From Methanocella arvoryzae MRE50 (GTDB lineage Archaea; Halobacteriota; Methanocellia; Methanocellales; Methanocellaceae): 64,000 bases of DNA. Where the stretch lies: contig NC_009464.1 in assembly GCF_000063445.1 (NCBI RefSeq), positions 2,294,001-2,358,000 on the forward strand, in the 5' to 3' direction. A program made the position numbers and the translations under genes. The notes under the pieces were generated by a model. It was not told where the DNA came from, did not search any database, and worked only from the letters and a program-made list of their open reading frames with translations. Positions within the stretch are counted from its first letter, which is position 1; every line of letters begins with the position of its first letter. Shown here piece after piece: positions 1 to 64,000 of the stretch.

Positions 1-720
1 AAGACAGCTGAAGGGCCCGTATCCCTTGCCGAAATAAAAGAGCACTTCAACATTACGTCTGCCAATGCAATACCGCGTCTAAAAGACCTGGCGGAACTGA
101 ACCTGGTCGTCAAGGAAGACGGTAAATACTGCCTGACTACTACGGGGCTGATCCTGGCCAAAAGGCTCCGGAGTATGGATAGTCTGGCGCAAATCCTCGT
201 GAAGGGCGATCAGTTCCTGAACGGGCACGACTTATCCCCCATTCCGGATAAGCTGGTGGAAAGGATCGACGAGCTGGGGGATTGCAGTGTAATCAGCAAC
301 GAAATGGAGAACATAACGGCCACCCATGGCCAGATCTACAATCGGTTACCGAATTCAAAACATATTGTGGGTATCTCTCCTGTACTTACTCAGGTATACC
401 CGAAGATATATCTCGCTCAGGCAATGCGTGGAATACCGGTTTCACTCGTTGTTACGGAAAAGGTTTTTAATAGAATCGAAGATGAGTACCCGGATTTCCT
501 GAAATCGTACCTGAGCTACCATAATGCAAAGATGTACGCAGTGGAAGATGCAAAACTGGCCCTGGTTGTGACGAACGACTTTTTATCGATGTACCTATAC
601 AATAAAGGCGGCACTTTGAACATCATGAACAGTATCATAACCTTCGATGAATCGGCTACCAAGTGGGGTGCTGAGCTGTTCGCCGAATATTTGGCCCGAG
701 CGCGTGAAATCCATGGCTAA
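1..720 (+). CDS. Winged-helix regulator with DUF1724-like domain, 5' end outside window
   Basis: The reading frame is open from base 1, so the true start lies upstream. The first 55 or so visible residues look like the end of an ArsR-type winged helix: a recognition helix, then a wing ending KEDGKYCLTTTG. The rest (about 180 residues) resembles the DUF1724 domain found C-terminal to such helices in methanogen regulators. Function is inferred: a DNA-binding transcription factor, ligand unknown. It is followed by a 364-bp gap before the next gene on the same strand. Confidence 0.7.
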   Translation, partial: KTAEGPVSLAEIKEHFNITSANAIPRLKDLAELNLVVKEDGKYCLTTTGLILAKRLRSMDSLAQILVKGDQFLNGHDLSPIPDKLVERIDELGDCSVISNEMENITATHGQIYNRLPNSKHIVGISPVLTQVYPKIYLAQAMRGIPVSLVVTEKVFNRIEDEYPDFLKSYLSYHNAKMYAVEDAKLALVVTNDFLSMYLYNKGGTLNIMNSIITFDESATKWGAELFAEYLARAREIHG

Positions 721-1084
721 GGGAAAACTCGTCGGGCCCAGTTCCTCCTCCTTTTAATAATTCTGGCAACTACCGTTCCATATGTGTAAATGATGCCGGA
801 CTATATAGTAGAATGGCAGGATACTGTCCAGAGAGACAATTGAGGCACTATTGTCCGATCAGATACGAGCAGTACCATGCCATCGTGGCAGGCATTCGTC
901 TTGAATACTTCTATATGGTATAAAATTAGCATCATCAATTGTTAACTATATTTCCTATCTAAAGCTAGTGGTGGTAATACCACCACAATTATAAATATTT
1001 TAAGTTACTATTTTCCGTTGTAATCGCTTGAATAGTGGCCGGCTGTAAAGGCTGGCTGTCGGGCGGTTAAGGAAGTTTGATCAA
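721..1084 (+). promoter_or_regulatory. AT-rich control region with palindrome and TATA box
   Basis: This gene-free stretch holds a perfect 19-bp palindrome at 968-986 (GTGGTGGTA, A, TACCACCAC) directly upstream of a TATA-like box at about 988-998 (ATTATAAATATTTT). Transcription would start near 1020. The leader contains a hairpin at 1038-1056 (GCCGGC / GCTGGC, 7-base loop) and a sequence shared with 4593-4616. The palindrome is placed like an operator. The adjacent winged-helix regulator is an obvious but unproven candidate to bind it. Confidence 0.45.
1038..1077 (+). repeat. Hairpin plus shared 24-bp motif, copy A
   Basis: A 6-bp hairpin (GCCGGC / GCTGGC) followed at about 1054-1077 by a motif close to GGCTGYCGGGCGRTTAAGGA. 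A similar arrangement recurs at 4563-4616, with two or three mismatches in the shared block. This copy sits in the leader of the small secreted protein gene. Confidence 0.4.
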
Positions 1085-1525
1085 ATGGTAAAGAAGAACA
1101 GAATTATGACTCTGCTGCTCGCCGCGACAGTGCTCGCTGTGTTCGCCAGCAGCTTTGCAAGTGCAGCTACGGTATCGATACCTGATGGCAAGAGCAGGAT
1201 CTACAGTAACGCGGCTGTCCAGTGGACAGGCGATATTGGATCCACGAACATTAACCTGGGCGATGCCCTTAGCTGGAATGTACAGTATAAAAATGAGATG
1301 GGCGAAACAATAAACGCAATGAGCAATTATAAATTCGGTAGCATGGGGATGGTAAATGGTCACACTTATGCATACAATATAAACGGTGGCTCGACCTGGA
1401 CGTCTAGCAGTGCATTCACGACCACTACTTCCTCCCAGTATATGTACGATATCTACAGGGATCACTACTACTGGAGCGATTCCCGGTGTGCAGAAACATC
1501 GTACGTTATGCAGGATCTCTATTAA
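1085..1525 (+). CDS. Small secreted protein, function unknown
   Basis: A 146-residue protein with a clear Sec signal peptide: KK near the start, a hydrophobic core at about residues 8-22, and cleavage expected after the AxA-like SFASA. The mature part is rich in Ser, Thr, Tyr and Asn, with no cysteine-based cofactor motif. I do not recognise the family. It starts 33 bp ahead of two ABC-2 permeases and may be exported with their help or form a surface component; that is inference. The leader carries a hairpin element that recurs near 4.6 kb. Confidence 0.6.
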   Translation: MVKKNRIMTLLLAATVLAVFASSFASAATVSIPDGKSRIYSNAAVQWTGDIGSTNINLGDALSWNVQYKNEMGETINAMSNYKFGSMGMVNGHTYAYNINGGSTWTSSSAFTTTTSSQYMYDIYRDHYYWSDSRCAETSYVMQDLY

Positions 1526-1558
1526 GTTGCCCAACCTTTTACGTTTTTTGGTGGTACC

Positions 1559-2386
1559 ATGAATAACGTCTTGATAGTAGCGAGAAAGGAGTTTGCTGAC
1601 ATCATCAAAAATCCTGCAGTAATCGTAGCCATTCTATCGTACGTAATATTAATATTATCGTATATATACATCGATTATAATTATCAGGATGAAATAGCAA
1701 GACGAATGATATTTCATAGAATGTATAGCCTTTATGTTGGTTTTGGCTGTATTGTTCCAGTCTTTATTGGTTTTGCCTCGATCGCCTCGGAATACGGTGG
1801 CACGCTGAATACACTGATCACCAAGCCACTATACAGGGACACAATAATCAATGGCAAGATGATCGCCTGCATATGCAGTATTCTTTGCATAAACGTCGTA
1901 TCTTTCCTATTTATGGTATCGCTGATGATCGCACTGTTTGGAGAAACGGCAAGCCAAACGTTGTTAAGCTCTTTTGACCAGATATCTGTACTCTTCTTAT
2001 TATCCTTGCTATATTCTTCGATATTTCTGCTATTATCTATGCTAATCTGCATCCTGGTAAACAGTAGAAGTATGGCATTCATGGCCTGTATACTTATGTT
2101 AATCTTATTAACTGAATCGCTTCCTGGTGTACATATCGCTGGTACTGTATCAAAAATTTTCTATTTACTCAATCCTGCTTACGAAGGTCTGGTATACCAG
2201 ACCATTACGGATATGATGCCTGACGTCATTATGTATAACCTATACGCCATTGGTATTCCGGATCTTTCGTCTCTGTTTGCTGGATCTGGGTCTATTCATG
2301 ACTTCAGGTTTTTACTTTTGTTTATCTACCCAGTGATTCTGCTGTTCTCTTGCTACATCTCGTTCATACGGAGGGATATCCCATGA
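1559..2386 (+). CDS. ABC-2 type transporter permease, first of a pair
   Basis: A 275-residue polytopic membrane protein with about six predicted helices. The N-terminal segment NNVLIVARKEFADIIKNP is the usual cytoplasmic lead-in of NosY-like ABC-2 permeases, and the LITKPLYRDTIINGKM stretch is the conserved cytoplasmic coupling region. GGTGG lies just before the ATG. It overlaps the next permease by an ATGA junction, so the two probably form a heterodimer. No ATP-binding subunit is encoded nearby. The gene is noticeably AT-rich compared with the window. Confidence 0.8.
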   Translation: MNNVLIVARKEFADIIKNPAVIVAILSYVILILSYIYIDYNYQDEIARRMIFHRMYSLYVGFGCIVPVFIGFASIASEYGGTLNTLITKPLYRDTIINGKMIACICSILCINVVSFLFMVSLMIALFGETASQTLLSSFDQISVLFLLSLLYSSIFLLLSMLICILVNSRSMAFMACILMLILLTESLPGVHIAGTVSKIFYLLNPAYEGLVYQTITDMMPDVIMYNLYAIGIPDLSSLFAGSGSIHDFRFLLLFIYPVILLFSCYISFIRRDIP

Positions 2387-3195
2387 GTATCATCTTAAAG
2401 ATCGCAAAGAACGATATTTCTGTAACCCTGAGACAGCCAGTAATCATAGCTGTCTTTATCATATTACTGATTCTGGCAATACTGCACGGTTGGGGGCACG
2501 CAGCGCTGATCAAAGGATATACTGCCAGTGCTGTTCCTGATTACGATCCGTTTTTCGAATTCGGCGTACAAAACATCATATCGCCTACGTCTACTTATTT
2601 ATCGGCCGTGGCCATGTTTATCGGCATCCTTACGGTGATTGATGAAAAATCAACCGGAGTAATGAGAGTCATGATGACCAAGCCATTATACAGGAAAGAT
2701 ATAATAGCCGGTAAATTTTTGGGCATCTCACTGTTGATGCTACTCCTCACAGTGATCTTTGTATCACTGTTCACCGCTTCACTTCTGATCTTCTACGGAG
2801 GACCTGAATCATCATCAGAGCTTATACTCAGAATACCATCTTACACTCTCGTATTATATGTACATCTCATGCTGTTCCTGGCCATTTCCATGTTGATAGG
2901 ACAGATATTTAATAACGTTTACATAGCCATAGGCATATCCGGACTTTTCTACTGGGCACAGTTAAAAGCATCAAGCATATTTGTCATAATTGATAAGATC
3001 AACATTTTAGGATATTTTAGCCCTAGAACAATCTTATTTAAAATACTATTCGTGGATGACACGTCAATGTTTAATTTGCTCAGACCGTTTGACGCGTGGC
3101 TTTCTGCGGCGTTACCCTGGATGGTGTGGTCGGTGCTGTTGATTGTGGTCATATTTCAGATTAACAGCTTGTTATTCAGCAGGTATGATGCTTGA
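2383..3195 (+). CDS. ABC-2 type transporter permease, second of a pair
   Basis: A 270-residue six-helix membrane protein paralogous to the preceding gene: both start with a short amphipathic segment (SIILKIAKNDISVTLRQP here) and share the M(I/M)TKPLYR.DII.GK coupling motif. The start is fixed by GGAGG at 2370-2374 and an ATGA overlap with the upstream stop. It probably pairs with that permease to export an unknown substrate or act on a surface structure. The missing ATPase must be encoded elsewhere or be lost. AT-rich codon use. Confidence 0.8.
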   Translation: MSIILKIAKNDISVTLRQPVIIAVFIILLILAILHGWGHAALIKGYTASAVPDYDPFFEFGVQNIISPTSTYLSAVAMFIGILTVIDEKSTGVMRVMMTKPLYRKDIIAGKFLGISLLMLLLTVIFVSLFTASLLIFYGGPESSSELILRIPSYTLVLYVHLMLFLAISMLIGQIFNNVYIAIGISGLFYWAQLKASSIFVIIDKINILGYFSPRTILFKILFVDDTSMFNLLRPFDAWLSAALPWMVWSVLLIVVIFQINSLLFSRYDA

Positions 3196-3213
3196 GGATA
3201 AGGGGTAGATCTG

Positions 3214-4539
3214 GTGATTCTTAACAGAGTATTGAAGGCAGGAGCGTTCTCGGTTGTCCTGGCAGCATTAATCATCGCGACCGTGAATATCTCAGTAGCT
3301 GATGATACGACCGATATGTCGAGGTTTGTTTCGCTTCAGAGTAGCGGGTTCCATACCCTGGCTATCGGCGAAGACGGATCGCTGTGGGCGTGGGGCAGTA
3401 ATGGTGACGGGGCTTGTGGCGTATACAGCGTCGATGAGAGGGTGCCGGAGCCTGTCCGGGTAGAGGGACTGTCGAACGTGACCCAGGTTGCTTGCTATTT
3501 TACAGATTCGATGGCTCTACTTGGCGACGGCACAGTCTGGATGTGGGGCGGCAGCAGCAGTAACTTTAAAAACGATAGCACGGAATTGTACGTCCCGGTA
3601 CAGGTACCTGGCCTGACAGGAGTTAAGCAGATCGCCTGCGGCCAGTGGTGCAGTCTGGCTTTGAAAGACGACGGCACAGTCTGGGCATGGGGCAATAATG
3701 AATATGGCCATATGGGTGACGGAACGAAGGCGTCACGGATATACTATACGACACCGGTGCAGGTACCCGGCCTTTCTGGCATCAAAATGATCGCTTGTAA
3801 TGCCGCCACGATGTTCGTGGTCGATAACAACGGCACAGTCTGGGCATGGGGCAAGAGCCATCCTGCAATGGTTAGCTGGAATGGCTTGGGTAACAAACTG
3901 TATACCACGGTTCCGGTGCAAGTGATCAAACAGCCCGGCATAGTAGCTATTACGGCGAACGATGTGCAGTTATGCATAGTAACGGAGAACGGCAAAGTCT
4001 GGAAGAAAGACTACGCGTCCAATAAAACGCCGACTCCAGATGAAATAAAGGGTTTACGGGATATCGCCACTATAAATTCGGGATACCATATGGTAGCGTT
4101 AGAAAAGGATGGAAGTGTATATACTTGGGGTAAAAACGATCACGGCCAGATCGGCGACGGCACTATTACCTACAGAACAGCGCCATACAAGGTTAATGTT
4201 CCGCCAGTCAAAGCAGTATTCTCCGGCCAGTTCCAGACTTTCGCAATCGGCGAAAACGGTGATCTCTGGGGATGGGGAGGAGACGAGGTCAACCAGCTCG
4301 GCGACGGGGGCGGAACGGATAAGACCCTCCCTGTAAAAATTTCGTTTAACAAGAGCGGCGGCAGCGCGCCAGAAGCAAGTTTACCAACCCCGATCAAACT
4401 ACCACAATCCCCGACTAACGTGACTGGAGACCAGTCAAAAGTAATCAGCCCGGGTTTTGACTTTGGCATCATTGCTCTGCTCGGCTGCCTGTTCATCGTC
4501 ACTGGCTTAATCACAAGCATCTGCAGGAGGAAAGACTAA
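3214..4539 (+). CDS. Membrane-anchored extracellular RCC1-repeat protein
   Basis: A 441-residue protein with a GTG start. Order: signal peptide (about 1-30), at least six RCC1-type blade repeats with the pattern ALxxDGTVWAWGxNxxGxxGDGT, a Pro/Thr-rich linker, and a C-terminal helix (FGIIALLGCLFIVTGLI) followed by a basic stop-transfer tail. RCC1 repeats form a seven-blade propeller used for protein binding; an extracellular adhesin or scaffold role is inferred. The blade motif is also repeated at DNA level (GACGGCACAGTCTGG recurs), suggesting recent expansion. It closes the AT-rich cluster behind the two permeases. Confidence 0.75.
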   Translation: MILNRVLKAGAFSVVLAALIIATVNISVADDTTDMSRFVSLQSSGFHTLAIGEDGSLWAWGSNGDGACGVYSVDERVPEPVRVEGLSNVTQVACYFTDSMALLGDGTVWMWGGSSSNFKNDSTELYVPVQVPGLTGVKQIACGQWCSLALKDDGTVWAWGNNEYGHMGDGTKASRIYYTTPVQVPGLSGIKMIACNAATMFVVDNNGTVWAWGKSHPAMVSWNGLGNKLYTTVPVQVIKQPGIVAITANDVQLCIVTENGKVWKKDYASNKTPTPDEIKGLRDIATINSGYHMVALEKDGSVYTWGKNDHGQIGDGTITYRTAPYKVNVPPVKAVFSGQFQTFAIGENGDLWGWGGDEVNQLGDGGGTDKTLPVKISFNKSGGSAPEASLPTPIKLPQSPTNVTGDQSKVISPGFDFGIIALLGCLFIVTGLITSICRRKD

Positions 4540-4562
4540 TAAAAGTAGTACCAGTGTAACCG

Positions 4563-4616
4563 CCGGCAGTTCGCGGCACCTAAAGGTCGGAAGGCTGCCG
4601 GGCGATTAAGGAAGTT
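4563..4616 (+). repeat. Hairpin plus shared 24-bp motif, copy B
   Basis: CCGGCAG and CTGCCGG form a 7-bp stem enclosing a smaller ACC-TAAA-GGT hairpin, then the block GGCGATTAAGGAAGTT that matches copy A near 1060. It lies just after the RCC1 gene and is not followed by a start codon. It may therefore be a relic of a duplicated leader bounding the island. Confidence 0.4.
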
Positions 4617-4692
4617 ATAATCAGGATAATATAGACAATAGTAGTTATCTCTCTTTATAATACTTCCGCTAAAAAGAAGAACGGGCCTGCTA

Positions 4693-5298
4693 TCACTGCG
4701 GCCCGTTATATACTCCCAGCTCGAAGTGATCATCGACCTGGTAGGCGCCGGCTGCGCAGACCGGCTTCTCAAACGTTAAATCATACATTTTCCTGGCCAC
4801 TTCTTCCGCGGAGGACGCATCTACTGTAAGGCGGGAGAACATGGTCTTCTCATACGTCGCCACCATCAGGCACTCGTTATCACCCATCGGGAAAGTGCTC
4901 ACGTTGAGGCCGTCCTTGGTCACGATGCCCAGGTAGGCGACATGTCTCGACACTACAGCGGCGATCCTCGGCGTATCGAGAGAATCTTTCTCGTAGTCCA
5001 TGGCTAAGAGACTTAACGCCAGCGCATCCCGGATCGGGTAGCCCATCTCGATCTTTTCCACAATTGCGTCGGTGTGGGAGCCGTTGGTGACGACTGCCAC
5101 GCTGGGGAGCACCCTAATACAGTTGTAGGAGATGTACGGGCTCTTCTCGAGGTCTTTGACGTCCTTGGGCATGATGGCTACCTTGTCGTCGCCCAGCTTT
5201 ACGGCGTAGCGGTTGGGGAAGGACCGGGAGGATACCCGGTATCCTGCCCAGAGCCTGCCGTTCGTTTTTCCTATGGTGACAAACCGGCCGACGTACAC
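4693..5298 (-). CDS. purO: Archaeal IMP cyclohydrolase
   Basis: PurO closes the purine ring, converting FAICAR to IMP, the last step of purine synthesis in many archaea that lack bacterial PurH. The 201-residue protein begins MYVGRFVTIGKT and contains the family hallmark YRVSSRSFPNR near residue 20; length is typical. It is the last gene of the por operon, one base after porB. The link between purine synthesis and pyruvate oxidoreductase is probably organisational rather than biochemical. Confidence 0.88.
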   Translation of the reverse strand: MYVGRFVTIGKTNGRLWAGYRVSSRSFPNRYAVKLGDDKVAIMPKDVKDLEKSPYISYNCIRVLPSVAVVTNGSHTDAIVEKIEMGYPIRDALALSLLAMDYEKDSLDTPRIAAVVSRHVAYLGIVTKDGLNVSTFPMGDNECLMVATYEKTMFSRLTVDASSAEEVARKMYDLTFEKPVCAAGAYQVDDHFELGVYNGPQ

Positions 5299-5299
5299 C

Positions 5300-6229
5300 T
5301 TATTCCACCTTCTTCGGAGCGGCAGCTGCGGGCTTTGACGGCTCTATGTCGAGCCCGAAGTGCTTCGCGTTGAGGTCGGCGATGTGCTGGATCTTTTCAA
5401 TTTCCTTGTCGCCGCCAGGCATCTTGAACAGGTGGGAGAACCGCTTCTGCTTGTCGAGGTACTCTTTTACGGGCTTCCGGTCCTTGATTTTCTTGACGCT
5501 GGTGATCTGGCCGTTCTCGTACTCGTATAACGGGTACAGTCCGGTCTCGACTGCCAGGCGGAGGATTTCGATGGACAGCGCGCTGTCGATGCCCCAGCCC
5601 GGCGTACAGGTCGCGTGGACCTGGATGTACTTCGGGCCCTCTATAGTTAACGCCTTGCGTATCTTTTTAGTGAAGTCCGCCGGATATCCTATCGAAGTGG
5701 TGGCCACGTAGGGAATGCCGTGGGCGGCCATGATAGCCGGGGCGTTCTTCTTGGGCCGCTGGTTGCCGAAGGAGATCTTGCCTGACGGGGTGGTGGTCGT
5801 GTTGGCATCGTACGGGGTGGAGCCGCTGCGCTGGATGCCCGTGTTCATGTACGCCTCGTTGTCGTAGCAGATGTACAGGATGTCGTGGCCGCGTTCCATG
5901 ACACCCGACAGATTGCCGAACCCGATGTCGATGGTGCCGCCGTCGCCGCCGAGCGCAATCACTTTAGTGTTGCCTTTTCTTCCCGTGGCCTTGAGCGCCG
6001 CTTCGATGCCGGCCGCTACAGGTCCGGAGTTCTCGAACAGCGAGTGGATCCAGGGTACTTTCCACGCGGACTCAGGGTATGGAGTCGAGACGACTTCCAT
6101 GCAGCCGGTCGCGTTGGTGATGATCACGTCGGGGCCGGTCACCCTCAGCAGAGTTTTCAGGAACAGAGCGCAGCCGCAGCCGGCGCAGGCCCTGTGGCCC
6201 GATGCGAACAGGTCTTCAAGTGCCGCCAT
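5300..6229 (-). CDS. porB: Pyruvate:ferredoxin oxidoreductase beta subunit
   Basis: The thiamine-diphosphate subunit of pyruvate:ferredoxin oxidoreductase, which links acetyl-CoA, CO2 and reduced ferredoxin to pyruvate; methanogens use it to make pyruvate. It has CAGCG at residues 15-19 and further cysteines (ATGCME, ATCTPGW) that together ligate a [4Fe-4S] cluster. The TPP/Mg motif [14 protein letters not shown] sits near residue 95. Length 309 is usual. GAGGGG lies ahead of the ATG, which abuts the porA stop. Confidence 0.92.
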
Positions 6230-7429
6230 TTATATCCCCTCCGGGAGTATCTCCACGTCCAGTTTATACCATTCCAGCTCAGACACCCGCTCGCCGCCGA
6301 GCTTGGCCTGCGCCTTCTTCACGATGTTCTTGATGTCCTCCACAGTCGTGTCTCTGCCGCCGAGGCCGATGATGAAGCCTAACATAGTCGGGGAGTGGCT
6401 AGCGTTGTATAGCGCGCCCTTGAGGTCGGTGAAGACTGCGCCTTCTCCGCCCAGGGAAATGTTGCGGTCGAGCACGCAGACGATCTCCGCTTCCTTCAGG
6501 GCAGCCCGCAGCGCCTCCACCGGGAAGGGCCTGTAGCTCCTGATCTTGACGATGCCGACCGGGACTCCCGCTTCCCGCATTTCGTCCACCGCGTCCTTCA
6601 TGGTGCCGATGATGGAGCCCATCGCCACTAAAGCGATCTTCGCGCCTTCCATCTTGTAGGTGTCAATTAAGCCGCCTTTGTACCTGCCGAACTTCTTGCC
6701 GAACTCGGCCGCGACCTCTTCGATGACTTCCTTGGCCCTGATCTGGGCGTTGTGTACCATGTACCTGGCCTCAGTATAGTATTCGGGCTGGGCCAGCGCG
6801 CCCATTGTGACCGGCTGCTTCGGGTCGAGCTTGTACTGCGGGTTGTACGGCGGCAGGAACTCGTCCACCATCTTCTGGTCGTACGTCTCCACCGGCTCGT
6901 ACAGGTGAGTGATAAGGAAGCCGTCCATGTTGACCATGACGGGGAGCATGACCCTCGGGTCTTCGCCGATCTTGTACGCCTGGATGATCATGTCCGCCGC
7001 TTCCTGGTTGTCCTCTGCCCAGATCTGGATCCACCCGCTGTCTCTTGCACTAATTGCATCCTGGTGGTCGTTCCAGATGTTGATGGGGGATGAGACTGCC
7101 CTGTTGGCCATCGCCAACACGCAGGGGAGCCTCATGCCGGCGATGCTGAACAGCACCTCGTACATGAGTAATGCGCCCTGGGATGCCGTGGCGCTGAAAG
7201 TCCTCGCCCCTGCTGCCTGGGCGCCCTGGATGACGGAGGCCGCCGAGAACTCGCTTTCGGTCCTGACGTACTCGCAGTTGGTCAGGTCGCCGTTGGCGAT
7301 CATCTGGGAGATGTCCTCGACGATGTGGGTCTGGGGGGTGATCGGGTACGCCGACACGACTGCCGGCCTGCAAACTTTTGCGGCCTCCGCTATCGCGTGA
7401 GAGCCTTCCATGACTGCCATCTTTGCCAT
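6230..7429 (-). CDS. porA: Pyruvate:ferredoxin oxidoreductase alpha subunit
   Basis: The 399-residue alpha subunit supplies the pyrimidine-binding and transketolase-C-like domains. Visible signatures are YPITPQTHIVEDISQM near residue 28, SATASQGALLMYE near 80, and the C-terminal domain with VCVLDRNISLGGEGA that contacts the partner subunit. A GGAGA Shine-Dalgarno site lies six bases before the ATG, immediately after the porD stop. Gene order C-D-A-B matches the four-subunit archaeal enzyme. Confidence 0.92.
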   Translation of the reverse strand: MAKMAVMEGSHAIAEAAKVCRPAVVSAYPITPQTHIVEDISQMIANGDLTNCEYVRTESEFSAASVIQGAQAAGARTFSATASQGALLMYEVLFSIAGMRLPCVLAMANRAVSSPINIWNDHQDAISARDSGWIQIWAEDNQEAADMIIQAYKIGEDPRVMLPVMVNMDGFLITHLYEPVETYDQKMVDEFLPPYNPQYKLDPKQPVTMGALAQPEYYTEARYMVHNAQIRAKEVIEEVAAEFGKKFGRYKGGLIDTYKMEGAKIALVAMGSIIGTMKDAVDEMREAGVPVGIVKIRSYRPFPVEALRAALKEAEIVCVLDRNISLGGEGAVFTDLKGALYNASHSPTMLGFIIGLGGRDTTVEDIKNIVKKAQAKLGGERVSELEWYKLDVEILPEGI

Positions 7430-7717
7430 CTATTTCTCCTCCACGACCATCTCTATAGCGTCCACAGGGCACTCGTAGGCGCAGACGCCGCAGCCCTTGC
7501 AGTAGTCGTAGTTGATGCAGAACTTTTTCTTCTTGCCGTCGTGGGCACACTCGAACGGCGCCCCGTCGGGGCAGGAGTCGGCACACCGCTTGCAGCCGAT
7601 GCACTTTTCCTGGCTGATGACGGCCTTGTAGGTCCTCCATCCGCCGGTGTGGTACTGCATTGAGGTGCCCGGCATGGCAACCAGGCCTGTGGTGAGTCTC
7701 TGCTTGAATTCCGCCAT
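7430..7717 (-). CDS. porD: Pyruvate:ferredoxin oxidoreductase delta (2x[4Fe-4S]) subunit
   Basis: A 95-residue bacterial-type ferredoxin subunit that passes electrons from the TPP site to external ferredoxin. Two CxxCxxCxxxCP motifs are visible (CIGCKRCADSCP and CKGCGVCAYECP). The start is set by GGTGA five bases before ATG at 7717; an in-frame GTG at 7726 is an alternative that would overlap porC. Confidence 0.9.
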   Translation of the reverse strand: MAEFKQRLTTGLVAMPGTSMQYHTGGWRTYKAVISQEKCIGCKRCADSCPDGAPFECAHDGKKKKFCINYDYCKGCGVCAYECPVDAIEMVVEEK

Positions 7718-7718
7718 G

Positions 7719-8258
7719 TCATTCACCCATGAGTTCGTACGCCTTCTTGACGGCGGCGATGTTCTTGTCGGCTACTTTGCCGGCGAACCTGCCCCGGATG
7801 GCCTTGTTGACCGACTCCAGCCGGATCTCCCCGGTCGCGCCGGCGAAGGCGCCCAGCAGGGCAGTGTTGACGATGGGCAGTCCGATGACTTCGAGCGCCA
7901 GCTTAGTAGCGTCGAAGGTCCTTACCCGTGCCTTAGTGTTGATCTTGAGCTCGGAAGGCTTCTTCTCCGAGTTGATGAGCAGCAGTCCGTTTTCCCTCAC
8001 TCCGCCGGCCACGTCTACGGCGCTGATCAGAGAGGGGTCCTGGACGATAACGTAGTCCGGCTCGTAAATCTGGCTCCTGACGCGTATCTGCCTGTCTGCT
8101 ATGCGAGCGAACGCCGTGACCGGCGCGCCCCGACGCTCAGTGCCAAAGTACGGGAACGCCTGGCTCCACTTCCCGTCCTCGAACGCGGCGACAGCGATCA
8201 GCTCAGCCGCTGTGACCGAGCCCTGTCCTCCCCGCCCGTGAATTCTAATTTCTTTCAA
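7719..8258 (-). CDS. porC: Pyruvate:ferredoxin oxidoreductase gamma subunit
   Basis: First gene of the operon. The gamma subunit carries the glycine-rich [17 protein letters not shown] motif at its start, as expected. The best start is TTG at 8258, seven bases after a strong GGAGG; the ATG at 8279 is upstream of that site and would add seven unconserved residues. The protein is then 179 residues, normal for the family. The upstream region has a TATA box and a palindrome. Confidence 0.9.
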
Positions 8259-8496
8259 CCTACGTCCTCCATTGCGCATTTGTTAATGATTTTACATGTA
8301 GAATAGTGGTTTTCCTAAATAAGCCTTGTGAAACAATCGACACTTTTAGAAGTGTCTGCCACATACTTAGAGTATATATTATTGTGTATATAAAATTTGT
8401 CAGAAGCGGCTTACAGGTTTGCTGTGGCCGAAGTCCGATAAAATGCAAGAATTGGCGCATATTTTCACCTGATGAGCAATACGATTGGTGTATACG
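8259..8496 (-). promoter_or_regulatory. por operon promoter and candidate operator
   Basis: On the minus strand a TATA box (TTTTATATAC, 8387-8396) predicts transcription from about 8365, giving a leader of roughly 105 nt. A perfect inverted repeat GACACTT-TTAG-AAGTGTC at 8339-8356 lies just inside the transcribed region, where a repressor could block the polymerase. No regulator is encoded next to it except the histidine kinases upstream. Confidence 0.45.
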
Positions 8497-9921
8497 TCAA
8501 GTGACGATATATGGCGCCAGCTCATCTCTACCTCCCCCGCACGCTGGTAATGTAATAACGAACCGGCTGCCCTTCGTATAGTCCCCGGCGACGCGGTCTT
8601 CGACTCTGATGCTGCCTTTGGCGTCCTCGATCAGCATACGGGCGATGAAGAGTCCCAGGCCGCTGCCTCTGGTGCGGGGCCTTCCGCTGATGGACCTGTC
8701 GAAGAGCTTTTCCTTCGTCTCGTCGGGTATGCCGGGGCCGTCGTCTTCTATGTTGATCAGGTGGTAATGTTTCCCGTTCTCGGCCTTCTTCTCTACCGTG
8801 ATCCTGACCGATACCTGCCCGGCGGAATGCCTGATGGCGTTGTCGACCACGTTTCTGAACGCTTCTTTTAAGAGCGGGCTGGCCATGGCATAGCAGTCTT
8901 CCGGGGGCTGGTAGTCTATCGTGATCTCCCTGTCAGGCGTCCGGGCGTATTCTTTCTGCACTTCCCCCAGCAGGCTGCCTATGTTCGCTATTTCCCGCCT
9001 GCTCCCTCCTGTCTGGATGCTCTGCAGCTTCCGCACGTTGTCGATCAGCTTCGAGCTGTTCTGCATCGATTCGAGGGGCTGCCGGAGCAGGGCTTTCCAC
9101 TCGTCGTCGGCCTCCATCGTATCGAGGGCTATCTCGAGGTAGCCGATGCCGACCTGGTTGAGGTTGTTGATGTCATGCCCCATAAGGTCGACGTACAGCT
9201 CAGCCCGTCGGCGGGCTTCGGTCAGCTCTTCCTCCGCCTGCCTGCGGGGGGTGATGTCCCTGGCGGAGGCGATGATCACGTTTTGATCCCTTAGCTTGAT
9301 CCGGTGGAGGCTGACCTCTGCGGGGAAGGTCGAGCCGTCGGCGGGCTTCTTCGAAGTCCACTCGAAAAGCTGTTCCTCTCCCGCCATGGCCTTATCCCAC
9401 GCCTGCCTGAAGAGCCCCTCCGGGGCTTCAGGAGTGATGAAGTAGTCGGCCAGCGATAGCTTTGTTGCCATGTCCTTCGGCATTCCGTAGATCTCTGCGG
9501 CGCGATCGTTGACGTCCATTATTTCGCCATTCAGGCCGCAAATGAAGATCGCCTGGTCGATGCTGTTGAAAATGCCCCGCAGGTCCTCCTCCGAGGTCTT
9601 GCGTACCTGACTGTAGAGCCGGCCGCTGGTTTCGGAGAGCGCGGCTACGACCAGGGCTACTACCAGCAGCGTGAACGCTCTGGCCAGGGTTCCGGGCACT
9701 ATGGAGCCAGTAAGATATAGTCCCATGCATATGTGCAGGGCTCCCAAAAACAATGAGAGGTAGACGGCTTTCCAGTAGTACCAGATCCCCGTCAGCACGA
9801 CGGGCACGTAGAACAGGTGGGTGTACACCGTGTCTGTGCCGAGGAACAGGTTTACGTAGAGCGCAACTAAGGTGCTTGCCGTTACCAGCAAGCCTATAAG
9901 GTACTTGCGGTACTCTAACAT
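8497..9921 (-). CDS. Membrane PAS-domain sensor histidine kinase
   Basis: 474 residues. Order: four or so N-terminal helices (1-95), one PAS domain (about 118-235), a phosphoacceptor helix with YVDLMGHDINNLNQ (His near 252), and an HATPase domain with N box FRNVVDNAIRHS, G1 box DDGPGIPDE and G2 box GSGLGLFIA. HDINN is a variant H box. It probably autophosphorylates in response to a membrane or PAS-bound signal. It is paralogous to the next gene upstream. No response regulator is adjacent; the nearest is at 44 kb. Confidence 0.88.
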   Translation of the reverse strand: MLEYRKYLIGLLVTASTLVALYVNLFLGTDTVYTHLFYVPVVLTGIWYYWKAVYLSLFLGALHICMGLYLTGSIVPGTLARAFTLLVVALVVAALSETSGRLYSQVRKTSEEDLRGIFNSIDQAIFICGLNGEIMDVNDRAAEIYGMPKDMATKLSLADYFITPEAPEGLFRQAWDKAMAGEEQLFEWTSKKPADGSTFPAEVSLHRIKLRDQNVIIASARDITPRRQAEEELTEARRRAELYVDLMGHDINNLNQVGIGYLEIALDTMEADDEWKALLRQPLESMQNSSKLIDNVRKLQSIQTGGSRREIANIGSLLGEVQKEYARTPDREITIDYQPPEDCYAMASPLLKEAFRNVVDNAIRHSAGQVSVRITVEKKAENGKHYHLINIEDDGPGIPDETKEKLFDRSISGRPRTRGSGLGLFIARMLIEDAKGSIRVEDRVAGDYTKGSRFVITLPACGGGRDELAPYIVT

Positions 9922-10042
9922 TCGCTACCTCACTATGGTCAATGTCAGCCTGTTTTTATTCCGGGAGCGGCTGGCTGTGACAATAATTAGTATATAAGCG
10001 CCTGTAGTATATATAATGAGGTATGGCAGCCGCTGGGACGTA

Positions 10043-11893
10043 TCAGGCGTGTGATCGCTGGTCCCCGTGCTTCGGCAGCATTACGACGAACCGGCTGCCA
10101 TGGGTGTGGTTTCCGGGGATGCGGTCCTCTACCCAGACGCTGCCTCCCGCGTCGTCTACCAGCGACTTCACGAGGAACAGGCCCAGGCCGGTGCCCGCGG
10201 TCCTTGAAGTGCCCCTTACTTTGCGGCTGAACAGCTTTTTCTTCAGCTCGTCAGGTATGCCGGGGCCTGTGTCTTCCACGTCGACTCTGTAGAACCGCTT
10301 ACCCCTATCTTCCGTCTCCGAGACCTTGATCCAGATCGTCACCGGGCCTGTAGAGTGCCTGACTGCGTTGCTCACCAGGTTATAGAAGGCTTCTTTGATC
10401 AGCACGCTGGCATTGACGCAGCAGGCGGTGACAGGCTGGTAGTTGATAGTCACCTTCCTGCCCGGCACGTCGGTAAAAGTTGCGGCCACAGTGGAAAGTA
10501 GCTGGCCGAGGTCTATGATCTCGTGCAGGTGCTTCTCTGCCTCTATCTGCTGTATTTTTCGCACGTTCTGGATGAGGGCGGAGCTGTTCTTCATCGCGTC
10601 CAGAGCCCGGCGCAGTGTGTTGCTGCTATCCTCGTCCAGATCCAGGGTATCCATCGCGACTTCGAGGTACCCGATCCCCTGCTGGTTCAGGTTGTTGATG
10701 TCGTGCCCCAGCAGGTCGACGTACAGCTCTGCCCTGGTTTTGGCATCATGCAGCTCTCTCTCCGTCCTTTTCCGGGCGGTGATGTCGTAGAAGATGACCA
10801 CTGCCCCGGTAATTTTGTCTTCCTCTCGTATCGGAGTAGACGAATATTCGACGGGGAAGCAGGTCCCGTCATGGCGCCAGTAGACCTCGTCGCTGACCCG
10901 GACGCCCTCCCCTGTCTTTACCGATTTTTGTATCGGGCAGGCCTCCGCTGGAAACGGCGAGCCGTCAGGGTACTTGCTGTGCGCGAGCCCGTGGGCGTCC
11001 AGCCCGATCAGCTCTTCTGCCCCGTATCCCAGCATCTCTGCCGCCGACCTGTTAATAAAGGTGATCCGCCCCATGGTGTCGATCCCATAGATACCCTCGT
11101 CGGTGGACTCCAGCAGCAGCCGGAGGTTTTCTGCCAGCCTGTTGCGCTCTTCTTCAGCCCGCTTTCGAATGGAGATGTCCCTGACCGTCGCCAGGATCAC
11201 GTCATTCTCCCCGAGCCTGATCTTGCGGAGGTAGACCTCGACCGGGAAGGTGAAGCCGTCATGCGGCCTCCTGGCAAGCCACTCGAAGATCTGGTCATCG
11301 CCAGAGATGACTCTTTTCCATACCCGGTCTAACTCGTCCAGAGGATTGGCCGGGCTGGAGTAGTCCTGCTTGATCGACAGCCGGCGGGCTTCGCCTTCAG
11401 TCACCCCGTACATCTGGAGCATCCGGTCGTTGACTTCGATGATGCTGCCGTCAAGCCTGTGGATAAAGATGGCATCGGACACGCCGTTGAATATGCTTCG
11501 CAGCCTTTCTTCGGACTTCCTGACACTCTCGAACAGCTCTTCCCTGGCTCCAGACAGCGTCCCTATGACGGCGGCTACGGCCACGAACATGATCGCCCTG
11601 ATGATGGTGCTCGGCACAATGGATCCCGTGGCTTCGATGCCCAGGTAGATGTGCAGCCCGGCTAAAAATAAGGCCAGGAACACCGCCTTCCGGTAATACC
11701 AGATCGCCGCGAGAATGATCGGCAGGTAGAAGAAGTGGGTGTAAACGGTCTCGATGCCGTAGACTAAGTTAAAGTGCAGGGCTATTGCTATACATACCAG
11801 GATAAGCGCCACGATCAGGTACTGGCGGTACTGGGCCATCAGAGCCCATACCGGCCGGATGTCTGCGCCAGCCGGATTTCCTCGGGTCGACAT
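10043..11893 (-). CDS. Membrane sensor histidine kinase with two PAS domains
   Basis: 616 residues: N-terminal membrane helices, PAS 1 (about 130-240), PAS 2 with PAC (about 255-370), the same YVDLLGHDINNLNQ phosphoacceptor helix as its neighbour, and an HATPase domain (DTGPGIPDE, GTGLGLFLV). It differs from the 474-residue kinase chiefly by one extra PAS domain, so tandem duplication is likely. An internal ATG at 11839 (MAQYRQYLI) aligns with the start of the shorter kinase (MLEYRKYLI) and may be the true start. Confidence 0.87.
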   Translation of the reverse strand: MSTRGNPAGADIRPVWALMAQYRQYLIVALILVCIAIALHFNLVYGIETVYTHFFYLPIILAAIWYYRKAVFLALFLAGLHIYLGIEATGSIVPSTIIRAIMFVAVAAVIGTLSGAREELFESVRKSEERLRSIFNGVSDAIFIHRLDGSIIEVNDRMLQMYGVTEGEARRLSIKQDYSSPANPLDELDRVWKRVISGDDQIFEWLARRPHDGFTFPVEVYLRKIRLGENDVILATVRDISIRKRAEEERNRLAENLRLLLESTDEGIYGIDTMGRITFINRSAAEMLGYGAEELIGLDAHGLAHSKYPDGSPFPAEACPIQKSVKTGEGVRVSDEVYWRHDGTCFPVEYSSTPIREEDKITGAVVIFYDITARKRTERELHDAKTRAELYVDLLGHDINNLNQQGIGYLEVAMDTLDLDEDSSNTLRRALDAMKNSSALIQNVRKIQQIEAEKHLHEIIDLGQLLSTVAATFTDVPGRKVTINYQPVTACCVNASVLIKEAFYNLVSNAVRHSTGPVTIWIKVSETEDRGKRFYRVDVEDTGPGIPDELKKKLFSRKVRGTSRTAGTGLGLFLVKSLVDDAGGSVWVEDRIPGNHTHGSRFVVMLPKHGDQRSHA

Positions 11894-12039
11894 GCGGTAA
11901 ACGAGCCTGCCCTCCGGGAGTCAAAGTCTAAAGAACTCCGGATATGAACATATTGGATGCTATGTCTATAAAAGAAAACAAGGAAATATGCGGCCGGAGG
12001 CCGTGTAGCCAGAGACCATGACCGCCCGGCGTTCTTGCT

Positions 12040-12447
12040 CTATTTCATCCTGAGCACTTTGATGATGCCCTCCATGATGGCCTCGGGCTTGGGCGGGCAT
12101 CCCGGAATTTTGACGTCGACGGGGATGATTTTGTCTACCGGACCGGCGATCGAGTAGTTCTCGTCGTCGATGAAGACGCCGCAGGAGCAGCCGCACGCGC
12201 CTATCGCAATCACTCTCTTGGGCTCGGGAGTCTGGGCGTACACCCTTTCCAGGAACGGCTTCGTGTGCAGCGGCACCGGGCCTGTGACCAGCAGCACGTC
12301 AGCGTACCTCGGCGAGGGCACCAGCCTGACGCCTAACCTTTCCAGGTCGTACCTCGGCCCCATGCTGGCTACAAGCTCGATATCGCAGCCCACGCAGCCT
12401 CCGGCATGAGCGTGGTATACCCAGGGTGAACGCTTGATCATGTTCAT
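12040..12447 (-). CDS. Group-4 [NiFe] hydrogenase small subunit, NuoB/EchC-like
   Basis: A 135-residue electron-transfer subunit. It has the Cys set of the proximal [4Fe-4S] cluster: GGCVGCD (C18, C21), GACGCSCG (C85-C89) and PGCPPKP (C117), in the NuoB/EchC pattern. Within the complex it would sit under the large subunit and pass electrons from the Ni-Fe site to the ferredoxin-like subunits. Last gene of the eight-gene operon, directly after the NuoI-like gene. Short even for EchC. Confidence 0.82.
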   Translation of the reverse strand: MNMIKRSPWVYHAHAGGCVGCDIELVASMGPRYDLERLGVRLVPSPRYADVLLVTGPVPLHTKPFLERVYAQTPEPKRVIAIGACGCSCGVFIDDENYSIAGPVDKIIPVDVKIPGCPPKPEAIMEGIIKVLRMK

Positions 12448-13113
12448 CTAAATCCACTTCCTGGGGTGGGTGCCCCATATCAGGCTGTATTTCTGCCTGC
12501 AGTCGACGCAGGCGGTCAGGTATTTCTCCATGTCCTTCTCGATGACTTTAGCCGTGTCCGGCTGCAGGTTGGTCAGCGTACGGTCACGGACGACCTGCAG
12601 GAACTTTTCGGTCGCAGGCATCACTTCCCCGCAGACGCTGCACCTCTGCAGCTTCAGGGAGGTATCCGTGGTCGGGGCGGGCTCTCCTCCGTAGTGGGCG
12701 AGGTTCACCCTGTCCATGGACCCCGGCATGCCGGCCTCTACCTGCGCCCGGACATCGTCTGCCTTGCCTGCATTCCTCAAGGCTTCTTCTCTGGCGGCTT
12801 TTTCCTCTGGCGTCTGCGGCTCGAAGGTCAGGCTCAGCGCGTGCTCGGGGCACGCATCCGCGCACCGGCCGCAGAAGATGCAGTTGTTGCCGTCGACCGT
12901 GACGGTGCGCTGCCCGTCCTTGTCAGTGATCTTCGTGGCTCCGCTGGAGCACCGCTCGAAGCAGGCGCCGCAGCCTGTGCACTTCTCGTCGTCCCTCCGG
13001 GGCATGGCCCGGTAGGTCTCTGCCAGGAACCCGTAGTCGACGTCGACCGTGACCGGCTTTTTAAACAGGTTGGCGATCAGCCCTGTAAATGCCCCGAACT
13101 TTCCCTTCATCAT
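12448..13113 (-). CDS. NuoI/EchF-like ferredoxin subunit with extended C-terminus
   Basis: 221 residues. Two [4Fe-4S] motifs (CTGCGACFERCSS and CIFCGRCADACP) lie in the first 100 residues; the first lacks the usual final Cys-Pro. A further Cys-rich region follows, with CSVCGE near residue 170 and CVDCRQK near 205, which could bind zinc or another cluster; EchF proteins normally end well before this. ATG overlaps the NuoH-like stop (ATGATG junction). Confidence 0.82.
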   Translation of the reverse strand: MMKGKFGAFTGLIANLFKKPVTVDVDYGFLAETYRAMPRRDDEKCTGCGACFERCSSGATKITDKDGQRTVTVDGNNCIFCGRCADACPEHALSLTFEPQTPEEKAAREEALRNAGKADDVRAQVEAGMPGSMDRVNLAHYGGEPAPTTDTSLKLQRCSVCGEVMPATEKFLQVVRDRTLTNLQPDTAKVIEKDMEKYLTACVDCRQKYSLIWGTHPRKWI

Positions 13114-14051
13114 AGTATGAACCTCCATGCCACAGCCCAGGCAATGGCGATGATGCCGAGCGCGGTCGAAGCGGTGAACAGCCACTTCGTGGCCTGGTCT
13201 ATGCGGAACCGGGCGAACAGTGCGTTCACGATGCCGATGGCGACGCTGACCACGAACGCTCCGGCCAGGAACAGGGCCCACGAGGCCACGCCCGGGAGCG
13301 TCCACCCCTTGGGGACCCACAGGAACAGGTCTACGAACAGGGCGGACAGCGAGAACAGCATCAGTACCTTGGTGATCTCCAGCACGCCCAGCAGCTTGCC
13401 GCTGTACTCCGTCGTCAGCCCGCCCACGATCTCCGAGTCGGCCTCGGCTATGTCGAACGGCCGGACGTGAAGCTTCACCAGCATCGCAATGAAGAACGCC
13501 GCCGCGGCGAACGGATTGAGCAGCAGGTTAGGGCCCATCATGCCCTGCACGGATAGAGTATCATAAGTTATCGCGAGTGCGAAGGTGCCCAGGATGAAGG
13601 GTATCTCGTTGGCCAGCATCAGCTCGATCTCCCTCACCCCGCCGATGGCGGCGAAGAGGGACGCGCTGGCGGTGCCTCCGATGATGATGCACATGGTGAC
13701 GCCTATGAGCAGGTAGAAGATGATGACGAGGCTGAAGGAGTAGTCGAAAGCCAGGCCTGCCACCGGCACGAACAGCGTGAGCGCCAGCGCGAAGACCAGC
13801 GCGATGATAGGCCCTATCGTGAAGAACGGCGTGGCTGTAGCGGGCAGGATGGTTTTCTTGCTCAGCAGCTTCAGGATGTCGTAGAGCGGCTGCAATACCT
13901 TGGTCCGGTTGATGTCGTGCCACGCGCCGGGCATCCACACCAGCGGGCCCCGCCGGGACTGGATCCGGGCGAACACCTTGCGCATGTTGAATGCTAAGAG
14001 TATGCCGACCCCGAAGGCGATGAAGGGGTTGATCCACGACAGGTCGATCAT
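13110..14051 (-). CDS. NuoH/EchB-like membrane subunit
   Basis: 313 residues with about eight transmembrane helices, the ion-channel-forming NuoH (HyfC/EchB) subunit. Family motifs visible are RRGPLVWMPGAWHDINR near residue 25, RPFDIAEADSEIVGG near 190 and the following TEYSG. It anchors the hydrogenase to the membrane and couples electron flow to ion movement. ATGA overlap with the large-subunit gene. It is the only large membrane subunit in the operon. Confidence 0.88.
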   Translation of the reverse strand: MIDLSWINPFIAFGVGILLAFNMRKVFARIQSRRGPLVWMPGAWHDINRTKVLQPLYDILKLLSKKTILPATATPFFTIGPIIALVFALALTLFVPVAGLAFDYSFSLVIIFYLLIGVTMCIIIGGTASASLFAAIGGVREIELMLANEIPFILGTFALAITYDTLSVQGMMGPNLLLNPFAAAAFFIAMLVKLHVRPFDIAEADSEIVGGLTTEYSGKLLGVLEITKVLMLFSLSALFVDLFLWVPKGWTLPGVASWALFLAGAFVVSVAIGIVNALFARFRIDQATKWLFTASTALGIIAIAWAVAWRFIL

Positions 14052-15508
14052 TTCTCCTCCCTGCTGCGGACGACGATCTTCGCGTCCTTGTGGACGGTGA
14101 CTCTGTCCGTGCACGAGTAGCACGGGTCGATGCTGCCCATGATCGCCGGCACGTCAGCCACGTAGGAGCCGTGCAGCAGCTTGAGCATGATGTAGGCGGT
14201 CATGAAGGTGGGCACCCGGATGCGGACGAACTCGGGCGTGTTGGTGCCGTTGGATGCCACGTGGTAGAGCAACTCGCCCCTGGGCGGCTCGGTCTTGCCC
14301 AGCGCTTCGGCGCACGGCAGCTCTTCCAGCTTAGTGATGATCTCCGGGGGCACCGTGCTGAGCTTTTCGAGGCACTGCTCTACGATGCTGATCGAGACCA
14401 GCGCTTCCCTCATCTTGACCTCCACTCTGGCCAGGGAGTCGCACCCGTTATCGGTGACGATGTCCCAGTCCAGGTTCTCGTAATAAGCATAAGGCGTGTT
14501 CTTCCGCACGTCCAGCCTCTGGCCGGAGCCCCTGGCTGTCGGCCCGACGGCGCCGAGCCGTACCGCCTCCTCCGGGGGCAGGACGCCCACGTTTTTGAGG
14601 CGGCCGATCAGCACGTTGTTCGAGAGCATCTCGTCGTACAGGGTCTGCACTCCCTTTTTCAGGGATGCGAGCTTCCTCTTCACGAAGTTCGACTGGGCCG
14701 GAGTGATGTCTCTCCTGACACCGCCCAGCGTAATCAGGCCGTGAGTGACCCGCTGGCCGGACACGAGCTCGAGGCTGTCCTGGATGTCTTCCCTGATCCG
14801 CAGGAACTGCATGAGCATGGTCTTGTAGCCCACAAGGTCCCCGAGGATGCCGATCGCCATCAGGTGGCTCTGGATCCGCTCCATCTCGCAGATCATCGTC
14901 CGTATGATGTCCGCACGCTTCGGCACGGTGACCTGGCCGATGTTTTCGACCGCAAGGCAGAAAGACAGCGCGTGGTGAGCGTTGCACAGGCCGCACACTC
15001 TCTCGGCGAGGTAAATATCCTTGTAGTAGTCCCGCCGCTCCATGAGCTTGATGATGCTGCGGTGGTTGAAGCCCAGCTTCAGGTCTGCTTTCTTGACCAC
15101 CTCGTCCTCCACCGCCATCTTGAAGTAGTTGCTCTCGATGAAGGCCGGATGGTACGGGCCGTACGGGATCGTGGAGACCGGCATCGTGGTGATGTGGTCG
15201 CTGGCCTGGATGGACTGCGGCTTCTTCTCTGGGGCTGCCTCATCGGTGTGCATCTGCTCCCAGTTCAGGGGCAGCCAGAGGTGGCGGGGATCGGGGTGCT
15301 CCTCCGCCCTCACGCCCAGGAACTCGATCATCTCCCGCTCGGACCAGTCGGCCTGCGGGGTAAGCGTGGTGACAGACTTCAGCACCGGGTTTTCCCTGTC
15401 CAGGAAGGTGCGGAGGATCGTGTGGCACCCGGGCTCCAGGTGGTCGAAACCGAAGTAGTAGTCTACCCGGATGCCGGCGACGCCCTTGTCGACGCCGGTG
15501 GCATACAT
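14048..15508 (-). CDS. Fused NuoC-NuoD type [NiFe] hydrogenase large subunit
   Basis: 486 residues from the first ATG. An N-terminal NuoC-like part (about 1-85, with PQADWSEREM) is followed by the catalytic NuoD part. Both nickel-ligand pairs of a true hydrogenase are present: RVCGLCNAHH (C172, C175) and DPCYSCTDR (C463, C466). The fusion recalls HycE/HyfG. The open frame continues upstream to 15607 with sequence that fits the missing first beta-alpha unit of NuoC, but offers no ATG, GTG or TTG; a CTG (15593-15595) or ATA start is possible. The C-terminal tail after the second motif is 17 residues. Confidence 0.85.
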   Translation of the reverse strand: MYATGVDKGVAGIRVDYYFGFDHLEPGCHTILRTFLDRENPVLKSVTTLTPQADWSEREMIEFLGVRAEEHPDPRHLWLPLNWEQMHTDEAAPEKKPQSIQASDHITTMPVSTIPYGPYHPAFIESNYFKMAVEDEVVKKADLKLGFNHRSIIKLMERRDYYKDIYLAERVCGLCNAHHALSFCLAVENIGQVTVPKRADIIRTMICEMERIQSHLMAIGILGDLVGYKTMLMQFLRIREDIQDSLELVSGQRVTHGLITLGGVRRDITPAQSNFVKRKLASLKKGVQTLYDEMLSNNVLIGRLKNVGVLPPEEAVRLGAVGPTARGSGQRLDVRKNTPYAYYENLDWDIVTDNGCDSLARVEVKMREALVSISIVEQCLEKLSTVPPEIITKLEELPCAEALGKTEPPRGELLYHVASNGTNTPEFVRIRVPTFMTAYIMLKLLHGSYVADVPAIMGSIDPCYSCTDRVTVHKDAKIVVRSREEK

Positions 15509-15596
15509 CAGCCTGCCGCCTTTGTCCAGCAGGCCCTTAGCCGAGGACCTCAGGTCGTCCGGGGTGATCTCCCGGACTTGAAGGCCGTTTGCCAGG

Positions 15597-15869
15597 CTAT
15601 TTATCTTTCACACCCCCGAAAGGCGCGTTCGGCGCGTAAGCCTCTTCCGAGTTCAGGTACATCTCGCTGGCCCCGCAGTTGAAGTTCTCCTCCACCCTGT
15701 GGTGCTCCGGAAAGAGCGACGGGATGAGCACTGAGAAGAACATGTAGAAGGACACCAGCGATGCCAGCTCGGCGAACAGGAACAGCAGCGCCAGGTCTGT
15801 GCCGATAAAGAGCGCTCCTATGACGCTCAGCGATAAGATGACGAGTGCGATCTTGAAGTAAGGTTTCAT
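15597..15869 (-). CDS. Small two-helix membrane protein of the hydrogenase operon
   Basis: 90 residues with two predicted helices (about 5-25 and 28-52), then a soluble tail containing ENFNCGAS. The topology and the single Cys-Gly after the helices loosely recall NuoA, but identity is unproven. ATGA overlap with the HdrB-like gene upstream; its stop lies about 90 bp ahead of the first ATG of the large subunit. It probably belongs to the membrane arm. Confidence 0.6.
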   Translation of the reverse strand: MKPYFKIALVILSLSVIGALFIGTDLALLFLFAELASLVSFYMFFSVLIPSLFPEHHRVEENFNCGASEMYLNSEEAYAPNAPFGGVKDK

Positions 15870-16741
15870 TGCTGACTGTTCTCCAGTTTTTCCACGAGCC
15901 TGTCCACCGGGGCGGTCCGCATGTAGCGCATGCCGAAATCGTCGGGCTTCAGGCCGAACGAGATCGCGATCAGCTCCCCGAGATGGATCACTGGCACGTT
16001 GAAGTCGTAGCCGTCCTTCTTGCGGAGCGTAGAGATCACCCGCTCGAACTGATCGTAGCACCCTGCGCAGACCAGGACCAGCGCGTCCACGTCGGTCTGC
16101 AGGATGCGGTCCATCTTCTTCTTGGCCCGGTCGTAGGTGGCGAAGTCTTTGTCCGCCAGGTTCGACTGCAGGCCGCAGCACATCTGTTCCAGCCCGTAGG
16201 GGACGATCGTGACTCCCATCGCCTCTAGTATTTCGGTGAAGTACCGGACCAGCCTGCCGTCCGGGAAGATGCGCATGTGGCAGCCAGGATGGATGGCGAC
16301 ACGGAGGTTAAGCTTTTTGCCTTCCCGCCTGATCCTCTCCACGCCCACGTCCTCGTACAGGACCTCCAGGAAGTGCCTGATCCTCAAGTTGCCGTGATAC
16401 GATTTGCCCGCCGCTGCCAGGTAGCTGTTGACCTCTTCGAGGGCTTTCGGCTCCTCGTGGAGGACCTTGTTAGCCTCGTAGAGGGTCACATAGCACCCGT
16501 TACAGGAGACCATCACGTCTCTGCCCTGCTGCTCAGCCTGCAGCAGATTATAGGAGGCCAGCGTCAGCCAGACTCTCCTGTCCACCGAGATCCAGACGCC
16601 GGCTCTGGGGCAGCACGTCGACTTCTCCAGGTAGACAACGTCGACGCCCATGCGGGGCAGGCTTTTCATGATGGCCGCCTCAGCCCAGGGCATCTTGGCA
16701 GGCATCACGCAGCCGAGGAAATGCGAGTATTTCGCGGTCAT
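15866..16741 (-). CDS. HdrB-like CCG-domain protein
   Basis: 291 residues with two cysteine-rich CCG-type motifs: an N-terminal set (GC at 11, STCCPRAG at 43-44, SCNGCY) and a C-terminal set (HPGCHMR, MCCGLQSN, CAGCYDQF). In HdrB such motifs bind the noncubane [4Fe-4S] clusters that cleave the CoM-S-S-CoB disulfide; related domains act in lactate and succinate oxidoreductases. Here the gene lies inside a membrane hydrogenase operon, with ATGA overlaps on both sides. The start MTAKYSHFLGC matches the family. Confidence 0.82.
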   Translation of the reverse strand: MTAKYSHFLGCVMPAKMPWAEAAIMKSLPRMGVDVVYLEKSTCCPRAGVWISVDRRVWLTLASYNLLQAEQQGRDVMVSCNGCYVTLYEANKVLHEEPKALEEVNSYLAAAGKSYHGNLRIRHFLEVLYEDVGVERIRREGKKLNLRVAIHPGCHMRIFPDGRLVRYFTEILEAMGVTIVPYGLEQMCCGLQSNLADKDFATYDRAKKKMDRILQTDVDALVLVCAGCYDQFERVISTLRKKDGYDFNVPVIHLGELIAISFGLKPDDFGMRYMRTAPVDRLVEKLENSQQ

Positions 16742-17010
16742 TTGTACCTGTACTCCATGCGGTCGAGATCCAGGCCTACCGCCCTGTCCACACCCATGGC
16801 CTTGACGATCTTCCGGATGTCCTCCACTGCCTCGGTGTACCTGTGGGCGGTCGGAGGTATCGGGTCCAGTCCCGCCTTCTCCCTGGCCTCCTTGAGCTCG
16901 TCCGTCACCGGGTAGAGCAGGCCTACTGAGAAGTGCCTGATAAGCTGGGGTTTGACAGTCGGCGGCAGCGGAATTTTCACTGCTTTCCGCCACGGGTATA
17001 GCTCGGTCAT
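16738..17010 (-). CDS. Small soluble protein between polyferredoxin and HdrB-like gene
   Basis: 90 residues, no cysteine, rich in charged residues, with PWRKAVKIPLPPTVKPQLI at the start. It overlaps both neighbours by four bases, so it is almost certainly translated. It occupies the place where HdrC would be expected next to HdrB, but has no cluster motif. I do not recognise the family; a connector or assembly subunit is a guess. Confidence 0.6.
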   Translation of the reverse strand: MTELYPWRKAVKIPLPPTVKPQLIRHFSVGLLYPVTDELKEAREKAGLDPIPPTAHRYTEAVEDIRKIVKAMGVDRAVGLDLDRMEYRYK

Positions 17011-17510
17011 CTGTTCTCTGACTCCTTGTTATTCTGGTCCGCCTGTATGGCTTCCGCCATCCTGGCGGCAGCTTCTTCCCGGGACATCATCTTAATCGCC
17101 TTGGGCGAGCAGACCTTGATACATTCAGGATCGCCCTGGCACATGTCGCACTTGACCATGATCTTCAGCCCTCTGCCGATATGCGGGATGGAGATCGGGC
17201 ACGCGTACATGCAGGACTTGCAGCCGACGCAGAGCATCTGGTCGATGGTTACGAACCCCGTCTGCCCGTTCTTCTTGCACGCCCCGGTGGGGCAGGCGGC
17301 CACGCACATAGGGTCCCTGCAGTGGTGACAGTGCACCCTGACAAAACCCCCGCTGGGGTCTTCCAGGACCTTGCACATCGATAGATTATAGTTGTACGTC
17401 CTGTATTTTTTAAAAGAACACGCCGTCATGCACTGTCTGCAGCCCGTACACAACGCGGGATCGTGGAGGATTATATCAGTCATAAGCTTCCCGGGGTGGC
17501 TTCTTAACAT
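17007..17510 (-). CDS. Polyferredoxin, CooF/HycB-like
   Basis: 167 residues with the four-cluster CooF/HycB pattern: CTGCRQCMTAC, CHHCRDPMCVAACPTGAC, CVGCKSCMYACP and CDMCQGDPECIKVCSP. It would pass electrons between a soluble donor and the membrane hydrogenase. The start at 17510 has GGTGA seven bases upstream; ATG at 17483 (MTDIILHDP) is a plausible alternative. First gene of the operon. A C-terminal helix (about 135-155) is rich in Ala, Glu and Arg. Confidence 0.82.
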   Translation of the reverse strand: MLRSHPGKLMTDIILHDPALCTGCRQCMTACSFKKYRTYNYNLSMCKVLEDPSGGFVRVHCHHCRDPMCVAACPTGACKKNGQTGFVTIDQMLCVGCKSCMYACPISIPHIGRGLKIMVKCDMCQGDPECIKVCSPKAIKMMSREEAAARMAEAIQADQNNKESENR

Positions 17511-17761
17511 CTTATTTTCACCGCTGGTATCATATATTTTCTCATGGGCCTGTTCCGCAGGCGGAATTAACGGCGTTAACCCATGGGCATGCCAGTTCCC
17601 CCGGCGCCCGCAGGCCAAAATAACCGGATTTTTCACGATCGGCTTGCCTAATCGTAATAATTTTTCCGCAGGAGGTAATGTTTATAAACAATTAGTAGTA
17701 ACTAGTCCTTCTAACTATAACACAGGGGTATATAGTATTAAATGGGCGAGGGTCAACTAAG
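17511..17761. promoter_or_regulatory. Divergent control region of both hydrogenase operons
   Basis: 251 bp separate the two operons. For the rightward operon a TATA-like GGTATATAGTATT near 17727-17739 predicts transcription starting almost at the ATG. For the leftward operon TTTATAAAC lies near 17680-17690 (read on the minus strand), giving a leader of about 145 nt. A GGAGGTAAT at about 17671-17679 on the plus strand is followed by no start codon in frame. No clear palindrome was seen. Confidence 0.4.
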
Positions 17762-18007
17762 ATGGTTAAGATACTTGTAGATAACAACGTATGTATCGGG
17801 TGTGGCCTGTGCGCGCACGATTGCCCCATGAAGGTCTACGCGATCAAAGACGGGCGATCAGTCGTCGTAAATCAGGATGACTGCATGCAGTGCCTGTCAT
17901 GTCATGAGGTATGTCCTTCCAATGCCATCGAGCACCAGGACATCTACTTATCCAGGAGACTGTACGTCGATCTCGAGGTATGTTCTATGCTGCGGAGGTT
18001 CATTTAA
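17762..18007 (+). CDS. Ferredoxin, 2x[4Fe-4S]
   Basis: 81 residues with two cluster motifs, CIGCGLCAHDCP and CMQCLSCHEVCP. It heads the soluble hydrogenase operon and is the obvious electron partner of that enzyme. The C-terminal residues (MLRRFI) are encoded inside the first unit of a 43-bp tandem repeat, so the end of the protein may have been altered by that duplication. Confidence 0.85.
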   Translation: MVKILVDNNVCIGCGLCAHDCPMKVYAIKDGRSVVVNQDDCMQCLSCHEVCPSNAIEHQDIYLSRRLYVDLEVCSMLRRFI

Positions 18008-18076
18008 TGATGTTGACATCTGCATTCACCTCCTGCGGAGGTTCATTTGATGATCTCAACATTTGCATTCACCTCC
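17991..18076. repeat. 43-bp tandem direct repeat, two units
   Basis: Units 17991-18033 and 18034-18076 match except at a few positions. Each unit starts TGCGGAGGTTCATTT and ends TTCACCTCC, so each has a GGAGGT and its complement ACCTCC about 30 bases apart. Unit 1 overlaps the ferredoxin stop; unit 2 ends just before the AGGAGGT Shine-Dalgarno site of the V4R gene (18079-18085). The ACCTCC copies could pair with that site in the mRNA. Confidence 0.8.
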
Positions 18077-18093
18077 GAAGGAGGTTTAACTGA
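18007..18093 (+). CDS. Possible 28-residue leader peptide in the tandem repeat
   Basis: An ATG overlapping the ferredoxin stop (TAATG), with GGAGGT seven bases upstream, opens a 28-codon frame. Its TGA overlaps the ATG of the V4R gene (TGATG). The spacing is ideal for translational coupling, but composition gives no sign of selection and the frame may simply reflect the repeat. Low confidence as a gene. Confidence 0.25.
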   Translation: MMLTSAFTSCGGSFDDLNICIHLRRRFN

Positions 18094-18620
18094 TGTCTCA
18101 GGTTGCGATAGTCAAGCCGGAGGAGCTGCCTCTCCAGTGTGAAGGCAATATTACCGACTACGAAGAAGCCCTGCACGGGCTGATGGTACTGAACGCGACT
18201 ATCATTCGGTCGCTCGAAGAGATCGCCAGAGGCGGCGCTAACGCCGTGGTATACCGGGCCGGCATGAAGATGGGCCACGAGACCGCGAAGTACTTCCCCA
18301 AGACCGATAACGTGGAGAAGGCGCTGAAGGAGCTCTCCGACATCCTCGGCAGGCAGTACAACTTCGAGCTGTGGAAGCCCAAGGACAAGGACAGCTATAT
18401 CATCACCGAGAACGGCGAGACCTTCATCTACCTCGTGTTCCGGGACTGCCTCGTCAGGCAGACGCTGCGCCGGGAAGGCATGGCCCAGAAGGGACCGCTA
18501 TGCCAGAGCCTCTATGGCTACATGGTGGGCGCGGTCGAGGAGATCACGGGCAAGCGCGGCAAGCTGGAAATCGTCCACGTAGGTCCCAACACCTGCCTGA
18601 AAAAGCTGATTCTGAGGTGA
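18093..18620 (+). CDS. V4R (4-vinyl reductase-like) domain protein
   Basis: 175 residues. The C-terminal half looks like the V4R small-molecule-binding domain: GMAQKGPLCQSLYGYMVGAV, then EIVHVGPNTCLKKL, with Cys at 119, 137 and 168. V4R domains occur in sensors of hydrocarbons and in bacteriochlorophyll and tetrapyrrole proteins; here the ligand is unknown. An AGGAGGT site precedes the ATG by eight bases. Its place between a ferredoxin and the hydrogenase subunits suggests a sensory or assembly role. Confidence 0.72.
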   Translation: MSQVAIVKPEELPLQCEGNITDYEEALHGLMVLNATIIRSLEEIARGGANAVVYRAGMKMGHETAKYFPKTDNVEKALKELSDILGRQYNFELWKPKDKDSYIITENGETFIYLVFRDCLVRQTLRREGMAQKGPLCQSLYGYMVGAVEEITGKRGKLEIVHVGPNTCLKKLILR

Positions 18621-18624
18621 TCGA

Positions 18625-19545
18625 GTGATCAAGCTTGCTACCGAGCCGCTGGCCTCCTGCGCCGGCTGCCACATGTCGCTGCTCGACCTCCACGAGGACC
18701 TGCTCGAGCTGCTCAACAAAGTAGAGATCGTCTACTCGCCCATCCTGATGGACGTCAAGGAGCCCCCCGAGGACATCGACATCGCCATCATCGGCGGAGC
18801 CATCCGCAACAAGGAAAACATGGAGAGGGTCAAGAAGCTGCGGCAGCGCGCCAAAACCGTCATCGCTTTCGGCACCTGCGCCTGCTACGGCGGCGTCTCC
18901 GGCCTGTCCATCCTGCACAGCAGGGACGAGATCCTGAACGGCGTCTACACGAACCGGCAGGGCACGACCACCAACGTCATCCCGAACCAGGACATCCCCG
19001 ACCTCTTATACCGCGGCTACGCCGTCGGCGACGTCATCAAAGTCGACTACTACATCACCGGCTGCCCGCCCAAGGAGTTCTTCCTGCGCCAGATCCTGCT
19101 TCCCCTCATAGAGGGCAGAATACCTGACCTGCAGAAGAAGTCGGTCTGCTCCGAGTGCGACCGGGAAATGGTCCTGGTCAAAGACTGGAAGATCAAGCGC
19201 AGGTACGAGGGCGTGCCCGAGGAAAAGACCTGCCTGCTGGGCCAGGGCTACATCTGCCTGGGCTCGGTGACCTTCGGCCGGTGCCACGCTCTCTGCACCC
19301 ATCACGGTATCCCCTGCCACGGATGCGGCGGACCGTCGCTGGACGTGCTCAGAGAGCCGTGCAGGGACATCTACAACACGCTGGTCATGCGCATCCAGCA
19401 CCTGACGGAATTACCCCAGCAGGAGATCGAGAAGGAACTGTACGACATTCCTCATACCGTATACCCCTTCGTCATGGGCAGCAAGATCATGGAGAACAAA
19501 TCTGTCTCTAAGATTCCCGACATCATCAAGGAGAGACACCTATGA
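18625..19545 (+). CDS. [NiFe] hydrogenase small subunit, MvhG/FrhG-like
   Basis: 306 residues. The N-terminal flavodoxin-like part has the proximal cluster Cys residues (SCAGCHMS, GTCACYGG, TGCPPKE). The C-terminal part has CSECDRE, the series CLLGQGYICLGSVTFGRC and CHGCGGP for two more [4Fe-4S] clusters, as in group 3 F420- or Hdr-linked enzymes. GTG start with GAGGTGA four bases upstream. Neither MvhD nor FrhB is in the operon; the ferredoxin gene takes their place. ATGA overlap with the large subunit. Confidence 0.87.
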   Translation: MIKLATEPLASCAGCHMSLLDLHEDLLELLNKVEIVYSPILMDVKEPPEDIDIAIIGGAIRNKENMERVKKLRQRAKTVIAFGTCACYGGVSGLSILHSRDEILNGVYTNRQGTTTNVIPNQDIPDLLYRGYAVGDVIKVDYYITGCPPKEFFLRQILLPLIEGRIPDLQKKSVCSECDREMVLVKDWKIKRRYEGVPEEKTCLLGQGYICLGSVTFGRCHALCTHHGIPCHGCGGPSLDVLREPCRDIYNTLVMRIQHLTELPQQEIEKELYDIPHTVYPFVMGSKIMENKSVSKIPDIIKERHL

Positions 19546-20945
19546 AGAAGATCACCATTCACCCCATCACCAGAATAGAGGGCCATGCCAGCGTAACGGT
19601 CCAGCTCGACGACAAAGGCGAGGTGGCGGACGCCCACTTCCACGCGACCGAGCTCAGGGGCTTCGAAAAGTTCCTGGAGGGCGCGGCCATCGAGGAAGCG
19701 CCCAGGATCACCCCCCGGATTTGCGGCATCTGCCCCACAGTGCACCACCTCGCCGCCGCCAAGGCAGTAGACGAGGTCTTCGGCGCCACGATCCCGGAAG
19801 CGGCTTACAAGATGAGGGAGCTTCTCATCGCGGGCCAGCTTATCAGTTCGCACTACTTACACCTGTTCATGCTTAGCATGCCCGACTACCTGCTGGAAGG
19901 GGCGACCCCCGCGACGAGGAACGTCGCCGGCCTGGCCAAGGCCAATCCGGACCTCGCCCGCATGGCTATCGAGGCCCGCAAGATCGGCCAGCGCATCACC
20001 GAAGAGGCGGGAGGCAAGCCCATACACCCGGTATCGGCCATACCCGGCGGCATGTCCTTCTCGCTGACAGAGCAGAAACGGGCCGAACTTGAGGCATACG
20101 CTAAGCGCTCCCTCGAGATCGCCGTGGCTGCCTGGAACCTGGTCAACGGAGAGTTCGACAGGAAAGCGGACTTCGTCAAGACGCTGGGCGTGGTGCAGAC
20201 GGACTTCATCGGCATGACTTCGGGCGGCAAGTTCGAGACCTACGACGGCCCCATCCGCATGATGGACGCGAACGGCGGCAGCCTGGGCGAGTTCCAGGCG
20301 AAGGACTACTCCTCCCACATAGAGGAGTACGCTGAGCCGTACTCTTACATGAAATTCACCAAACTCAAGTCCGGCAGCGGCTTCTACCGTGTCGGCCCGC
20401 TGGCCCGTGTCAACGTGGCCGACTCCATGGGCTACCCGGAGGCCGACAAAATGCTGGCCGAGTTCCGGGCGAAGTACGGGAGGGCGCCACAGCAGCCTGC
20501 CCTGTACAACCTTGCCCGGATCATCGAGGTCGCCGCAGCCAGCGAGCGCGCGCTCGCACTGCTGCAGGACAGGGCGATCACGGACAAGAACGTGCGCAAC
20601 CCTGTCGCCGGCATCAAAAACACCCGGGGCGTGGGCATCGTGGAAGCGACCAGAGGCACGCTCATCCACGACTACACCGTAAACGACAAGGGATTCATCA
20701 CCAGCGCCAACCTGATCGTGGCGACCGGCCACAACAACCGGGCCATCGACAGGGGCGTCTTCGAAACGGCGAAGAAGTACATCCACGGCGACGCCGACGA
20801 GGCCACTCTGAACAAGATAGAGATGCTCGTCCGCGCCTACGACCCGTGTGTCTCCTGCGCCACCCATGCCATCGGGCGAATGCCTATCATCCTGAGCTTA
20901 TTCGATAGCGAGGGTAACGTTATACGTGAGGTTAAGCGATGCTAA
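19542..20945 (+). CDS. [NiFe] hydrogenase large subunit, MvhA-like
   Basis: 467 residues. L1 motif RICGICPTVHH (C61, C64) and L2 motif DPCVSCATH (C436, C439, H442) supply all four nickel ligands, so the enzyme should be catalytic. A 25-residue tail follows H442, the usual cleavage point, and would need a maturation peptidase; none is encoded in the window. It overlaps the roadblock gene by seven bases, a strong sign of coupled expression. Confidence 0.88.
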   Translation: MKKITIHPITRIEGHASVTVQLDDKGEVADAHFHATELRGFEKFLEGAAIEEAPRITPRICGICPTVHHLAAAKAVDEVFGATIPEAAYKMRELLIAGQLISSHYLHLFMLSMPDYLLEGATPATRNVAGLAKANPDLARMAIEARKIGQRITEEAGGKPIHPVSAIPGGMSFSLTEQKRAELEAYAKRSLEIAVAAWNLVNGEFDRKADFVKTLGVVQTDFIGMTSGGKFETYDGPIRMMDANGGSLGEFQAKDYSSHIEEYAEPYSYMKFTKLKSGSGFYRVGPLARVNVADSMGYPEADKMLAEFRAKYGRAPQQPALYNLARIIEVAAASERALALLQDRAITDKNVRNPVAGIKNTRGVGIVEATRGTLIHDYTVNDKGFITSANLIVATGHNNRAIDRGVFETAKKYIHGDADEATLNKIEMLVRAYDPCVSCATHAIGRMPIILSLFDSEGNVIREVKRC

Positions 20946-21286
20946 AGCGGATATTAAGCGATCTGGTAAAAGTTGAGGGAGTGTCGGCAGCAGCTATAGT
21001 AGGCAGAGACGGGTTCATCATCGAGCACGTCTCCAACATACAGATGGACGTCGACGCGCTGGGCGCCATGGCGTCGACCAGCGTCGGTACTTCGGAAGCC
21101 ATGGGCATAGAGCTGAGCAAAGGCAACTTCGAGCAGGTGCTCGTCGAGCTGGAAAAGGGGCCCATCATGCTCTCCCTGGTCACGGGCAACGAGATCCTGG
21201 CCATCGTCGCAGAGCCGGGCTCCAACCTCGGCCGCATTCGGTACGAGGTCAAGAAAAACAAGGACAGAATTGCAGCTGCACTCTAA
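20939..21286 (+). CDS. Roadblock/LC7 domain protein
   Basis: 115 residues, a single roadblock fold: LSDLVKVEGVSAAAIVGRDG, then the central helix with MASTSVGTSEAMG and a closing helix. These proteins dimerise and bind Ras-like GTPases (MglB with MglA) or motor and kinase scaffolds. No GTPase is encoded nearby; the only nucleotide-binding partner in the operon is the MinD-like ATPase. Start overlaps the hydrogenase gene. Confidence 0.83.
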   Translation: MLKRILSDLVKVEGVSAAAIVGRDGFIIEHVSNIQMDVDALGAMASTSVGTSEAMGIELSKGNFEQVLVELEKGPIMLSLVTGNEILAIVAEPGSNLGRIRYEVKKNKDRIAAAL

Positions 21287-21305
21287 CTGAAGCGGTGAAC
21301 AGGCA

Positions 21306-22046
21306 TTGAAGCTACCGACAGGCGCCCGCCTGGCAGAATCAGAGGCAAGCGTAGCTGACCTGCTCAAGCAGTACGGCCTGAACTTCAAAGGCTCGATCAA
21401 CGTGCACAGCGCGAGCCACGGCCTCGGCGGCGACGGCTTCATCCTGATGGACAACGGCACAGTGCTGGCCGCAGCCTACTCGATGCTGCGCATCACCCTG
21501 TACCAGTTCAGCGCCATCGAGCGCATGATGGCACTGCCCGGGGTGCGCTCCGAGATCGTCAGCCTCACCGATGAAGAGATCCGTAAAATCGTGGCTGAGA
21601 ACCAGCACGCGGCCATCGTCTCGCCAGAAAACGGAGCTCCGGCGACAGCCCCGGCACAGGGAACCGCCACAGGCCCCGCTACACCGGAGGCACAGGAAGC
21701 CAGCGGCCCTGCAAGCTACGAACAACTGGTCTCGGCCTTCGCCGCCATCCCGGGAGTCATCGGCTCCGCGCTCGTCGCCGAAGGCTTCCCCGTATACCAG
21801 CAGGGAAACGACGTCGACTTCGAGCACGTCGCCGCCGCCACCGAGGACATGGTCCGGGCAGGCACCCGCATCGCGGGAGAACTGCAGCTGGGAGAGACCG
21901 GGCAGATCATCCTCGAAACGCCGGACTACAAGGTCATCATAGCGCCGGTAAGCGACATGTTCCTGTGCGTGCTCGCGAGGGCCGACACAAATCTCGGCCT
22001 GATCCGGCTGAACATCAGGAACGCCCAGCGCATCAGGGACGATTGA
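21306..22046 (+). CDS. DUF2226-like plus roadblock two-part protein
   Basis: 246 residues from a TTG start. The first 100 residues resemble the start of the next protein (both open with LP.G and a substrate-display-like beta fold). An Ala/Pro/Thr linker (about 103-130) leads to a second roadblock-like domain (YEQLVSAFAAIPGVIGSALVAEGFPV at about 134, then VAAATEDMVRAG). Two roadblock proteins side by side suggests a heterodimer. Function is unknown; the DUF2226 assignment is tentative. Confidence 0.65.
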   Translation: MKLPTGARLAESEASVADLLKQYGLNFKGSINVHSASHGLGGDGFILMDNGTVLAAAYSMLRITLYQFSAIERMMALPGVRSEIVSLTDEEIRKIVAENQHAAIVSPENGAPATAPAQGTATGPATPEAQEASGPASYEQLVSAFAAIPGVIGSALVAEGFPVYQQGNDVDFEHVAAATEDMVRAGTRIAGELQLGETGQIILETPDYKVIIAPVSDMFLCVLARADTNLGLIRLNIRNAQRIRDD

Positions 22047-22047
22047 C

Positions 22048-23112
22048 ATGCAGCTGCCACGAGGGACACTTGAGAAAAGCTTCCGGGGCCCGGGCACCCT
22101 GGCCTCCGTCGCGGAGGGCATCGCTAAAGATAGCCTGACAGGATACCTGCGGGTATCCATCCTCTCGGACAACGTCAGCGAATGCGTGGCCGTCTACCTG
22201 TCCGGCAAGCCAGTCATGTCCTTCACATCGGCTGCGGGCGACGACCTGCCTGACCCCGGCATGGCAAGGATTAAGGAATCTATTCAGCAGCCCGACTGTT
22301 TAATCGAGATTTGTAAGCTGGGCATAAACCAGGTAGCCCTTATACAGGAACTATACGGTGATTTCGCCTGTGGAGAGCCTCTTCCTCCCCGGCAGAACCA
22401 GGCAGCCCCACCGGCACCTCCGCAGGCCCCGCCCCGGCCTGCCCCGATCGCCCCGGCAGCCACCAGCCCTGCAGCAGCCCGCTTCGTCAAGCCAGAGATC
22501 AGAGGCCGGTTCGTCCGGTCCGAAAGGCTCGATGACCTCCGTGAATACTGCCAGCGCTACCCGGATGACACCGGCCACCTTCTCTTCATCGCCGACGACA
22601 CGAAAGAGGAACACCACGCCATCATCGCAGCCGGCCGCATCGAAGCCGTATACGACGATCGAGGCATCGTCCCGGGAGTGCCGGACTGGCTGGACGGCGT
22701 CCCGGGCATCGCCGAATTCTACGCTGTAGAGCCAGGCGTGCTAACCTCCGTGCTGGTACGGTCCCTCAAGAGCGTACAGGACACTGCCGCCCAAAAGCAC
22801 CAGGCAGCGAGCCATTCGATAGCCTCCGCCGTGCCCAAAAAGCCCCTCGCGGCAGCCCCGCCTGTTCCAGCTCCGAACCGGCAGCCAGCTATCGGAATAC
22901 CGGCGAAAGCCATCCTTGAGAAGACCAGGCATCCCGCCGAGGCAGCGCCTGCTGTTGAGGACGACATCAGCCGGACAGTGGACGAGCTCAGCAGGTCCAT
23001 GGACGACGACATCGCCATGGTACGGAAGGTCGAGCAGGACTTCGCCCAGCACGCGGACGAGCTGCTGGAAAAGCTGGACCTCGGCCACCTGCGCAAGTAC
23101 CGGAGGAATTAG
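22048..23112 (+). CDS. DUF2226-like protein with Pro/Ala linkers and C-terminal helix
   Basis: 354 residues: N-terminal domain (1-110) like archaeal DUF2226 proteins, a Pro/Ala-rich linker, a second alpha-beta domain (about 150-245), another linker, and a charged helical C-terminus (about 295-350) likely to form a coiled coil. No catalytic motif is visible. The modular, linker-rich build suggests a scaffold that joins the roadblock proteins to other partners; this is inference. Confidence 0.6.
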   Translation: MQLPRGTLEKSFRGPGTLASVAEGIAKDSLTGYLRVSILSDNVSECVAVYLSGKPVMSFTSAAGDDLPDPGMARIKESIQQPDCLIEICKLGINQVALIQELYGDFACGEPLPPRQNQAAPPAPPQAPPRPAPIAPAATSPAAARFVKPEIRGRFVRSERLDDLREYCQRYPDDTGHLLFIADDTKEEHHAIIAAGRIEAVYDDRGIVPGVPDWLDGVPGIAEFYAVEPGVLTSVLVRSLKSVQDTAAQKHQAASHSIASAVPKKPLAAAPPVPAPNRQPAIGIPAKAILEKTRHPAEAAPAVEDDISRTVDELSRSMDDDIAMVRKVEQDFAQHADELLEKLDLGHLRKYRRN

Positions 23113-23124
23113 GGGAGAGCCGCA

Positions 23125-23838
23125 ATGTCCAGCATCAGCACCATTCTCAGAGAATCAATCACCTTCGCCTGCAGCCACGAGGGCTACGATCAGTTCTGCG
23201 CCGCGGGGTACGGGGAAAGCACCTTCGCCCGGGACGACGGCACGCCCGACCTGCACGGCCTGACCTCCGCGCTGCTCAACGTCTTCCCTCCGGAGAAAGC
23301 GTCAGTCATCGCGGGCGACTTCGGCAGGAGGCTGCGCAGCATGTCCACCAGCGACGACGAAACCGGGGAAGACGTGTTTGTCCGGTACTTCAACACCCCG
23401 TCCGGCGAAGTCAAAGGCCTGATCATCGAGGCCCGCCGGGTCCGGGAAGCGATGGGCAAAGAGCTGGTGGACTACGGCCACGAAGGCCTGAAAATAGACA
23501 CCGTCGATCCTATAGAGAGGGAGATCGCCGGGTTCGTCTACGGCCGGAACTCCTTCACCAGCCTGGACATCCTGGACTTCACAAGGTACCTGAAGAGCAA
23601 AGAATATAGCTTCCAGGAGAATATAGTACTAGAGAAAGTATACGAAAAAATAGAGCAGAGGAGGAAAGAGGAGAGAATCGTCCTTGAACAAAGGATTGCC
23701 GGATTTATATCGAAAAATCCTGCTCCGAACGACTCCGAACTTTCCTCGTTCGTGGAAGGGCTCAAGGATCTGTGCATCGCCAGCGACCGACAGGAAGTGC
23801 TGCGCATGATCCGGTACGAGCAGCTTCGCCGCGGATAA
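23125..23838 (+). CDS. Uncharacterised protein of the hydrogenase-roadblock operon
   Basis: 237 residues, mostly helical and highly charged in the second half, with runs such as IEQRRKEERIVLEQR, so a coiled coil is probable. No membrane segment, Cys motif or nucleotide-binding loop was seen. I do not recognise the family. It starts 12 bp after the preceding gene and is followed by 69 bp, the largest gap within the operon from the roadblock genes onward, before the MinD-like gene. Confidence 0.6.
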   Translation: MSSISTILRESITFACSHEGYDQFCAAGYGESTFARDDGTPDLHGLTSALLNVFPPEKASVIAGDFGRRLRSMSTSDDETGEDVFVRYFNTPSGEVKGLIIEARRVREAMGKELVDYGHEGLKIDTVDPIEREIAGFVYGRNSFTSLDILDFTRYLKSKEYSFQENIVLEKVYEKIEQRRKEERIVLEQRIAGFISKNPAPNDSELSSFVEGLKDLCIASDRQEVLRMIRYEQLRRG

Positions 23839-23907
23839 ATGTGATAATCATCAATCGATCGAATGAATGACGTCCGCTTTAGAGAGGCGGGCGGAGGTAA
23901 CGGGTGA

Positions 23908-24708
23908 GTGACTGAAATGACAAAAGTATACACAATCGCTTCGGGAAAAGGCGGTACAGGCAAGACGATGACGACGGTGAACCTCGGCACGTCCCTGGCC
24001 ATGCTCGGCAAGCGCACCATCGTGCTGGACGCCGACATCGGCATGGCCAACCTCGGCCTGGTCCTGGGGCTGGAAAAAAGCAAGATCACGCTGCACGAGG
24101 TGCTCGCGGGCAAGGCCGACATTTCCCAGGCCGTCTACGAGCTGCCCACCGGCCTGAAGGTCGTCCCCAGCGGCATATCGCTGCAGGGCTTCCAGAACGC
24201 AGACCCGGACCGGCTGCAGTTCGTGATGAGCAAGCTGGTCGCGGACGCCGATTATATCCTCATAGATGCCCCCGCGGGCATCAGCAAGGACGGCGTGATA
24301 CCGCTGGCCATAGCCGACGAAGTTTTACTCGTGGTCAACCCCGAGCTGTCCTCCATGGCAGACGCGGTCAAGACCAAGGTGCTCACCGAGATGGTGGGCG
24401 GCGCCATCGGCGGCATCATCCTCAACAGGGCGTCCGCGGAGAAAACCGAGCTGACCGCCCAGAAGATAGGAGACATCATGGGCGTCAAGGTGCTCGAGGT
24501 CATCCCCGAGGACCCAAGCGTCAGAAGAGCTGCAGCCTTCAAGACTCCCGTAGTCGTGAAGTACCCGGACAGCTCCGCTGCCATCGCCTACAGGCGCCTC
24601 GCCGGCAAGATCGCAGGATCGAAGACCGTGGAACCGCTGCAAGCCTCCGGACAGAAACGCGAAGGTTTCATCGACAGGCTGGCAAGATCACTGTTCAAGG
24701 GGGTTTAA
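23908..24708 (+). CDS. MinD/ParA-family ATPase
   Basis: About 266 residues. The deviant Walker A motif GKGGTGKT with its signature first Lys, switch I VLDADIGMANLG and Walker B YILIDAPAG are all present. Such ATPases dimerise on ATP and position protein complexes at membranes or nucleoids. The C-terminal REGFIDRLARSLFKGV is amphipathic, as in MinD membrane-targeting helices. The start is GTG at 23908 (after GGAGGT) or ATG at 23917 (after GGTGA). No MinC, MinE or chemotaxis gene lies nearby. Confidence 0.85.
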   Translation: MTEMTKVYTIASGKGGTGKTMTTVNLGTSLAMLGKRTIVLDADIGMANLGLVLGLEKSKITLHEVLAGKADISQAVYELPTGLKVVPSGISLQGFQNADPDRLQFVMSKLVADADYILIDAPAGISKDGVIPLAIADEVLLVVNPELSSMADAVKTKVLTEMVGGAIGGIILNRASAEKTELTAQKIGDIMGVKVLEVIPEDPSVRRAAAFKTPVVVKYPDSSAAIAYRRLAGKIAGSKTVEPLQASGQKREGFIDRLARSLFKGV

Positions 24709-24711
24709 AAC

Positions 24712-24915
24712 GTGGACGAACTGTACCTGGAACTAATCATCGCAATGCTCATCGTCGGCTTGTTCGCCTGCTTCCTCATCATGTACGTGATGTACGCGAG
24801 GATCAGGCAACTGGTAGCCGAGTTGAGAGTGCTGAAAAACCGTGTGGAAGTCACTGACGAAGAGCTGACCAAGCTGGCGGATGACATCGAAGAATTCAAG
24901 AAATTGAAATTCTGA
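24712..24915 (+). CDS. Small single-helix membrane protein with coiled coil
   Basis: 67 residues, GTG start, three bases after the MinD-like gene. One transmembrane helix (about 7-28) is followed by a heptad-rich charged segment to the C-terminus (ELRVLKNRVEVTDEELTKL). It could be the membrane receptor or activator for the MinD-like ATPase. No family recognised. A terminator hairpin follows. Confidence 0.6.
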   Translation: MDELYLELIIAMLIVGLFACFLIMYVMYARIRQLVAELRVLKNRVEVTDEELTKLADDIEEFKKLKF

Positions 24916-24948
24916 GCCTTCGGCTCCCTCCGCCCACTTTTATTTTTA
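24914..24948 (+). terminator. Terminator after the hydrogenase-MinD operon
   Basis: GAGCC-TTC-GGCTC hairpin at 24914-24926, overlapping the last stop codon, followed within 15 bases by a T-rich run. Confidence 0.5.
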
Positions 24949-25321
24949 AAGATCTTCAGTGCGTCGCGCCTAAGCTAGGCTACGCTACGTTCGAAAAGTA
25001 GAACTCGCAGACCAGTTGTTTTATTGCCATAGCGTTAGCCGCGATAGTTTATCCCATCATTCTCTGAACGCAAAATGCTACCGGGAATATTCCATATAGC
25101 CCTCGCAATAAAAACGTTTAACCGTCATTAGAGTTATATATTATACATTGGCACGCATCAGGCCCTTATATCCTGATGAACGACAGTCGATCAACCTGGT
25201 AATTGGCGCATGACGGCTCCGGCGTGATGGGGCTGACATTAAGTCGCTTAGCGCAAGCTGGGTATTCAGGTCTGTAGAGGCACTTTGCCGGCCGAAGGCC
25301 GGCCGCCGCAGGGTTCGAGGT
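24949..25321. other. Gene-free region between operon and NYN gene
   Basis: No coding potential seen. A perfect GC-rich hairpin lies at 25287-25303 (GCCGGCC-GAA-GGCCGGC), without a T run. The sequence before it contains isolated box C- and box D-like motifs, which I did not find convincing as an sRNA. A TATA-like run occurs at about 25131-25143. Confidence 0.3.
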
Positions 25322-26152
25322 ATGAGGTTAGAAAGATTATCATATAGCACGTCCAAACGAGGGCGTGATCAACGGGGGTCACCCGGTTTGCAGGAAGCCA
25401 GCGAAAACAACTCGAGTAACAAGAACATCGCCATGCTCATCGATGGCGACAACGCGCAGCCCTCCCTCATAGAGGAGATGCTGTCCGAAGCGGGTAAATA
25501 CGGGAACGTCACGGTAAGGCGGATCTACGGCGACTGGACCATGTCCAGCATGAACAGCTGGAAAGACTACCTCCACAAGCACGCCTTCCAGCCGATCCAG
25601 CAGTTCCGGTACACCAAGGGCAAGAACGCTACTGACAGCGCCATGATCATCGACGCCATGGACATTTTATACGCCGGCCACGTCGACGGGTTCTGCATCG
25701 TCTCCAGCGACAGCGACTACACGAAATTAGCCACCCGGCTCAGGGAATCCGGCTTATTCGTCATGGGCATCGGCCGCAAGGACACCCCCCAGAGCTTCGT
25801 GAAAGCCTGTGTCATCTTCACTTTTGTAGAAAACCTCTCCCCGGACGAAGAAGAGACCCCCGAAAAGGCCAGCAACAGCCACAAAACACCCTCCAGGGCC
25901 CGGACCCACAAGAAACTCGACAAGTTCGCGATCAACCTGCTCAAAAGGGCGTATGAAATGGGCGTCAGCAAAGAAGGCGAATGGGTCGACCTCTCCACGC
26001 TCGCCAATAATTTATACAAGATCGAGCCCAGCTTCGACTCCCGCGAGTATGGCTTCAGCCAGCTTCAGCTGCTGGTCAAAGCCACGAACCTGTACGATGT
26101 CGAAAGATCCAGGCTTAAAGGGCCGAGCCAGAGCTACATTCGGCTGAAATAA
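25322..26152 (+). CDS. NYN-domain nuclease-like protein with C-terminal LOTUS-like domain
   Basis: 276 residues. The NYN (PIN-like, LabA/DUF88) domain at about 35-175 has its acidic residues in LIDGDNAQ, GKNATDSAMIIDAMD and VSSDSDYTKL, so RNase activity is plausible. After a Ser/Lys/Arg linker, residues 200-275 resemble an OST-HTH/LOTUS RNA-binding domain. The first 30 residues are poorly conserved in character; the in-frame TTG at 25388 may be the real start. Monocistronic. Confidence 0.8.
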   Translation: MRLERLSYSTSKRGRDQRGSPGLQEASENNSSNKNIAMLIDGDNAQPSLIEEMLSEAGKYGNVTVRRIYGDWTMSSMNSWKDYLHKHAFQPIQQFRYTKGKNATDSAMIIDAMDILYAGHVDGFCIVSSDSDYTKLATRLRESGLFVMGIGRKDTPQSFVKACVIFTFVENLSPDEEETPEKASNSHKTPSRARTHKKLDKFAINLLKRAYEMGVSKEGEWVDLSTLANNLYKIEPSFDSREYGFSQLQLLVKATNLYDVERSRLKGPSQSYIRLK

Positions 26153-26202
26153 GTATAGAACGCCTCGACTTCCTGATGCTCGGGCTCGGCGACTCGCAAC
26201 AC

Positions 26203-26450
26203 GATCGCTGCGCTGTGCAAAACCTCACAGATGCCACAGATTGAAACAGAATCCACAGATTACGACTGATTTCACAGATTGAGAAGGGATACCACAGATC
26301 CATTCCTTACTGATCGGGCAAGCACGAGAATCGTAGTCTATAACTTATTATGATATCTGTGGAATCGATCGTCATCTGTGCAATCCGAAAAAATCTGTGG
26401 ATTCTGTCGTAATCTGTGGCATCTGTGTGGATTGGCACAGCGCAGCGTTC
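26203..26450. repeat. Large imperfect inverted repeat built from CACAGAT units
   Basis: The left half has several CACAGAT units about 10-20 bases apart (26225-26300); the right half has the reverse complement ATCTGTG at similar spacing (26354-26428). The outer ends also match: GATCGCTGCGCTGTGC at 26203-26218 against the reverse complement of GCACAGCGCAGCGTTC at 26435-26450. The transcript would form a long imperfect hairpin. No coding frame. Confidence 0.75.
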
Positions 26451-26611
26451 GTGTACGTTCACCCACACAGAGCCAACTGTTTACGAGTATCCTTGTAATA
26501 GTGGCCGGCACAGTGCAGCGTTGGTATTGCCGTCCCACCTCCCCAGTACTCTTTTTACACAATTTTTAATATCCGGGCAACCGTACATACAGTAATTATC
26601 GCGGTGTTGCT

Positions 26612-27175
26612 ATGGATAACCCAAAGTTCGGTCTGGACCAGTACATGATGACGCAGAAGATGATCTCCATCGGCAAGAGGTACTACATCAAAGACGGCAG
26701 CGGGCATGACCTGTTCTTCGCCCGGATGGAGAAGTTCAAGCTGAAGCCCAAAATCAACATTTATTCCGACGACACCCAGCGGGACGAGGTGCTGACCATC
26801 GCCCCGAGGAACATCCTCGACTTCAACGCCACCTACGACGTGGTGGACGCCAAAACCCGGGAACTGGTCGGCTCGCTGAAGCGGGAGGGCCTCCACAGCC
26901 TGTTCCAGAACAAGTGGGTGATCATGGATGCAGCCGGCAACGTCGTCGGCAGCGCCCAGGAAAGCGGCCTCATGGCCGTAGTCCGGCGGTTCGTGATGAA
27001 CTGGAAGCTGGACTTCGAGATCGACTACCAGGGCAGGCGCATCGGCAACCTCACCCGGCGTTTCTCGTTCGGGGACAAGTACACCCTCGACCTCTCCGGG
27101 GACCGGGAGAAAAGGCTGGACCGAAGGCTTGCAATCGCCATGTTGCCGCTGTTCGACGCCGGGGAAGACAGGTAA
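26612..27175 (+). CDS. LURP-one-related (LOR/Tubby-like) protein
   Basis: 187 residues. The pattern of short beta strands with YMMTQKMISIGKRYYIKDG at the start, a central D-rich turn and FEIDYQGRRIGNLTRR later fits the LURP-one-related fold, a beta-barrel around a hydrophobic helix related to Tubby and scramblases. Role in archaea unknown. A TATA-like TTTTTAATAT at about 26564-26573 precedes it. The downstream gap holds a GGAGG-rich repeat. Confidence 0.7.
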   Translation: MDNPKFGLDQYMMTQKMISIGKRYYIKDGSGHDLFFARMEKFKLKPKINIYSDDTQRDEVLTIAPRNILDFNATYDVVDAKTRELVGSLKREGLHSLFQNKWVIMDAAGNVVGSAQESGLMAVVRRFVMNWKLDFEIDYQGRRIGNLTRRFSFGDKYTLDLSGDREKRLDRRLAIAMLPLFDAGEDR

Positions 27176-27180
27176 ATCCC

Positions 27181-27331
27181 TCTGAGGTCTGGGAGTTCCC
27201 GGGAGGCCGGGGAGGATTTTTAAGCTGGGAGGCTCGGGAGGGTTGCGAGTTCTGAGAGGAGGTTCGGGAGTGTGGAAAGGTCTGAGAGGATGATTTTTAA
27301 TATAATTAATCCTCTCCGGCCTCCGGGTGCC
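27181..27331. repeat. GGAGG-rich dispersed repeat, copy 1
   Basis: About 150 bp of purine-rich sequence with repeated GGGAGG, then AGAGGAT-AT-rich-ATCCTCT and a CCTCC-rich half, giving hairpin potential. The landmark GTGTGGAAAGGT at about 27270-27281 is shared with copies 2 and 3. A pyrimidine-rich stretch full of ACCTCC continues to about 27450. Confidence 0.75.
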
Positions 27332-27541
27332 TCACATAACCTCTCTCGAACCTCCCTTTCCTCCCTGATCTCCCACTTTGAAAGTCTCCCTGACCTCCGT
27401 GTACCTCCAGACCTCCTCGCTTACCTCTCAGTACCTCCCTTACCTGAGAGATGCGATTGTCGCTACTCCCGCTCTTCCACTTTCTCAGGCATGGGCTCTG
27501 TGGGCGTATCAGGTGTTATCTTTAAGAACTCAAAAAAAGTC

Positions 27542-28201
27542 TTAGCCCGTCATCTTGCCCGGAATCCGGACAGCACGGAGGTTGCTCTCCTCTTTCACGA
27601 CGCGCACCCTGCCCTTGCTGTCGTCTAAAACGGTGATGGAGCGCAGGTATTTTGCGGCGTCGCCCTTGCCGTGGATATATAATTCTATCAGGTCGCCGGC
27701 CTCGTCGATGTCGCTGGACACGTTGAACGAGTCGAACACTTCAGTAGTCAGCCCGTTCTCCTGAGCGATCCGCATGTGATCCATGAAGCTGGCGCCGTAG
27801 TAGTCGACGTGGTACTTGTCGGGCCTGCGGATGAGCTGGACGTTGGTGCCGCCGCCTCTGCCGGGGCATATTACAATATCGGCGGGACTGGCGAGCATGT
27901 CCCTGACGTTCTTCTCCGTAATCAGGGGTATGTCGGCCATGACGATCATGACCGGGCTGTCGTTCGCCAGCAGGTAGTCGTTCAGCGCGGGGTTGAGCTC
28001 CTTCTCGCTCACGATCACTGTGGCCCCGTCCCACTCGAAGGGCTGCGTCGTCAGCAGCTCGACCTCCACGCCCGCTGCGGCGAGGGTGGAAGTGATGTCC
28101 CGCAGCATCAGCTTTGCCAGTTCGCTGCGCTCCTCCGGGGTGAGCAGCGACGCCAGCCGGGACTTGACGTTGACAACCTTAAAGGGGACAATAGCCTTCA
28201 T
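27542..28201 (-). CDS. cofC: 2-phospho-L-lactate guanylyltransferase
   Basis: CofC joins 2-phospholactate to GTP, making the lactyl-PP-guanosine used by CofD in coenzyme F420 synthesis. The 219-residue protein starts [20 protein letters not shown], the nucleotide-binding signature, and has [13 protein letters not shown] and [12 protein letters not shown]. The start at 28201 has no Shine-Dalgarno site, but a TATA box (TATATAAAT on the minus strand, 28226-28234) sits about 27 bases upstream, so the mRNA is probably leaderless. It stands apart from cofG/cofH, about 1.4 kb away. Confidence 0.88.
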
Positions 28202-28329
28202 TGAATTATTAAAGGTGCATTGAAAATTTATATACTTTGGCTGAAAGCCGGAGGCTCTTCTTCCGTAAGCGTCTGTGATATCGGAGAATTTCCGTAGCAC
28301 TGTGCGTCAGCCTTGCCGGAAATGGGCAG

Positions 28330-28487
28330 GTCTCGGAGGTACCTGGAGGATAGAGAGGAATTTCAAGCTGGGAGTTTCGAGAGGGTGGCGAGGTCTGAGA
28401 GGAGGTCGGGGAGTGTGGAAAGGTTAGAGAGGATAATAACTATTATCAGATTAATCCTCCCTGACCTCCGGGTATCTCCCGGGCCTT
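28330..28487. repeat. GGAGG-rich dispersed repeat, copy 2
   Basis: Same layout as copy 1: GGAGG-rich half with GCTGGGAG, GAGAGGAGGT and GTGTGGAAAGGT, a short AT-rich centre, then ATCCTCCC and ACCTCCGGGTATCTCCC. It fills the gap between the 3' end of the membrane-anchored protein gene and the cofC promoter. Confidence 0.75.
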
Positions 28488-29429
28488 TTATTTCCTCATG
28501 TACTTCAGGTACACGTAAGCCCACCCTATGAACAACCCGAGGGTGGCGGCGAGGGCGAAGCCGATGTTGATGTCGGAGAGCAGGGGGGTCTTCGGGGAGG
28601 CGCTGGCTTTCTCATCGTCGTCAGTATCGGTGCCGGGCAATACGATAGGTTTCACGGGGGTGGCTGTCACTCCAGAAGCCTCAGGCGTGGCTGACAGGTT
28701 GAATGGCGGCAGTGGAGTCGGTGTCGGTGTCGCAGTCAGCGGTCCCTGTGGAGGGCCGTTGTACGTGAGGTTGGAGATGGTTCCTCTCAAATAGCTTTCA
28801 CCGTCTCCGGTCATGAGGTGGATGACCATGTACGCCTGCTGTTTATAAGGCGCTACAGCGATGCCCCTGTCGTCGATCCTCAGGACCAGTTCGCCGGCGG
28901 GGGTCGACTGGATCTCGACGTGGTGTGCTCCCTGGGGGAAGTCTTTCAGGCCGCCGATCTCCCCATACCTGGCAGACCAGGTGCCGAGGCCCAGGATGGC
29001 GCTATCCTTGACGTCGCCCTTGCGGACGCCGATCCGGGGGAGGCTGTCGTTGAAGTCGATTAAGAGGACATTGGACTTTTCGCCTGTGGTGATGTCGTAA
29101 TCGAAAGTCACGTTGTGGAACCGCTCTGTCGCGGGCATCCTGATGAACAGGTACACATCTCTGTAGCCCATCTCGGGGGCGCTGCCCATGTCCAGCCGGA
29201 CCCCTCGATCCGTGAGCGTCACGTTCGCTCCTCCGGACCTGTATATTGAGGTGTTGTCGAACGAGCCTACCCGGGTCAGGTTCTCTCCGTTAGTATTTAC
29301 GAAGACTGAAGCGTTCTGGTATTCGCCCACCGGCGTCAGGATCTCTATGGCAGCATAGCCGGGCACTGCCAGCACCATGGCCAGCGCTACGAGCAGTAAT
29401 CCGGCAATCAGCGTCGAAGACAGGCGCAT
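28488..29429 (-). CDS. Membrane-anchored extracellular protein
   Basis: 313 residues: signal peptide (about 1-26, ending PGYA), a beta-rich extracellular domain of about 200 residues that reads like a concanavalin/LamG-type sandwich, a Thr/Pro-rich stalk (TPTPTPLPP), and a C-terminal helix with a short basic tail (LKYMRK). No enzyme motif seen. Probably cell-surface; binding target unknown. Confidence 0.6.
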   Translation of the reverse strand: MRLSSTLIAGLLLVALAMVLAVPGYAAIEILTPVGEYQNASVFVNTNGENLTRVGSFDNTSIYRSGGANVTLTDRGVRLDMGSAPEMGYRDVYLFIRMPATERFHNVTFDYDITTGEKSNVLLIDFNDSLPRIGVRKGDVKDSAILGLGTWSARYGEIGGLKDFPQGAHHVEIQSTPAGELVLRIDDRGIAVAPYKQQAYMVIHLMTGDGESYLRGTISNLTYNGPPQGPLTATPTPTPLPPFNLSATPEASGVTATPVKPIVLPGTDTDDDEKASASPKTPLLSDINIGFALAATLGLFIGWAYVYLKYMRK

Positions 29430-29622
29430 ATGTGAAAGAGCTAGTCAGGAAAAGTATAAAAAGTTCCTGTTACTGAAAAGTAAGAAGGCGAGGTTACTAT
29501 CACTGTATCTTCCCGTTTTTCACCCCTGTCGTCCCGGCCCCGGAAAGGCTATAATGTATGTGGGATGGGGAATGTAAATATATGAAGCGTGTCTATACGT
29601 GACACGGTTAGGTTGTGCGGCA

Positions 29623-30603
29623 ATGGCCTCAGATTTCATCACGTTTACCAGGAATGTCTTTATTCCCGTCACCAACATGTGCCGGAACAATTGCGCCTAC
29701 TGCGGTTTCCGGCGGGAAGTCGGCTCCCCTGAGGCCAGGATCATGCCCCCGGGAGAAGTGCTGGCCACGCTGGAGAAGGCGGCGGCATTTGAGTGCAAGG
29801 AGGCGCTTTTCACCTACGGCGACGCCCCTCAGGATCCCCGCTTTACAAAGGGGCTGGAGCAGCTAGGCTACGCCACGCTGACCGACTACGTTTACGATCT
29901 CAGCCTCCGGGCCATCGACCTCGGCATCCTTCCCCACACTAACGGGGGAGTGCTTCCCCTGCCGGACCTGAAGAAGCTCTGGCCTGTCAACGCGAGCATG
30001 GGCCTGATGCTGGAGACGACCGCAAAGCTGCCCGCCCATCAGCTGAGCCCGCTGAAAGACCCTGAGGTGAGGCTGGAGTTCATAGCGGAGGCCGGGCGCA
30101 TGGGGATTCCTTTCACGACGGGCATCCTCGTCGGCATCGGGGAAACATGGGCCGACCGGAGGGCTTCGCTCGAGGCCATCCGGGACCTGCACCTGAAGTA
30201 TGACCACATCCAGGAGGTCATCGTGCAGAACTTCGTGCCCAAGCCGTACATCCGCATGGCGAACGTGGTGCCGCCCACCCCGGAAGAGATGGTGGAGGTC
30301 CTCCGCCTCGCCCGGGAAATTCTGCCCTCAGATGTTTCGCTGCAGGCGCCGCCGAACCTGACCTCTCACCTGGACCAGTTCCTGCAGGCCGGCGTCGAGG
30401 ACGTCGGAGGCATCTCACCTGTTACGCTCGACTACATCAACCCTGAGTGTGCGTGGCCGTCGATCGATGCGCTGAAAGCCCGGGGGCTAAAGTTACGGGA
30501 GCGGCTGCCCGTATACCCTAAGTACGTCCGGAAAGGCTGGTATGGGGCTAAGGTGAAGCCGCTGGTCGAGAGATATGCTGATGAGGAGGGGTACTGTGCT
30601 TAA
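29623..30603 (+). CDS. cofG: FO synthase subunit 1 (7,8-didemethyl-8-hydroxy-5-deazariboflavin synthase)
   Basis: Radical SAM enzyme that with CofH makes FO, the chromophore of F420, from tyrosine and a pyrimidine intermediate of flavin synthesis. The CxxxCxxC motif is at residues 20-27 (CRNNCAYC). From the chosen ATG the protein has 326 residues. A TATA box (AAATATATG, about 29575-29583) implies transcription from near 29605, favouring this ATG over the GTG at 29599. Overlaps cofH. Confidence 0.9.
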
Positions 30604-31645
30604 AGACATCTACGAACGCTCGCTGTCAGGCGAGATTACCATCGAGGACGCTAGGAAACTGCTCGAAGCGAACCCGTTCGAGCTGTTCGACACCGCCGAT
30701 CAACTGCGAAAAGAGATCGTGGGGGATAACGTCACCTATATCGTGAACCGGAACATCAACTTCACCGACTTTTGCGTCGGCACCTGCAAGTTCTGCTCTT
30801 TCAAAAACAACAAAGGCTTCAGGCTGACGCTCGACGAGATCCTGCAGAGGGTCGGAGCGGCGAAGGAGACGGGCTCGACTGAGGTCTGCATTCAGGGAGG
30901 CCTGACCGAGGACATGTACCTCGAGGACTACGCGGGCATGATCCGGGCGATCAAGAGCAAATATGACATTCACACTCACGCTTTCTCCCCCATGGAAGTC
31001 TACCACATGAGCCGGATGTCCGGCGTCACTGTGGAGGAGTCGCTGAAAACCCTGAAGGTCGCCGGCCTCAACTCGATGCCCGGCACCGCCGCCGAAATTC
31101 TCGACGACGAAATCCGGTCAGTCATCTGCCCCGGCAAGCTCAGCACGAGTGAATGGGTGGACGTTGTCTCGACGGCTCACCGTGTCGGCATTCCTACCAC
31201 GGCGACCATCATGTACGGGCACATCGAGACATGGGAGCACCGGCTCAAGCACCTGTTCATCGTCCGGGACGTGCAGAGACAGACGCACGGCATCACCGAG
31301 TTCGTGCCCCTCACCTTCATGCACGAGAACAATTCGCTCAGCGGCAAGTCCATGGGCGCCAGCGGCATGGATGACCTGCGCATGTATGCCCTTGCGAGAA
31401 TCATCTTCGGCCGGGACATCCCCAACGTGCAGGCATCATGGGTGAAGCTGGGCACGAAGCTGGCCCAGGTCGCGCTCAACTGCGGCGCCAACGACGTCGG
31501 CGGCACCCTGATGGAGGAGAACATCTCTAAGTCCGCGGGGTCGAAGTCCGGAGAATACCTGTCACCCGACGACCTGCAAGCAATGATCAAAGCTGCAGGA
31601 CGCATACCCAGGCAGCGGAACACGCTCTACAAGCTGCTCGGGTAG
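30596..31645 (+). CDS. cofH: FO synthase subunit 2
   Basis: Second radical SAM subunit of FO synthase, with CVGTCKFC at residues 60-67. The start is GTG at 30596, six bases after a strong GGAGG and overlapping the end of cofG by eight bases; an upstream ATG at 30575 would bypass that site. 349 residues, identical in length to the next cofH, with which it aligns throughout. Direct coupling to cofG points to this copy as the standard partner. Confidence 0.9.
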
Positions 31646-31858
31646 CCCTTAACCATCCGGGGACGCCTGCAATTGCAGGCGCCCGATGCGGGCGATCAGA
31701 TGACGAACGCTGCGCTGTGCCCTGGACACAGCTTATACGGATGATACAGATTGTACAGATGGTCGTCGAAGCAGACTTGTAAAGTCTTGTTTCCATACTG
31801 GATCTTGTTTTCTCAAACAGGTTTATTACTGATCAAGGCCACTAATTAGGCGATCAGC
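31646..31858. other. cofH-cofH intergenic region with hairpins and a repeat remnant
   Basis: A perfect palindrome CGCCTGCAATTGCAGGCG (31664-31681), then a GCCCGATGCGGGC hairpin (31681-31693), then GAACGCTGCGCTGTGC (31704-31720), which matches the outer ends of the inverted repeat at 26.2-26.45 kb. ACAGAT units follow at about 31747 and 31755. The first hairpins could end cofGH transcription. Confidence 0.55.
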
Positions 31859-32908
31859 ATGCTTCAAGACGTCTACGAAAAGTCGCTGGCGGGCACTGTC
31901 ACCAGAGATGACGCCCTGGCTCTCCTCAAAGAAAATCCCTTCGAAGTCTTCGACACCGCCGACCGGCTCAGAAAAGAACTCGTAGGCGACACCGTCACGT
32001 TCGTGGCCAACCGGCTCATCGACATCACCGACCGTTGTATTATCGGCTGCGAGTTCTGCTCCTTCCGGAACAGCATCGGCTACGAGATGACGAGAGAGCA
32101 GATCCTGGAGAGCATCGGCGAGGCAAAAGCGGTCGGCGCCACTGAAGTATGCCTGATAGCCGGCGTGCTGCCTAAGCTGAACGTCGAGTACTATACTGAG
32201 TTATTCAGGGCGATCAAAGCTAATTATGACATTATGATCCACGCGCTTTCCCCGATGGAAGTGTACTATGCAGCCAAATCCTCGGGCGTCAGCACCGCAG
32301 AAGCGCTCAGGGCGTTTAAAGAAGCAGGCATGGACACGATGACCGGAGCGTCCGCCGAAATTCTGGTCGAGGCCGTGAGGGCGAAGATCTGCCCCAGAAA
32401 GGTTTCTGTAGAGGACTGGGTCCGGATAGTGACGGAAGCCCACGAGATCGGCATCCCCACGACTTCCAGTATCTTGCACGGCACTGTGGAAACGTGGGAG
32501 GACCGGATCGACCACATGCTGCTCCTCAGAGACATCCAGCGCAAAACGCACGGCTTTACCGAGTTCATCCCCCTCACCTTCATGCACGAGAACAACCGCC
32601 TGTCGGGTGTTTCGACCGGCGCCAGCGGCATGGAAGATCTCTTACTCCACGCCATTGCACGGATTCTCTTCGGCCGGGACATCCCCAACATTCAGGTATC
32701 CTGGACCAAGATGGGCGTCAAATTATCCCAGGTGGCGCTGAACTGCGGCGCCAACGACTTCGGCGGCACCATGATGGAAGACCTGATCACGGTAGCGGCG
32801 GGCTCAAAGCACGGCGACAACATGACCAAAGACGAGATCCGCCAGGTCATCAGGGCCATCGGGAGAGTGCCCAGAGAGAGGAATACTCTGTACGAGTATG
32901 TGGATTAA
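31859..32908 (+). CDS. cofH: Second FO synthase subunit 2 paralogue
   Basis: 349 residues with the radical SAM motif CIIGCEFC at the same positions (60-67) as the upstream cofH. All major blocks are kept (HENN, GASGM, NCGAND near the C-terminus). It has its own upstream region, so it may be expressed separately. It could be a redundant subunit, work under different conditions, or have shifted substrate. Divergence from the first copy is spread along the sequence, so the duplication is not recent. Confidence 0.85.
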   Translation: MLQDVYEKSLAGTVTRDDALALLKENPFEVFDTADRLRKELVGDTVTFVANRLIDITDRCIIGCEFCSFRNSIGYEMTREQILESIGEAKAVGATEVCLIAGVLPKLNVEYYTELFRAIKANYDIMIHALSPMEVYYAAKSSGVSTAEALRAFKEAGMDTMTGASAEILVEAVRAKICPRKVSVEDWVRIVTEAHEIGIPTTSSILHGTVETWEDRIDHMLLLRDIQRKTHGFTEFIPLTFMHENNRLSGVSTGASGMEDLLLHAIARILFGRDIPNIQVSWTKMGVKLSQVALNCGANDFGGTMMEDLITVAAGSKHGDNMTKDEIRQVIRAIGRVPRERNTLYEYVD

Positions 32909-32980
32909 AATCGGGGAATGACAAGCCTTATATCCCTTCCCCGCCTCAAGTGATCGTTAAACAGACAGAGAGGGGTATAT

Positions 32981-33505
32981 ATGCAGGAAAATCGTGCCAT
33001 AGCGATAAGGTCAGGCCTGTCCTGGGGAGTTGCGCTCGCCTTCTGCGAGCTGTGCTTCGGCATCGTGGTGTACATACTGCTGCCCTTCATCGAAGATTAC
33101 CTGGAGATGCGGTCGATCGATCAGCTTGTGCCGATCGCAACAGTCTACCTCGCTTTCCTGTTCCTGCTTATCGCCGTCTACTTCACCTGTGGCATGATGA
33201 CTGCCAAGCGGCTGACTCAGCTGCCAGTCAAGTCCCTCGACATCGCCCTGACGGGCGCCATCACAGGCGCTGCCGCCGAGCTGGTCCGCAGCGTGGTGGC
33301 CATACCCGTAAACCTTGCGATCATCCTGCTGTTCCCGGCCGCTTCCGCCGGCGCCCATCCCCTTCTCGCCGCTCTCGGCAACGGGGCCGTCAGGCTCGTC
33401 TGCGGCATGCCCCTCTTCATCCTCTTCGCCGCAGTAGTTGCCGGCATCAGCGCTTACCTGTTCTCGATGATATTTTTCAGGCCAGAGAGCCTGACACCCA
33501 AATAG
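32981..33505 (+). CDS. Four-helix membrane protein, unknown
   Basis: 174 residues with about four transmembrane helices, short loops and no catalytic motif. GAGAGGGG lies ahead of the ATG. The fourth helix region contains GISAYLFSMIFF. I do not recognise it. It stands alone, convergent with the large membrane protein downstream. Confidence 0.55.
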   Translation: MQENRAIAIRSGLSWGVALAFCELCFGIVVYILLPFIEDYLEMRSIDQLVPIATVYLAFLFLLIAVYFTCGMMTAKRLTQLPVKSLDIALTGAITGAAAELVRSVVAIPVNLAIILLFPAASAGAHPLLAALGNGAVRLVCGMPLFILFAAVVAGISAYLFSMIFFRPESLTPK

Positions 33506-33676
33506 CTGACAATACTTTATCTCGTGAACTTACACTACTGTGCTGTAATGCCAGTGCAGCGTAGCAATTCGTCGGCGTTCATTCACGGGAGAATGGGCAA
33601 GAGCCATATACAAAATAATCGGGCAGGCGCAGGCACCCGGGACTCCTTCATGTCCTGGGCTGGCGCTGCTCTGCAT

Positions 33677-35278
33677 TTATTCTCCGGCCGGCCAGGCCGG
33701 AAGCGTGCCGTTATAGACGTAAATCCAGCCGCCTTCGAACTCGTGTATCTCTTCGGGCGGATGGTTTTCGTTGACCTTCTTAGCCCAGGCATCCAGGTCG
33801 CTGTCAGCTAAAGCGATGACTACCGGCCGGGTGTCGGTGCCGTCAGGCCATATGTTCGCCCAGCGGGGCGCGGAGTTCATCATCTGGAACCTGAGCTTGT
33901 CATCCTCTACGTTAACCGGCTCGATCATGATTTTACCGCCCGAAAGGTAGGTGTAGACATTTGCCGTCCAGTAGTCGGCATAGGCGTGAGTGATGTTTTC
34001 GCTCTCCAGTAATGTAACGAACGCCTGCTGGTTCCTGATGAAGTCGGGGTCAGTATCCTCAAAGATCACACTACCATTCGGCCAGGCGCCTGCCAGGACG
34101 ATGATGGTGACCGCCACCAGCGGCAGGTAGCCTACATCCCGCCGCATCGTCCAGGTAGCAGCTACTATGAGGGCCATGATGCTGATCGGGGTGAGATACC
34201 TGGCCGGATCGCCTGCAATGTCCATCGACATGAACCCGATGATCATGAACAGCCCTCCAAGTACTAACACCGCATGCAGGAAACGGTCCCTCCTGTCCAG
34301 GATCGTAGCCACAACGAGGAACAGGAGGATGATGGCGATAAATATTCCCCCTGCATTGTTGATCAGGCCCGCGAAGTAATAGTACAGCATTTCAGTGTGC
34401 TGGAACAGGTTTCCCGGCGATCCCAGATCTGCGCCGGACGCTGCCAGAATCGGGCCTCCCGGCCATAGCTGGCCTATTCGCGACTTGACTACGTAAATGA
34501 TTAACGCAGGCACTGCGGAGGCCAGCAGGAGGACTGGACTGTCTTCCTTTTCGCCGTCGCCCTTTTCCGTTTCTTTCGCCATTCTCTGCTTCAGGATGCG
34601 GTATGCTGCATAGGCCATGAGAGGCGCCGTAAACAGCGGAAGCATCAGGGTGTCCGAGAATACGCCCAGGAACTGCAGTACCCCTATAATCAGCACTCTC
34701 GACCTGAAGCTCAGCCGTAAGGGAGGTCTGTCCGAATAATAGACGAGGAGGGAGAGCAGGATAAAGAGGATAGTGCCGTTGTGGTAGAGCGGATAGAGGA
34801 CGTAAATGAGTCCCATGAACGGCATGTTGGCGATCATCGCCGCTGCTGCCGCGGCCTCCACCCGTCCGGCGAGGCGCCACACCAGCGCCGCGCCCGAGAG
34901 CACGATCATGACGAATATTCCATAGCCGGTCAGCGCCAGCGCAACATGGCTATAGCCTGTGAGCGGCTGGATCACCATATGAATGATATAGTCCGTGAAA
35001 ATGTACGGGTTGTTAGCCGGCAGCACGTACTCGAAGTTGCCCTGCATGACCTCCATCGGGAACAGGCCGGCATTGGCCATGTCGCTTGTCAACGGGTACA
35101 TGAGCGCCAGCGAGAAGTCAAAGTACAGGCCTGCCAGCGTGGCAGCGACCAGCAACAGCACCAGTATCTTTTCTGCGCCCGGGCTCAGCCTGAGCCGGTT
35201 TCTCGACTGCACGTCAGCATCGGGCTTCGATCCGACCTTTCTTTTTCCTTCAGTACGTAACCGCCTCGTCTGGGACAT
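33677..35278 (-). CDS. Large polytopic membrane protein, possibly GT-C-type
   Basis: 533 residues with roughly ten or eleven helices and a soluble C-terminal domain of about 110 residues. A first extracytoplasmic loop with YPLTSDMANAGLFPMEV is positioned like the acidic loop of GT-C glycosyltransferases; this is a weak hint only. The N-terminus is basic (RRLRTEGKRK). Family not recognised. Confidence 0.5.
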   Translation of the reverse strand: MSQTRRLRTEGKRKVGSKPDADVQSRNRLRLSPGAEKILVLLLVAATLAGLYFDFSLALMYPLTSDMANAGLFPMEVMQGNFEYVLPANNPYIFTDYIIHMVIQPLTGYSHVALALTGYGIFVMIVLSGAALVWRLAGRVEAAAAAAMIANMPFMGLIYVLYPLYHNGTILFILLSLLVYYSDRPPLRLSFRSRVLIIGVLQFLGVFSDTLMLPLFTAPLMAYAAYRILKQRMAKETEKGDGEKEDSPVLLLASAVPALIIYVVKSRIGQLWPGGPILAASGADLGSPGNLFQHTEMLYYYFAGLINNAGGIFIAIILLFLVVATILDRRDRFLHAVLVLGGLFMIIGFMSMDIAGDPARYLTPISIMALIVAATWTMRRDVGYLPLVAVTIIVLAGAWPNGSVIFEDTDPDFIRNQQAFVTLLESENITHAYADYWTANVYTYLSGGKIMIEPVNVEDDKLRFQMMNSAPRWANIWPDGTDTRPVVIALADSDLDAWAKKVNENHPPEEIHEFEGGWIYVYNGTLPAWPAGE

Positions 35279-35323
35279 CAGAGCAGATTCGATACGCTAA
35301 CCTATAAATTTTTTTATGGCCCC

Positions 35324-36049
35324 TTATCCAAGCGCCTGCTTCAGGTACGCTTTCCCTTCGTCCGAAGTGAAGAGCGACGGATCCCAGTCTTCTACGACTT
35401 CCCGGCGCTCGACGCTGACTTTCTCGCCTTTGAGTGGATTGTAGCCTTCCCTTGTAGTCTTCTTGCGGTAGATGAACACGCCCTTGCGCTGCCAGCCCGG
35501 GGTCTCGTTCAGGTTGACTCCCCGCTGCCACATTAGCTCGTGAATGTCCTCGAACTTCATGCCCTTCATCTTCGCGGCCGCTTCCTTTTCACCCATGCCT
35601 TCGGAGACGAGGGTGTAAAAGCCGTAGGACTGCATGTGGTTGCGCCAGGTCTCGGCCTGCCTGCCGGCCAGATATTCGGGGATTTCCTCAGGGTGTACAG
35701 GTATCACCCGGGAGTCGAAGGCCAGCGGGGTTTCGACCTTTAGCGCAATGGTCAGGGCGCTGGCCATGTACGAGGGGATGACAGAGTCCAGCTTTTCGAG
35801 CCGGCCGTCGAAGGGCAGCTTTTTAAAAAGGAGGCTGACCTCGTCCGAGAACGTGAAAGCCCATTCCGGCGCCAGGCTGCTTTGCTCCACCAGCATGCGG
35901 GCGGCGGCCACCATGCCCTGCTGAAACCTGAGATCGTAGGGCTTAGCAAACCCGAGCCTGCTCAGGGACTCTTTGAAATTCCTCCCGTCCAGGCGGACGA
36001 TGACCGGGGGTGCCGCCCGGATGGCGCTGAATATCTCCTTTCGCTTCAT
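35324..36049 (-). CDS. thg1: tRNA(His) guanylyltransferase-like 3'-5' polymerase
   Basis: 241 residues. The catalytic signature VRLDGRNFK (about 18-26) and the second metal motif FTFSDEVSLLF (about 65-75) identify the Thg1/TLP family, which adds nucleotides in the 3'-5' direction to tRNA(His) or to damaged tRNA 5' ends. NHMQSYGFYTL near 138 fits the family. No in-frame TAG was seen, unlike the Methanosarcina genes reported to carry pyrrolysine. Confidence 0.87.
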   Translation of the reverse strand: MKRKEIFSAIRAAPPVIVRLDGRNFKESLSRLGFAKPYDLRFQQGMVAAARMLVEQSSLAPEWAFTFSDEVSLLFKKLPFDGRLEKLDSVIPSYMASALTIALKVETPLAFDSRVIPVHPEEIPEYLAGRQAETWRNHMQSYGFYTLVSEGMGEKEAAAKMKGMKFEDIHELMWQRGVNLNETPGWQRKGVFIYRKKTTREGYNPLKGEKVSVERREVVEDWDPSLFTSDEGKAYLKQALG

Positions 36050-36114
36050 CGGCTTCTCAAAGCTTATTTATGGGTAACGCATATTACTAATTTTCCGACT
36101 GGGAGGCCGGTCGC

Positions 36115-37326
36115 ATGAAGTTACCGCAGTTTGACAGGCGCGTCTGGGTGCTGTTCGCGGGAATGGCGCTGAACCAGTTTGGCATGTCCATAGTCATGCC
36201 TTTCATCGCCATTTACCTGTTCGTGTACCAGGGGGAGTCTCCTGCTCTCGTCGGCTTCGCGATGTTCTTCTCCGCCTTCGCAGGCGCGATCTTCCAGTTC
36301 GTCGGAGGCGAGGCGTGCGACCGGCTGGGCCGGAGGACCGTGCTGATCATCGGCCTGATTCTGCTCATCGGGAGCTTCCTGATGCTCGGCTGGGCGGTGA
36401 GCGTCCAGGCTCCTTACATCTATTACCTGGTGCTGCTATCCCTGACCCGGGTCGCCACCGGGCTGTTCCGCCCCATCCCCAACGTGATCGCTGCAGACAT
36501 CGTTCCGGCTGAGAAGCGCACCGAAGCGTTCGCGCTGCTCCGGGTGGCGCACAACCTCGGCTTCGCCACCGGGCCGATCATAGGCGGGCTGATGGCGATC
36601 GTATCGTACTCCAGCATGTTCTACCTGACCGCGGTCACAAGCACGCTGTACCTTGCCCTGGTGCTCGCCTTCATCGGGGATACCCGGAGGTGCCGGCCTG
36701 AAAAGGCCAGGGCCAGGGGTGGCATGGGCACGATTCTGGCAGACAGGACCTTCATGGTGTTTTCCCTGCTGTCCTTCCTGGTCTTCGTCGTCTACTCCCA
36801 GATGTACACGCCGCTGTCCATGTACTCGAAGGGCTATGCCGGCCTGAGCGAGCCGGAGATCGGTGTGCTGCTGGCGATCAACGGCATCATGGTAGTAACC
36901 CTGCAATACTTCGTGACAAGGGTAGCGGACAGGTTCCGGATGACGTTCTCCATGACCGTCGGCATCCTCTTCTACGCCGCAGGGTTCGCGCTGGTCTCGG
37001 TGTCCCAGGGCTTCGCCATGCTGGCGATTTGCCTCTTCCTGATCACTATTGGAGAGCTCTGGTTCATACCCGCCCAGATCACGCTGGCAACCAACCTGTC
37101 CACCAGCGAAACAAGAGGCAGGTACCTGGGCTTCTCCGGCCTCACGACCAACATGGGCTCGGCAGTAGGCCCACTTATCGGCGGCATGCTCCTGAGCGTC
37201 TTCGCCGGCAGCCCGTGGGCCATGTGGCTCGTCGTGGCGACGGCAGGACTACTGTGCGCGGCAGGATTCCTGTACCTGAAGAAGATAGTGCCGCCCGAGA
37301 AAAATACTGTGGCGCTGCCGGAGTAG
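36115..37326 (+). CDS. MFS transporter
   Basis: 403 residues, twelve predicted helices. The loop 2-3 signature reads GGEACDRLGRRTVL, a standard major facilitator motif; a weaker copy lies in the second half. Probably an exporter of the drug/sugar-phosphate type; substrate unknown. GGGAGG precedes the ATG. Followed by a copy of the GGAGG-rich repeat. Confidence 0.82.
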   Translation: MKLPQFDRRVWVLFAGMALNQFGMSIVMPFIAIYLFVYQGESPALVGFAMFFSAFAGAIFQFVGGEACDRLGRRTVLIIGLILLIGSFLMLGWAVSVQAPYIYYLVLLSLTRVATGLFRPIPNVIAADIVPAEKRTEAFALLRVAHNLGFATGPIIGGLMAIVSYSSMFYLTAVTSTLYLALVLAFIGDTRRCRPEKARARGGMGTILADRTFMVFSLLSFLVFVVYSQMYTPLSMYSKGYAGLSEPEIGVLLAINGIMVVTLQYFVTRVADRFRMTFSMTVGILFYAAGFALVSVSQGFAMLAICLFLITIGELWFIPAQITLATNLSTSETRGRYLGFSGLTTNMGSAVGPLIGGMLLSVFAGSPWAMWLVVATAGLLCAAGFLYLKKIVPPEKNTVALPE

Positions 37327-37355
37327 GGTTATACCAGAACCCCGAATGGAAAAAT

Positions 37356-37514
37356 CCTCTGAAGTCGGGGAGTTCCCGGGAGGTGGGGAAGGATTTTCAG
37401 GCTGGGAGGTCTGGGAGGGTGGGGAGGTTAGAGAGGAGGTTCTGGAGTGTGGAAAGGTCTGAGAGGATATTTATTAACTTAATTCTCAACGACCTCCAAG
37501 TATCTCCTGGACCT
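37356..37514. repeat. GGAGG-rich dispersed repeat, copy 3
   Basis: Third copy of the element seen near 27.2 and 28.4 kb: GGGGAGTTCCCGGGAGG, GCTGGGAGG, GAGAGGAGGTT, GTGTGGAAAGGT, GAGAGGAT, an AT-rich centre and a CCTCC half ending GTATCTCC. It lies just after the MFS gene. Confidence 0.75.
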
Positions 37515-37618
37515 TATGGCCGAAAGATCACCTAATTGCCAGGGTGATCGATATATACGGTGTTAATTCGGTTAGAATGGTTATACTGACTAAAAGAAAG
37601 GAAAAAAAATAGCTGGAT

Positions 37619-37918
37619 TTACAGGCCCAGGCCGTCTGCGTCGCTCGCCATTGAGGCTGCGCTCTTTCTGGCCGGGTGTCTGATGATGACGATGTCAGCG
37701 GCCGCCGTAACCCACCTGTACGGGATCTTGGCCTTGCTGCTCTCGGCAACGTTGAACCCGGTGTCCTCGTTGATGATGTCTCTGTTGTAATTCTCGACTA
37801 CCAGGGTATGGATCCTCCTCTCGGAAGCGTCGATCTCCACATCGTACACCTTTCCGATGTAATACCCTTTGTCCGTGTAAACTGTTAAATCGAACAATGA
37901 CGCTACGTCAGTAACCAT
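37619..37918 (-). CDS. PRC-barrel domain protein
   Basis: 99 residues. The PRC-barrel beta fold is visible in LFDLTVYTDKGYYIGKVYDVEID and IPYRWVTAAADIVII. Small archaeal PRC-barrel proteins are linked to RNA processing and to cell division (CdpB type); which applies here is unknown. A TATA-like element lies around 37953-37961, shared with the divergent protease gene. Confidence 0.78.
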   Translation of the reverse strand: MVTDVASLFDLTVYTDKGYYIGKVYDVEIDASERRIHTLVVENYNRDIINEDTGFNVAESSKAKIPYRWVTAAADIVIIRHPARKSAASMASDADGLGL

Positions 37919-37949
37919 CAGGAATCCTCTCCCCTAACTATTGTGCTAT

Positions 37950-37965
37950 ACTGATATATACTTTG
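37950..37965 (+). promoter_or_regulatory. TATA box of the S2P protease gene
   Basis: GATATATAC at 37953-37961 is centred about 27 bases before the ATG at 37984, implying a leaderless transcript. Confidence 0.5.
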
Positions 37966-37983
37966 CTTGATAAATTTCAAAGC

Positions 37984-39084
37984 ATGAAAAGTTCGCTGAA
38001 AATCGGCAGCGTGCTGGGAATACCCATCCGCCTGCACATCACTTTCCTGCTCATTCTGCCGCTGATCGCCTTTTCGTTCGCCGCAGGGCCGTCCCCCTTC
38101 GGCTTTTCGGCAATCTCAGACCCGATCATGCGCTACGCGCTGGGCACGATTGCGGGCATACTGCTCTTCGCCTGCGTGCTCGTCCACGAGGTCGCCCACT
38201 CCTATGTGGCTATCAGGAACCGGATAAAAATCAGCGACATCACCCTGTACCTCTTCGGCGGCGTCTCCTCCATGGAAGAGGTCCCCCGGAACCCGGGGGT
38301 AGAGGCGCGGATAGCCGTCGTCGGGCCGCTCACCAGCATCGCGATCGGGATCGCCTGCGGAGCTTTACTGCTGGTCACCGGAATTCCGACCACCACTCCG
38401 CTGGGCATCATGATCTTTCTGATGACCTACCTGAACATCCTGCTGGGCATCTTCAACATCCTCCCCGCCTTCCCGATGGACGGGGGCCGGGTGCTACGGG
38501 CTTTGCTGGCCATGCGCATGCCCTACATCGCGGCGACCAGGTGGGCGGTCTTCACCGGCAAGATGTTCGCCTACCTGCTGGGCATCGTGGGCCTGTTCAT
38601 GGGACTCTCGGGGATCTGGTTCATCATCATAGCGTTCTTCATCTACGTGGCGGCGGGTGAGGAAGAGCGCTCGACCATCACCTCCGTCATGCTGGACGGG
38701 GTGAAGGTCCGGGACATCATGACGAAGGCCGTCGATACTATCGACTCCGGGGCCAGCCTCTCCTCGTGCCTGCAGACGATGTTCCAGAAGAAGCACCTGG
38801 GCTACCCGGTCCTAGAGAACGGGCGGCTGGCCGGCATCGTGACGCTCAGCGATGTCTCGAAGGTGCCCGAAACGGCACGCGACAGCACTTTTGTCCGGGA
38901 TGTCATGACCAGAAACGTTATAACGCTGAAACCCGATGATGACGCAGCGGATGCACTTCAGAAAATTTCGCAGCGCCGGGTGGGCCGCGTCGTGGTCATG
39001 GAAGGCGATCGGCTGGCCGGCATCATCTCCCGTACCGACATCGTCCGGGCGATCGAGCTACAAGGCGCGTTGAGCAAGCAGTAA
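37984..39084 (+). CDS. Site-2 protease family zinc metalloprotease with two CBS domains
   Basis: 366 residues. Intramembrane M50 protease: HEVAH at 68-72 supplies zinc ligands and the catalytic Glu, and NILPAFPMDGGRVLRA supplies the third ligand. About six helices are followed by two CBS domains (about 235-360) that may sense adenosyl ligands. Family members cleave membrane-tethered factors. The ATG at 37984 fits the TATA position; the TTG at 37963 does not. Confidence 0.87.
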   Translation: MKSSLKIGSVLGIPIRLHITFLLILPLIAFSFAAGPSPFGFSAISDPIMRYALGTIAGILLFACVLVHEVAHSYVAIRNRIKISDITLYLFGGVSSMEEVPRNPGVEARIAVVGPLTSIAIGIACGALLLVTGIPTTTPLGIMIFLMTYLNILLGIFNILPAFPMDGGRVLRALLAMRMPYIAATRWAVFTGKMFAYLLGIVGLFMGLSGIWFIIIAFFIYVAAGEEERSTITSVMLDGVKVRDIMTKAVDTIDSGASLSSCLQTMFQKKHLGYPVLENGRLAGIVTLSDVSKVPETARDSTFVRDVMTRNVITLKPDDDAADALQKISQRRVGRVVVMEGDRLAGIISRTDIVRAIELQGALSKQ

Positions 39085-39098
39085 AACGTAGGTAGGTA

Positions 39099-40460
39099 GT
39101 GAGAACATTGACTGACGATAACAAGCAGCAGCCTGCAGGCAACCTTTCCACAGATGCTAAGGCATCTCTGAGCTTTACGGTTCCTCTGGGGCAGCCTGTC
39201 TCGCCCAACCCCCGGGACAACATTTTCCTGGTGGGCACGGCCCACGTGTCGGAGAAGAGCATCCGGGAAGTAGAGGAAGCCATAGAGCACTACGCCCCCG
39301 ACGTGGTGGCCGTGGAGCTGGACGACCGGCGCTTTAAGGCGCTGCAGCAGCCGGAAGACGAGAAGAAGAACATCGAGATCAAAGAGCTGCTTAAGGGCAA
39401 CAACCTGATGATCTTTCTGCTCCAGTACATGCTGGCCTACGTCCAGCGGAAAGTCGGCTCCGACGTCGGCGTCAAGCCGGGCGCGGAAATGATGGCGGCA
39501 GTGGCGGCCGCGCAGAAGAAAGGCATACCCGTGGCGCGCATCGACCGGGACATCGGGGTCACCCTCGCGAGGTTCTGGGCCAAGATGACGCTGAGGGAAA
39601 AGTTCCGCATGTTCTACTCCCTGGTGCTGGCGATGCTCGGCTACGGCACCGACAAGATCGACCTGGAAGAGATCACCAAAGAGGACGTGGTCTCCGACCT
39701 GCTTGAAGAGCTAAGAGATTTCACTCCCACCGCAGCCGTCGTGCTGGTCGACGAGAGAGACGCCTATCTCGCCCACAACCTGATCGAGATCGGCAAGACC
39801 AAAAGAGTCCTGGGTGTGGTCGGCGCAGGCCACCGTGAGGGCATCCGTAAATACATCGAGCACCCCGAGAAAGTGCCCCCCATTCACACGCTGGTGGAGA
39901 TTCCGAAGAAGCGGAAATTTCCCCTAGTCAAGATCATAAGTGCCCTGATAGTCTTATCCGTCGTGGCAGTCCTCGGGCTGCTGCTCCTGTCCGGCAAATC
40001 CCTGATAGAGGTCGGCCAGGCGATGATCGTGCTCTTCATCGTCCAGGGCGTCCTCTCGGCCTTATTCGTCGCCATCGTAGGCGGACACTGGAAATCGATA
40101 GCGACGGCCTTCGGCCTCGCCTGGTGCGGGTTCCTCAACCCTCTCCTGGCCATCGGCTGGCTCGCCGGCGTGGTAGAGGCGACCCAGCGCCCCCCGACCA
40201 TGAACGATCTGAACACCATCCTGGGTAACGAAGAGGACAGCTTCGTCAAGACCTTCCAGAACATGTTCCGCAACAGGCTCTTCAAGGCCATCCTCGTCGC
40301 GGCCATGGCCAACATCGGCAGCACCCTCGGCACCTTCGTCGGCATCTTCGTACTGGCCTACTTCTTCGGGCTCAACGACCCCGTGGGATTATTGCAAAGC
40401 GGGCTCAGCAACGGGTACAATACTGTAATGATGTGGATCGGTAGCGTACTTCCAAAATAA
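39099..40460 (+). CDS. TraB/PrgY-family membrane protein
   Basis: 453 residues. The TraB domain (about 40-260) has FLVGTAHVSEKSIREVEEAI and the second GAGH motif (VLGVVGAGHREGI). Four or five C-terminal helices follow. Related proteins degrade or sequester peptides (PrgY); activity in archaea is unproven. GTG start, 15 bp after the protease gene, so the two may be co-transcribed. Confidence 0.82.
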   Translation: MRTLTDDNKQQPAGNLSTDAKASLSFTVPLGQPVSPNPRDNIFLVGTAHVSEKSIREVEEAIEHYAPDVVAVELDDRRFKALQQPEDEKKNIEIKELLKGNNLMIFLLQYMLAYVQRKVGSDVGVKPGAEMMAAVAAAQKKGIPVARIDRDIGVTLARFWAKMTLREKFRMFYSLVLAMLGYGTDKIDLEEITKEDVVSDLLEELRDFTPTAAVVLVDERDAYLAHNLIEIGKTKRVLGVVGAGHREGIRKYIEHPEKVPPIHTLVEIPKKRKFPLVKIISALIVLSVVAVLGLLLLSGKSLIEVGQAMIVLFIVQGVLSALFVAIVGGHWKSIATAFGLAWCGFLNPLLAIGWLAGVVEATQRPPTMNDLNTILGNEEDSFVKTFQNMFRNRLFKAILVAAMANIGSTLGTFVGIFVLAYFFGLNDPVGLLQSGLSNGYNTVMMWIGSVLPK

Positions 40461-40469
40461 GCTGACTGA

Positions 40470-40498
40470 TGCCTGATCACGACATTATTGATCAGGCA
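40470..40498. terminator. Bidirectional terminator between traB-like and XRE genes
   Basis: Perfect 10-bp stem TGCCTGATCA / TGATCAGGCA with a nine-base loop, between two convergent genes. Confidence 0.55.
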
Positions 40499-40510
40499 GT
40501 TGCTTCCTTT

Positions 40511-41056
40511 TTATCTCGGCGGCAGCGCTTGCTGTGATCTTATCTTTCTCGACGCAGTTTCTATCGCTACCGTCACACTGTTCGTCGGCATTATGGTCGC
40601 AACAGGCACCCGTACAATCTTCTCGATCGTATAACTTACAATAGGCGCACAGACCAGCGCCTGGGCTCCGTCCCTTTCCGCTCTTATCGCTGCTACTATC
40701 GCGTCTTCCATAGTCGCTGCCGCGTACTCCCGGACGACAACCCGCCGCTCATCCACGAACATCTCCCGCTCGTGAATCCTGTCGAGCACTGGCCTGGCGG
40801 CGATGACGGCGATGAACTTTTCCCGGCTCAGGCCCTCGATTTCCCTGACCGAGTTGACCACATCCCGGAGGGTGTTCAGGTTGGGATCCCTGTCCCCGCT
40901 CATGATCTTATATAAGGTGCTGGGCGATATTCTGGAGCGCTCCCCGAACTCGGCGATGCTCAGGCCTAAATCCTTGCGGATCACCTTGTCGAGTACCCTG
41001 CGGAATTCCTCGTCGGACTGGAAGGCTGCGACTGCGATGTCGTCTGCAAGTGTCAT
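40511..41056 (-). CDS. XRE-family regulator with C-terminal sensor-like domain
   Basis: 181 residues. A helix-turn-helix (about 30-75) reads LSIAEFGERSRISPSTLYKIMSGDRDP. The C-terminal part (about 100-175) with ATMEDAIVAAIRAERDGAQALV and a following VPVATIMPT segment recalls the PrpR N-terminal ligand-binding fold. It is divergent from the ABC uptake operon, whose control region it probably shares; regulation of that operon is inferred. Confidence 0.75.
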   Translation of the reverse strand: MTLADDIAVAAFQSDEEFRRVLDKVIRKDLGLSIAEFGERSRISPSTLYKIMSGDRDPNLNTLRDVVNSVREIEGLSREKFIAVIAARPVLDRIHEREMFVDERRVVVREYAAATMEDAIVAAIRAERDGAQALVCAPIVSYTIEKIVRVPVATIMPTNSVTVAIETASRKIRSQQALPPR

Positions 41057-41131
41057 AAATCTGTACCCTAATGTATAATTTACCTCGGATTACTTGTACT
41101 TTTGGGTTAACGGCCGGCTGAAAAAGGAAAA

Positions 41132-41139
41132 AATTTATA
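41132..41139 (+). promoter_or_regulatory. TATA box of the ABC uptake operon
   Basis: AATTTATA after an A-rich run, about 50 bases before the start of the binding-protein gene; transcription would begin near 41162. Confidence 0.4.
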
Positions 41140-41185
41140 GTAATACACGATAGTGTAGCCAGTAATCACAAGCGGATGGCTTATT

Positions 41186-42244
41186 ATGGCTCTCGACGAA
41201 CTATTCGACAAGGTACAGGAAGAGAAGACCTCCCGGAGAAACGTGCTCAAGATGGGTATCGGCGCCGGTATCGCCGTAATCGGCGGCGCCTCGCTGGCCG
41301 GGTGCACCACCCCGACCCCGACAGGTACCCCCGGGGTGAAAGACCTAGTGAAGATCGGCTGGATGCCCACCGACCACCACGCCCCGGCATTCATCGCCAG
41401 CACGAAGAAGTTCTTCGAGAACCGTAACATCAACGTAGAGTTCGTCAAGTTCACCGCAGGCCCCCAGATTATGCAGCAGGTTGTAGCGGGCAACATCGAC
41501 ATCGGCATGGCCGGAGTGCCCCCGGTCCTGGCGGCGCTGGACAAAGACTCGACCGTCAAGATCGTGGGCGCAGTACACAATAACGGCAGCGCGCTGTTCT
41601 TCCGGAAAGGCCTGGGCATCAAATCCGTGGCTGACCTGAAGGGCATGGAGATCGCAGTGCCCAGCGTGGGCTCGATCCAGGATATCATGCTCCGTGAGCA
41701 GCTGCAGAAGGCCGGCCTCGACTATACTAAGGATGTCTCCATCAAGGCCCCAATGCCCGGCGGTGACATGATCAAGTCCCTCGAAACCGAAGGCGGCATC
41801 TCCGCGGCCATCATGTGGGAGCCGTTCGCCACCATGGCCGTGCAGCAGGGGGCAGCTGAAGTCCTGCTCTGGTCGGAGGACATGATGCCCGGCCACCCGT
41901 GCGACACTATAACCACGACCACCGGGTTCATCGAGAACTATCCCGAATCGCTCAAGGCGTTCCTGCAGGCCCACCAGGACGGCGTGGACTTCATCAAGTC
42001 CAACTTCGACGAGGCCGCGGAGATCGTCGGCGGCAGCGAGTGGCTCAACTCCGGCAAGGAGGTCGAGCTGGAAGCGCTGAAGCACATGACCTTCATGACA
42101 AAGCCGGACGAGACCTTCCTCGCAGGCACAGAGACCTTCGCCCGCAAGATGAAGGACCTCGGCATTTTGAAGAACGACCACACCCGGGCCGACATCTTCG
42201 ACCTGAACGCCGTCAACAGCCTCGGCGGCGGCACCCGGGCTTAA
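41186..42244 (+). CDS. ABC transporter substrate-binding lipoprotein, NitT/TauT type
   Basis: 352 residues. The N-terminus has both a twin-arginine motif (SRRNVLK, residues 16-22) and a lipobox ending LAGC with Cys40, so it is probably exported folded and lipid-anchored. The mature part is of the SsuA/TauA/NMT1 class (IGWMPTDHHAPAF, GNIDIGMAGVPPVLAAL). Substrate unclear: sulfonate, nitrate, bicarbonate-like or thiamine-precursor compounds are all possible. Confidence 0.87.
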   Translation: MALDELFDKVQEEKTSRRNVLKMGIGAGIAVIGGASLAGCTTPTPTGTPGVKDLVKIGWMPTDHHAPAFIASTKKFFENRNINVEFVKFTAGPQIMQQVVAGNIDIGMAGVPPVLAALDKDSTVKIVGAVHNNGSALFFRKGLGIKSVADLKGMEIAVPSVGSIQDIMLREQLQKAGLDYTKDVSIKAPMPGGDMIKSLETEGGISAAIMWEPFATMAVQQGAAEVLLWSEDMMPGHPCDTITTTTGFIENYPESLKAFLQAHQDGVDFIKSNFDEAAEIVGGSEWLNSGKEVELEALKHMTFMTKPDETFLAGTETFARKMKDLGILKNDHTRADIFDLNAVNSLGGGTRA

Positions 42245-42248
42245 TCCT

Positions 42249-42285
42249 GACAGGGCAGATGCCCTGTCCAACAAATTTATTTTTG
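42249..42285 (+). terminator. Attenuator-type hairpin after the binding-protein gene
   Basis: Perfect stem GACAGGGC-AGAT-GCCCTGTC (42249-42268), then a T-rich run. It may lower permease and ATPase expression relative to the binding protein. Confidence 0.55.
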
Positions 42286-42307
42286 AGTAGCGTCCATTAA
42301 GGTTCAC

Positions 42308-43081
42308 ATGTCCCGCGTCAGCAAAATTTTAATGCAGCTTTCGGGAATACTGATCCTGATCGTAGTCTGGCAGGTCGCCACCGGCGTCCTCGGGCTGGTC
42401 AAGCCTGTGATTCTTCCCCCGCCCTCCGACGTGTTGCTCACCACGATAGACATGGTCATGGACGGCGAGCTCTTCATGCACGCGGGCTACAGCCTTCTCC
42501 GTGTCATTCTCGGCTTCCTCGCAGCGGTCGTCGTCGCAGTGCCCCTCGGCATCGCCATGGGCTGGGTGAGGGAGATCTCCTACGTCGTCGACCCGGTCAT
42601 CGAGGTCCTCCGGCCCATTCCGCCCATCGCTTGGATCGGCCTGGCCCTTCTCTGGTTCAACATCGGCCTGACATCGGCTGTTTTCCTCGTCTTCATCGGC
42701 GCCGTGTTCCCGATTCTCCTGAATACTGTGTCTGGCGTGCGCAACGTGGACCGGAAGCTCATCGAGGTCGCCTACACCTTCGGCGCCACCGACTTCGAGA
42801 TCCTGCGGAAAGTCGTCATGCCGGCGGCGTTGCCTACCATTTATACGGGCATGCGGGTGGGCATGGGCATAGGCTGGATGTGCGTGGTGGCAGCAGAGAT
42901 GGTCGCGGTGAAGTTCGGGCTGGGCAACCTGATCCTCGAAGCCTCCAACTTCCTGCAGACCGACAAAGTCCTCGTAGGCATGATCATGATCGGCATCCTC
43001 GGGCTGCTCATCAACGTGGCCTTCCAGATTGTTGGGGACCGGATCTTCGCGTGGCAGAAAGGCATAGGGAAGGGAGAGTGA
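42308..43081 (+). CDS. ABC transporter permease, NitT/TauT type
   Basis: 257 residues, six helices. The EAA-like cytoplasmic loop reads EVAYTFGATDFEILRKVVMPAALPTI, contacting the ATPase. Follows the binding-protein gene in the order usual for SsuA-C-B or TauABC systems. Confidence 0.88.
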   Translation: MSRVSKILMQLSGILILIVVWQVATGVLGLVKPVILPPPSDVLLTTIDMVMDGELFMHAGYSLLRVILGFLAAVVVAVPLGIAMGWVREISYVVDPVIEVLRPIPPIAWIGLALLWFNIGLTSAVFLVFIGAVFPILLNTVSGVRNVDRKLIEVAYTFGATDFEILRKVVMPAALPTIYTGMRVGMGIGWMCVVAAEMVAVKFGLGNLILEASNFLQTDKVLVGMIMIGILGLLINVAFQIVGDRIFAWQKGIGKGE

Positions 43082-43088
43082 GTAAGCG

Positions 43089-43859
43089 ATGGCAGGCGAC
43101 ATCAAGATTCAGGGCGTAAGCAAGGAGTACCCGGCTAAAGGCGGGTCTATGCTGGCCATCGACAACATCTCGATGGACATCACCGACCACCAGTTCATCT
43201 GTCTCGTCGGCCCTTCGGGCTGCGGCAAGTCGACCTTGCTCCGCATGATTTCGGGGCTGGAGCCGATCAGCAAAGGCGAAGTCATCATCGACGGCAAGCC
43301 CGTCCAGGGCACCTCGCCCAAAGTGGGCTTCGTGTTCCAGGAGTACACCCTGTTCCCGTGGCGCACCGTTCAGAAGAACGTGGAATTCGGCCTGGAGATC
43401 AAGAACGTGCCCCCCGCGGAGCGGGAGAAGATAGCGGAGAAGTACATCGATATGGTTGGCCTGTCCGGCTTCAGGGACTCCTACCCCCACCAGCTGTCAG
43501 GCGGCATGAAGCAGCGGTGCGCCATCGCCCGGACACTTGCCGTAGGCCCGGAAATCCTGCTGATGGACGAGCCCTTCGGGGCGCTGGATGCCCAGACGAG
43601 GAATATTCTCCAGGAACAATTATTAGAGATCTGGCAGAAGGAGAAGATCAAGGTGATCTTTGTCACCCACAGCGTCGACGAAGCTGTCTTCCTGGCAGAC
43701 AAAGTGGTCATCATGACCGCCAGGCCCGGGCAGATTAAGGAAATCGTCGACATCAAGCTACCCAGGCCCAGAAAGCGCACCGACGCCGAGGTCAACCAGG
43801 TCAGGGATGCCATCCTCAAATCGCTCTTCACTGAGGTCAAGAAGCTCTCCGACCGCTGA
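43089..43859 (+). CDS. ABC transporter ATP-binding protein, NitT/TauT type
   Basis: 256 residues. Walker A GPSGCGKST, Q loop VFQEYTLFPW, signature LSGGMKQR and Walker B ILLMDEPFGALD are all intact. Energises the permease encoded just upstream. A terminator hairpin follows at 43864-43880. Confidence 0.9.
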   Translation: MAGDIKIQGVSKEYPAKGGSMLAIDNISMDITDHQFICLVGPSGCGKSTLLRMISGLEPISKGEVIIDGKPVQGTSPKVGFVFQEYTLFPWRTVQKNVEFGLEIKNVPPAEREKIAEKYIDMVGLSGFRDSYPHQLSGGMKQRCAIARTLAVGPEILLMDEPFGALDAQTRNILQEQLLEIWQKEKIKVIFVTHSVDEAVFLADKVVIMTARPGQIKEIVDIKLPRPRKRTDAEVNQVRDAILKSLFTEVKKLSDR

Positions 43860-43863
43860 GATA

Positions 43864-43893
43864 TGCCGGATACTCCGGCATCAGCTCTTTTTT
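43864..43893 (+). terminator. Terminator of the ABC uptake operon
   Basis: Stem TGCCGGA-TAC-TCCGGCA followed by a six-T run. Confidence 0.6.
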
Positions 43894-44015
43894 CTTCCCG
43901 TCAGGCAACTCTTCGGTCTGCTGGCCAGCCCTAATCCTGCTCATTCGGCAATGCCCCGCCTGAAAATGCGCCCAAGCTTTATCAAAACGCGTGAGAAAAT
44001 AGTATGGGAGCATGC

Positions 44016-44414
44016 ATGGCTAACAAAATCATGATTGTCGACGATGAGCCGGACGTAGTAGACCTCGTGAAGATCGTGCTGAAGAGCGAGGGCTACGAAG
44101 TAGTCACGGCTACCAGCGGTAAGGAAGCGCTGGAAAAGATCGGCAACGAAATGCCTGATCTTGTCCTGCTCGACATCATGATGCCGCAGATGGACGGCTG
44201 GGAAGTGTACAACCACATCAAATCGAACACGAAGACCCGGGATATTCCGGTTGCCATGCTCACGGCCAAGTCCCAGTCTATCGACAAAATGATCGGCCTC
44301 CACGTGGTGCAGGTTGACGATTATATCACCAAGCCTTTCGGCCGGGCCGAACTGCTCGAAAGGGTGAAAAAGATTCTCACTGAAAAAGGCAGGCTTCAGC
44401 CGCCGGCGAGATAA
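44016..44414 (+). CDS. Receiver-only response regulator, CheY-like
   Basis: 132 residues, a lone receiver domain: acidic pair D9-D10, phosphoacceptor D53 in LVLLDIMMP, switch residue in AMLTAK and conserved Lys in DYITKPF. No output domain, so it acts by protein contact or phosphotransfer. The ATG at 44016 has GGGAG five bases upstream; ATG 44004 is the alternative. It may serve one of the window's orphan histidine kinases. Confidence 0.87.
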   Translation: MANKIMIVDDEPDVVDLVKIVLKSEGYEVVTATSGKEALEKIGNEMPDLVLLDIMMPQMDGWEVYNHIKSNTKTRDIPVAMLTAKSQSIDKMIGLHVVQVDDYITKPFGRAELLERVKKILTEKGRLQPPAR

Positions 44415-44418
44415 AAGA

Positions 44419-44440
44419 AGAGGTTGTCGAGACAACCTCT
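44419..44440. terminator. Bidirectional terminator
   Basis: Perfect 22-bp palindrome with 10-bp arms (AGAGGTTGTC, GA, GACAACCTCT) between convergent genes. Confidence 0.6.
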
Positions 44441-44447
44441 CAAATGT

Positions 44448-45179
44448 TTACTGGGTGACTGTGACGGTCCACTCCACAGCCTTGTTAGTGTTCACTTCTA
44501 CGTAGTACGCTCCGGTCTCCGGGATGTCTACCGTGTTCGTGCCGATCTCCAGCCTGCTTACGTAGTTGCCGGTGGTGCCATCGTCTAACGTGATCGATGC
44601 GGCGTAGGCGGTGCCGAGGTCGGGGATGCTGATGTCAATGGTCGCCGTGCCTGCGTTCAGGTTAAAGGGCCCTATTGCACGCCATCCCGCGCCAGTGTAT
44701 GTCTGGGGGACCGATGCGGCCTCGCCGTGGGGCAGCTGGATCATTTCGACGATGTACGGGCCGTTGGCCGTGATCTCTATGGTTTCGGTGTCGTCGCTGT
44801 ACCAGTGCTCGATTCTAGACATCGTGTAGTACCCGTCGGAATCCATCGCTGCGCCCGCAGACTGGAACAGTGGCACCGACATGCCTGCCGAGGACTTGTG
44901 ATCGATCTTCAGATCATTCATGAACCTGTACCTGAGCAGGTATCCGCCTTCTTTCGACTGTACCTGTACTGTCTGGTCGCCCGAGCCGGTGATGGTCGTG
45001 ACTCCGTCTTCCGTGGTCACGCCTGCCGGTACTTCCGGGGTGGTCGTTCCTGTGGGGGTCGGCTGAGTGCCTGCCGTCGGGGTGGCGGTTACTGGCTGCG
45101 GAGTGCCCGTAGTGGTGCATCCGCTGAGCATTACCGCCATCAGAACTAAGGCAATAAAGCCAATAGCATACTTCTTCAT
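44448..45179 (-). CDS. Surface lipoprotein
   Basis: 243 residues. Lipoprotein signal with MLSGC (Cys at about 21), then a Thr/Pro-rich stalk (about 22-55) and a beta-rich domain of about 190 residues ending in a WTVTV strand. Function unknown; secreted to the outer face. Confidence 0.65.
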   Translation of the reverse strand: MKKYAIGFIALVLMAVMLSGCTTTGTPQPVTATPTAGTQPTPTGTTTPEVPAGVTTEDGVTTITGSGDQTVQVQSKEGGYLLRYRFMNDLKIDHKSSAGMSVPLFQSAGAAMDSDGYYTMSRIEHWYSDDTETIEITANGPYIVEMIQLPHGEAASVPQTYTGAGWRAIGPFNLNAGTATIDISIPDLGTAYAASITLDDGTTGNYVSRLEIGTNTVDIPETGAYYVEVNTNKAVEWTVTVTQ

Positions 45180-45439
45180 AAGAAATACCTCTTGAACATA
45201 CCATTTAACTCTTTATTCTACTATCAATCTTTCCAGCACTTTTACTGCTATTCTGTCGAACCAGTTTTTGGCTATAGCTATTTCATCAATACTCCTGTCA
45301 CCAAGCAATCTATTTATTTGCCATTATTGCGATAGATATGGCATAATTACCTATAATATATTAACAATATTTATCTTTAGGCGTCCACAAACTATCCGTA
45401 CCCGGCCAGTGCAGGTGCCGCAAAGCAGCAATTAATGCC

Positions 45440-47707
45440 GTGTTGCAGAGCCTGCGTCAGGTATGGATGGTGGTGCGGACGGTCGACCCGGGAGAAACCA
45501 TTGGCAGGTTCATCAAGAACCACTATGTTTTTATCATCGTCATGGCAGTGCTGCTGCTCATTTTAGCCATGGTCTCCGCCCAGAAGATCTACATGGCCAC
45601 AGGCATAGAGACCTTCGTCTTCAAGGATTCCCAGATCTACAAGGACATCGAATACTACACGGAAAATTTCCAGGCTACCAACTTTCTGATCCTCATCACT
45701 ACGGACGACGTCTTCAGCCCTGACGTGCTCGAGGCCATGAGGCTGCTCGACAGTCAGATACGGGTCAATCCTAAAGTCCAGAATGTGACCGGGCTATACA
45801 CTATCCTCGACAGGTACTCCTCCGGCGGGATTGTAAACTCTGCACAGGCAGAGAGGATTATTTCACTGCTACCCGGGGAAGCGACCAGGTTTCTGGTGCC
45901 CGGCAAGCATCACACCATCATGAGCGTGCTGCTGCGGGGCGACCTCGAGGAGGCCGAGAAGCCGGCAATACTGGAGGATGTTAAAAGCGCCATCCGCTGG
46001 GTGCCCATGCCTGCAGGCAGTTCGGCAAGGGTCACCGGCGAGACCGCCATGATGCTGGAAATACAGGATGAGATGATGCGCAGCATGAGCATCATGCTGG
46101 CGTCGGCGGTGATCATGATGATCATCGCCCTGTGGTTCACCTTCTCCCACTCTAAATGGCGGCTCCTGCCGTTGCCGATCGTCCTCGTGGGAGTGATCTT
46201 TACCGGGGGCATCATGGGCATTACAGGGGTACCACTCACTATGGTCTCCATGGCAGTGTTCCCCATCCTGATCGGCCTCGGAGTGGAGTACGCCATCCAG
46301 TTCCAGAACCGCATGATGGAAGAGCTTGCCGATGGCAAGGCTCCGGGCGACGCAGTCGTGGCTACAGTGAAGAACATAGGGCCCCCGGTAGCCTACTCAG
46401 TCATGACCTGCCTGCTAGGCTTTCTCTCCATCCTGGCGTCGCCGGTGCCGATGATCTACGACTTCGGCCTCATGTGCATGATCGGCGTGGCAGTCTGTTT
46501 CCTGTCAGCGCTATTCCTGCTGCTATCCGTCCTCGTGCTCCTCTCCTCGAAAGCCGGCCGCATCCAGCATAAGGTGGAACAGCGGGGCGTCATCGAAAAG
46601 GTGATCGAGCGAGTGGCGGAGACGACGACCCGGCACCCGGTGATCGTCATTTTTGCGCTGGTGGCAATGATCGCAGGATATGCCCTCGACCCGACTATCG
46701 GCGTGGAGATCGACCAGTCCAGCTTCGCCCCGCAGGACCTGCCCTCGGTCGTGCTGTTCCGCAGCCTGACCAACATCATGGACGTCAAGACCACCGACAT
46801 GATCGTCCAGGTCAAAGCCCACGACGTCACCGCTCCCGACACCGTACGCTGGATGCAGAACTTTTCCCTGTACGAGAAGAGCAACAATCCGGACGTGCTG
46901 GCTGTCAGCAGCCTCAACACACTCATGGCCTCCTATAACGACGGAGTCGTCCCCGATACCGGCCCGGAGATACAGGCGGTTCTGGACCGGATCCCGTGGG
47001 AGGAGCAGCGCCGGTACATCGACGACTACCGGACCACCTCCATCATCACCATGACCATCAACGATCTGCCCACAGATCAGCAGATGAGCATGTTGCGCAG
47101 GGTCGAGCGGGACCTGTCCTTCCTCAGTCCCCCCGCAGGCATCAGCGCTACGCTGAGCGGCCAGTCCAGAGTCATGCTGACGACGCTCGGATCCCTGACG
47201 AGCGACAGGCTGCAGATGACACTGGCCAGCGGCCTGCTGGTCCTGATCGGCCTGCTCATCGTCTACAGGGGAGACTGGGTGAGGTCAGTCGTGCCAGTGA
47301 TCGCCGTCGTCATAGTGACAGGCCTGTCCTGCATCGTCATGATCATCCTCCACATGAAATACACCCCGCTGTCGGTAACGCTGGGCGCGCTGACCATCGG
47401 CATCGGCATAGACTTCTCCATCCTGCACATGGAGCGGTACTACGAGGAGAAAGCCAAAGGCTTCCCGCCGCTGGAAGCCATGCGGATCGCCACCGCCAAG
47501 ATCGGCAACGCCATCTTCTCCAGCGCCAGCACCGTCATCGCAGGCTTCGGAGCCCTCGTCATGTCCAACTTCTCCATCCTGAGCAACTTCGGGCTCGTGA
47601 CCATTATAGACTTCATCCTGGCGCTATGCAGCGCCTTCGTCATCATGCCACCTCTCCTGGTCACCCTGGATACCTGGTGGTCAAAAGTCAGGGGGGTTAA
47701 AGTATAG
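45440..47707 (+). CDS. RND-superfamily (MMPL-type) exporter
   Basis: 755 residues with two halves, each with one lead helix, a large extracytoplasmic domain and a five-helix bundle. The halves share the helix-4 pattern with an acidic or polar residue near GIGIDFSILHMERYYEE in the second and GLGVEYAIQFQNRMMEE in the first. Likely proton-driven export of a lipid or hydrophobic substrate. GTG start. It pairs with the next gene, 20 bp on; RND exporters beside COG1361-type proteins are a recurring archaeal arrangement. Confidence 0.87.
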   Translation: MLQSLRQVWMVVRTVDPGETIGRFIKNHYVFIIVMAVLLLILAMVSAQKIYMATGIETFVFKDSQIYKDIEYYTENFQATNFLILITTDDVFSPDVLEAMRLLDSQIRVNPKVQNVTGLYTILDRYSSGGIVNSAQAERIISLLPGEATRFLVPGKHHTIMSVLLRGDLEEAEKPAILEDVKSAIRWVPMPAGSSARVTGETAMMLEIQDEMMRSMSIMLASAVIMMIIALWFTFSHSKWRLLPLPIVLVGVIFTGGIMGITGVPLTMVSMAVFPILIGLGVEYAIQFQNRMMEELADGKAPGDAVVATVKNIGPPVAYSVMTCLLGFLSILASPVPMIYDFGLMCMIGVAVCFLSALFLLLSVLVLLSSKAGRIQHKVEQRGVIEKVIERVAETTTRHPVIVIFALVAMIAGYALDPTIGVEIDQSSFAPQDLPSVVLFRSLTNIMDVKTTDMIVQVKAHDVTAPDTVRWMQNFSLYEKSNNPDVLAVSSLNTLMASYNDGVVPDTGPEIQAVLDRIPWEEQRRYIDDYRTTSIITMTINDLPTDQQMSMLRRVERDLSFLSPPAGISATLSGQSRVMLTTLGSLTSDRLQMTLASGLLVLIGLLIVYRGDWVRSVVPVIAVVIVTGLSCIVMIILHMKYTPLSVTLGALTIGIGIDFSILHMERYYEEKAKGFPPLEAMRIATAKIGNAIFSSASTVIAGFGALVMSNFSILSNFGLVTIIDFILALCSAFVIMPPLLVTLDTWWSKVRGVKV

Positions 47708-47727
47708 TCCGACTATCTGCCTGTTTC

Positions 47728-49437
47728 ATGCTGTCCATCTGCCTAATTTCCCTGCTATGCCCGCTCGCGGCCCCTTCCGCAGAGGCTCAGATCATAGGCG
47801 GGCCTATGATCGACGCGTGCATATACGGCAGTAAAGAATTGTATCCCGGACAGATAGTGACCTTGCAGTTGCTCGTCCAGAACAGCGGTTTCATCACCGC
47901 AATCGCTGGCTACGACACCCCGGACGCGTGGCTCCAGTCAACCGGGGGCGCCTCATATTCGGCGATCGTCAACGGCGCGTCGTCTAAAACGCTCTACGAT
48001 TCATCCGAGTACAAGATCGCAGCCGCCGGCCTTAACGGCGCAGTCGGGAGCACAGGAACTGGCATAGGCAGCCTGAGCGGGTCTGCAAGCTCGACCAGTA
48101 CCTCGCTCTCCCAGAGCACCAGCACCTCATCATACCAGTTCTCCCAGATCGGGGCGTTCGGAAACCTGCAGATCAACAGCGCCCCCGGCGTTGCCGCAGG
48201 GGTGACCACCGCCCTCGGCATCACCTGCGAGCTTCTTCCCGGTGACCTGCCTATCGAGATCATGTCGGACAACCGCATGGTACTGGGCTCCCTGCCCGCA
48301 GGCACCACCACAGCGCCCATCCCCTATCTTGTCAGGGTGAGCCGGGACGCCCAGCCCGGGCACTACAAACTCCCGCTGCTGATCACCTACAAGCGGCTGG
48401 CCGAAGACTACCAGTACACCTCCTTCTTCGGCCAGATGTACGGCTACAGCAACTACGTAGAAGAGTCGTGCCTCATCTACCTCGACATAGTGATCATGGG
48501 CATCTACGACCTGGTCGTTACGGACATCACTGCCATAGACATGGTGCCGGGCACCAATGGCATCGTGTCCGTCCGGGTCACCAACACCGGGCTGACGGCA
48601 GTGGATCATGCGATCGTCTACCTCACCACCCCGACTATCGGCCCCTGTCAGTCTTCCTTCTATTACCCGGTCAACTACGAGCTTGCCACCTACCAGACTA
48701 CCCCTCTGCAACAGCCGATCCAGCTGGACCAAAACATGCTGGTCCCCGTCCAGAACTCCCAGTACCTGGGCCACATGGAGCCCGGCGAAGAGCGGGTGGT
48801 CAAGTTCAAGCTCAGCGTGGCTGACGATGCCGAAGACGGGGACTTCCCGATCAGCGCCGTCGTCTCCTACCAGGATAAGTGGGGCACCGAAAAGTCCTCG
48901 AACGTCGAGACCTTCGGCATCCACGTCGAGCCCAGGATGAGGTTCACCGTAGACGGCGAGCCCATAAAGATCAAATGCGGCCGCTCGATTATTGCCCACC
49001 TCACCCTGGTCAACAACGGCACCATGATAGCCCGGGACTCCATCGTCCGCATGAACGCGCTGGACCCGTTCACCGTCAGCTACGACACCATGTACCTGGG
49101 GGACGTGGAACCCGGGGAGAACGTAAGCACCCAGTTCGGGATCAAGGTGAAGCCCGACGCGGTACCCGGCACTTATTACGTCACCCTCGAAGTCAAGTAC
49201 TACGACAGCCAGGACGAACCCCATGTCACCAAGATTATCCGCAAGGCCATCACTGTGGACCCCCCACCGACACTCTGGGAGACGATCCTGGAGAACTGGC
49301 TCCTCGTCACGGGCCTGATCATCCTGCTGATCGCAGGCATACTCTATGCGGTGTACAGGTGGCTGAAGAAAAAGAAAGGCCCTCAGGAGCAGGCGGGCGG
49401 TGAAGAGTCTTCGGGAGAAGAATCAAATGTAAAGTAA
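47728..49437 (+). CDS. Secreted CARDB/COG1361-type protein with C-terminal anchor
   Basis: 569 residues: signal peptide (about 1-20, ending AEA), a Ser/Thr/Gly-rich stretch near 110-140, at least two CARDB-like beta-sandwich domains (DLVVTDITAIDMVPGTNGIVSVRVTNTG and a later copy), then a membrane helix near 525-550 and a charged tail (KKKKG). Probably receives or guides the substrate of the RND exporter at the cell surface. Confidence 0.75.
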   Translation: MLSICLISLLCPLAAPSAEAQIIGGPMIDACIYGSKELYPGQIVTLQLLVQNSGFITAIAGYDTPDAWLQSTGGASYSAIVNGASSKTLYDSSEYKIAAAGLNGAVGSTGTGIGSLSGSASSTSTSLSQSTSTSSYQFSQIGAFGNLQINSAPGVAAGVTTALGITCELLPGDLPIEIMSDNRMVLGSLPAGTTTAPIPYLVRVSRDAQPGHYKLPLLITYKRLAEDYQYTSFFGQMYGYSNYVEESCLIYLDIVIMGIYDLVVTDITAIDMVPGTNGIVSVRVTNTGLTAVDHAIVYLTTPTIGPCQSSFYYPVNYELATYQTTPLQQPIQLDQNMLVPVQNSQYLGHMEPGEERVVKFKLSVADDAEDGDFPISAVVSYQDKWGTEKSSNVETFGIHVEPRMRFTVDGEPIKIKCGRSIIAHLTLVNNGTMIARDSIVRMNALDPFTVSYDTMYLGDVEPGENVSTQFGIKVKPDAVPGTYYVTLEVKYYDSQDEPHVTKIIRKAITVDPPPTLWETILENWLLVTGLIILLIAGILYAVYRWLKKKKGPQEQAGGEESSGEESNVK

Positions 49438-49905
49438 CAGATTGATGCTATATCTGGCCTGTCCGACAAACGCCCGGTACTTCGCCGCCGACTTTAAGGA
49501 TTCTGGTAAAAACGCGGCATGACAGCCTGTTCTATTGCCGGGCAATCGCCTGCCTGCGGCAGCCTGCGGATCGCACAGCATCGAGGCTTATATCGACAGC
49601 AGAGTATAAATTTGTACACGTTTTACATACGTTCCTGAAAATAAACTAATAAAAATATCCCGATCAATTTACGAAAAGGTTTAAAGCTTAAACTATATTA
49701 ATATAGAATGTACTAAGACACCATTGAAAATTTTTAAGGCGGCTGGCTGTCACCCCTGTGAACGCTCAGGGTAGCGGGTTCGCGCCCGCAAATATGCCGA
49801 AAGCGGCCGAATGATAATATTATGCCGCGCATAAAATAAAATCTCTAAAAGTATTTATCCTATGTAACAGATTATGCAAATCAAACCAATAAACCGGTGA
49901 TCATA
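49438..49905 (+). other. AT-rich leader region of lonB
   Basis: No coding potential. A TATA-like AACTATATTAATATAG at about 49689-49704 suggests transcription from near 49725 and a leader of about 180 nt that contains the structured element at 49738-49808. Confidence 0.4.
49738..49808 (+). ncRNA. Candidate structured RNA upstream of lonB
   Basis: GC-rich block in AT-rich surroundings. Closing stem GGCTG (49741-49745) with CGGCC (49804-49808); inside, CCCTG/CAGGG (49754-49758 / 49767-49771) and GCGGG-TTCGCG-CCCGC (49774-49789). A GCCG-AAAG-CGGC hairpin (49796-49807) competes with the closing stem, which would allow two-state switching. I cannot match it to a known riboswitch class. Confidence 0.4.
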
Positions 49906-51822
49906 GTGAGTGACGAGACAAAAATGGAACCCCGGCAGGACGATCTCTGCGGTGGCCTGGAATTCAAGTCCACGGCGGACATAGAGGTCCCCACCCGGCT
50001 CATCGATCAGGTGATCGGCCAGGAGCATGCTGTGGAGGTCATCAAGAAAGCGGCCAGCCAGCGCCGCCACGTAATGATGATCGGCACGCCAGGCACTGGC
50101 AAGTCCATGCTCGCCAAGGCAATGGCAGAACTGTTGCCGAAGGAAGAGCTGCAGGACGTACTGATCTACCACAACCCCGAGGACTCGAACAACCCTAAGG
50201 TGAGGGTCGTCCCGGCGGGCAAAGGCAAGCAAATAGTGAACGCACACAAGATGGAAGCACAGAAGAACGCACAGCTCCGCAACCTGATCATCGTTGTGGC
50301 CATGCTGGCAATCCTCGGCTTCGCATGGTTCTACCTGCCGCGCGAGACGTTCATGTGGGCAATTATCGCTGTACTACTGTTACTGCTCATACTGAGATAC
50401 GTCACTCCTAAGGAGACTATCATCACCCCCAAGCTGCTCGTGTCCAACCAGGGCAAGACGACAGCACCATTCGTAGACGCCACCGGCGCCCACGCAGGCG
50501 CGCTGCTCGGCGACGTCAGGCACGACCCCTTCCAGTCGGGTGGCCTCGAAACGCCATCGCACGACCGCGTGGAGGCAGGAGCCATCCACAAGGCCCACAA
50601 AGGCGTCCTCTTCATCGACGAAATCAACACCCTCCGGATGGAGAGCCAGCAGCACCTGCTGACCGCCGTCCAGGAAGGCAAGTTCGCCATCACTGGCCAG
50701 TCGGAGAGATCATCCGGCGCCATGGTCAAGACTGACGCGGTGCCCTGTGACTTCATCATGGTGCTCGCGGGCAACCTCGACGCCATGGAAGGCATGCACC
50801 CGGCACTCCGGTCCAGAATCAAGGGCTACGGCTACGAGCTGTTCATGACCGACTCGATGGAAGACACCATGGAGAACCGCAGGAAGGTCGTCCGGTTCGT
50901 CGCCCAGGAAGTCATGAGAGACGGCAAGATCCCCCACTTCGACCACTCCGCAGTGGAAGAGATCATGAGAGAATCCATGCGCCGGGCAGGCCGCAAGGGC
51001 CACCTGACCCTCAAGCTGAGAGACCTCGGCGGACTGGTCAGAGTATCCGGCGACATCGCCCGGTCCGAAGGCGCCGCACTGACGACGGCAGACCACGTGC
51101 TCAAGGCCAAGCGGATCTCCAGGTCCGTCGAACAGCAGCTGACCGACAACTACCTCGACAGAAGGAAGGACTACCGCCTCTTCCAGGCGGCAGGCGAAGA
51201 AGTCGGCAGAGTCAACGGCCTCGCAGTCATGGGCGGCGACGCAGGCGTCGTGCTCCCCATCGTGGCAGAAGTGACCCCCGCCATGTCCAAGTCGGAAGGC
51301 CACGTATATGCCACGGGCAAGTTGCAGGAGATCGCCAAAGAAGCGGTCCAGAACGTGAGCGCCATCATCAAGAAGTTCACCGGCCAGGACATCACCGGCA
51401 TGGACGTCCACATCCAGTTCGTGGGCACCTATGAAGGCGTGGAAGGCGACAGCGCCTCCGTATCCATAGCTACGGCTGTTATATCCGCCATCTCGCAGAT
51501 CCCGGTAGACCAGAGCGTGGCCATGACCGGCTCGCTGTCCGTCAGAGGCGACGTGCTGCCGATCGGCGGCGTCACCTACAAGATCGAGGCGGCAGCCCTC
51601 GCAGGCATCTCCACCGTGCTCATCCCGAAGTCGAACCTCGGCGACGTCCTCATCGAGGACATGTACAAGGACCGGGTCAAGATCATCCCGGTCACCAACA
51701 TCAGCGAAGTCCTGGAGCATGCCCTCACCGGCAAGAAGAAGGAGAGCTTCATAGATAAGATCCGGAACTTCAGCGTCGATAAGATGGGCATTGGGATCTT
51801 CGATAAGGCGTTGCCGCACTAA
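49906..51822 (+). CDS. lonB: Archaeal membrane-anchored Lon protease
   Basis: 638 residues from a GTG with GGTGA five bases upstream (an earlier GTG at 49897 overlaps that site). Order: AAA+ Walker A GTPGTGKSMLAKA, two membrane helices inserted near 125-175, Walker B VLFIDEINTL, and a C-terminal protease domain with the catalytic Ser in EGDSASVSIA and Lys in GGVTYKIEAA. ATP-dependent quality control at the membrane. Complete and typical of archaea. Confidence 0.92.
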   Translation: MSDETKMEPRQDDLCGGLEFKSTADIEVPTRLIDQVIGQEHAVEVIKKAASQRRHVMMIGTPGTGKSMLAKAMAELLPKEELQDVLIYHNPEDSNNPKVRVVPAGKGKQIVNAHKMEAQKNAQLRNLIIVVAMLAILGFAWFYLPRETFMWAIIAVLLLLLILRYVTPKETIITPKLLVSNQGKTTAPFVDATGAHAGALLGDVRHDPFQSGGLETPSHDRVEAGAIHKAHKGVLFIDEINTLRMESQQHLLTAVQEGKFAITGQSERSSGAMVKTDAVPCDFIMVLAGNLDAMEGMHPALRSRIKGYGYELFMTDSMEDTMENRRKVVRFVAQEVMRDGKIPHFDHSAVEEIMRESMRRAGRKGHLTLKLRDLGGLVRVSGDIARSEGAALTTADHVLKAKRISRSVEQQLTDNYLDRRKDYRLFQAAGEEVGRVNGLAVMGGDAGVVLPIVAEVTPAMSKSEGHVYATGKLQEIAKEAVQNVSAIIKKFTGQDITGMDVHIQFVGTYEGVEGDSASVSIATAVISAISQIPVDQSVAMTGSLSVRGDVLPIGGVTYKIEAAALAGISTVLIPKSNLGDVLIEDMYKDRVKIIPVTNISEVLEHALTGKKKESFIDKIRNFSVDKMGIGIFDKALPH

Positions 51823-51835
51823 CGTGCGGATGTGT

Positions 51836-51860
51836 CCTGGGCCATCATGCCCAGGATTTT
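51836..51860 (+). terminator. Terminator 1 after lonB
   Basis: CCTGGGC / GCCCAGG stem (51836-51855) followed by four T. Confidence 0.5.
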
Positions 51861-51880
51861 CCCGTACTAGCCCTAATAAA

Positions 51881-51926
51881 GCCCGCACCGCCTGACTAAG
51901 CGTGAGGCGGGCAATAATCTTTTTTT
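51881..51926 (+). terminator. Terminator 2 after lonB
   Basis: GCCCGC (51881-51886) pairs with GCGGGC (51907-51912), or CCGCCT with AGGCGG, followed by a seven-T run at 51920-51926. The rest of the gap to 52103 is AT-rich with no further feature seen. Confidence 0.55.
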
Positions 51927-52103
51927 AACATTCAAGTTTTCAATTCTCTACCACCACTCCCATCATAACGCAGCATACCTGACCATAGTCGGATTCGATA
52001 TGCCAGCACCAAAAACTGGCTTCTTATCTGATAAGTTCAAACTGATATTCTGCTATCCGGTGACAGATCAAGCGATAATATATAGCATTATACAACTTAT
52101 CTC

Positions 52104-52508
52104 ATGATAATGGTCCGATGGGCATCGCTATACACTTATACGCTCTACACGATACTTCTACTACTGGTCATCAGCATCGTCTTTATGTTTTTGACTTCTG
52201 TCGGCGAAAGGACCATCTACAACGAGACTATTACTCTGGCTCCTGGCGAAGTGAAAACCTTCAGCATGCCTCCGGGAATGGTGACCGTCCGCCTCCTCCG
52301 GACAGACCTGCCGGTTGAGACCGAAATCCGGAATCTGTTCGGGGGCGAGTATTCATATGGCATCACCGGTGGTATAACGGGCATAGGGAGCCCGTTATAT
52401 GCCCGGTATACTATCGCGAATCCGGGCGCATCTGCCACGAACGTGAGTCTGACTGTCACGACCGGGCCCTTGAACCCGTTTGGGTACCTCGGTGTTTTGA
52501 GCCTATAA
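52104..52508 (+). CDS. Small membrane-anchored protein, unknown
   Basis: 134 residues with one N-terminal helix (about 10-32) and a beta-rich extracytoplasmic part containing LAPGEVKTFSMPPG. No family recognised. Stands alone between lonB and tldD. Confidence 0.5.
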   Translation: MIMVRWASLYTYTLYTILLLLVISIVFMFLTSVGERTIYNETITLAPGEVKTFSMPPGMVTVRLLRTDLPVETEIRNLFGGEYSYGITGGITGIGSPLYARYTIANPGASATNVSLTVTTGPLNPFGYLGVLSL

Positions 52509-52658
52509 ACTCTTACCTGCAAGCTTGACTGCACTTAATCAGCAAGCATATGTACCATAACCCACTTTACTACTTTTCATTCATTTAAGTAGAAACGCAT
52601 ATAAATGCACCAGCTAGAACCTTAAACCGTATAGCTATAGTTGATTTTCGGTGATCAC

Positions 52659-53993
52659 ATGTCCGATTTTTTTGACGTCCGGGAGATGTACGGCTACACT
52701 ACTGCCATAGTGTACGACAACGGGGAGATCGATGAGATCTCCACTCACTTCGTTTCGGGTGCGGCAGCCCGGGCTATCGTAGGGGGCTCGTACGGCTTCA
52801 CTACGGCTGACGACCCTTCGAAGGCGAAAGAGGCGATCGAGACCGCCATTCAGCTCGCGAAGCGGCTGGACCGGATCAACCCCCGGAAGAAGATCGAGAT
52901 GGCTCCTATTCCAAAAGGTGGCAAGGAAGTCTACCGGGTGAAGAAGAACCCGGGCGACGTTTCTATGTCTCAGAAGCAGGACCTGCTCAAGTCTATCGAA
53001 GACGCCATGCGGGAGAGGGACAAGAACGGCCTGATCAAGAGCACCCGCCTCAACTATTCTGAGGCTTTCTCTCATAACATCCACTACACTTCCTCAGGCG
53101 AGCGTATTGAGTATGACATGTACCGGACAGGGTTCAGCTGTTCTGCGGTAGCCGGGGAAGGCAGCGCTCTGCAGGTCGGGCGGCGGAGCTACTTCAACGT
53201 GGGGGGATTCGAGATATTCGACCAGTGCGACCCTGTCGAGCTGGCCCGGGAAGCGGTCGACGAGGTTTACGCTCTGCTGTCCGCGAAGCCCGCTCCGTCC
53301 GGGAAGTTCGACGTCATCTGTGACCCAGAACTGGCGGGGGTGTTCATCCACGAGGCAGTGGGCCACGCGTCGGAGGCGGACACGGTTCTTGACGGGGACT
53401 CCTGTCTCGAGGGCCGGATAGGGCAGCAGATCGGCAGTGAACTGGTGACGGTGAAGGACGATCCGACGCTGCTTAAGTACGGCTACTATCCTTACGACAG
53501 CGAGGGCGTGCCCTCTCACTCGAAGACGCTCATCGAAAACGGCGTCATGAAGGCTTACCTGAACTCCCGGGAGACCGCGGCGAAGCTCGGGGGCGCCCCC
53601 GGCAATGCCCGGGCCGGCGGGCTGGCGAGGCCGGTGGTGCGGATGAGCAACACTTTCATCGACAACGGCGAGCTCAGTAAAGACGAGGTATTCGAGGGCG
53701 TGAACGGCATCTACCTGAAAGGCTCCCGGGGCGGCCAGGTGAACACCGGGGAAGGGGTGTTCCAGTTCAACGCGGTCATGGGATATCTTCTGAAAGACGG
53801 CAAGATCGGCGACTGCATCCGTGACGTCTCCCTGTCTGGGAATACGCTGAAGACGCTGAACAACATCGTCCGGGTGGGCAACGATCTAGACTTCCACTCG
53901 GGCCGGTGCGGCAAAGCCGGCCAGGGCGTGCCCGTCGGGGACGGCTCGCCGCATATTCTCATCAAGGACGCCGTCGTAGGGGGGTCTTCGTAA
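52659..53993 (+). CDS. tldD: TldD metalloprotease subunit
   Basis: 444 residues. The zinc motif HEAVGHASEAD (about 225) marks the catalytic subunit of the TldD-TldE protease, which trims unfolded peptides and in bacteria processes microcin B17 and PQQ-like precursors. The start at 52659 has GGTGA four bases upstream; the TTG at 52641 lies upstream of that site. TAATG junction with tldE. Confidence 0.9.
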   Translation: MSDFFDVREMYGYTTAIVYDNGEIDEISTHFVSGAAARAIVGGSYGFTTADDPSKAKEAIETAIQLAKRLDRINPRKKIEMAPIPKGGKEVYRVKKNPGDVSMSQKQDLLKSIEDAMRERDKNGLIKSTRLNYSEAFSHNIHYTSSGERIEYDMYRTGFSCSAVAGEGSALQVGRRSYFNVGGFEIFDQCDPVELAREAVDEVYALLSAKPAPSGKFDVICDPELAGVFIHEAVGHASEADTVLDGDSCLEGRIGQQIGSELVTVKDDPTLLKYGYYPYDSEGVPSHSKTLIENGVMKAYLNSRETAAKLGGAPGNARAGGLARPVVRMSNTFIDNGELSKDEVFEGVNGIYLKGSRGGQVNTGEGVFQFNAVMGYLLKDGKIGDCIRDVSLSGNTLKTLNNIVRVGNDLDFHSGRCGKAGQGVPVGDGSPHILIKDAVVGGSS

Positions 53994-55312
53994 TGATAGA
54001 CGCCAACAAGTTAGTCGACCTGGCGATCAGGCTGGGAGCGAGCGACGCCGAAGTCTACGCGGCCTCAGGAAAGATCATCACTGTAGAGACTGAGCACGGC
54101 GAATTAGGGCACGCGGAAGAGAGCATTTCCGAAGGGGCGGGTATCCGGGTGATCGTCGACGGGGCGGAGGGCTATTCTTCCTCCAACGACCCGTTCAGGT
54201 TCGAGGACGCAGTCAAAGCTGCCATCGTCTGTGCAAAGGCAAGGCCGAAGGACCCGGCGCTGAAAGGTTTGCCTCTCAAGCCTCAGGCGTATCCGGGCGT
54301 ATCTGGCATTTACGATCAAAGGGTGGCCGACATCAGCCTCGACCAGTGCGTAGACCTCGCCGCCGGCATGATCAGGGCGGCAAAAGAGGATAAGGGCACA
54401 TCAGTCACTGCCGCCAAGTTCTCCAGCGTGGTGAGCGACACAGTCATCGCCAACTCGAACGGGGTCTTAGTCGAAGACCGGGAAACCGTGGTCATGGGCT
54501 ACGTGGACGTCATCATCAAGGAAGACGGCCAGGTCTCCACCGGCTTCGAGTACGACGTAGCACGATCACTGAGCCTCGACCTCGGCTCGGTCGGCACCAG
54601 GGCCTCAAAGCTCGCCCGGGACTCGCTGGGCTCGTCACACGTGAGCGAACAGACTAGTGACGTACTGCTCGGCCCCTTCGCCTTCGGCGACCTGCTCGAG
54701 TCCACGCTGCTATCGTCGGTCAGCGCGGAGAACGTCCAGAAAGGGCGCTCCGGCCTCGCGGGCAGGGTCGGGGAAAAGATCGCCGTGCCGGAACTGACCA
54801 TAGTGGACGACGGCCTGCTGACAGGGGGGCTGGGAACGTCGAAGTCCGACGACGAAGGCGTGCCGTCGCAGCGCACCGAAATCGTGACCGACGGAACGCT
54901 CACATCCTTCCTGTACGACTCTTATACGGCAGGCAAGGAGGGCAGAGAGTCGACCGGCAACGCCGTCAGAGGATCGTACAGCACCCCGCCTAAAATCGGC
55001 GCCCGCAACGTCCTGTTCGAGTTCCCGAGAAGCGACGTGATCAAGGAGACTAAGAAAGGTATCTACGTCAACTCCGTGATCGGCGCCCACACCGCCAACC
55101 CCATCACCGGCGACTTCTCCGTCGAATGCCGCAACGCCTTCGTAGTGGAGAATGGGGTCATGGTAAAGCCCGTCAAGTCCCTCATGCTTAGCGGCAACGT
55201 CTTCGATCTGTTGAAGAAGATCGACGGCATGGGCAAAGACGACCGGCTGACCGGCGCCATCATATCGCCGACTGTAAGGGTCAAGGAGATGCGCGTCACA
55301 CCTGGCGCATAG
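53993..55312 (+). CDS. tldE: TldE (PmbA) protease partner subunit
   Basis: 439 residues, same fold as TldD but without the HExxxH motif, as expected for the non-catalytic partner (PmbA). Starts MIDANKLVDLAIRLGASDAEVY. It overlaps the tldD stop by one base, ensuring equal synthesis of the heterodimer. No modified-peptide precursor gene was seen nearby. Confidence 0.89.
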   Translation: MIDANKLVDLAIRLGASDAEVYAASGKIITVETEHGELGHAEESISEGAGIRVIVDGAEGYSSSNDPFRFEDAVKAAIVCAKARPKDPALKGLPLKPQAYPGVSGIYDQRVADISLDQCVDLAAGMIRAAKEDKGTSVTAAKFSSVVSDTVIANSNGVLVEDRETVVMGYVDVIIKEDGQVSTGFEYDVARSLSLDLGSVGTRASKLARDSLGSSHVSEQTSDVLLGPFAFGDLLESTLLSSVSAENVQKGRSGLAGRVGEKIAVPELTIVDDGLLTGGLGTSKSDDEGVPSQRTEIVTDGTLTSFLYDSYTAGKEGRESTGNAVRGSYSTPPKIGARNVLFEFPRSDVIKETKKGIYVNSVIGAHTANPITGDFSVECRNAFVVENGVMVKPVKSLMLSGNVFDLLKKIDGMGKDDRLTGAIISPTVRVKEMRVTPGA

Positions 55313-55469
55313 TGAAATAAATAGGTGGTCGGAAGCATGTCGGAGATATCATGGCATTTTTTACTTATGAGTCTCCGGTATTTTTTAAAAACGCATTGCA
55401 ATAATGAATCGTAACACAATGACTTATCTTACAGTATCATCACTCAGTTTTATCTCATAGCCAGTGACC

Positions 55470-56030
55470 TTATTTTGTTTTGTTATATATACCCATATTG
55501 AGGATTGACCATTTGATCTGTGATTTTATAGGTATGGTAACATTACTGTAGCTTTCGTTTGCGGTGCTGGTCGTAACGACTGGCGAGTCCCAGTGCTCTC
55601 CTGTTTTTAAATCGATCGACTGATTATCAAATAACAGGTTTATTGTACCGTTTTTACTAACTCCGGTTACGATTGCGCCGGACTGTAAATTATAGTTATA
55701 TGTGTAGATCCCCACTGCTGTTGTATTTTGGTCGATGGTCCATGGGCGTGAATACCTGTATGTGTATCCGTATAATAGTTTAAGGCTTTCATTCACAGTG
55801 GTATATTCTGAGGGGCTGTTGGGATCGAATCTAAGCGGGGCTAATTCTAGCGGTGGAAATGTGTAGTTGCCTTCGATTACATTGCCGTTGTTGTAGCAGG
55901 TTTCGTGGATGGCCACATATCTGTCTGTGGGCAACAGGTCATTTCCGGCGGCGTTGTTAACGCAGCCTGTGCAGATAATAATAACTATGGGTAGTATCAT
56001 GAAAACTTGCCACTGTTTCATAATCTTCAT
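55470..56030 (-). CDS. Small lipoprotein, AT-rich gene
   Basis: 186 residues. Lipobox near TGC (Cys about 23) after a hydrophobic stretch. Mature part rich in Asn, Thr and Tyr with several possible N-glycosylation sites (NGT, NES). Function unknown. Base composition and AT-rich codons set it and its neighbour apart from the surrounding genes, suggesting transfer. Confidence 0.6.
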   Translation of the reverse strand: MKIMKQWQVFMILPIVIIICTGCVNNAAGNDLLPTDRYVAIHETCYNNGNVIEGNYTFPPLELAPLRFDPNSPSEYTTVNESLKLLYGYTYRYSRPWTIDQNTTAVGIYTYNYNLQSGAIVTGVSKNGTINLLFDNQSIDLKTGEHWDSPVVTTSTANESYSNVTIPIKSQIKWSILNMGIYNKTK

Positions 56031-56095
56031 CCTTGTTCGATTTGTTATGGTTTTTTATAGTATATAATAAAATAAACACCCCATAAGGGGGTGTT

Positions 56096-57248
56096 TCAAG
56101 GGTGTGATGGATACGTGCTTCCTGAATATCTGGTTAGATATACATTTGCAGTACCGTTGGTAACGCTGAAGTACGGGGGAATAGCGTAGAGTGAGTAGTC
56201 AGTGTAGTTCGCGTTTGACACTCCGGTCGTGACATATTCGAATAGGTGGAATGTGTCAGCCATGTTTTCATAATTCCCGGCAACATCTGAAACATGGACA
56301 TTGTTCACTGTGTTCCAGTTCACGGTTGCAGTGCGGGATTCGCCGGATTGATAGTACTTTTCAAGTGCTATATCGGCATCACCGCAAATCTGGGTTACCG
56401 GTAACTGATAGATCCTATCTAAGCTCACTCCGGTGTTTAAATCGGTTACACCGTACTCAACGTAATTGTAGTCCCTTGATCCAGAGGTCCAGGCTTTTAC
56501 GTAAACGGAGAATGTATCGCCGATCGGGAAGGTCGCATGGTCTCTTACATGGCCCGTTAACGGATCATTATAGTTAGCGTCGTAGAAATTAAAAATCGCA
56601 TTGTTACCGCTCCTTATGATTTGTACGCAGTTTTCCGCCCCTTTACCATCCGTTCTGTCTCCCATGAGGTGGAATACCAGTTCATCAAAGGGTCCTGTAC
56701 TGCTATCCTGCAAGTGTGTCAAACCTGGGATCGTCCCGCTTATGGTTGCAGAATATATCGAGTATTCTTTATATCCATATGATAAGTACGTATTGGACCA
56801 ATGATCATCCGGTACGTAAACGGGGTTCCGAGCGGGGAGGGAATCGGTAACTATGCCCAGTGTCTTGGTTGATGCTAGTTGATTAGGTGGTGTTGTAGTA
56901 GTTGGCCGTGGCTTCTCCTCGTAGACGATTTTCGTGATCTCCTTGTCATTTATCTTATAATAAGGAGAGTCTTTATATTCGATATAATTAGGAAGTGTTT
57001 TAGCCCTTCCAGCAACGTAATCCTCGATGGCTTTTGCCATGGCATCTTGTTCAGTTTGATTTTTTATTTTCAACTGGTCATCTGAAACAGGAAGTTTTTG
57101 CTGCTCATTCAGTTTAATTTGCTCGTTCATCAGTTCCTGTTCATTTTTTTTTCTGAACAGGATTATCGGTTTGTGCTTGTGCGATCGATGCAAAACAAAG
57201 TGTTCCCATTAGAACAAATATTATACACTTCGTAAGTATGCTTTTCAC
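56096..57248 (-). CDS. Secreted protein gene with frame break at an A9 tract
   Basis: The main frame (to 57193) lacks a signal peptide, but a second frame starting GTG at 57248, five bases after GGTGA, encodes a perfect one (VKSILTKCIIFVLMGTLCFA then SIAQAQ). The two frames meet at a run of nine A on the coding strand (57144-57152); eight A would fuse them into one 383-residue protein. The mature part has a helical, charged region, then beta-rich sequence ending near a cell-surface-like domain. Slippage, phase variation or a sequence error are all possible. Confidence 0.65.
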
Positions 57249-57588
57249 ATTTCTCACCTCAATTCGATGATTGAGGCATGAAAGGAATATTTATATAGCC
57301 TATATGAATACTACCTCATGCCTCAATGGCCATAAGGCACGGTGTGCTTTTCCAGGGCGCTGTGCCTTATGATATTGATATATAAGTATATTTGCCTATT
57401 ATATGATAATATATTTAAAGATTCTGTCACAATCGGTTGATCTAAAATGTATACCATAGTTCTATCAAAATACTGCCGCTGCGAAGTATCTCATAATAGT
57501 TAATTGTGGGTTATTTCCTTGAATTGGCTGCTGCAGTACATAGATCAGTCATTTAATTAAGGCGTTTTTATATCTTTGACAATTTGCG
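57249..57588. promoter_or_regulatory. Promoter with nested inverted repeats
   Basis: An 11-bp inverted repeat TTGAGGCATGA (57271-57281) / TCATGCCTCAA (57316-57326) surrounds a TATA box (minus-strand TATATAAATA, about 57284-57297). A second imperfect inverted repeat, AAGGCAC (57334-57340) / GTGCCTT (57362-57368), lies just upstream. The layout suggests tight regulation of the secreted-protein gene. The remainder is AT-rich without other features. Confidence 0.5.
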
Positions 57589-57810
57589 GTGAACATACAA
57601 GAGAAAGACCTGCGCAGCGGCATCGAATTTTTCAGCGACGTGTACCTCGTAGGCACCATTCCCCCCAACAGTCAGGTCTCGTACCAGTTCACCACCCCCG
57701 AGCACCGGGAAGCCTACAGCGTGACTGCTGACATCAAAGTCTACTGGGGCGAGCACGCCGAGTTCAACAGCACTTACAAGAAGCCCTTCACGCTCGTCGG
57801 CCTGCCCTGA
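57589..57810 (+). CDS. Short beta-rich protein, perhaps a gene remnant
   Basis: 73 residues from a GTG start, composed of beta strands (VSYQFTTPEHREAYSVTADIKVYW) like the last strands of a CARDB or COG1361 domain. It lacks a signal peptide. It may be a 3' remnant of a larger surface-protein gene or a small protein with a leaderless mRNA (TATA-like TTTTTATAT at about 57565-57573). Confidence 0.4.
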   Translation: MNIQEKDLRSGIEFFSDVYLVGTIPPNSQVSYQFTTPEHREAYSVTADIKVYWGEHAEFNSTYKKPFTLVGLP

Positions 57811-57859
57811 CAGAGCATCGATATTTTTATCTTTTCTGCCGGCCAACAGGCCGGCCAGT

Positions 57860-58342
57860 ATGAAACTTGTATCCAGCGACCGCAAGCGCCGGGGCATGTC
57901 CCTGGACGCCATCACCGATTTTTTGAACAGTGCACCAGTAGGGCGGATGGCGACGATTAACCCGGACGGCACACCGTACGTGCTTCCGCTCCACTTCGCC
58001 TTCGAAGACGATCGAATATACGTGCACTGCGCTCTTGAGGGTAAAAAGCTGGACAACCTGCGCAGGAATCCGGCCGTATGCTTCGAGGCCGACGAAGTCC
58101 TTGACGTTCAAATCGTCTCTGAGAAGCCCTGCGCGAGCGGTACGTATTACCGCAGCGTCATCGCAAACGGGCAGGCTGCAATAGTCGACGATCCCGCCCG
58201 GAAGAGGCATATCCTGCAGGTCCTCATGGACAAGTATGCCTGGGGACGGAAACGCGGGGAAATGTCGGACGAGGCGATAGATGAGACCTGTGTCGTCGAG
58301 ATCATGGTCGAGGAGATCAGCGGCAAGGCCCGGCTGCCCTGA
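57860..58342 (+). CDS. Pyridoxamine 5'-phosphate oxidase-like flavin-binding protein
   Basis: 160 residues with the split-barrel pattern: APVGRMATINPDGTPYVLPL (about 29-48), then YVHCALEGKKLDNLRRNPAVCF. Such small proteins bind FMN, F420 or haem and act as reductases; in an F420-producing organism F420 is a reasonable cofactor guess. The start is preceded by a hairpin (GCCGGCC/GGCCGGC). Confidence 0.78.
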   Translation: MKLVSSDRKRRGMSLDAITDFLNSAPVGRMATINPDGTPYVLPLHFAFEDDRIYVHCALEGKKLDNLRRNPAVCFEADEVLDVQIVSEKPCASGTYYRSVIANGQAAIVDDPARKRHILQVLMDKYAWGRKRGEMSDEAIDETCVVEIMVEEISGKARLP

Positions 58343-58533
58343 GGCAATAAATTTATGCAAATTTTTCATTGATGTGTTTAAAGTGCCGGGGTCGACATTA
58401 TACATCAAAGTACTGCGTCTTTGCGCCAGCTGCAGCTCTATGGTAGCAGAACTCGCCGGACTTCCGGCAAGTATCCCGGGCGCTCATAGCTCAGGAGAAA
58501 GCAACAAATATATGCTTTTGGTTGCGTGTGATT

Positions 58534-59067
58534 ATGGGTAGTATTATCATGCGTGTTCACCGGGTGCTTGTAATTTTTATACTGGCGGCTGCAATCGTCA
58601 CCGTCTCCGGCTGCATCGAGTTCGGGGCGATGCCTGCGTCGCCCACATCTACGGCTGCGCTTCCCACCGTTTCCGATACGGCCACGCCCAGGCCACAGAT
58701 ACCTGACTCTCAGGTCGGCGTGATTCTCAAAGATGTCACCTCTAACCAGACGTCTGACGGCCAACAGCTGGAAAACCTGGTCCTGACTCTCACGAACACG
58801 GGAAGCACCGATCTCACTAGTGTCCGCTTCAACTATATCGCGAAGGACCCCGTAGCAGACGAATTACTAAGATCGGGCTCGGTGTCCGTAGGCGCCATCC
58901 CTGCGGGCGGCCAGACCGACGTGTTCGTCTCCTTGCCCAGATACGAGTATCTCCGTGCCATGACCTTTAGCGCCAACGTCTGCTGGGGCAACGATCCGGA
59001 GTACGTCAACGATCAGGCCGGACCGTGGTCCATATCGTTAGTGACCCACCAGTTCTGGGAAAAATAG
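58534..59067 (+). CDS. Lipoprotein with FxLYD/CARDB-like domain
   Basis: About 177 residues. Lipobox VSGC, a Thr/Pro linker, and a beta-sandwich domain (LENLVLTLTNTGSTDLTSVRFNY) of the kind found in archaeal surface lipoproteins. A TATA-like AAATATAT at 58505-58512 places transcription start at the ATG 58534, suggesting a leaderless mRNA; ATG 58549 is an alternative. Confidence 0.65.
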   Translation: MGSIIMRVHRVLVIFILAAAIVTVSGCIEFGAMPASPTSTAALPTVSDTATPRPQIPDSQVGVILKDVTSNQTSDGQQLENLVLTLTNTGSTDLTSVRFNYIAKDPVADELLRSGSVSVGAIPAGGQTDVFVSLPRYEYLRAMTFSANVCWGNDPEYVNDQAGPWSISLVTHQFWEK

Positions 59068-59107
59068 TAGAATGGGAGAGGGTCTTATTGTAAGACCTTC
59101 TCTAAAC

Positions 59108-60475
59108 TTAGTTTCTAAAGCTCTGGATCGGAGCAGGTATTCTGCCCCCTCTGCGGACGAAGCCCGCCGAGGAGTGCCTGTTCAGAGCCATGACGGGGCT
59201 GCCGCCGAGCAGGCCGCCGAACTCGACGTACTCTCCTTCTTTGCCGGCCGGTATGATGCGGACGCCGGTGGTCTTGTTGTTGACCATGCCTATCGCGCAC
59301 TCGTCGGCTATAATGGCGGAAAGCGTCTCCGGCTCGGTATCTCCAGGTACTACAATCATGTCGAGGCCGACGGAGCAGACGCTGGTCATGGCTTCGAGCT
59401 TGTCGATGCCGATGGCGCCTGCCTTGAGGGCTTCCACCATGCCCGCGTCCTCGCTGACCGGGATGAATGCGCCGGAGAGGCCGCCGGTGTACGAGGTAGC
59501 CATGGCGCCGCCTTTCTTGACGGCGTCGGTCAGCAACGCGAGAGCTGCGGTGGTGCCGTGGGTGCCGCACCGCTCCAGGCCCATGACTTCGAGGATGTTC
59601 GCTACCGAGTCGCCCTCCGCCGGGGTGGGGGCGAGGGAGAGGTCTACGATGCCGAAGGGCACGTTGAGCCGCTCGGCCATTTCCCTGCCGACCAGTTCGC
59701 CCATGCGGGTGATCTTGAAGGATGTCCGCTTGATGGTTTCGGATAGCTGCCCCAGATCTGCGTCCGGCATCTTCGCCAGCACTGCCCTGACCACTCCGGG
59801 GCCCGAGATGCCGACATTGATGACGGTCTCGGGCTCGCCGTCCCCGTGGAAGGCACCGGCCATGAACGGGTTGTCCGTGGGGGCGTTGGCGAAGACGACC
59901 AGCTTGGCACAGCCTATCGGGTCGATGGCTGCAGTCTTCTTGATCACGTGGCCCATCAGCAGGATGGCGTCCATGTTGATGCCGCTCTTCGTGGTGGCAA
60001 CGTTGATCGAGCTGCATACTCTGTCCGTCGAAGTAAGTGCCTTCGGGATCGAGTTGATGAGGGCCGAGTCGCCTACTGTGAAGCCTTTGTGGACGAGGGC
60101 GCCGTACCCGCCGATGAAGTCGATTTCGAGCTGTTTGGCCGCCCTGTCGAGAGTTCTGGCGATGGTGACTGCGGCGTCGACCGCCTCGTCCTCGCTCAGG
60201 CCGGCCACTGCGGCATCTAAGATATTGGCAATCGGGGTGACTGCTATGCGCTTGTTGACGATGGGAATGCCGAACTTAGCCTCTACGGCTCTGGCTTCGC
60301 TGACCAGGCTTTTCGCCCTCGTCGTAATAGTCTCGTAGACGTTATCCCGCATCGTGTCGATGTCGGGGGATATGCACCCCCGGAGATTGATCCCCATGGT
60401 GACCGTGCGGATGTCCAGGTGCTGGGCCTGGATCATGTCGACGGTCTCGAGGATCTCCTCAATGGAGTATATCAT
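59108..60475 (-). CDS. UPF0210 (DUF711) family protein
   Basis: 455 residues. The conserved N-terminus ([28 protein letters not shown]) and [16 protein letters not shown] identify the UPF0210 family, related in fold to pyruvate formate-lyase-like proteins but lacking the glycyl radical motif; biochemical role unknown. It follows the ACT-domain gene with a three-base gap, the usual pairing for this family. Confidence 0.85.
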
Positions 60476-60478
60476 GGG

Positions 60479-60760
60479 TTACACCCTGTGCATGAACTTG
60501 AAGATGTTTTCGTGCTGCACCGTAATCTGGACGCCCTGCTCTTTTCCCAGCTTCTGCATGGTTTCCTGCAGCTTCCCCAGGTCGTGGTCGGTGATGTCTG
60601 CAATGAGGATCATCGTGAACAGGCCCTGTACGATCGTCTGGCTCAGGTCTTCGATGTTGATGTTGAGATCTGCAAGCGCCCTGGTGATCGCGGCGATGAT
60701 GCCGGGGTGGTCGATACCTGTGACGGTGATAACGGCTCTCTCTTTAGTGGATTTTTGCAT
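60479..60760 (-). CDS. ACT-domain protein (UPF0237)
   Basis: 93 residues: a single ACT domain ([24 protein letters not shown]) with a Gly-containing ligand loop, typical of GcvR-like UPF0237 proteins that pair with UPF0210. Probably senses an amino acid. Eleven bases separate it from trmG10. Confidence 0.85.
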
Positions 60761-60771
60761 GTGCGAACCTC

Positions 60772-61788
60772 TCAGGATTTAGTGATGACTGCGAAATTTC
60801 TCGTCAGGCTTTTGTGAATGCGCTGCCTGTGCGTTTCAATGACAGTAAAGCCAGCATCGGTTAAGAGTTTTTCCATCGGCGCTTTCGAGACGACGACCGC
60901 CCGGCAACCGGGTTTCAGCACCCGGAACATCTCTCTGAGCGCTCCGGTGTAGAATGCATCTATTGAAGCGGCGGCGATGGGGGTGGACTGTCCATAGGGG
61001 AAATCGGTGACCATGGCGTCGACTGAGTCGTCTTTGATGCCCATTCGTAGGGAATCCTCCCAGATCACGTCGTAGTTCGTACCATAGTGGCGCAGGTTCT
61101 TGCGGGTGCCATAGACCATCTTCTTCTGGATATCGCAGCCCACCACGTGGATGTCCGGGCTGATGAGGCCGGCCTCAACCAGCGTGCCCCCGGTGCCGGA
61201 GAACGGGTCGAGTATCCAGCCTTCGCTGATCCGGGTGAGGTTTACGACTGCCCGGGAGATGCGGGGCATCAGCACGCCGGGAAGGAAAAACGGCTTCTTC
61301 AGCGGCGCCCTTTCGTCGAACCCCCGCCGGTCTGTCTCTGCCAGCCGTCGCCCGAAGATACACACGCCTTCTGTCACGATCGCCCGGAACATGACGTCGG
61401 GATTTTCGAGGCTGACAGGGTAGCCGCGGCGCCAGATAGCTGCGCCGAGCTTTCTTTCGAATGTGGCAGAAATGCCGCCGTAGTTTTTCACCCTGCTCAC
61501 CCTGACGACGAAGCTCTGCCCGTATTTCAGCTTCAGATCGGCAGTTTCTGCCATCTTCAGGATTTCTTCGGGCTCTGACGGAGCTACGAAGATCAGCTCG
61601 AGGATGCTGTGGGTGAGCGCCAGCCTGCGGGCGAGAACGCCCGGGTCAGCATCGGTCTCCAGGATGAGCGCCTGGTCATAGCTGCCCTTTACTGTGTACT
61701 GCCAGCCGTGTGCCTCAATGCACGCGATGACCTCGCTCTTCGGCAGCGTGTCGTGCTCCCCCGAAAGCTCGAAAACTAGTTGGCTCAT
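60772..61788 (-). CDS. trmG10: tRNA (guanine(10)-N2)-dimethyltransferase
   Basis: 338 residues. A THUMP RNA-binding domain (about 50-150) precedes a Rossmann methyltransferase with [14 protein letters not shown] for SAM binding and DFPYG in place of the usual DPPYG catalytic motif, consistent with a G10 N2-methylase. It modifies the tRNA core. Confidence 0.84.
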
Positions 61789-61883
61789 CGCACCACAAAA
61801 CGCGCTGGTATGATATAATATTTGGGTACGGGAATGGTTGAGCCCGAGGAAAAATAGCCCTTGCCTGGTTTTACAGGGGTCGC

Positions 61884-63345
61884 TTACTTTTGCGGGTTGA
61901 ACCTGATCCGGTACACTGTTCCATTGCTCCGGTCGAGTGTCAGGTCTCCCCCTATCTGGGCTGCCAGTGATGTGACCAGCTGGATGCCCAGTGTGCCCGT
62001 GTTATAGATGTCCATGTCTTCAGGCAGGCCTACTCCATCGTCCCCGATGACCATGTCGATCCCTCTGGCATCCTCTTTCATATTCACCCACACTCTGCCT
62101 TTTCTGCCCCCCGGAAAGGCGTGCTTGAACGAGTTGGAGATGATCTCGTTGACCAGCAGCCCGCAGTGGATGGCAGCGTCGACGTCGAGGAAGATGTCTT
62201 TGATGTCGAGGTCGAAGCGGATCTGTTCCTGGGTGGCCCCGTACGAGTTGTACAGCGTGCCTGCGAGGCTGCGGACGTATTCGCCGAAGTCGATCTTGGA
62301 CAGGGACTCGGACCTGTAGAGCTTTTCGTGCACCAGCGCCATCGACCGGACCCGGTTCTGGCAGTCCTTAAAAATGTGCAGGTCCCGGTCATCCTTAATG
62401 TATGCGGACTGGAGGTTGAGGAGGCTGGAGATGATCTGCAGGTTGTTTTTTACCCTGTGGTGGATCTCTTTGAGGAGGACTTCCTTCTCTTTCAGCGAAT
62501 TGTTAAGCTGTTCCTCGGCAGCTTTCCGGTCCGATATGTCACGGCTGGACAGTATAGCCCCCGTCAGTCTGCCTTCGTCGTCGTACAGCAGATCCCCTGC
62601 CGCTTCCAGCCAGACGTAATGGCCGTCAGCGTGCCTGAACCGGAGCACGATCCTGCCGGGCAGCCCTTTGGACAGGTGTTCCTGAATCACCGCCGCCACT
62701 CTAGGGGCATCCAGGGGGTGCATGTAGAACAGCGCTGGCTTTCCGATCATCTCCTCAGGCTTGTACCCCAGGACCCTTTCCGCAGAGGGGCTGATGTACT
62801 GGTACCTGGCGGCGATGTCCGTGACGCTGACCACGTCCATCATGCTGTCGGTGATCATGCGGAGCCGCTTTTCGCTCTCTTTAAAGGCGGCCTCCAGCTT
62901 TCTCTGCTCGGTGATGTCCTTGATGAAAATGCGCATCGCCCGGTTTTCGGGCAGATAGTAGATTGTTTCCTTGTAGATGAGACCGCCGATCTCACTCTCT
63001 TATATATGACCGCTCGCCGCTCTTTTCTAAATCGGCGATCACATTGTCGAGGTCTCGCAGGGCATGGTGCTTTATACCCTTCTTCGTCAGGTCCGGGAAC
63101 ACCTTTTTCGCCGCAGGGTTAAGGTACCTGAGCTCCCCCGACAAAGATATCTCTATAATGGGGTTGGGGTATTGTTCAGGAAATGATGCCAGGTTGAATA
63201 TTTCTGCATCGGCTTTTTTCCTGCTCTCCTCAGCATCCTTCAAGCTTTTGATCTGTTTTTTTAGCTCCTCGATCTCTGCAAGTAGCTGGTCTCTGTCGCG
63301 ATCATCTTTGCCCCCGCCTCTGGTAAAAAACGCGTCCAGCCCCAT
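61884..63345 (-). pseudogene. PAS histidine kinase split by an AG-repeat frame break
   Basis: A first frame (62992-63345) encodes a charged coiled coil and the start of a PAS domain, ending after ERSYIRE. The second frame resumes with SEIGGLIYKETIYYL and carries the rest of that PAS, a second PAS, a HisKA_2-type box (HHRVKNNLQIISSLLNL) and an HATPase. The break lies in three AG units (62995-63000); one more AG would join the frames into a kinase of about 487 residues. The rest of the gene looks intact, so it may be a switchable gene, a recent mutation, or a sequence error. Confidence 0.7.
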
Positions 63346-63543
63346 GTAACTGTTATGTTACCCATACAATGATTATATCTTTTACTGTGTCCCCGCTGGC
63401 GGAATCACTTCAGACTGCTACAATTAAGGCTGATTGCAGGTCCGATACAGGCGCAGGTGCGGCGTCCTGAACCCTCTGTGCATTAACTTTTTCAAGCGTA
63501 TCTTTCGAAAAACCATAAGACAATACCTGTAAAATATGAGATC

Positions 63544-64000
63544 ATGGACGAATCCCCGCCCGACTGGGCCCGCTACCTCTTCTGGCTGATATCGGGCTGC
63601 CTGTCGGTTTTCTTCGCAGAGATCGTATCCGGGTCCTACCTGTTCCCTTACTTTACGTTCAGAGGCCTCTTTATCGTCCTGCCCGTCTATGCATCGCATA
63701 CCTTAGTGCTGGCTTATGTGGTATACCGGTTCGGAAAGCCGAGGCTCTACACCCTCTTTCTCGCCGGGGCCATCTTCGGGCTATATGAGGCCTACATTAC
63801 CAAGATCATATGGAACCCGCCCTGGGGCGAGGCGATCTGGCTCTTCCAGGGGGTCGCGGTGGTGGAAGCGATGGTACTGGTGCTGTTCTGGCATCCGCTC
63901 CTGTCTTTCATACTGGCGCTGTTCACCTCAGAGAGCCTCCTGTCCCGGTCCCGGGAAATCCTGTCCGGCCTGCCCCAGATGTTCTGGGGCCTCTTTGCGA
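63544..64000 (+). CDS. Polytopic membrane protein, 3' end outside window
   Basis: Open from the ATG to the window end (152 codons seen). Several hydrophobic helices (for example FWLISGCLSVFFAEIVSG and FIVLPVYASHTLVLAYVVY). Family not recognised; incomplete. Confidence 0.5.
   Translation, partial: MDESPPDWARYLFWLISGCLSVFFAEIVSGSYLFPYFTFRGLFIVLPVYASHTLVLAYVVYRFGKPRLYTLFLAGAIFGLYEAYITKIIWNPPWGEAIWLFQGVAVVEAMVLVLFWHPLLSFILALFTSESLLSRSREILSGLPQMFWGLFA

Follow-up and report, generated by a model that had tools for sequence, protein, structure and literature searches.

The stretch of DNA analysed here, referred to as the window, comprises 64,000 nucleotides (positions 2294001-2358000 of the single 3,179,916-base chromosome of Methanocella arvoryzae MRE50) and contains an operon in which the core of a membrane [NiFe]-hydrogenase is joined to an HdrB-like protein and no antiporter gene is present. 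The question raised by this locus is whether such an enzyme works without an ion-translocating module, or whether that module is encoded elsewhere in the genome. The initial annotation, made from the DNA letters, had taken the first position, and proposed a membrane enzyme coupling H2 and ferredoxin to a thiol or disulfide substrate. According to the account in PMC6046458, Lyu & Lu 2015 gave a novel Methanocella hydrogenase the tentative name disulfide-reducing hydrogenase (Drh). The same paper reports that Drh, but not Ech, is upregulated when M. conradii grows in syntrophic coculture, and that Drh has affinity to the clade of CooH (CO-induced) hydrogenases. The Methanocellales Drh cluster is drawn beside Ehd of Methanomethylicia, Ehe of Culexarchaeia and Ehg of Nezhaarchaeia in Fig. 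4C of PMC9723716, and the view put forward there is that Drh, having no ion antiporter subunit, might reduce CoM-S-S-CoB with H2 without forming an ion gradient. The operon studied here is the Drh of Methanocellales, already described and not new. What we add to PMC9723716 is the probable assignment to Drh of an unlinked antiporter and HycI protease, and the description of an HdrC-tail and a two-helix subunit.

Composition of the Drh operon

Eight minus-strand genes, read from 17483 to 12040 of the window, make up the operon in the following order:

17007..17483, minus strand: CooF-like ferredoxin subunit, 158 aa, four CxxC-type [4Fe-4S] motifs (Pfam Fer4_11 and others)
16738..17010, minus strand: HdrC C-terminal-like protein (HdrC-tail), 90 aa, without clusters, matching positions 95-142 of TIGR03290 (E 5.8e-10)
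15866..16741, minus strand: HdrB-like subunit, 291 aa, two intact CCG motifs (TIGR03288, E 3.7e-70)
15597..15869, minus strand: two-helix small membrane protein (sTM), 90 aa, two predicted helices, invariant Glu34 in helix 2
14048..15604, minus strand: fused NuoC-NuoD [NiFe] large subunit, about 518 aa, Complex1_30kDa and Complex1_49kDa, start uncertain
13110..14051, minus strand: NuoH-type membrane subunit, 313 aa (PF00146, E 6e-55)
12448..13113, minus strand: NuoI-type 2x[4Fe-4S] subunit, 221 aa, Fer4 matches, PRK12387-like
12040..12447, minus strand: NuoB-type small subunit, 135 aa (PF01058, E 5.6e-32)

Profile matches bear out the NuoB, NuoI, NuoH and fused NuoC-NuoD subunits named in the initial annotation, together with its CooF-like protein and its HdrB-like CCG protein. 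The nickel ligands are intact, as it had stated: the motifs RVCGLC and DPCYSC of NuoCD contain all four cysteines, which align with those of HycE and MbhL, and the best PDB match of NuoCD is HycE of formate hydrogenlyase. These four large-subunit ligands and the NuoB, NuoI and NuoH partners are traits of group 4 (energy-converting type) [NiFe]-hydrogenases. The antiporter-like subunit, a further trait of that group, is absent from the operon, and an unlinked orthologue backed by strong genomic evidence is the candidate for it. The NuoB-type subunit shows 86-89% identity in relatives and the CooF-like protein 73-81% conservation in the other three Methanocellaceae genomes; the NuoI-type subunit carries an additional CxxC...CxxC at its C-terminus, and an alignment of NuoH shows acidic residues E141, E143, E149, D200, E203, E207 and E215 to be invariant across five relatives.

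The HdrB-like protein aligns end to end with the solved HdrB 5odc_B (E 6.5e-64), and the proposed check of its ligands by alignment came out in its favour, the cluster cysteines of both CCG motifs being kept. It stands well apart from the nearest other HdrB-like proteins of the M. arvoryzae genome (35-36% identity). Two small proteins had been reported as unknown; both are present, and one of them is recognizable by TIGR03290 as the C-terminal part of HdrC, the other being the two-helix membrane protein. Wherever the HdrC-tail gene is found it adjoins an HdrB gene, also in the incomplete genome G053, which belongs to another family. The HdrABC set is incomplete, since the operon has neither HdrA nor a flavin subunit, and HdrC is represented by its C-terminal part alone.

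Four-base overlaps, described earlier as almost universal, occur exactly at five of the seven gene junctions; NuoI and NuoB abut, and sTM and NuoCD overlap by about 8 bases if NuoCD starts at ATA. The open frame and the homology of NuoCD extend upstream of its first ATG (15508), to about 15604, and an ATA or other unusual start is likely because no ATG, GTG or TTG precedes that ATG. The suggested synteny search for a hydrogenase core with HdrB found both in one cluster, the combination by which Drh is recognized, and in the same gene order in all four Methanocellaceae genomes searched (M. arvoryzae and three others); the recurrence of this order in the three others places the operon far beyond chance. 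In a tree of large subunits with Ech, MbhL and HycE as references, nine Drh and six Ehd-type sequences grouped together to the exclusion of these (100/100).

The surroundings of the operon are less constant. A divergent plus-strand operon (window 17762-21286) encodes a ferredoxin, a V4R-like protein, VhuG-like and VhuA-like hydrogenase subunits and a Roadblock protein; of the four Methanocellaceae genomes, only that of M. paludicola does not have it next to Drh. Directly downstream of nuoB lies a tandem pair of related membrane sensor histidine kinases (window 8497-11893, minus strand), which had no match beside Drh in the relatives examined. In Methanocella sp. PtaU1.Bin125 a partial second nuoB 3' end is found downstream of nuoB (L049, 13148-13387).

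The unlinked antiporter and HycI genes

No PF00361 antiporter gene lies inside the Drh operon, and all four in the M. arvoryzae genome are located elsewhere. Three of them sit in two clusters, those of Ech and of an Ehr-like complex without nickel ligands, and were rejected as Drh partners, each being within its own cluster. The locus G000:C1:764144-771590 (L037) encodes two antiporters together with a NuoD-like subunit devoid of nickel-ligand cysteines, a second membrane complex that adjoins molybdopterin oxidoreductase (formate dehydrogenase-like) genes. The fourth antiporter is an orphan, paired with a protease gene:

chromosome 2252288-2253733: orphan antiporter, 481 aa, profile match to PF00361, about 52 kb from the Drh operon
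chromosome 2253734-2254213: HycI-family hydrogenase maturation protease, directly after the orphan antiporter

This pair (G000:C1:2252288-2254213, equal to L061 9289-11214) is unlinked to any hydrogenase operon. Each of the four Methanocellaceae genomes has such an unlinked pair, in a common setting between an aminotransferase gene and gap (glyceraldehyde-3-phosphate dehydrogenase), and the orphan antiporters of the other three genomes are 60-62% identical to the M. arvoryzae copy. The pump residues are intact, with E130, K208, H223, K288, K328 and K383 matching MbhH.

In a set of 60 genomes from the phylum, antiporters of 51% identity or more were found in 5/5 genomes with a Drh-type NuoCD and in 0/55 without it, where the best match reached 36% identity; the chance of such a co-occurrence would be 1.8e-7 if the genomes were independent, which they are not, four of the five belonging to one family. 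A scan of named genomes with the Drh large subunit led to metagenome-assembled genomes (MAGs) labelled Methanoregula (L050), Methanospirillum (L051, L053) and Euryarchaeota (L052), whose labels and operon ends may be wrong. In L050, L051 and L053 nuoB of the Drh operon is followed by a same-strand antiporter, 54-57% identical to the M. arvoryzae orphan, and then HycI, and in L052 the sequence stops within the antiporter gene after the operon. When compared with M. arvoryzae, these in-operon antiporters have the orphan, and not an Ech-type antiporter, as best match (53-57% identity), the next best being about 31%. Furthermore, in a tree of 63 antiporters the Methanocella orphans and the in-operon copies formed one clade (100/100), whose sister comprises the in-operon Ehd-type antiporters of Bathyarchaeia, Odinarchaeia and Methanomethylicus, with a branching order nearly identical to that of the large-subunit tree. 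Orthology and co-occurrence of the unlinked antiporter, like the operon's composition, ligands and clade with Ehd, are established at the level of sequence.

The contig labelled Methanoregula has further features. In L050 (403-18678) the genes cdhB-cdhC-cdhD-cdhE-acsV directly precede the Drh operon, those of AcsV and CooF touching each other, and the operon is followed by the antiporter, HycI, a MinD/CooC-type ATPase and an acetate-CoA ligase, so that CODH/ACS is linked there to an HdrB hydrogenase. We suspected L050 of being a mislabelled Methanocella; the label was not disproved, because its cdhC is nearest to that of a genome outside Methanocellaceae (74%), followed by M. arvoryzae (72%).

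In G053 the Drh modules are spread over three contigs, one with the core, CooF and the two-helix protein, one with the antiporter, and one with HdrC-tail, HdrB and HycI; contigs C7 and C8 had no shared end in an end-overlap test. The last module forms a separate cluster (L126 5516-7176, G053:C107), and the core operon of this genome is without HdrB. HycI thus accompanies HdrB in G053 and the antiporter in Methanocella, which ties antiporter and HdrB to one hydrogenase.

These observations change part of the initial reading. The absence of an antiporter gene is true of the operon alone, since the genome has an orphan antiporter with HycI that falls in one clade with the antiporters of Drh operons and co-occurs with Drh, and the same applies to the published trait "no antiporter subunit"; the statement is probably wrong in both places. 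Two findings had been named beforehand as speaking against the annotation: a gene at another locus for an antiporter of this complex, which has probably been found 52 kb away, and a described subgroup with this exact composition, which is Drh. The proposal of a membrane H2 enzyme with a thiol or disulfide module agrees with the sequence and coincides with the published Drh hypothesis, its antiporter-free half being probably mistaken.

A candidate mechanism and its alternatives

Drh is, in our judgement, quite probably a split-locus, ion-translocating membrane hydrogenase tied to HdrB, with its antiporter and HycI 52 kb away. A more specific proposal, on which we lean only slightly to the positive side, is that Methanocellales possess an ion-pumping, cytochrome-free membrane H2:disulfide oxidoreductase with genes over two loci, in which the antiporter joins the eight products of the operon as a ninth subunit, with the HycI protease in addition. 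As to physical assembly, substrate, direction and ion, we infer the following. The NiFe site (NuoCD/NuoB/NuoI), where H2 reacts, would exchange electrons with HdrB and its two non-cubane clusters, and the CooF-like protein and the HdrC-tail would be the wire between both modules; plausibly, CooF stands in for the cluster-binding half of HdrC and the separate HdrC-tail holds HdrB. The likely substrate pair would be CoM-S-S-CoB / CoM-SH + CoB-SH. The location of antiporter and HycI at a second locus makes it most likely that electron transfer is coupled to ion movement, and NuoH, the two-helix protein and the antiporter could provide this coupling, as proposed for the relative Ehd; ions would move outward when H2 reduces the disulfide and inward in the reverse reaction. 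The revised midpoint of CoM-S-S-CoB is -281 mV, as cited in PMC12054007, and the H2 couple lies at about -296 mV at about 10 Pa H2 by our own calculation. With that midpoint, and at the low H2 pressure favoured by Methanocella, little energy would be available for pumping unless the disulfide pool were oxidised.

The two-helix protein may be a membrane-arm subunit at the antiporter interface. In hhalign it matches the TM4-TM5 hairpin of antiporter-like subunits with a probability of 77%, and NuoK with a lower one of 27-29%; a PDB search with the family gave no significant match. Its invariant Glu is predicted from the alignment to be buried within the second helix. The gene adjoins the antiporter gene in Ehd-type operons, and since full antiporters stand beside it there, we rejected the idea that it is the remnant of a lost antiporter and consider it a separate subunit.

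The published alternative, in which Drh truly lacks an antiporter, H2 reduces CoM-S-S-CoB without energy conservation and the orphan serves something else, agrees with the absence of the gene from the operon in all four Methanocellaceae and is asserted in PMC9723716. We consider it very unlikely, given that the closest relatives of the orphan lie within Drh operons, beside nuoB and with the same HycI neighbour, that among the 60 genomes the orphan type co-occurs solely with Drh, and that a methanogen short of energy would lose some of it through a non-conserving Drh. In bacterial systems that oxidise CO, CooF is the carrier of electrons from CODH. Another alternative is that CooF is a second electron entry and that the electrons passing through Drh come mainly from CODH/ACS or ferredoxin, the other end being H2 or the disulfide. 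The cdh genes directly before Drh in L050, and the ATPase and ligase genes after it, agree with CooF also accepting such electrons. However, M. paludicola has Drh and no CODH/ACS (PMC3146512), so that this intake cannot be the sole role, and of the four Methanocellaceae searched, M. arvoryzae alone gave a close match to cdhC; as the main function of Drh we regard it as unlikely.

The identity of the disulfide is a further point on which readings differ, since HdrB-like proteins serve other reactions too. A thiol/disulfide pair other than CoM-S-S-CoB would fit the distance of the Drh HdrB from its nearest paralogues and the occurrence of Drh relatives in Bathyarchaeia and Odinarchaeia. Nevertheless, the cysteines of this HdrB align fully with those of the solved methanogen protein, and CoM and CoB are coenzymes of Methanocella, which is a methanogen. 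A different disulfide is proposed in PMC9723716 for Ehe of Culexarchaeia, whose host lacks full CoM/CoB synthesis; for Drh we hold this to be a doubtful option.

Ion pumping by Drh would give Methanocella a direct, cytochrome-free chemiosmotic site at the heterodisulfide step, overturn the published non-conserving view and provide these HdrE-less methanogens with an alternative to the Vht-HdrDE chain. The antiporter assignment alters the predicted energetics of rice-field methanogens and, if pumping occurs, the upregulation of Drh in syntrophic low-H2 growth becomes directly testable. A module should not be called absent merely on the ground that the operon does not contain it.

Drh among related systems

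The operon agrees with Drh as it is presented in PMC6046458 (after Lyu & Lu 2015) and PMC9723716 in its organism group, Methanocellales, in combining a [NiFe]-hydrogenase core with HdrB and, as far as those accounts describe the cluster, in having no antiporter gene within it. Ehd and Ehe (PMC9723716) share with Drh CooF, HdrB, the two-helix protein and NuoCD-H-I-B, most of them also the HdrC-tail, and differ in carrying the antiporter gene inside the operon and in belonging to other lineages. Common descent of the large subunits in one clade (100/100) was tested with Ehd-type sequences, and the two complete Ehd-type large subunits of Methanomethylicus have DQC..C at the second ligand pair, compared with DPC..C in Drh. 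Mvh-HdrABC likewise couples H2 to HdrB, but is soluble and bifurcates electrons by means of the flavin protein HdrA, whereas the Drh operon has no HdrA, flavin subunit or HdrC cluster domain. Ech, Mbh and formate hydrogenlyase resemble Drh in their NuoB/I/H/C/D architecture and NiFe ligands and, if the unlinked antiporter belongs to Drh, in their antiporter module; they have no HdrB, and their large subunits fall outside the clade formed by Drh and Ehd.
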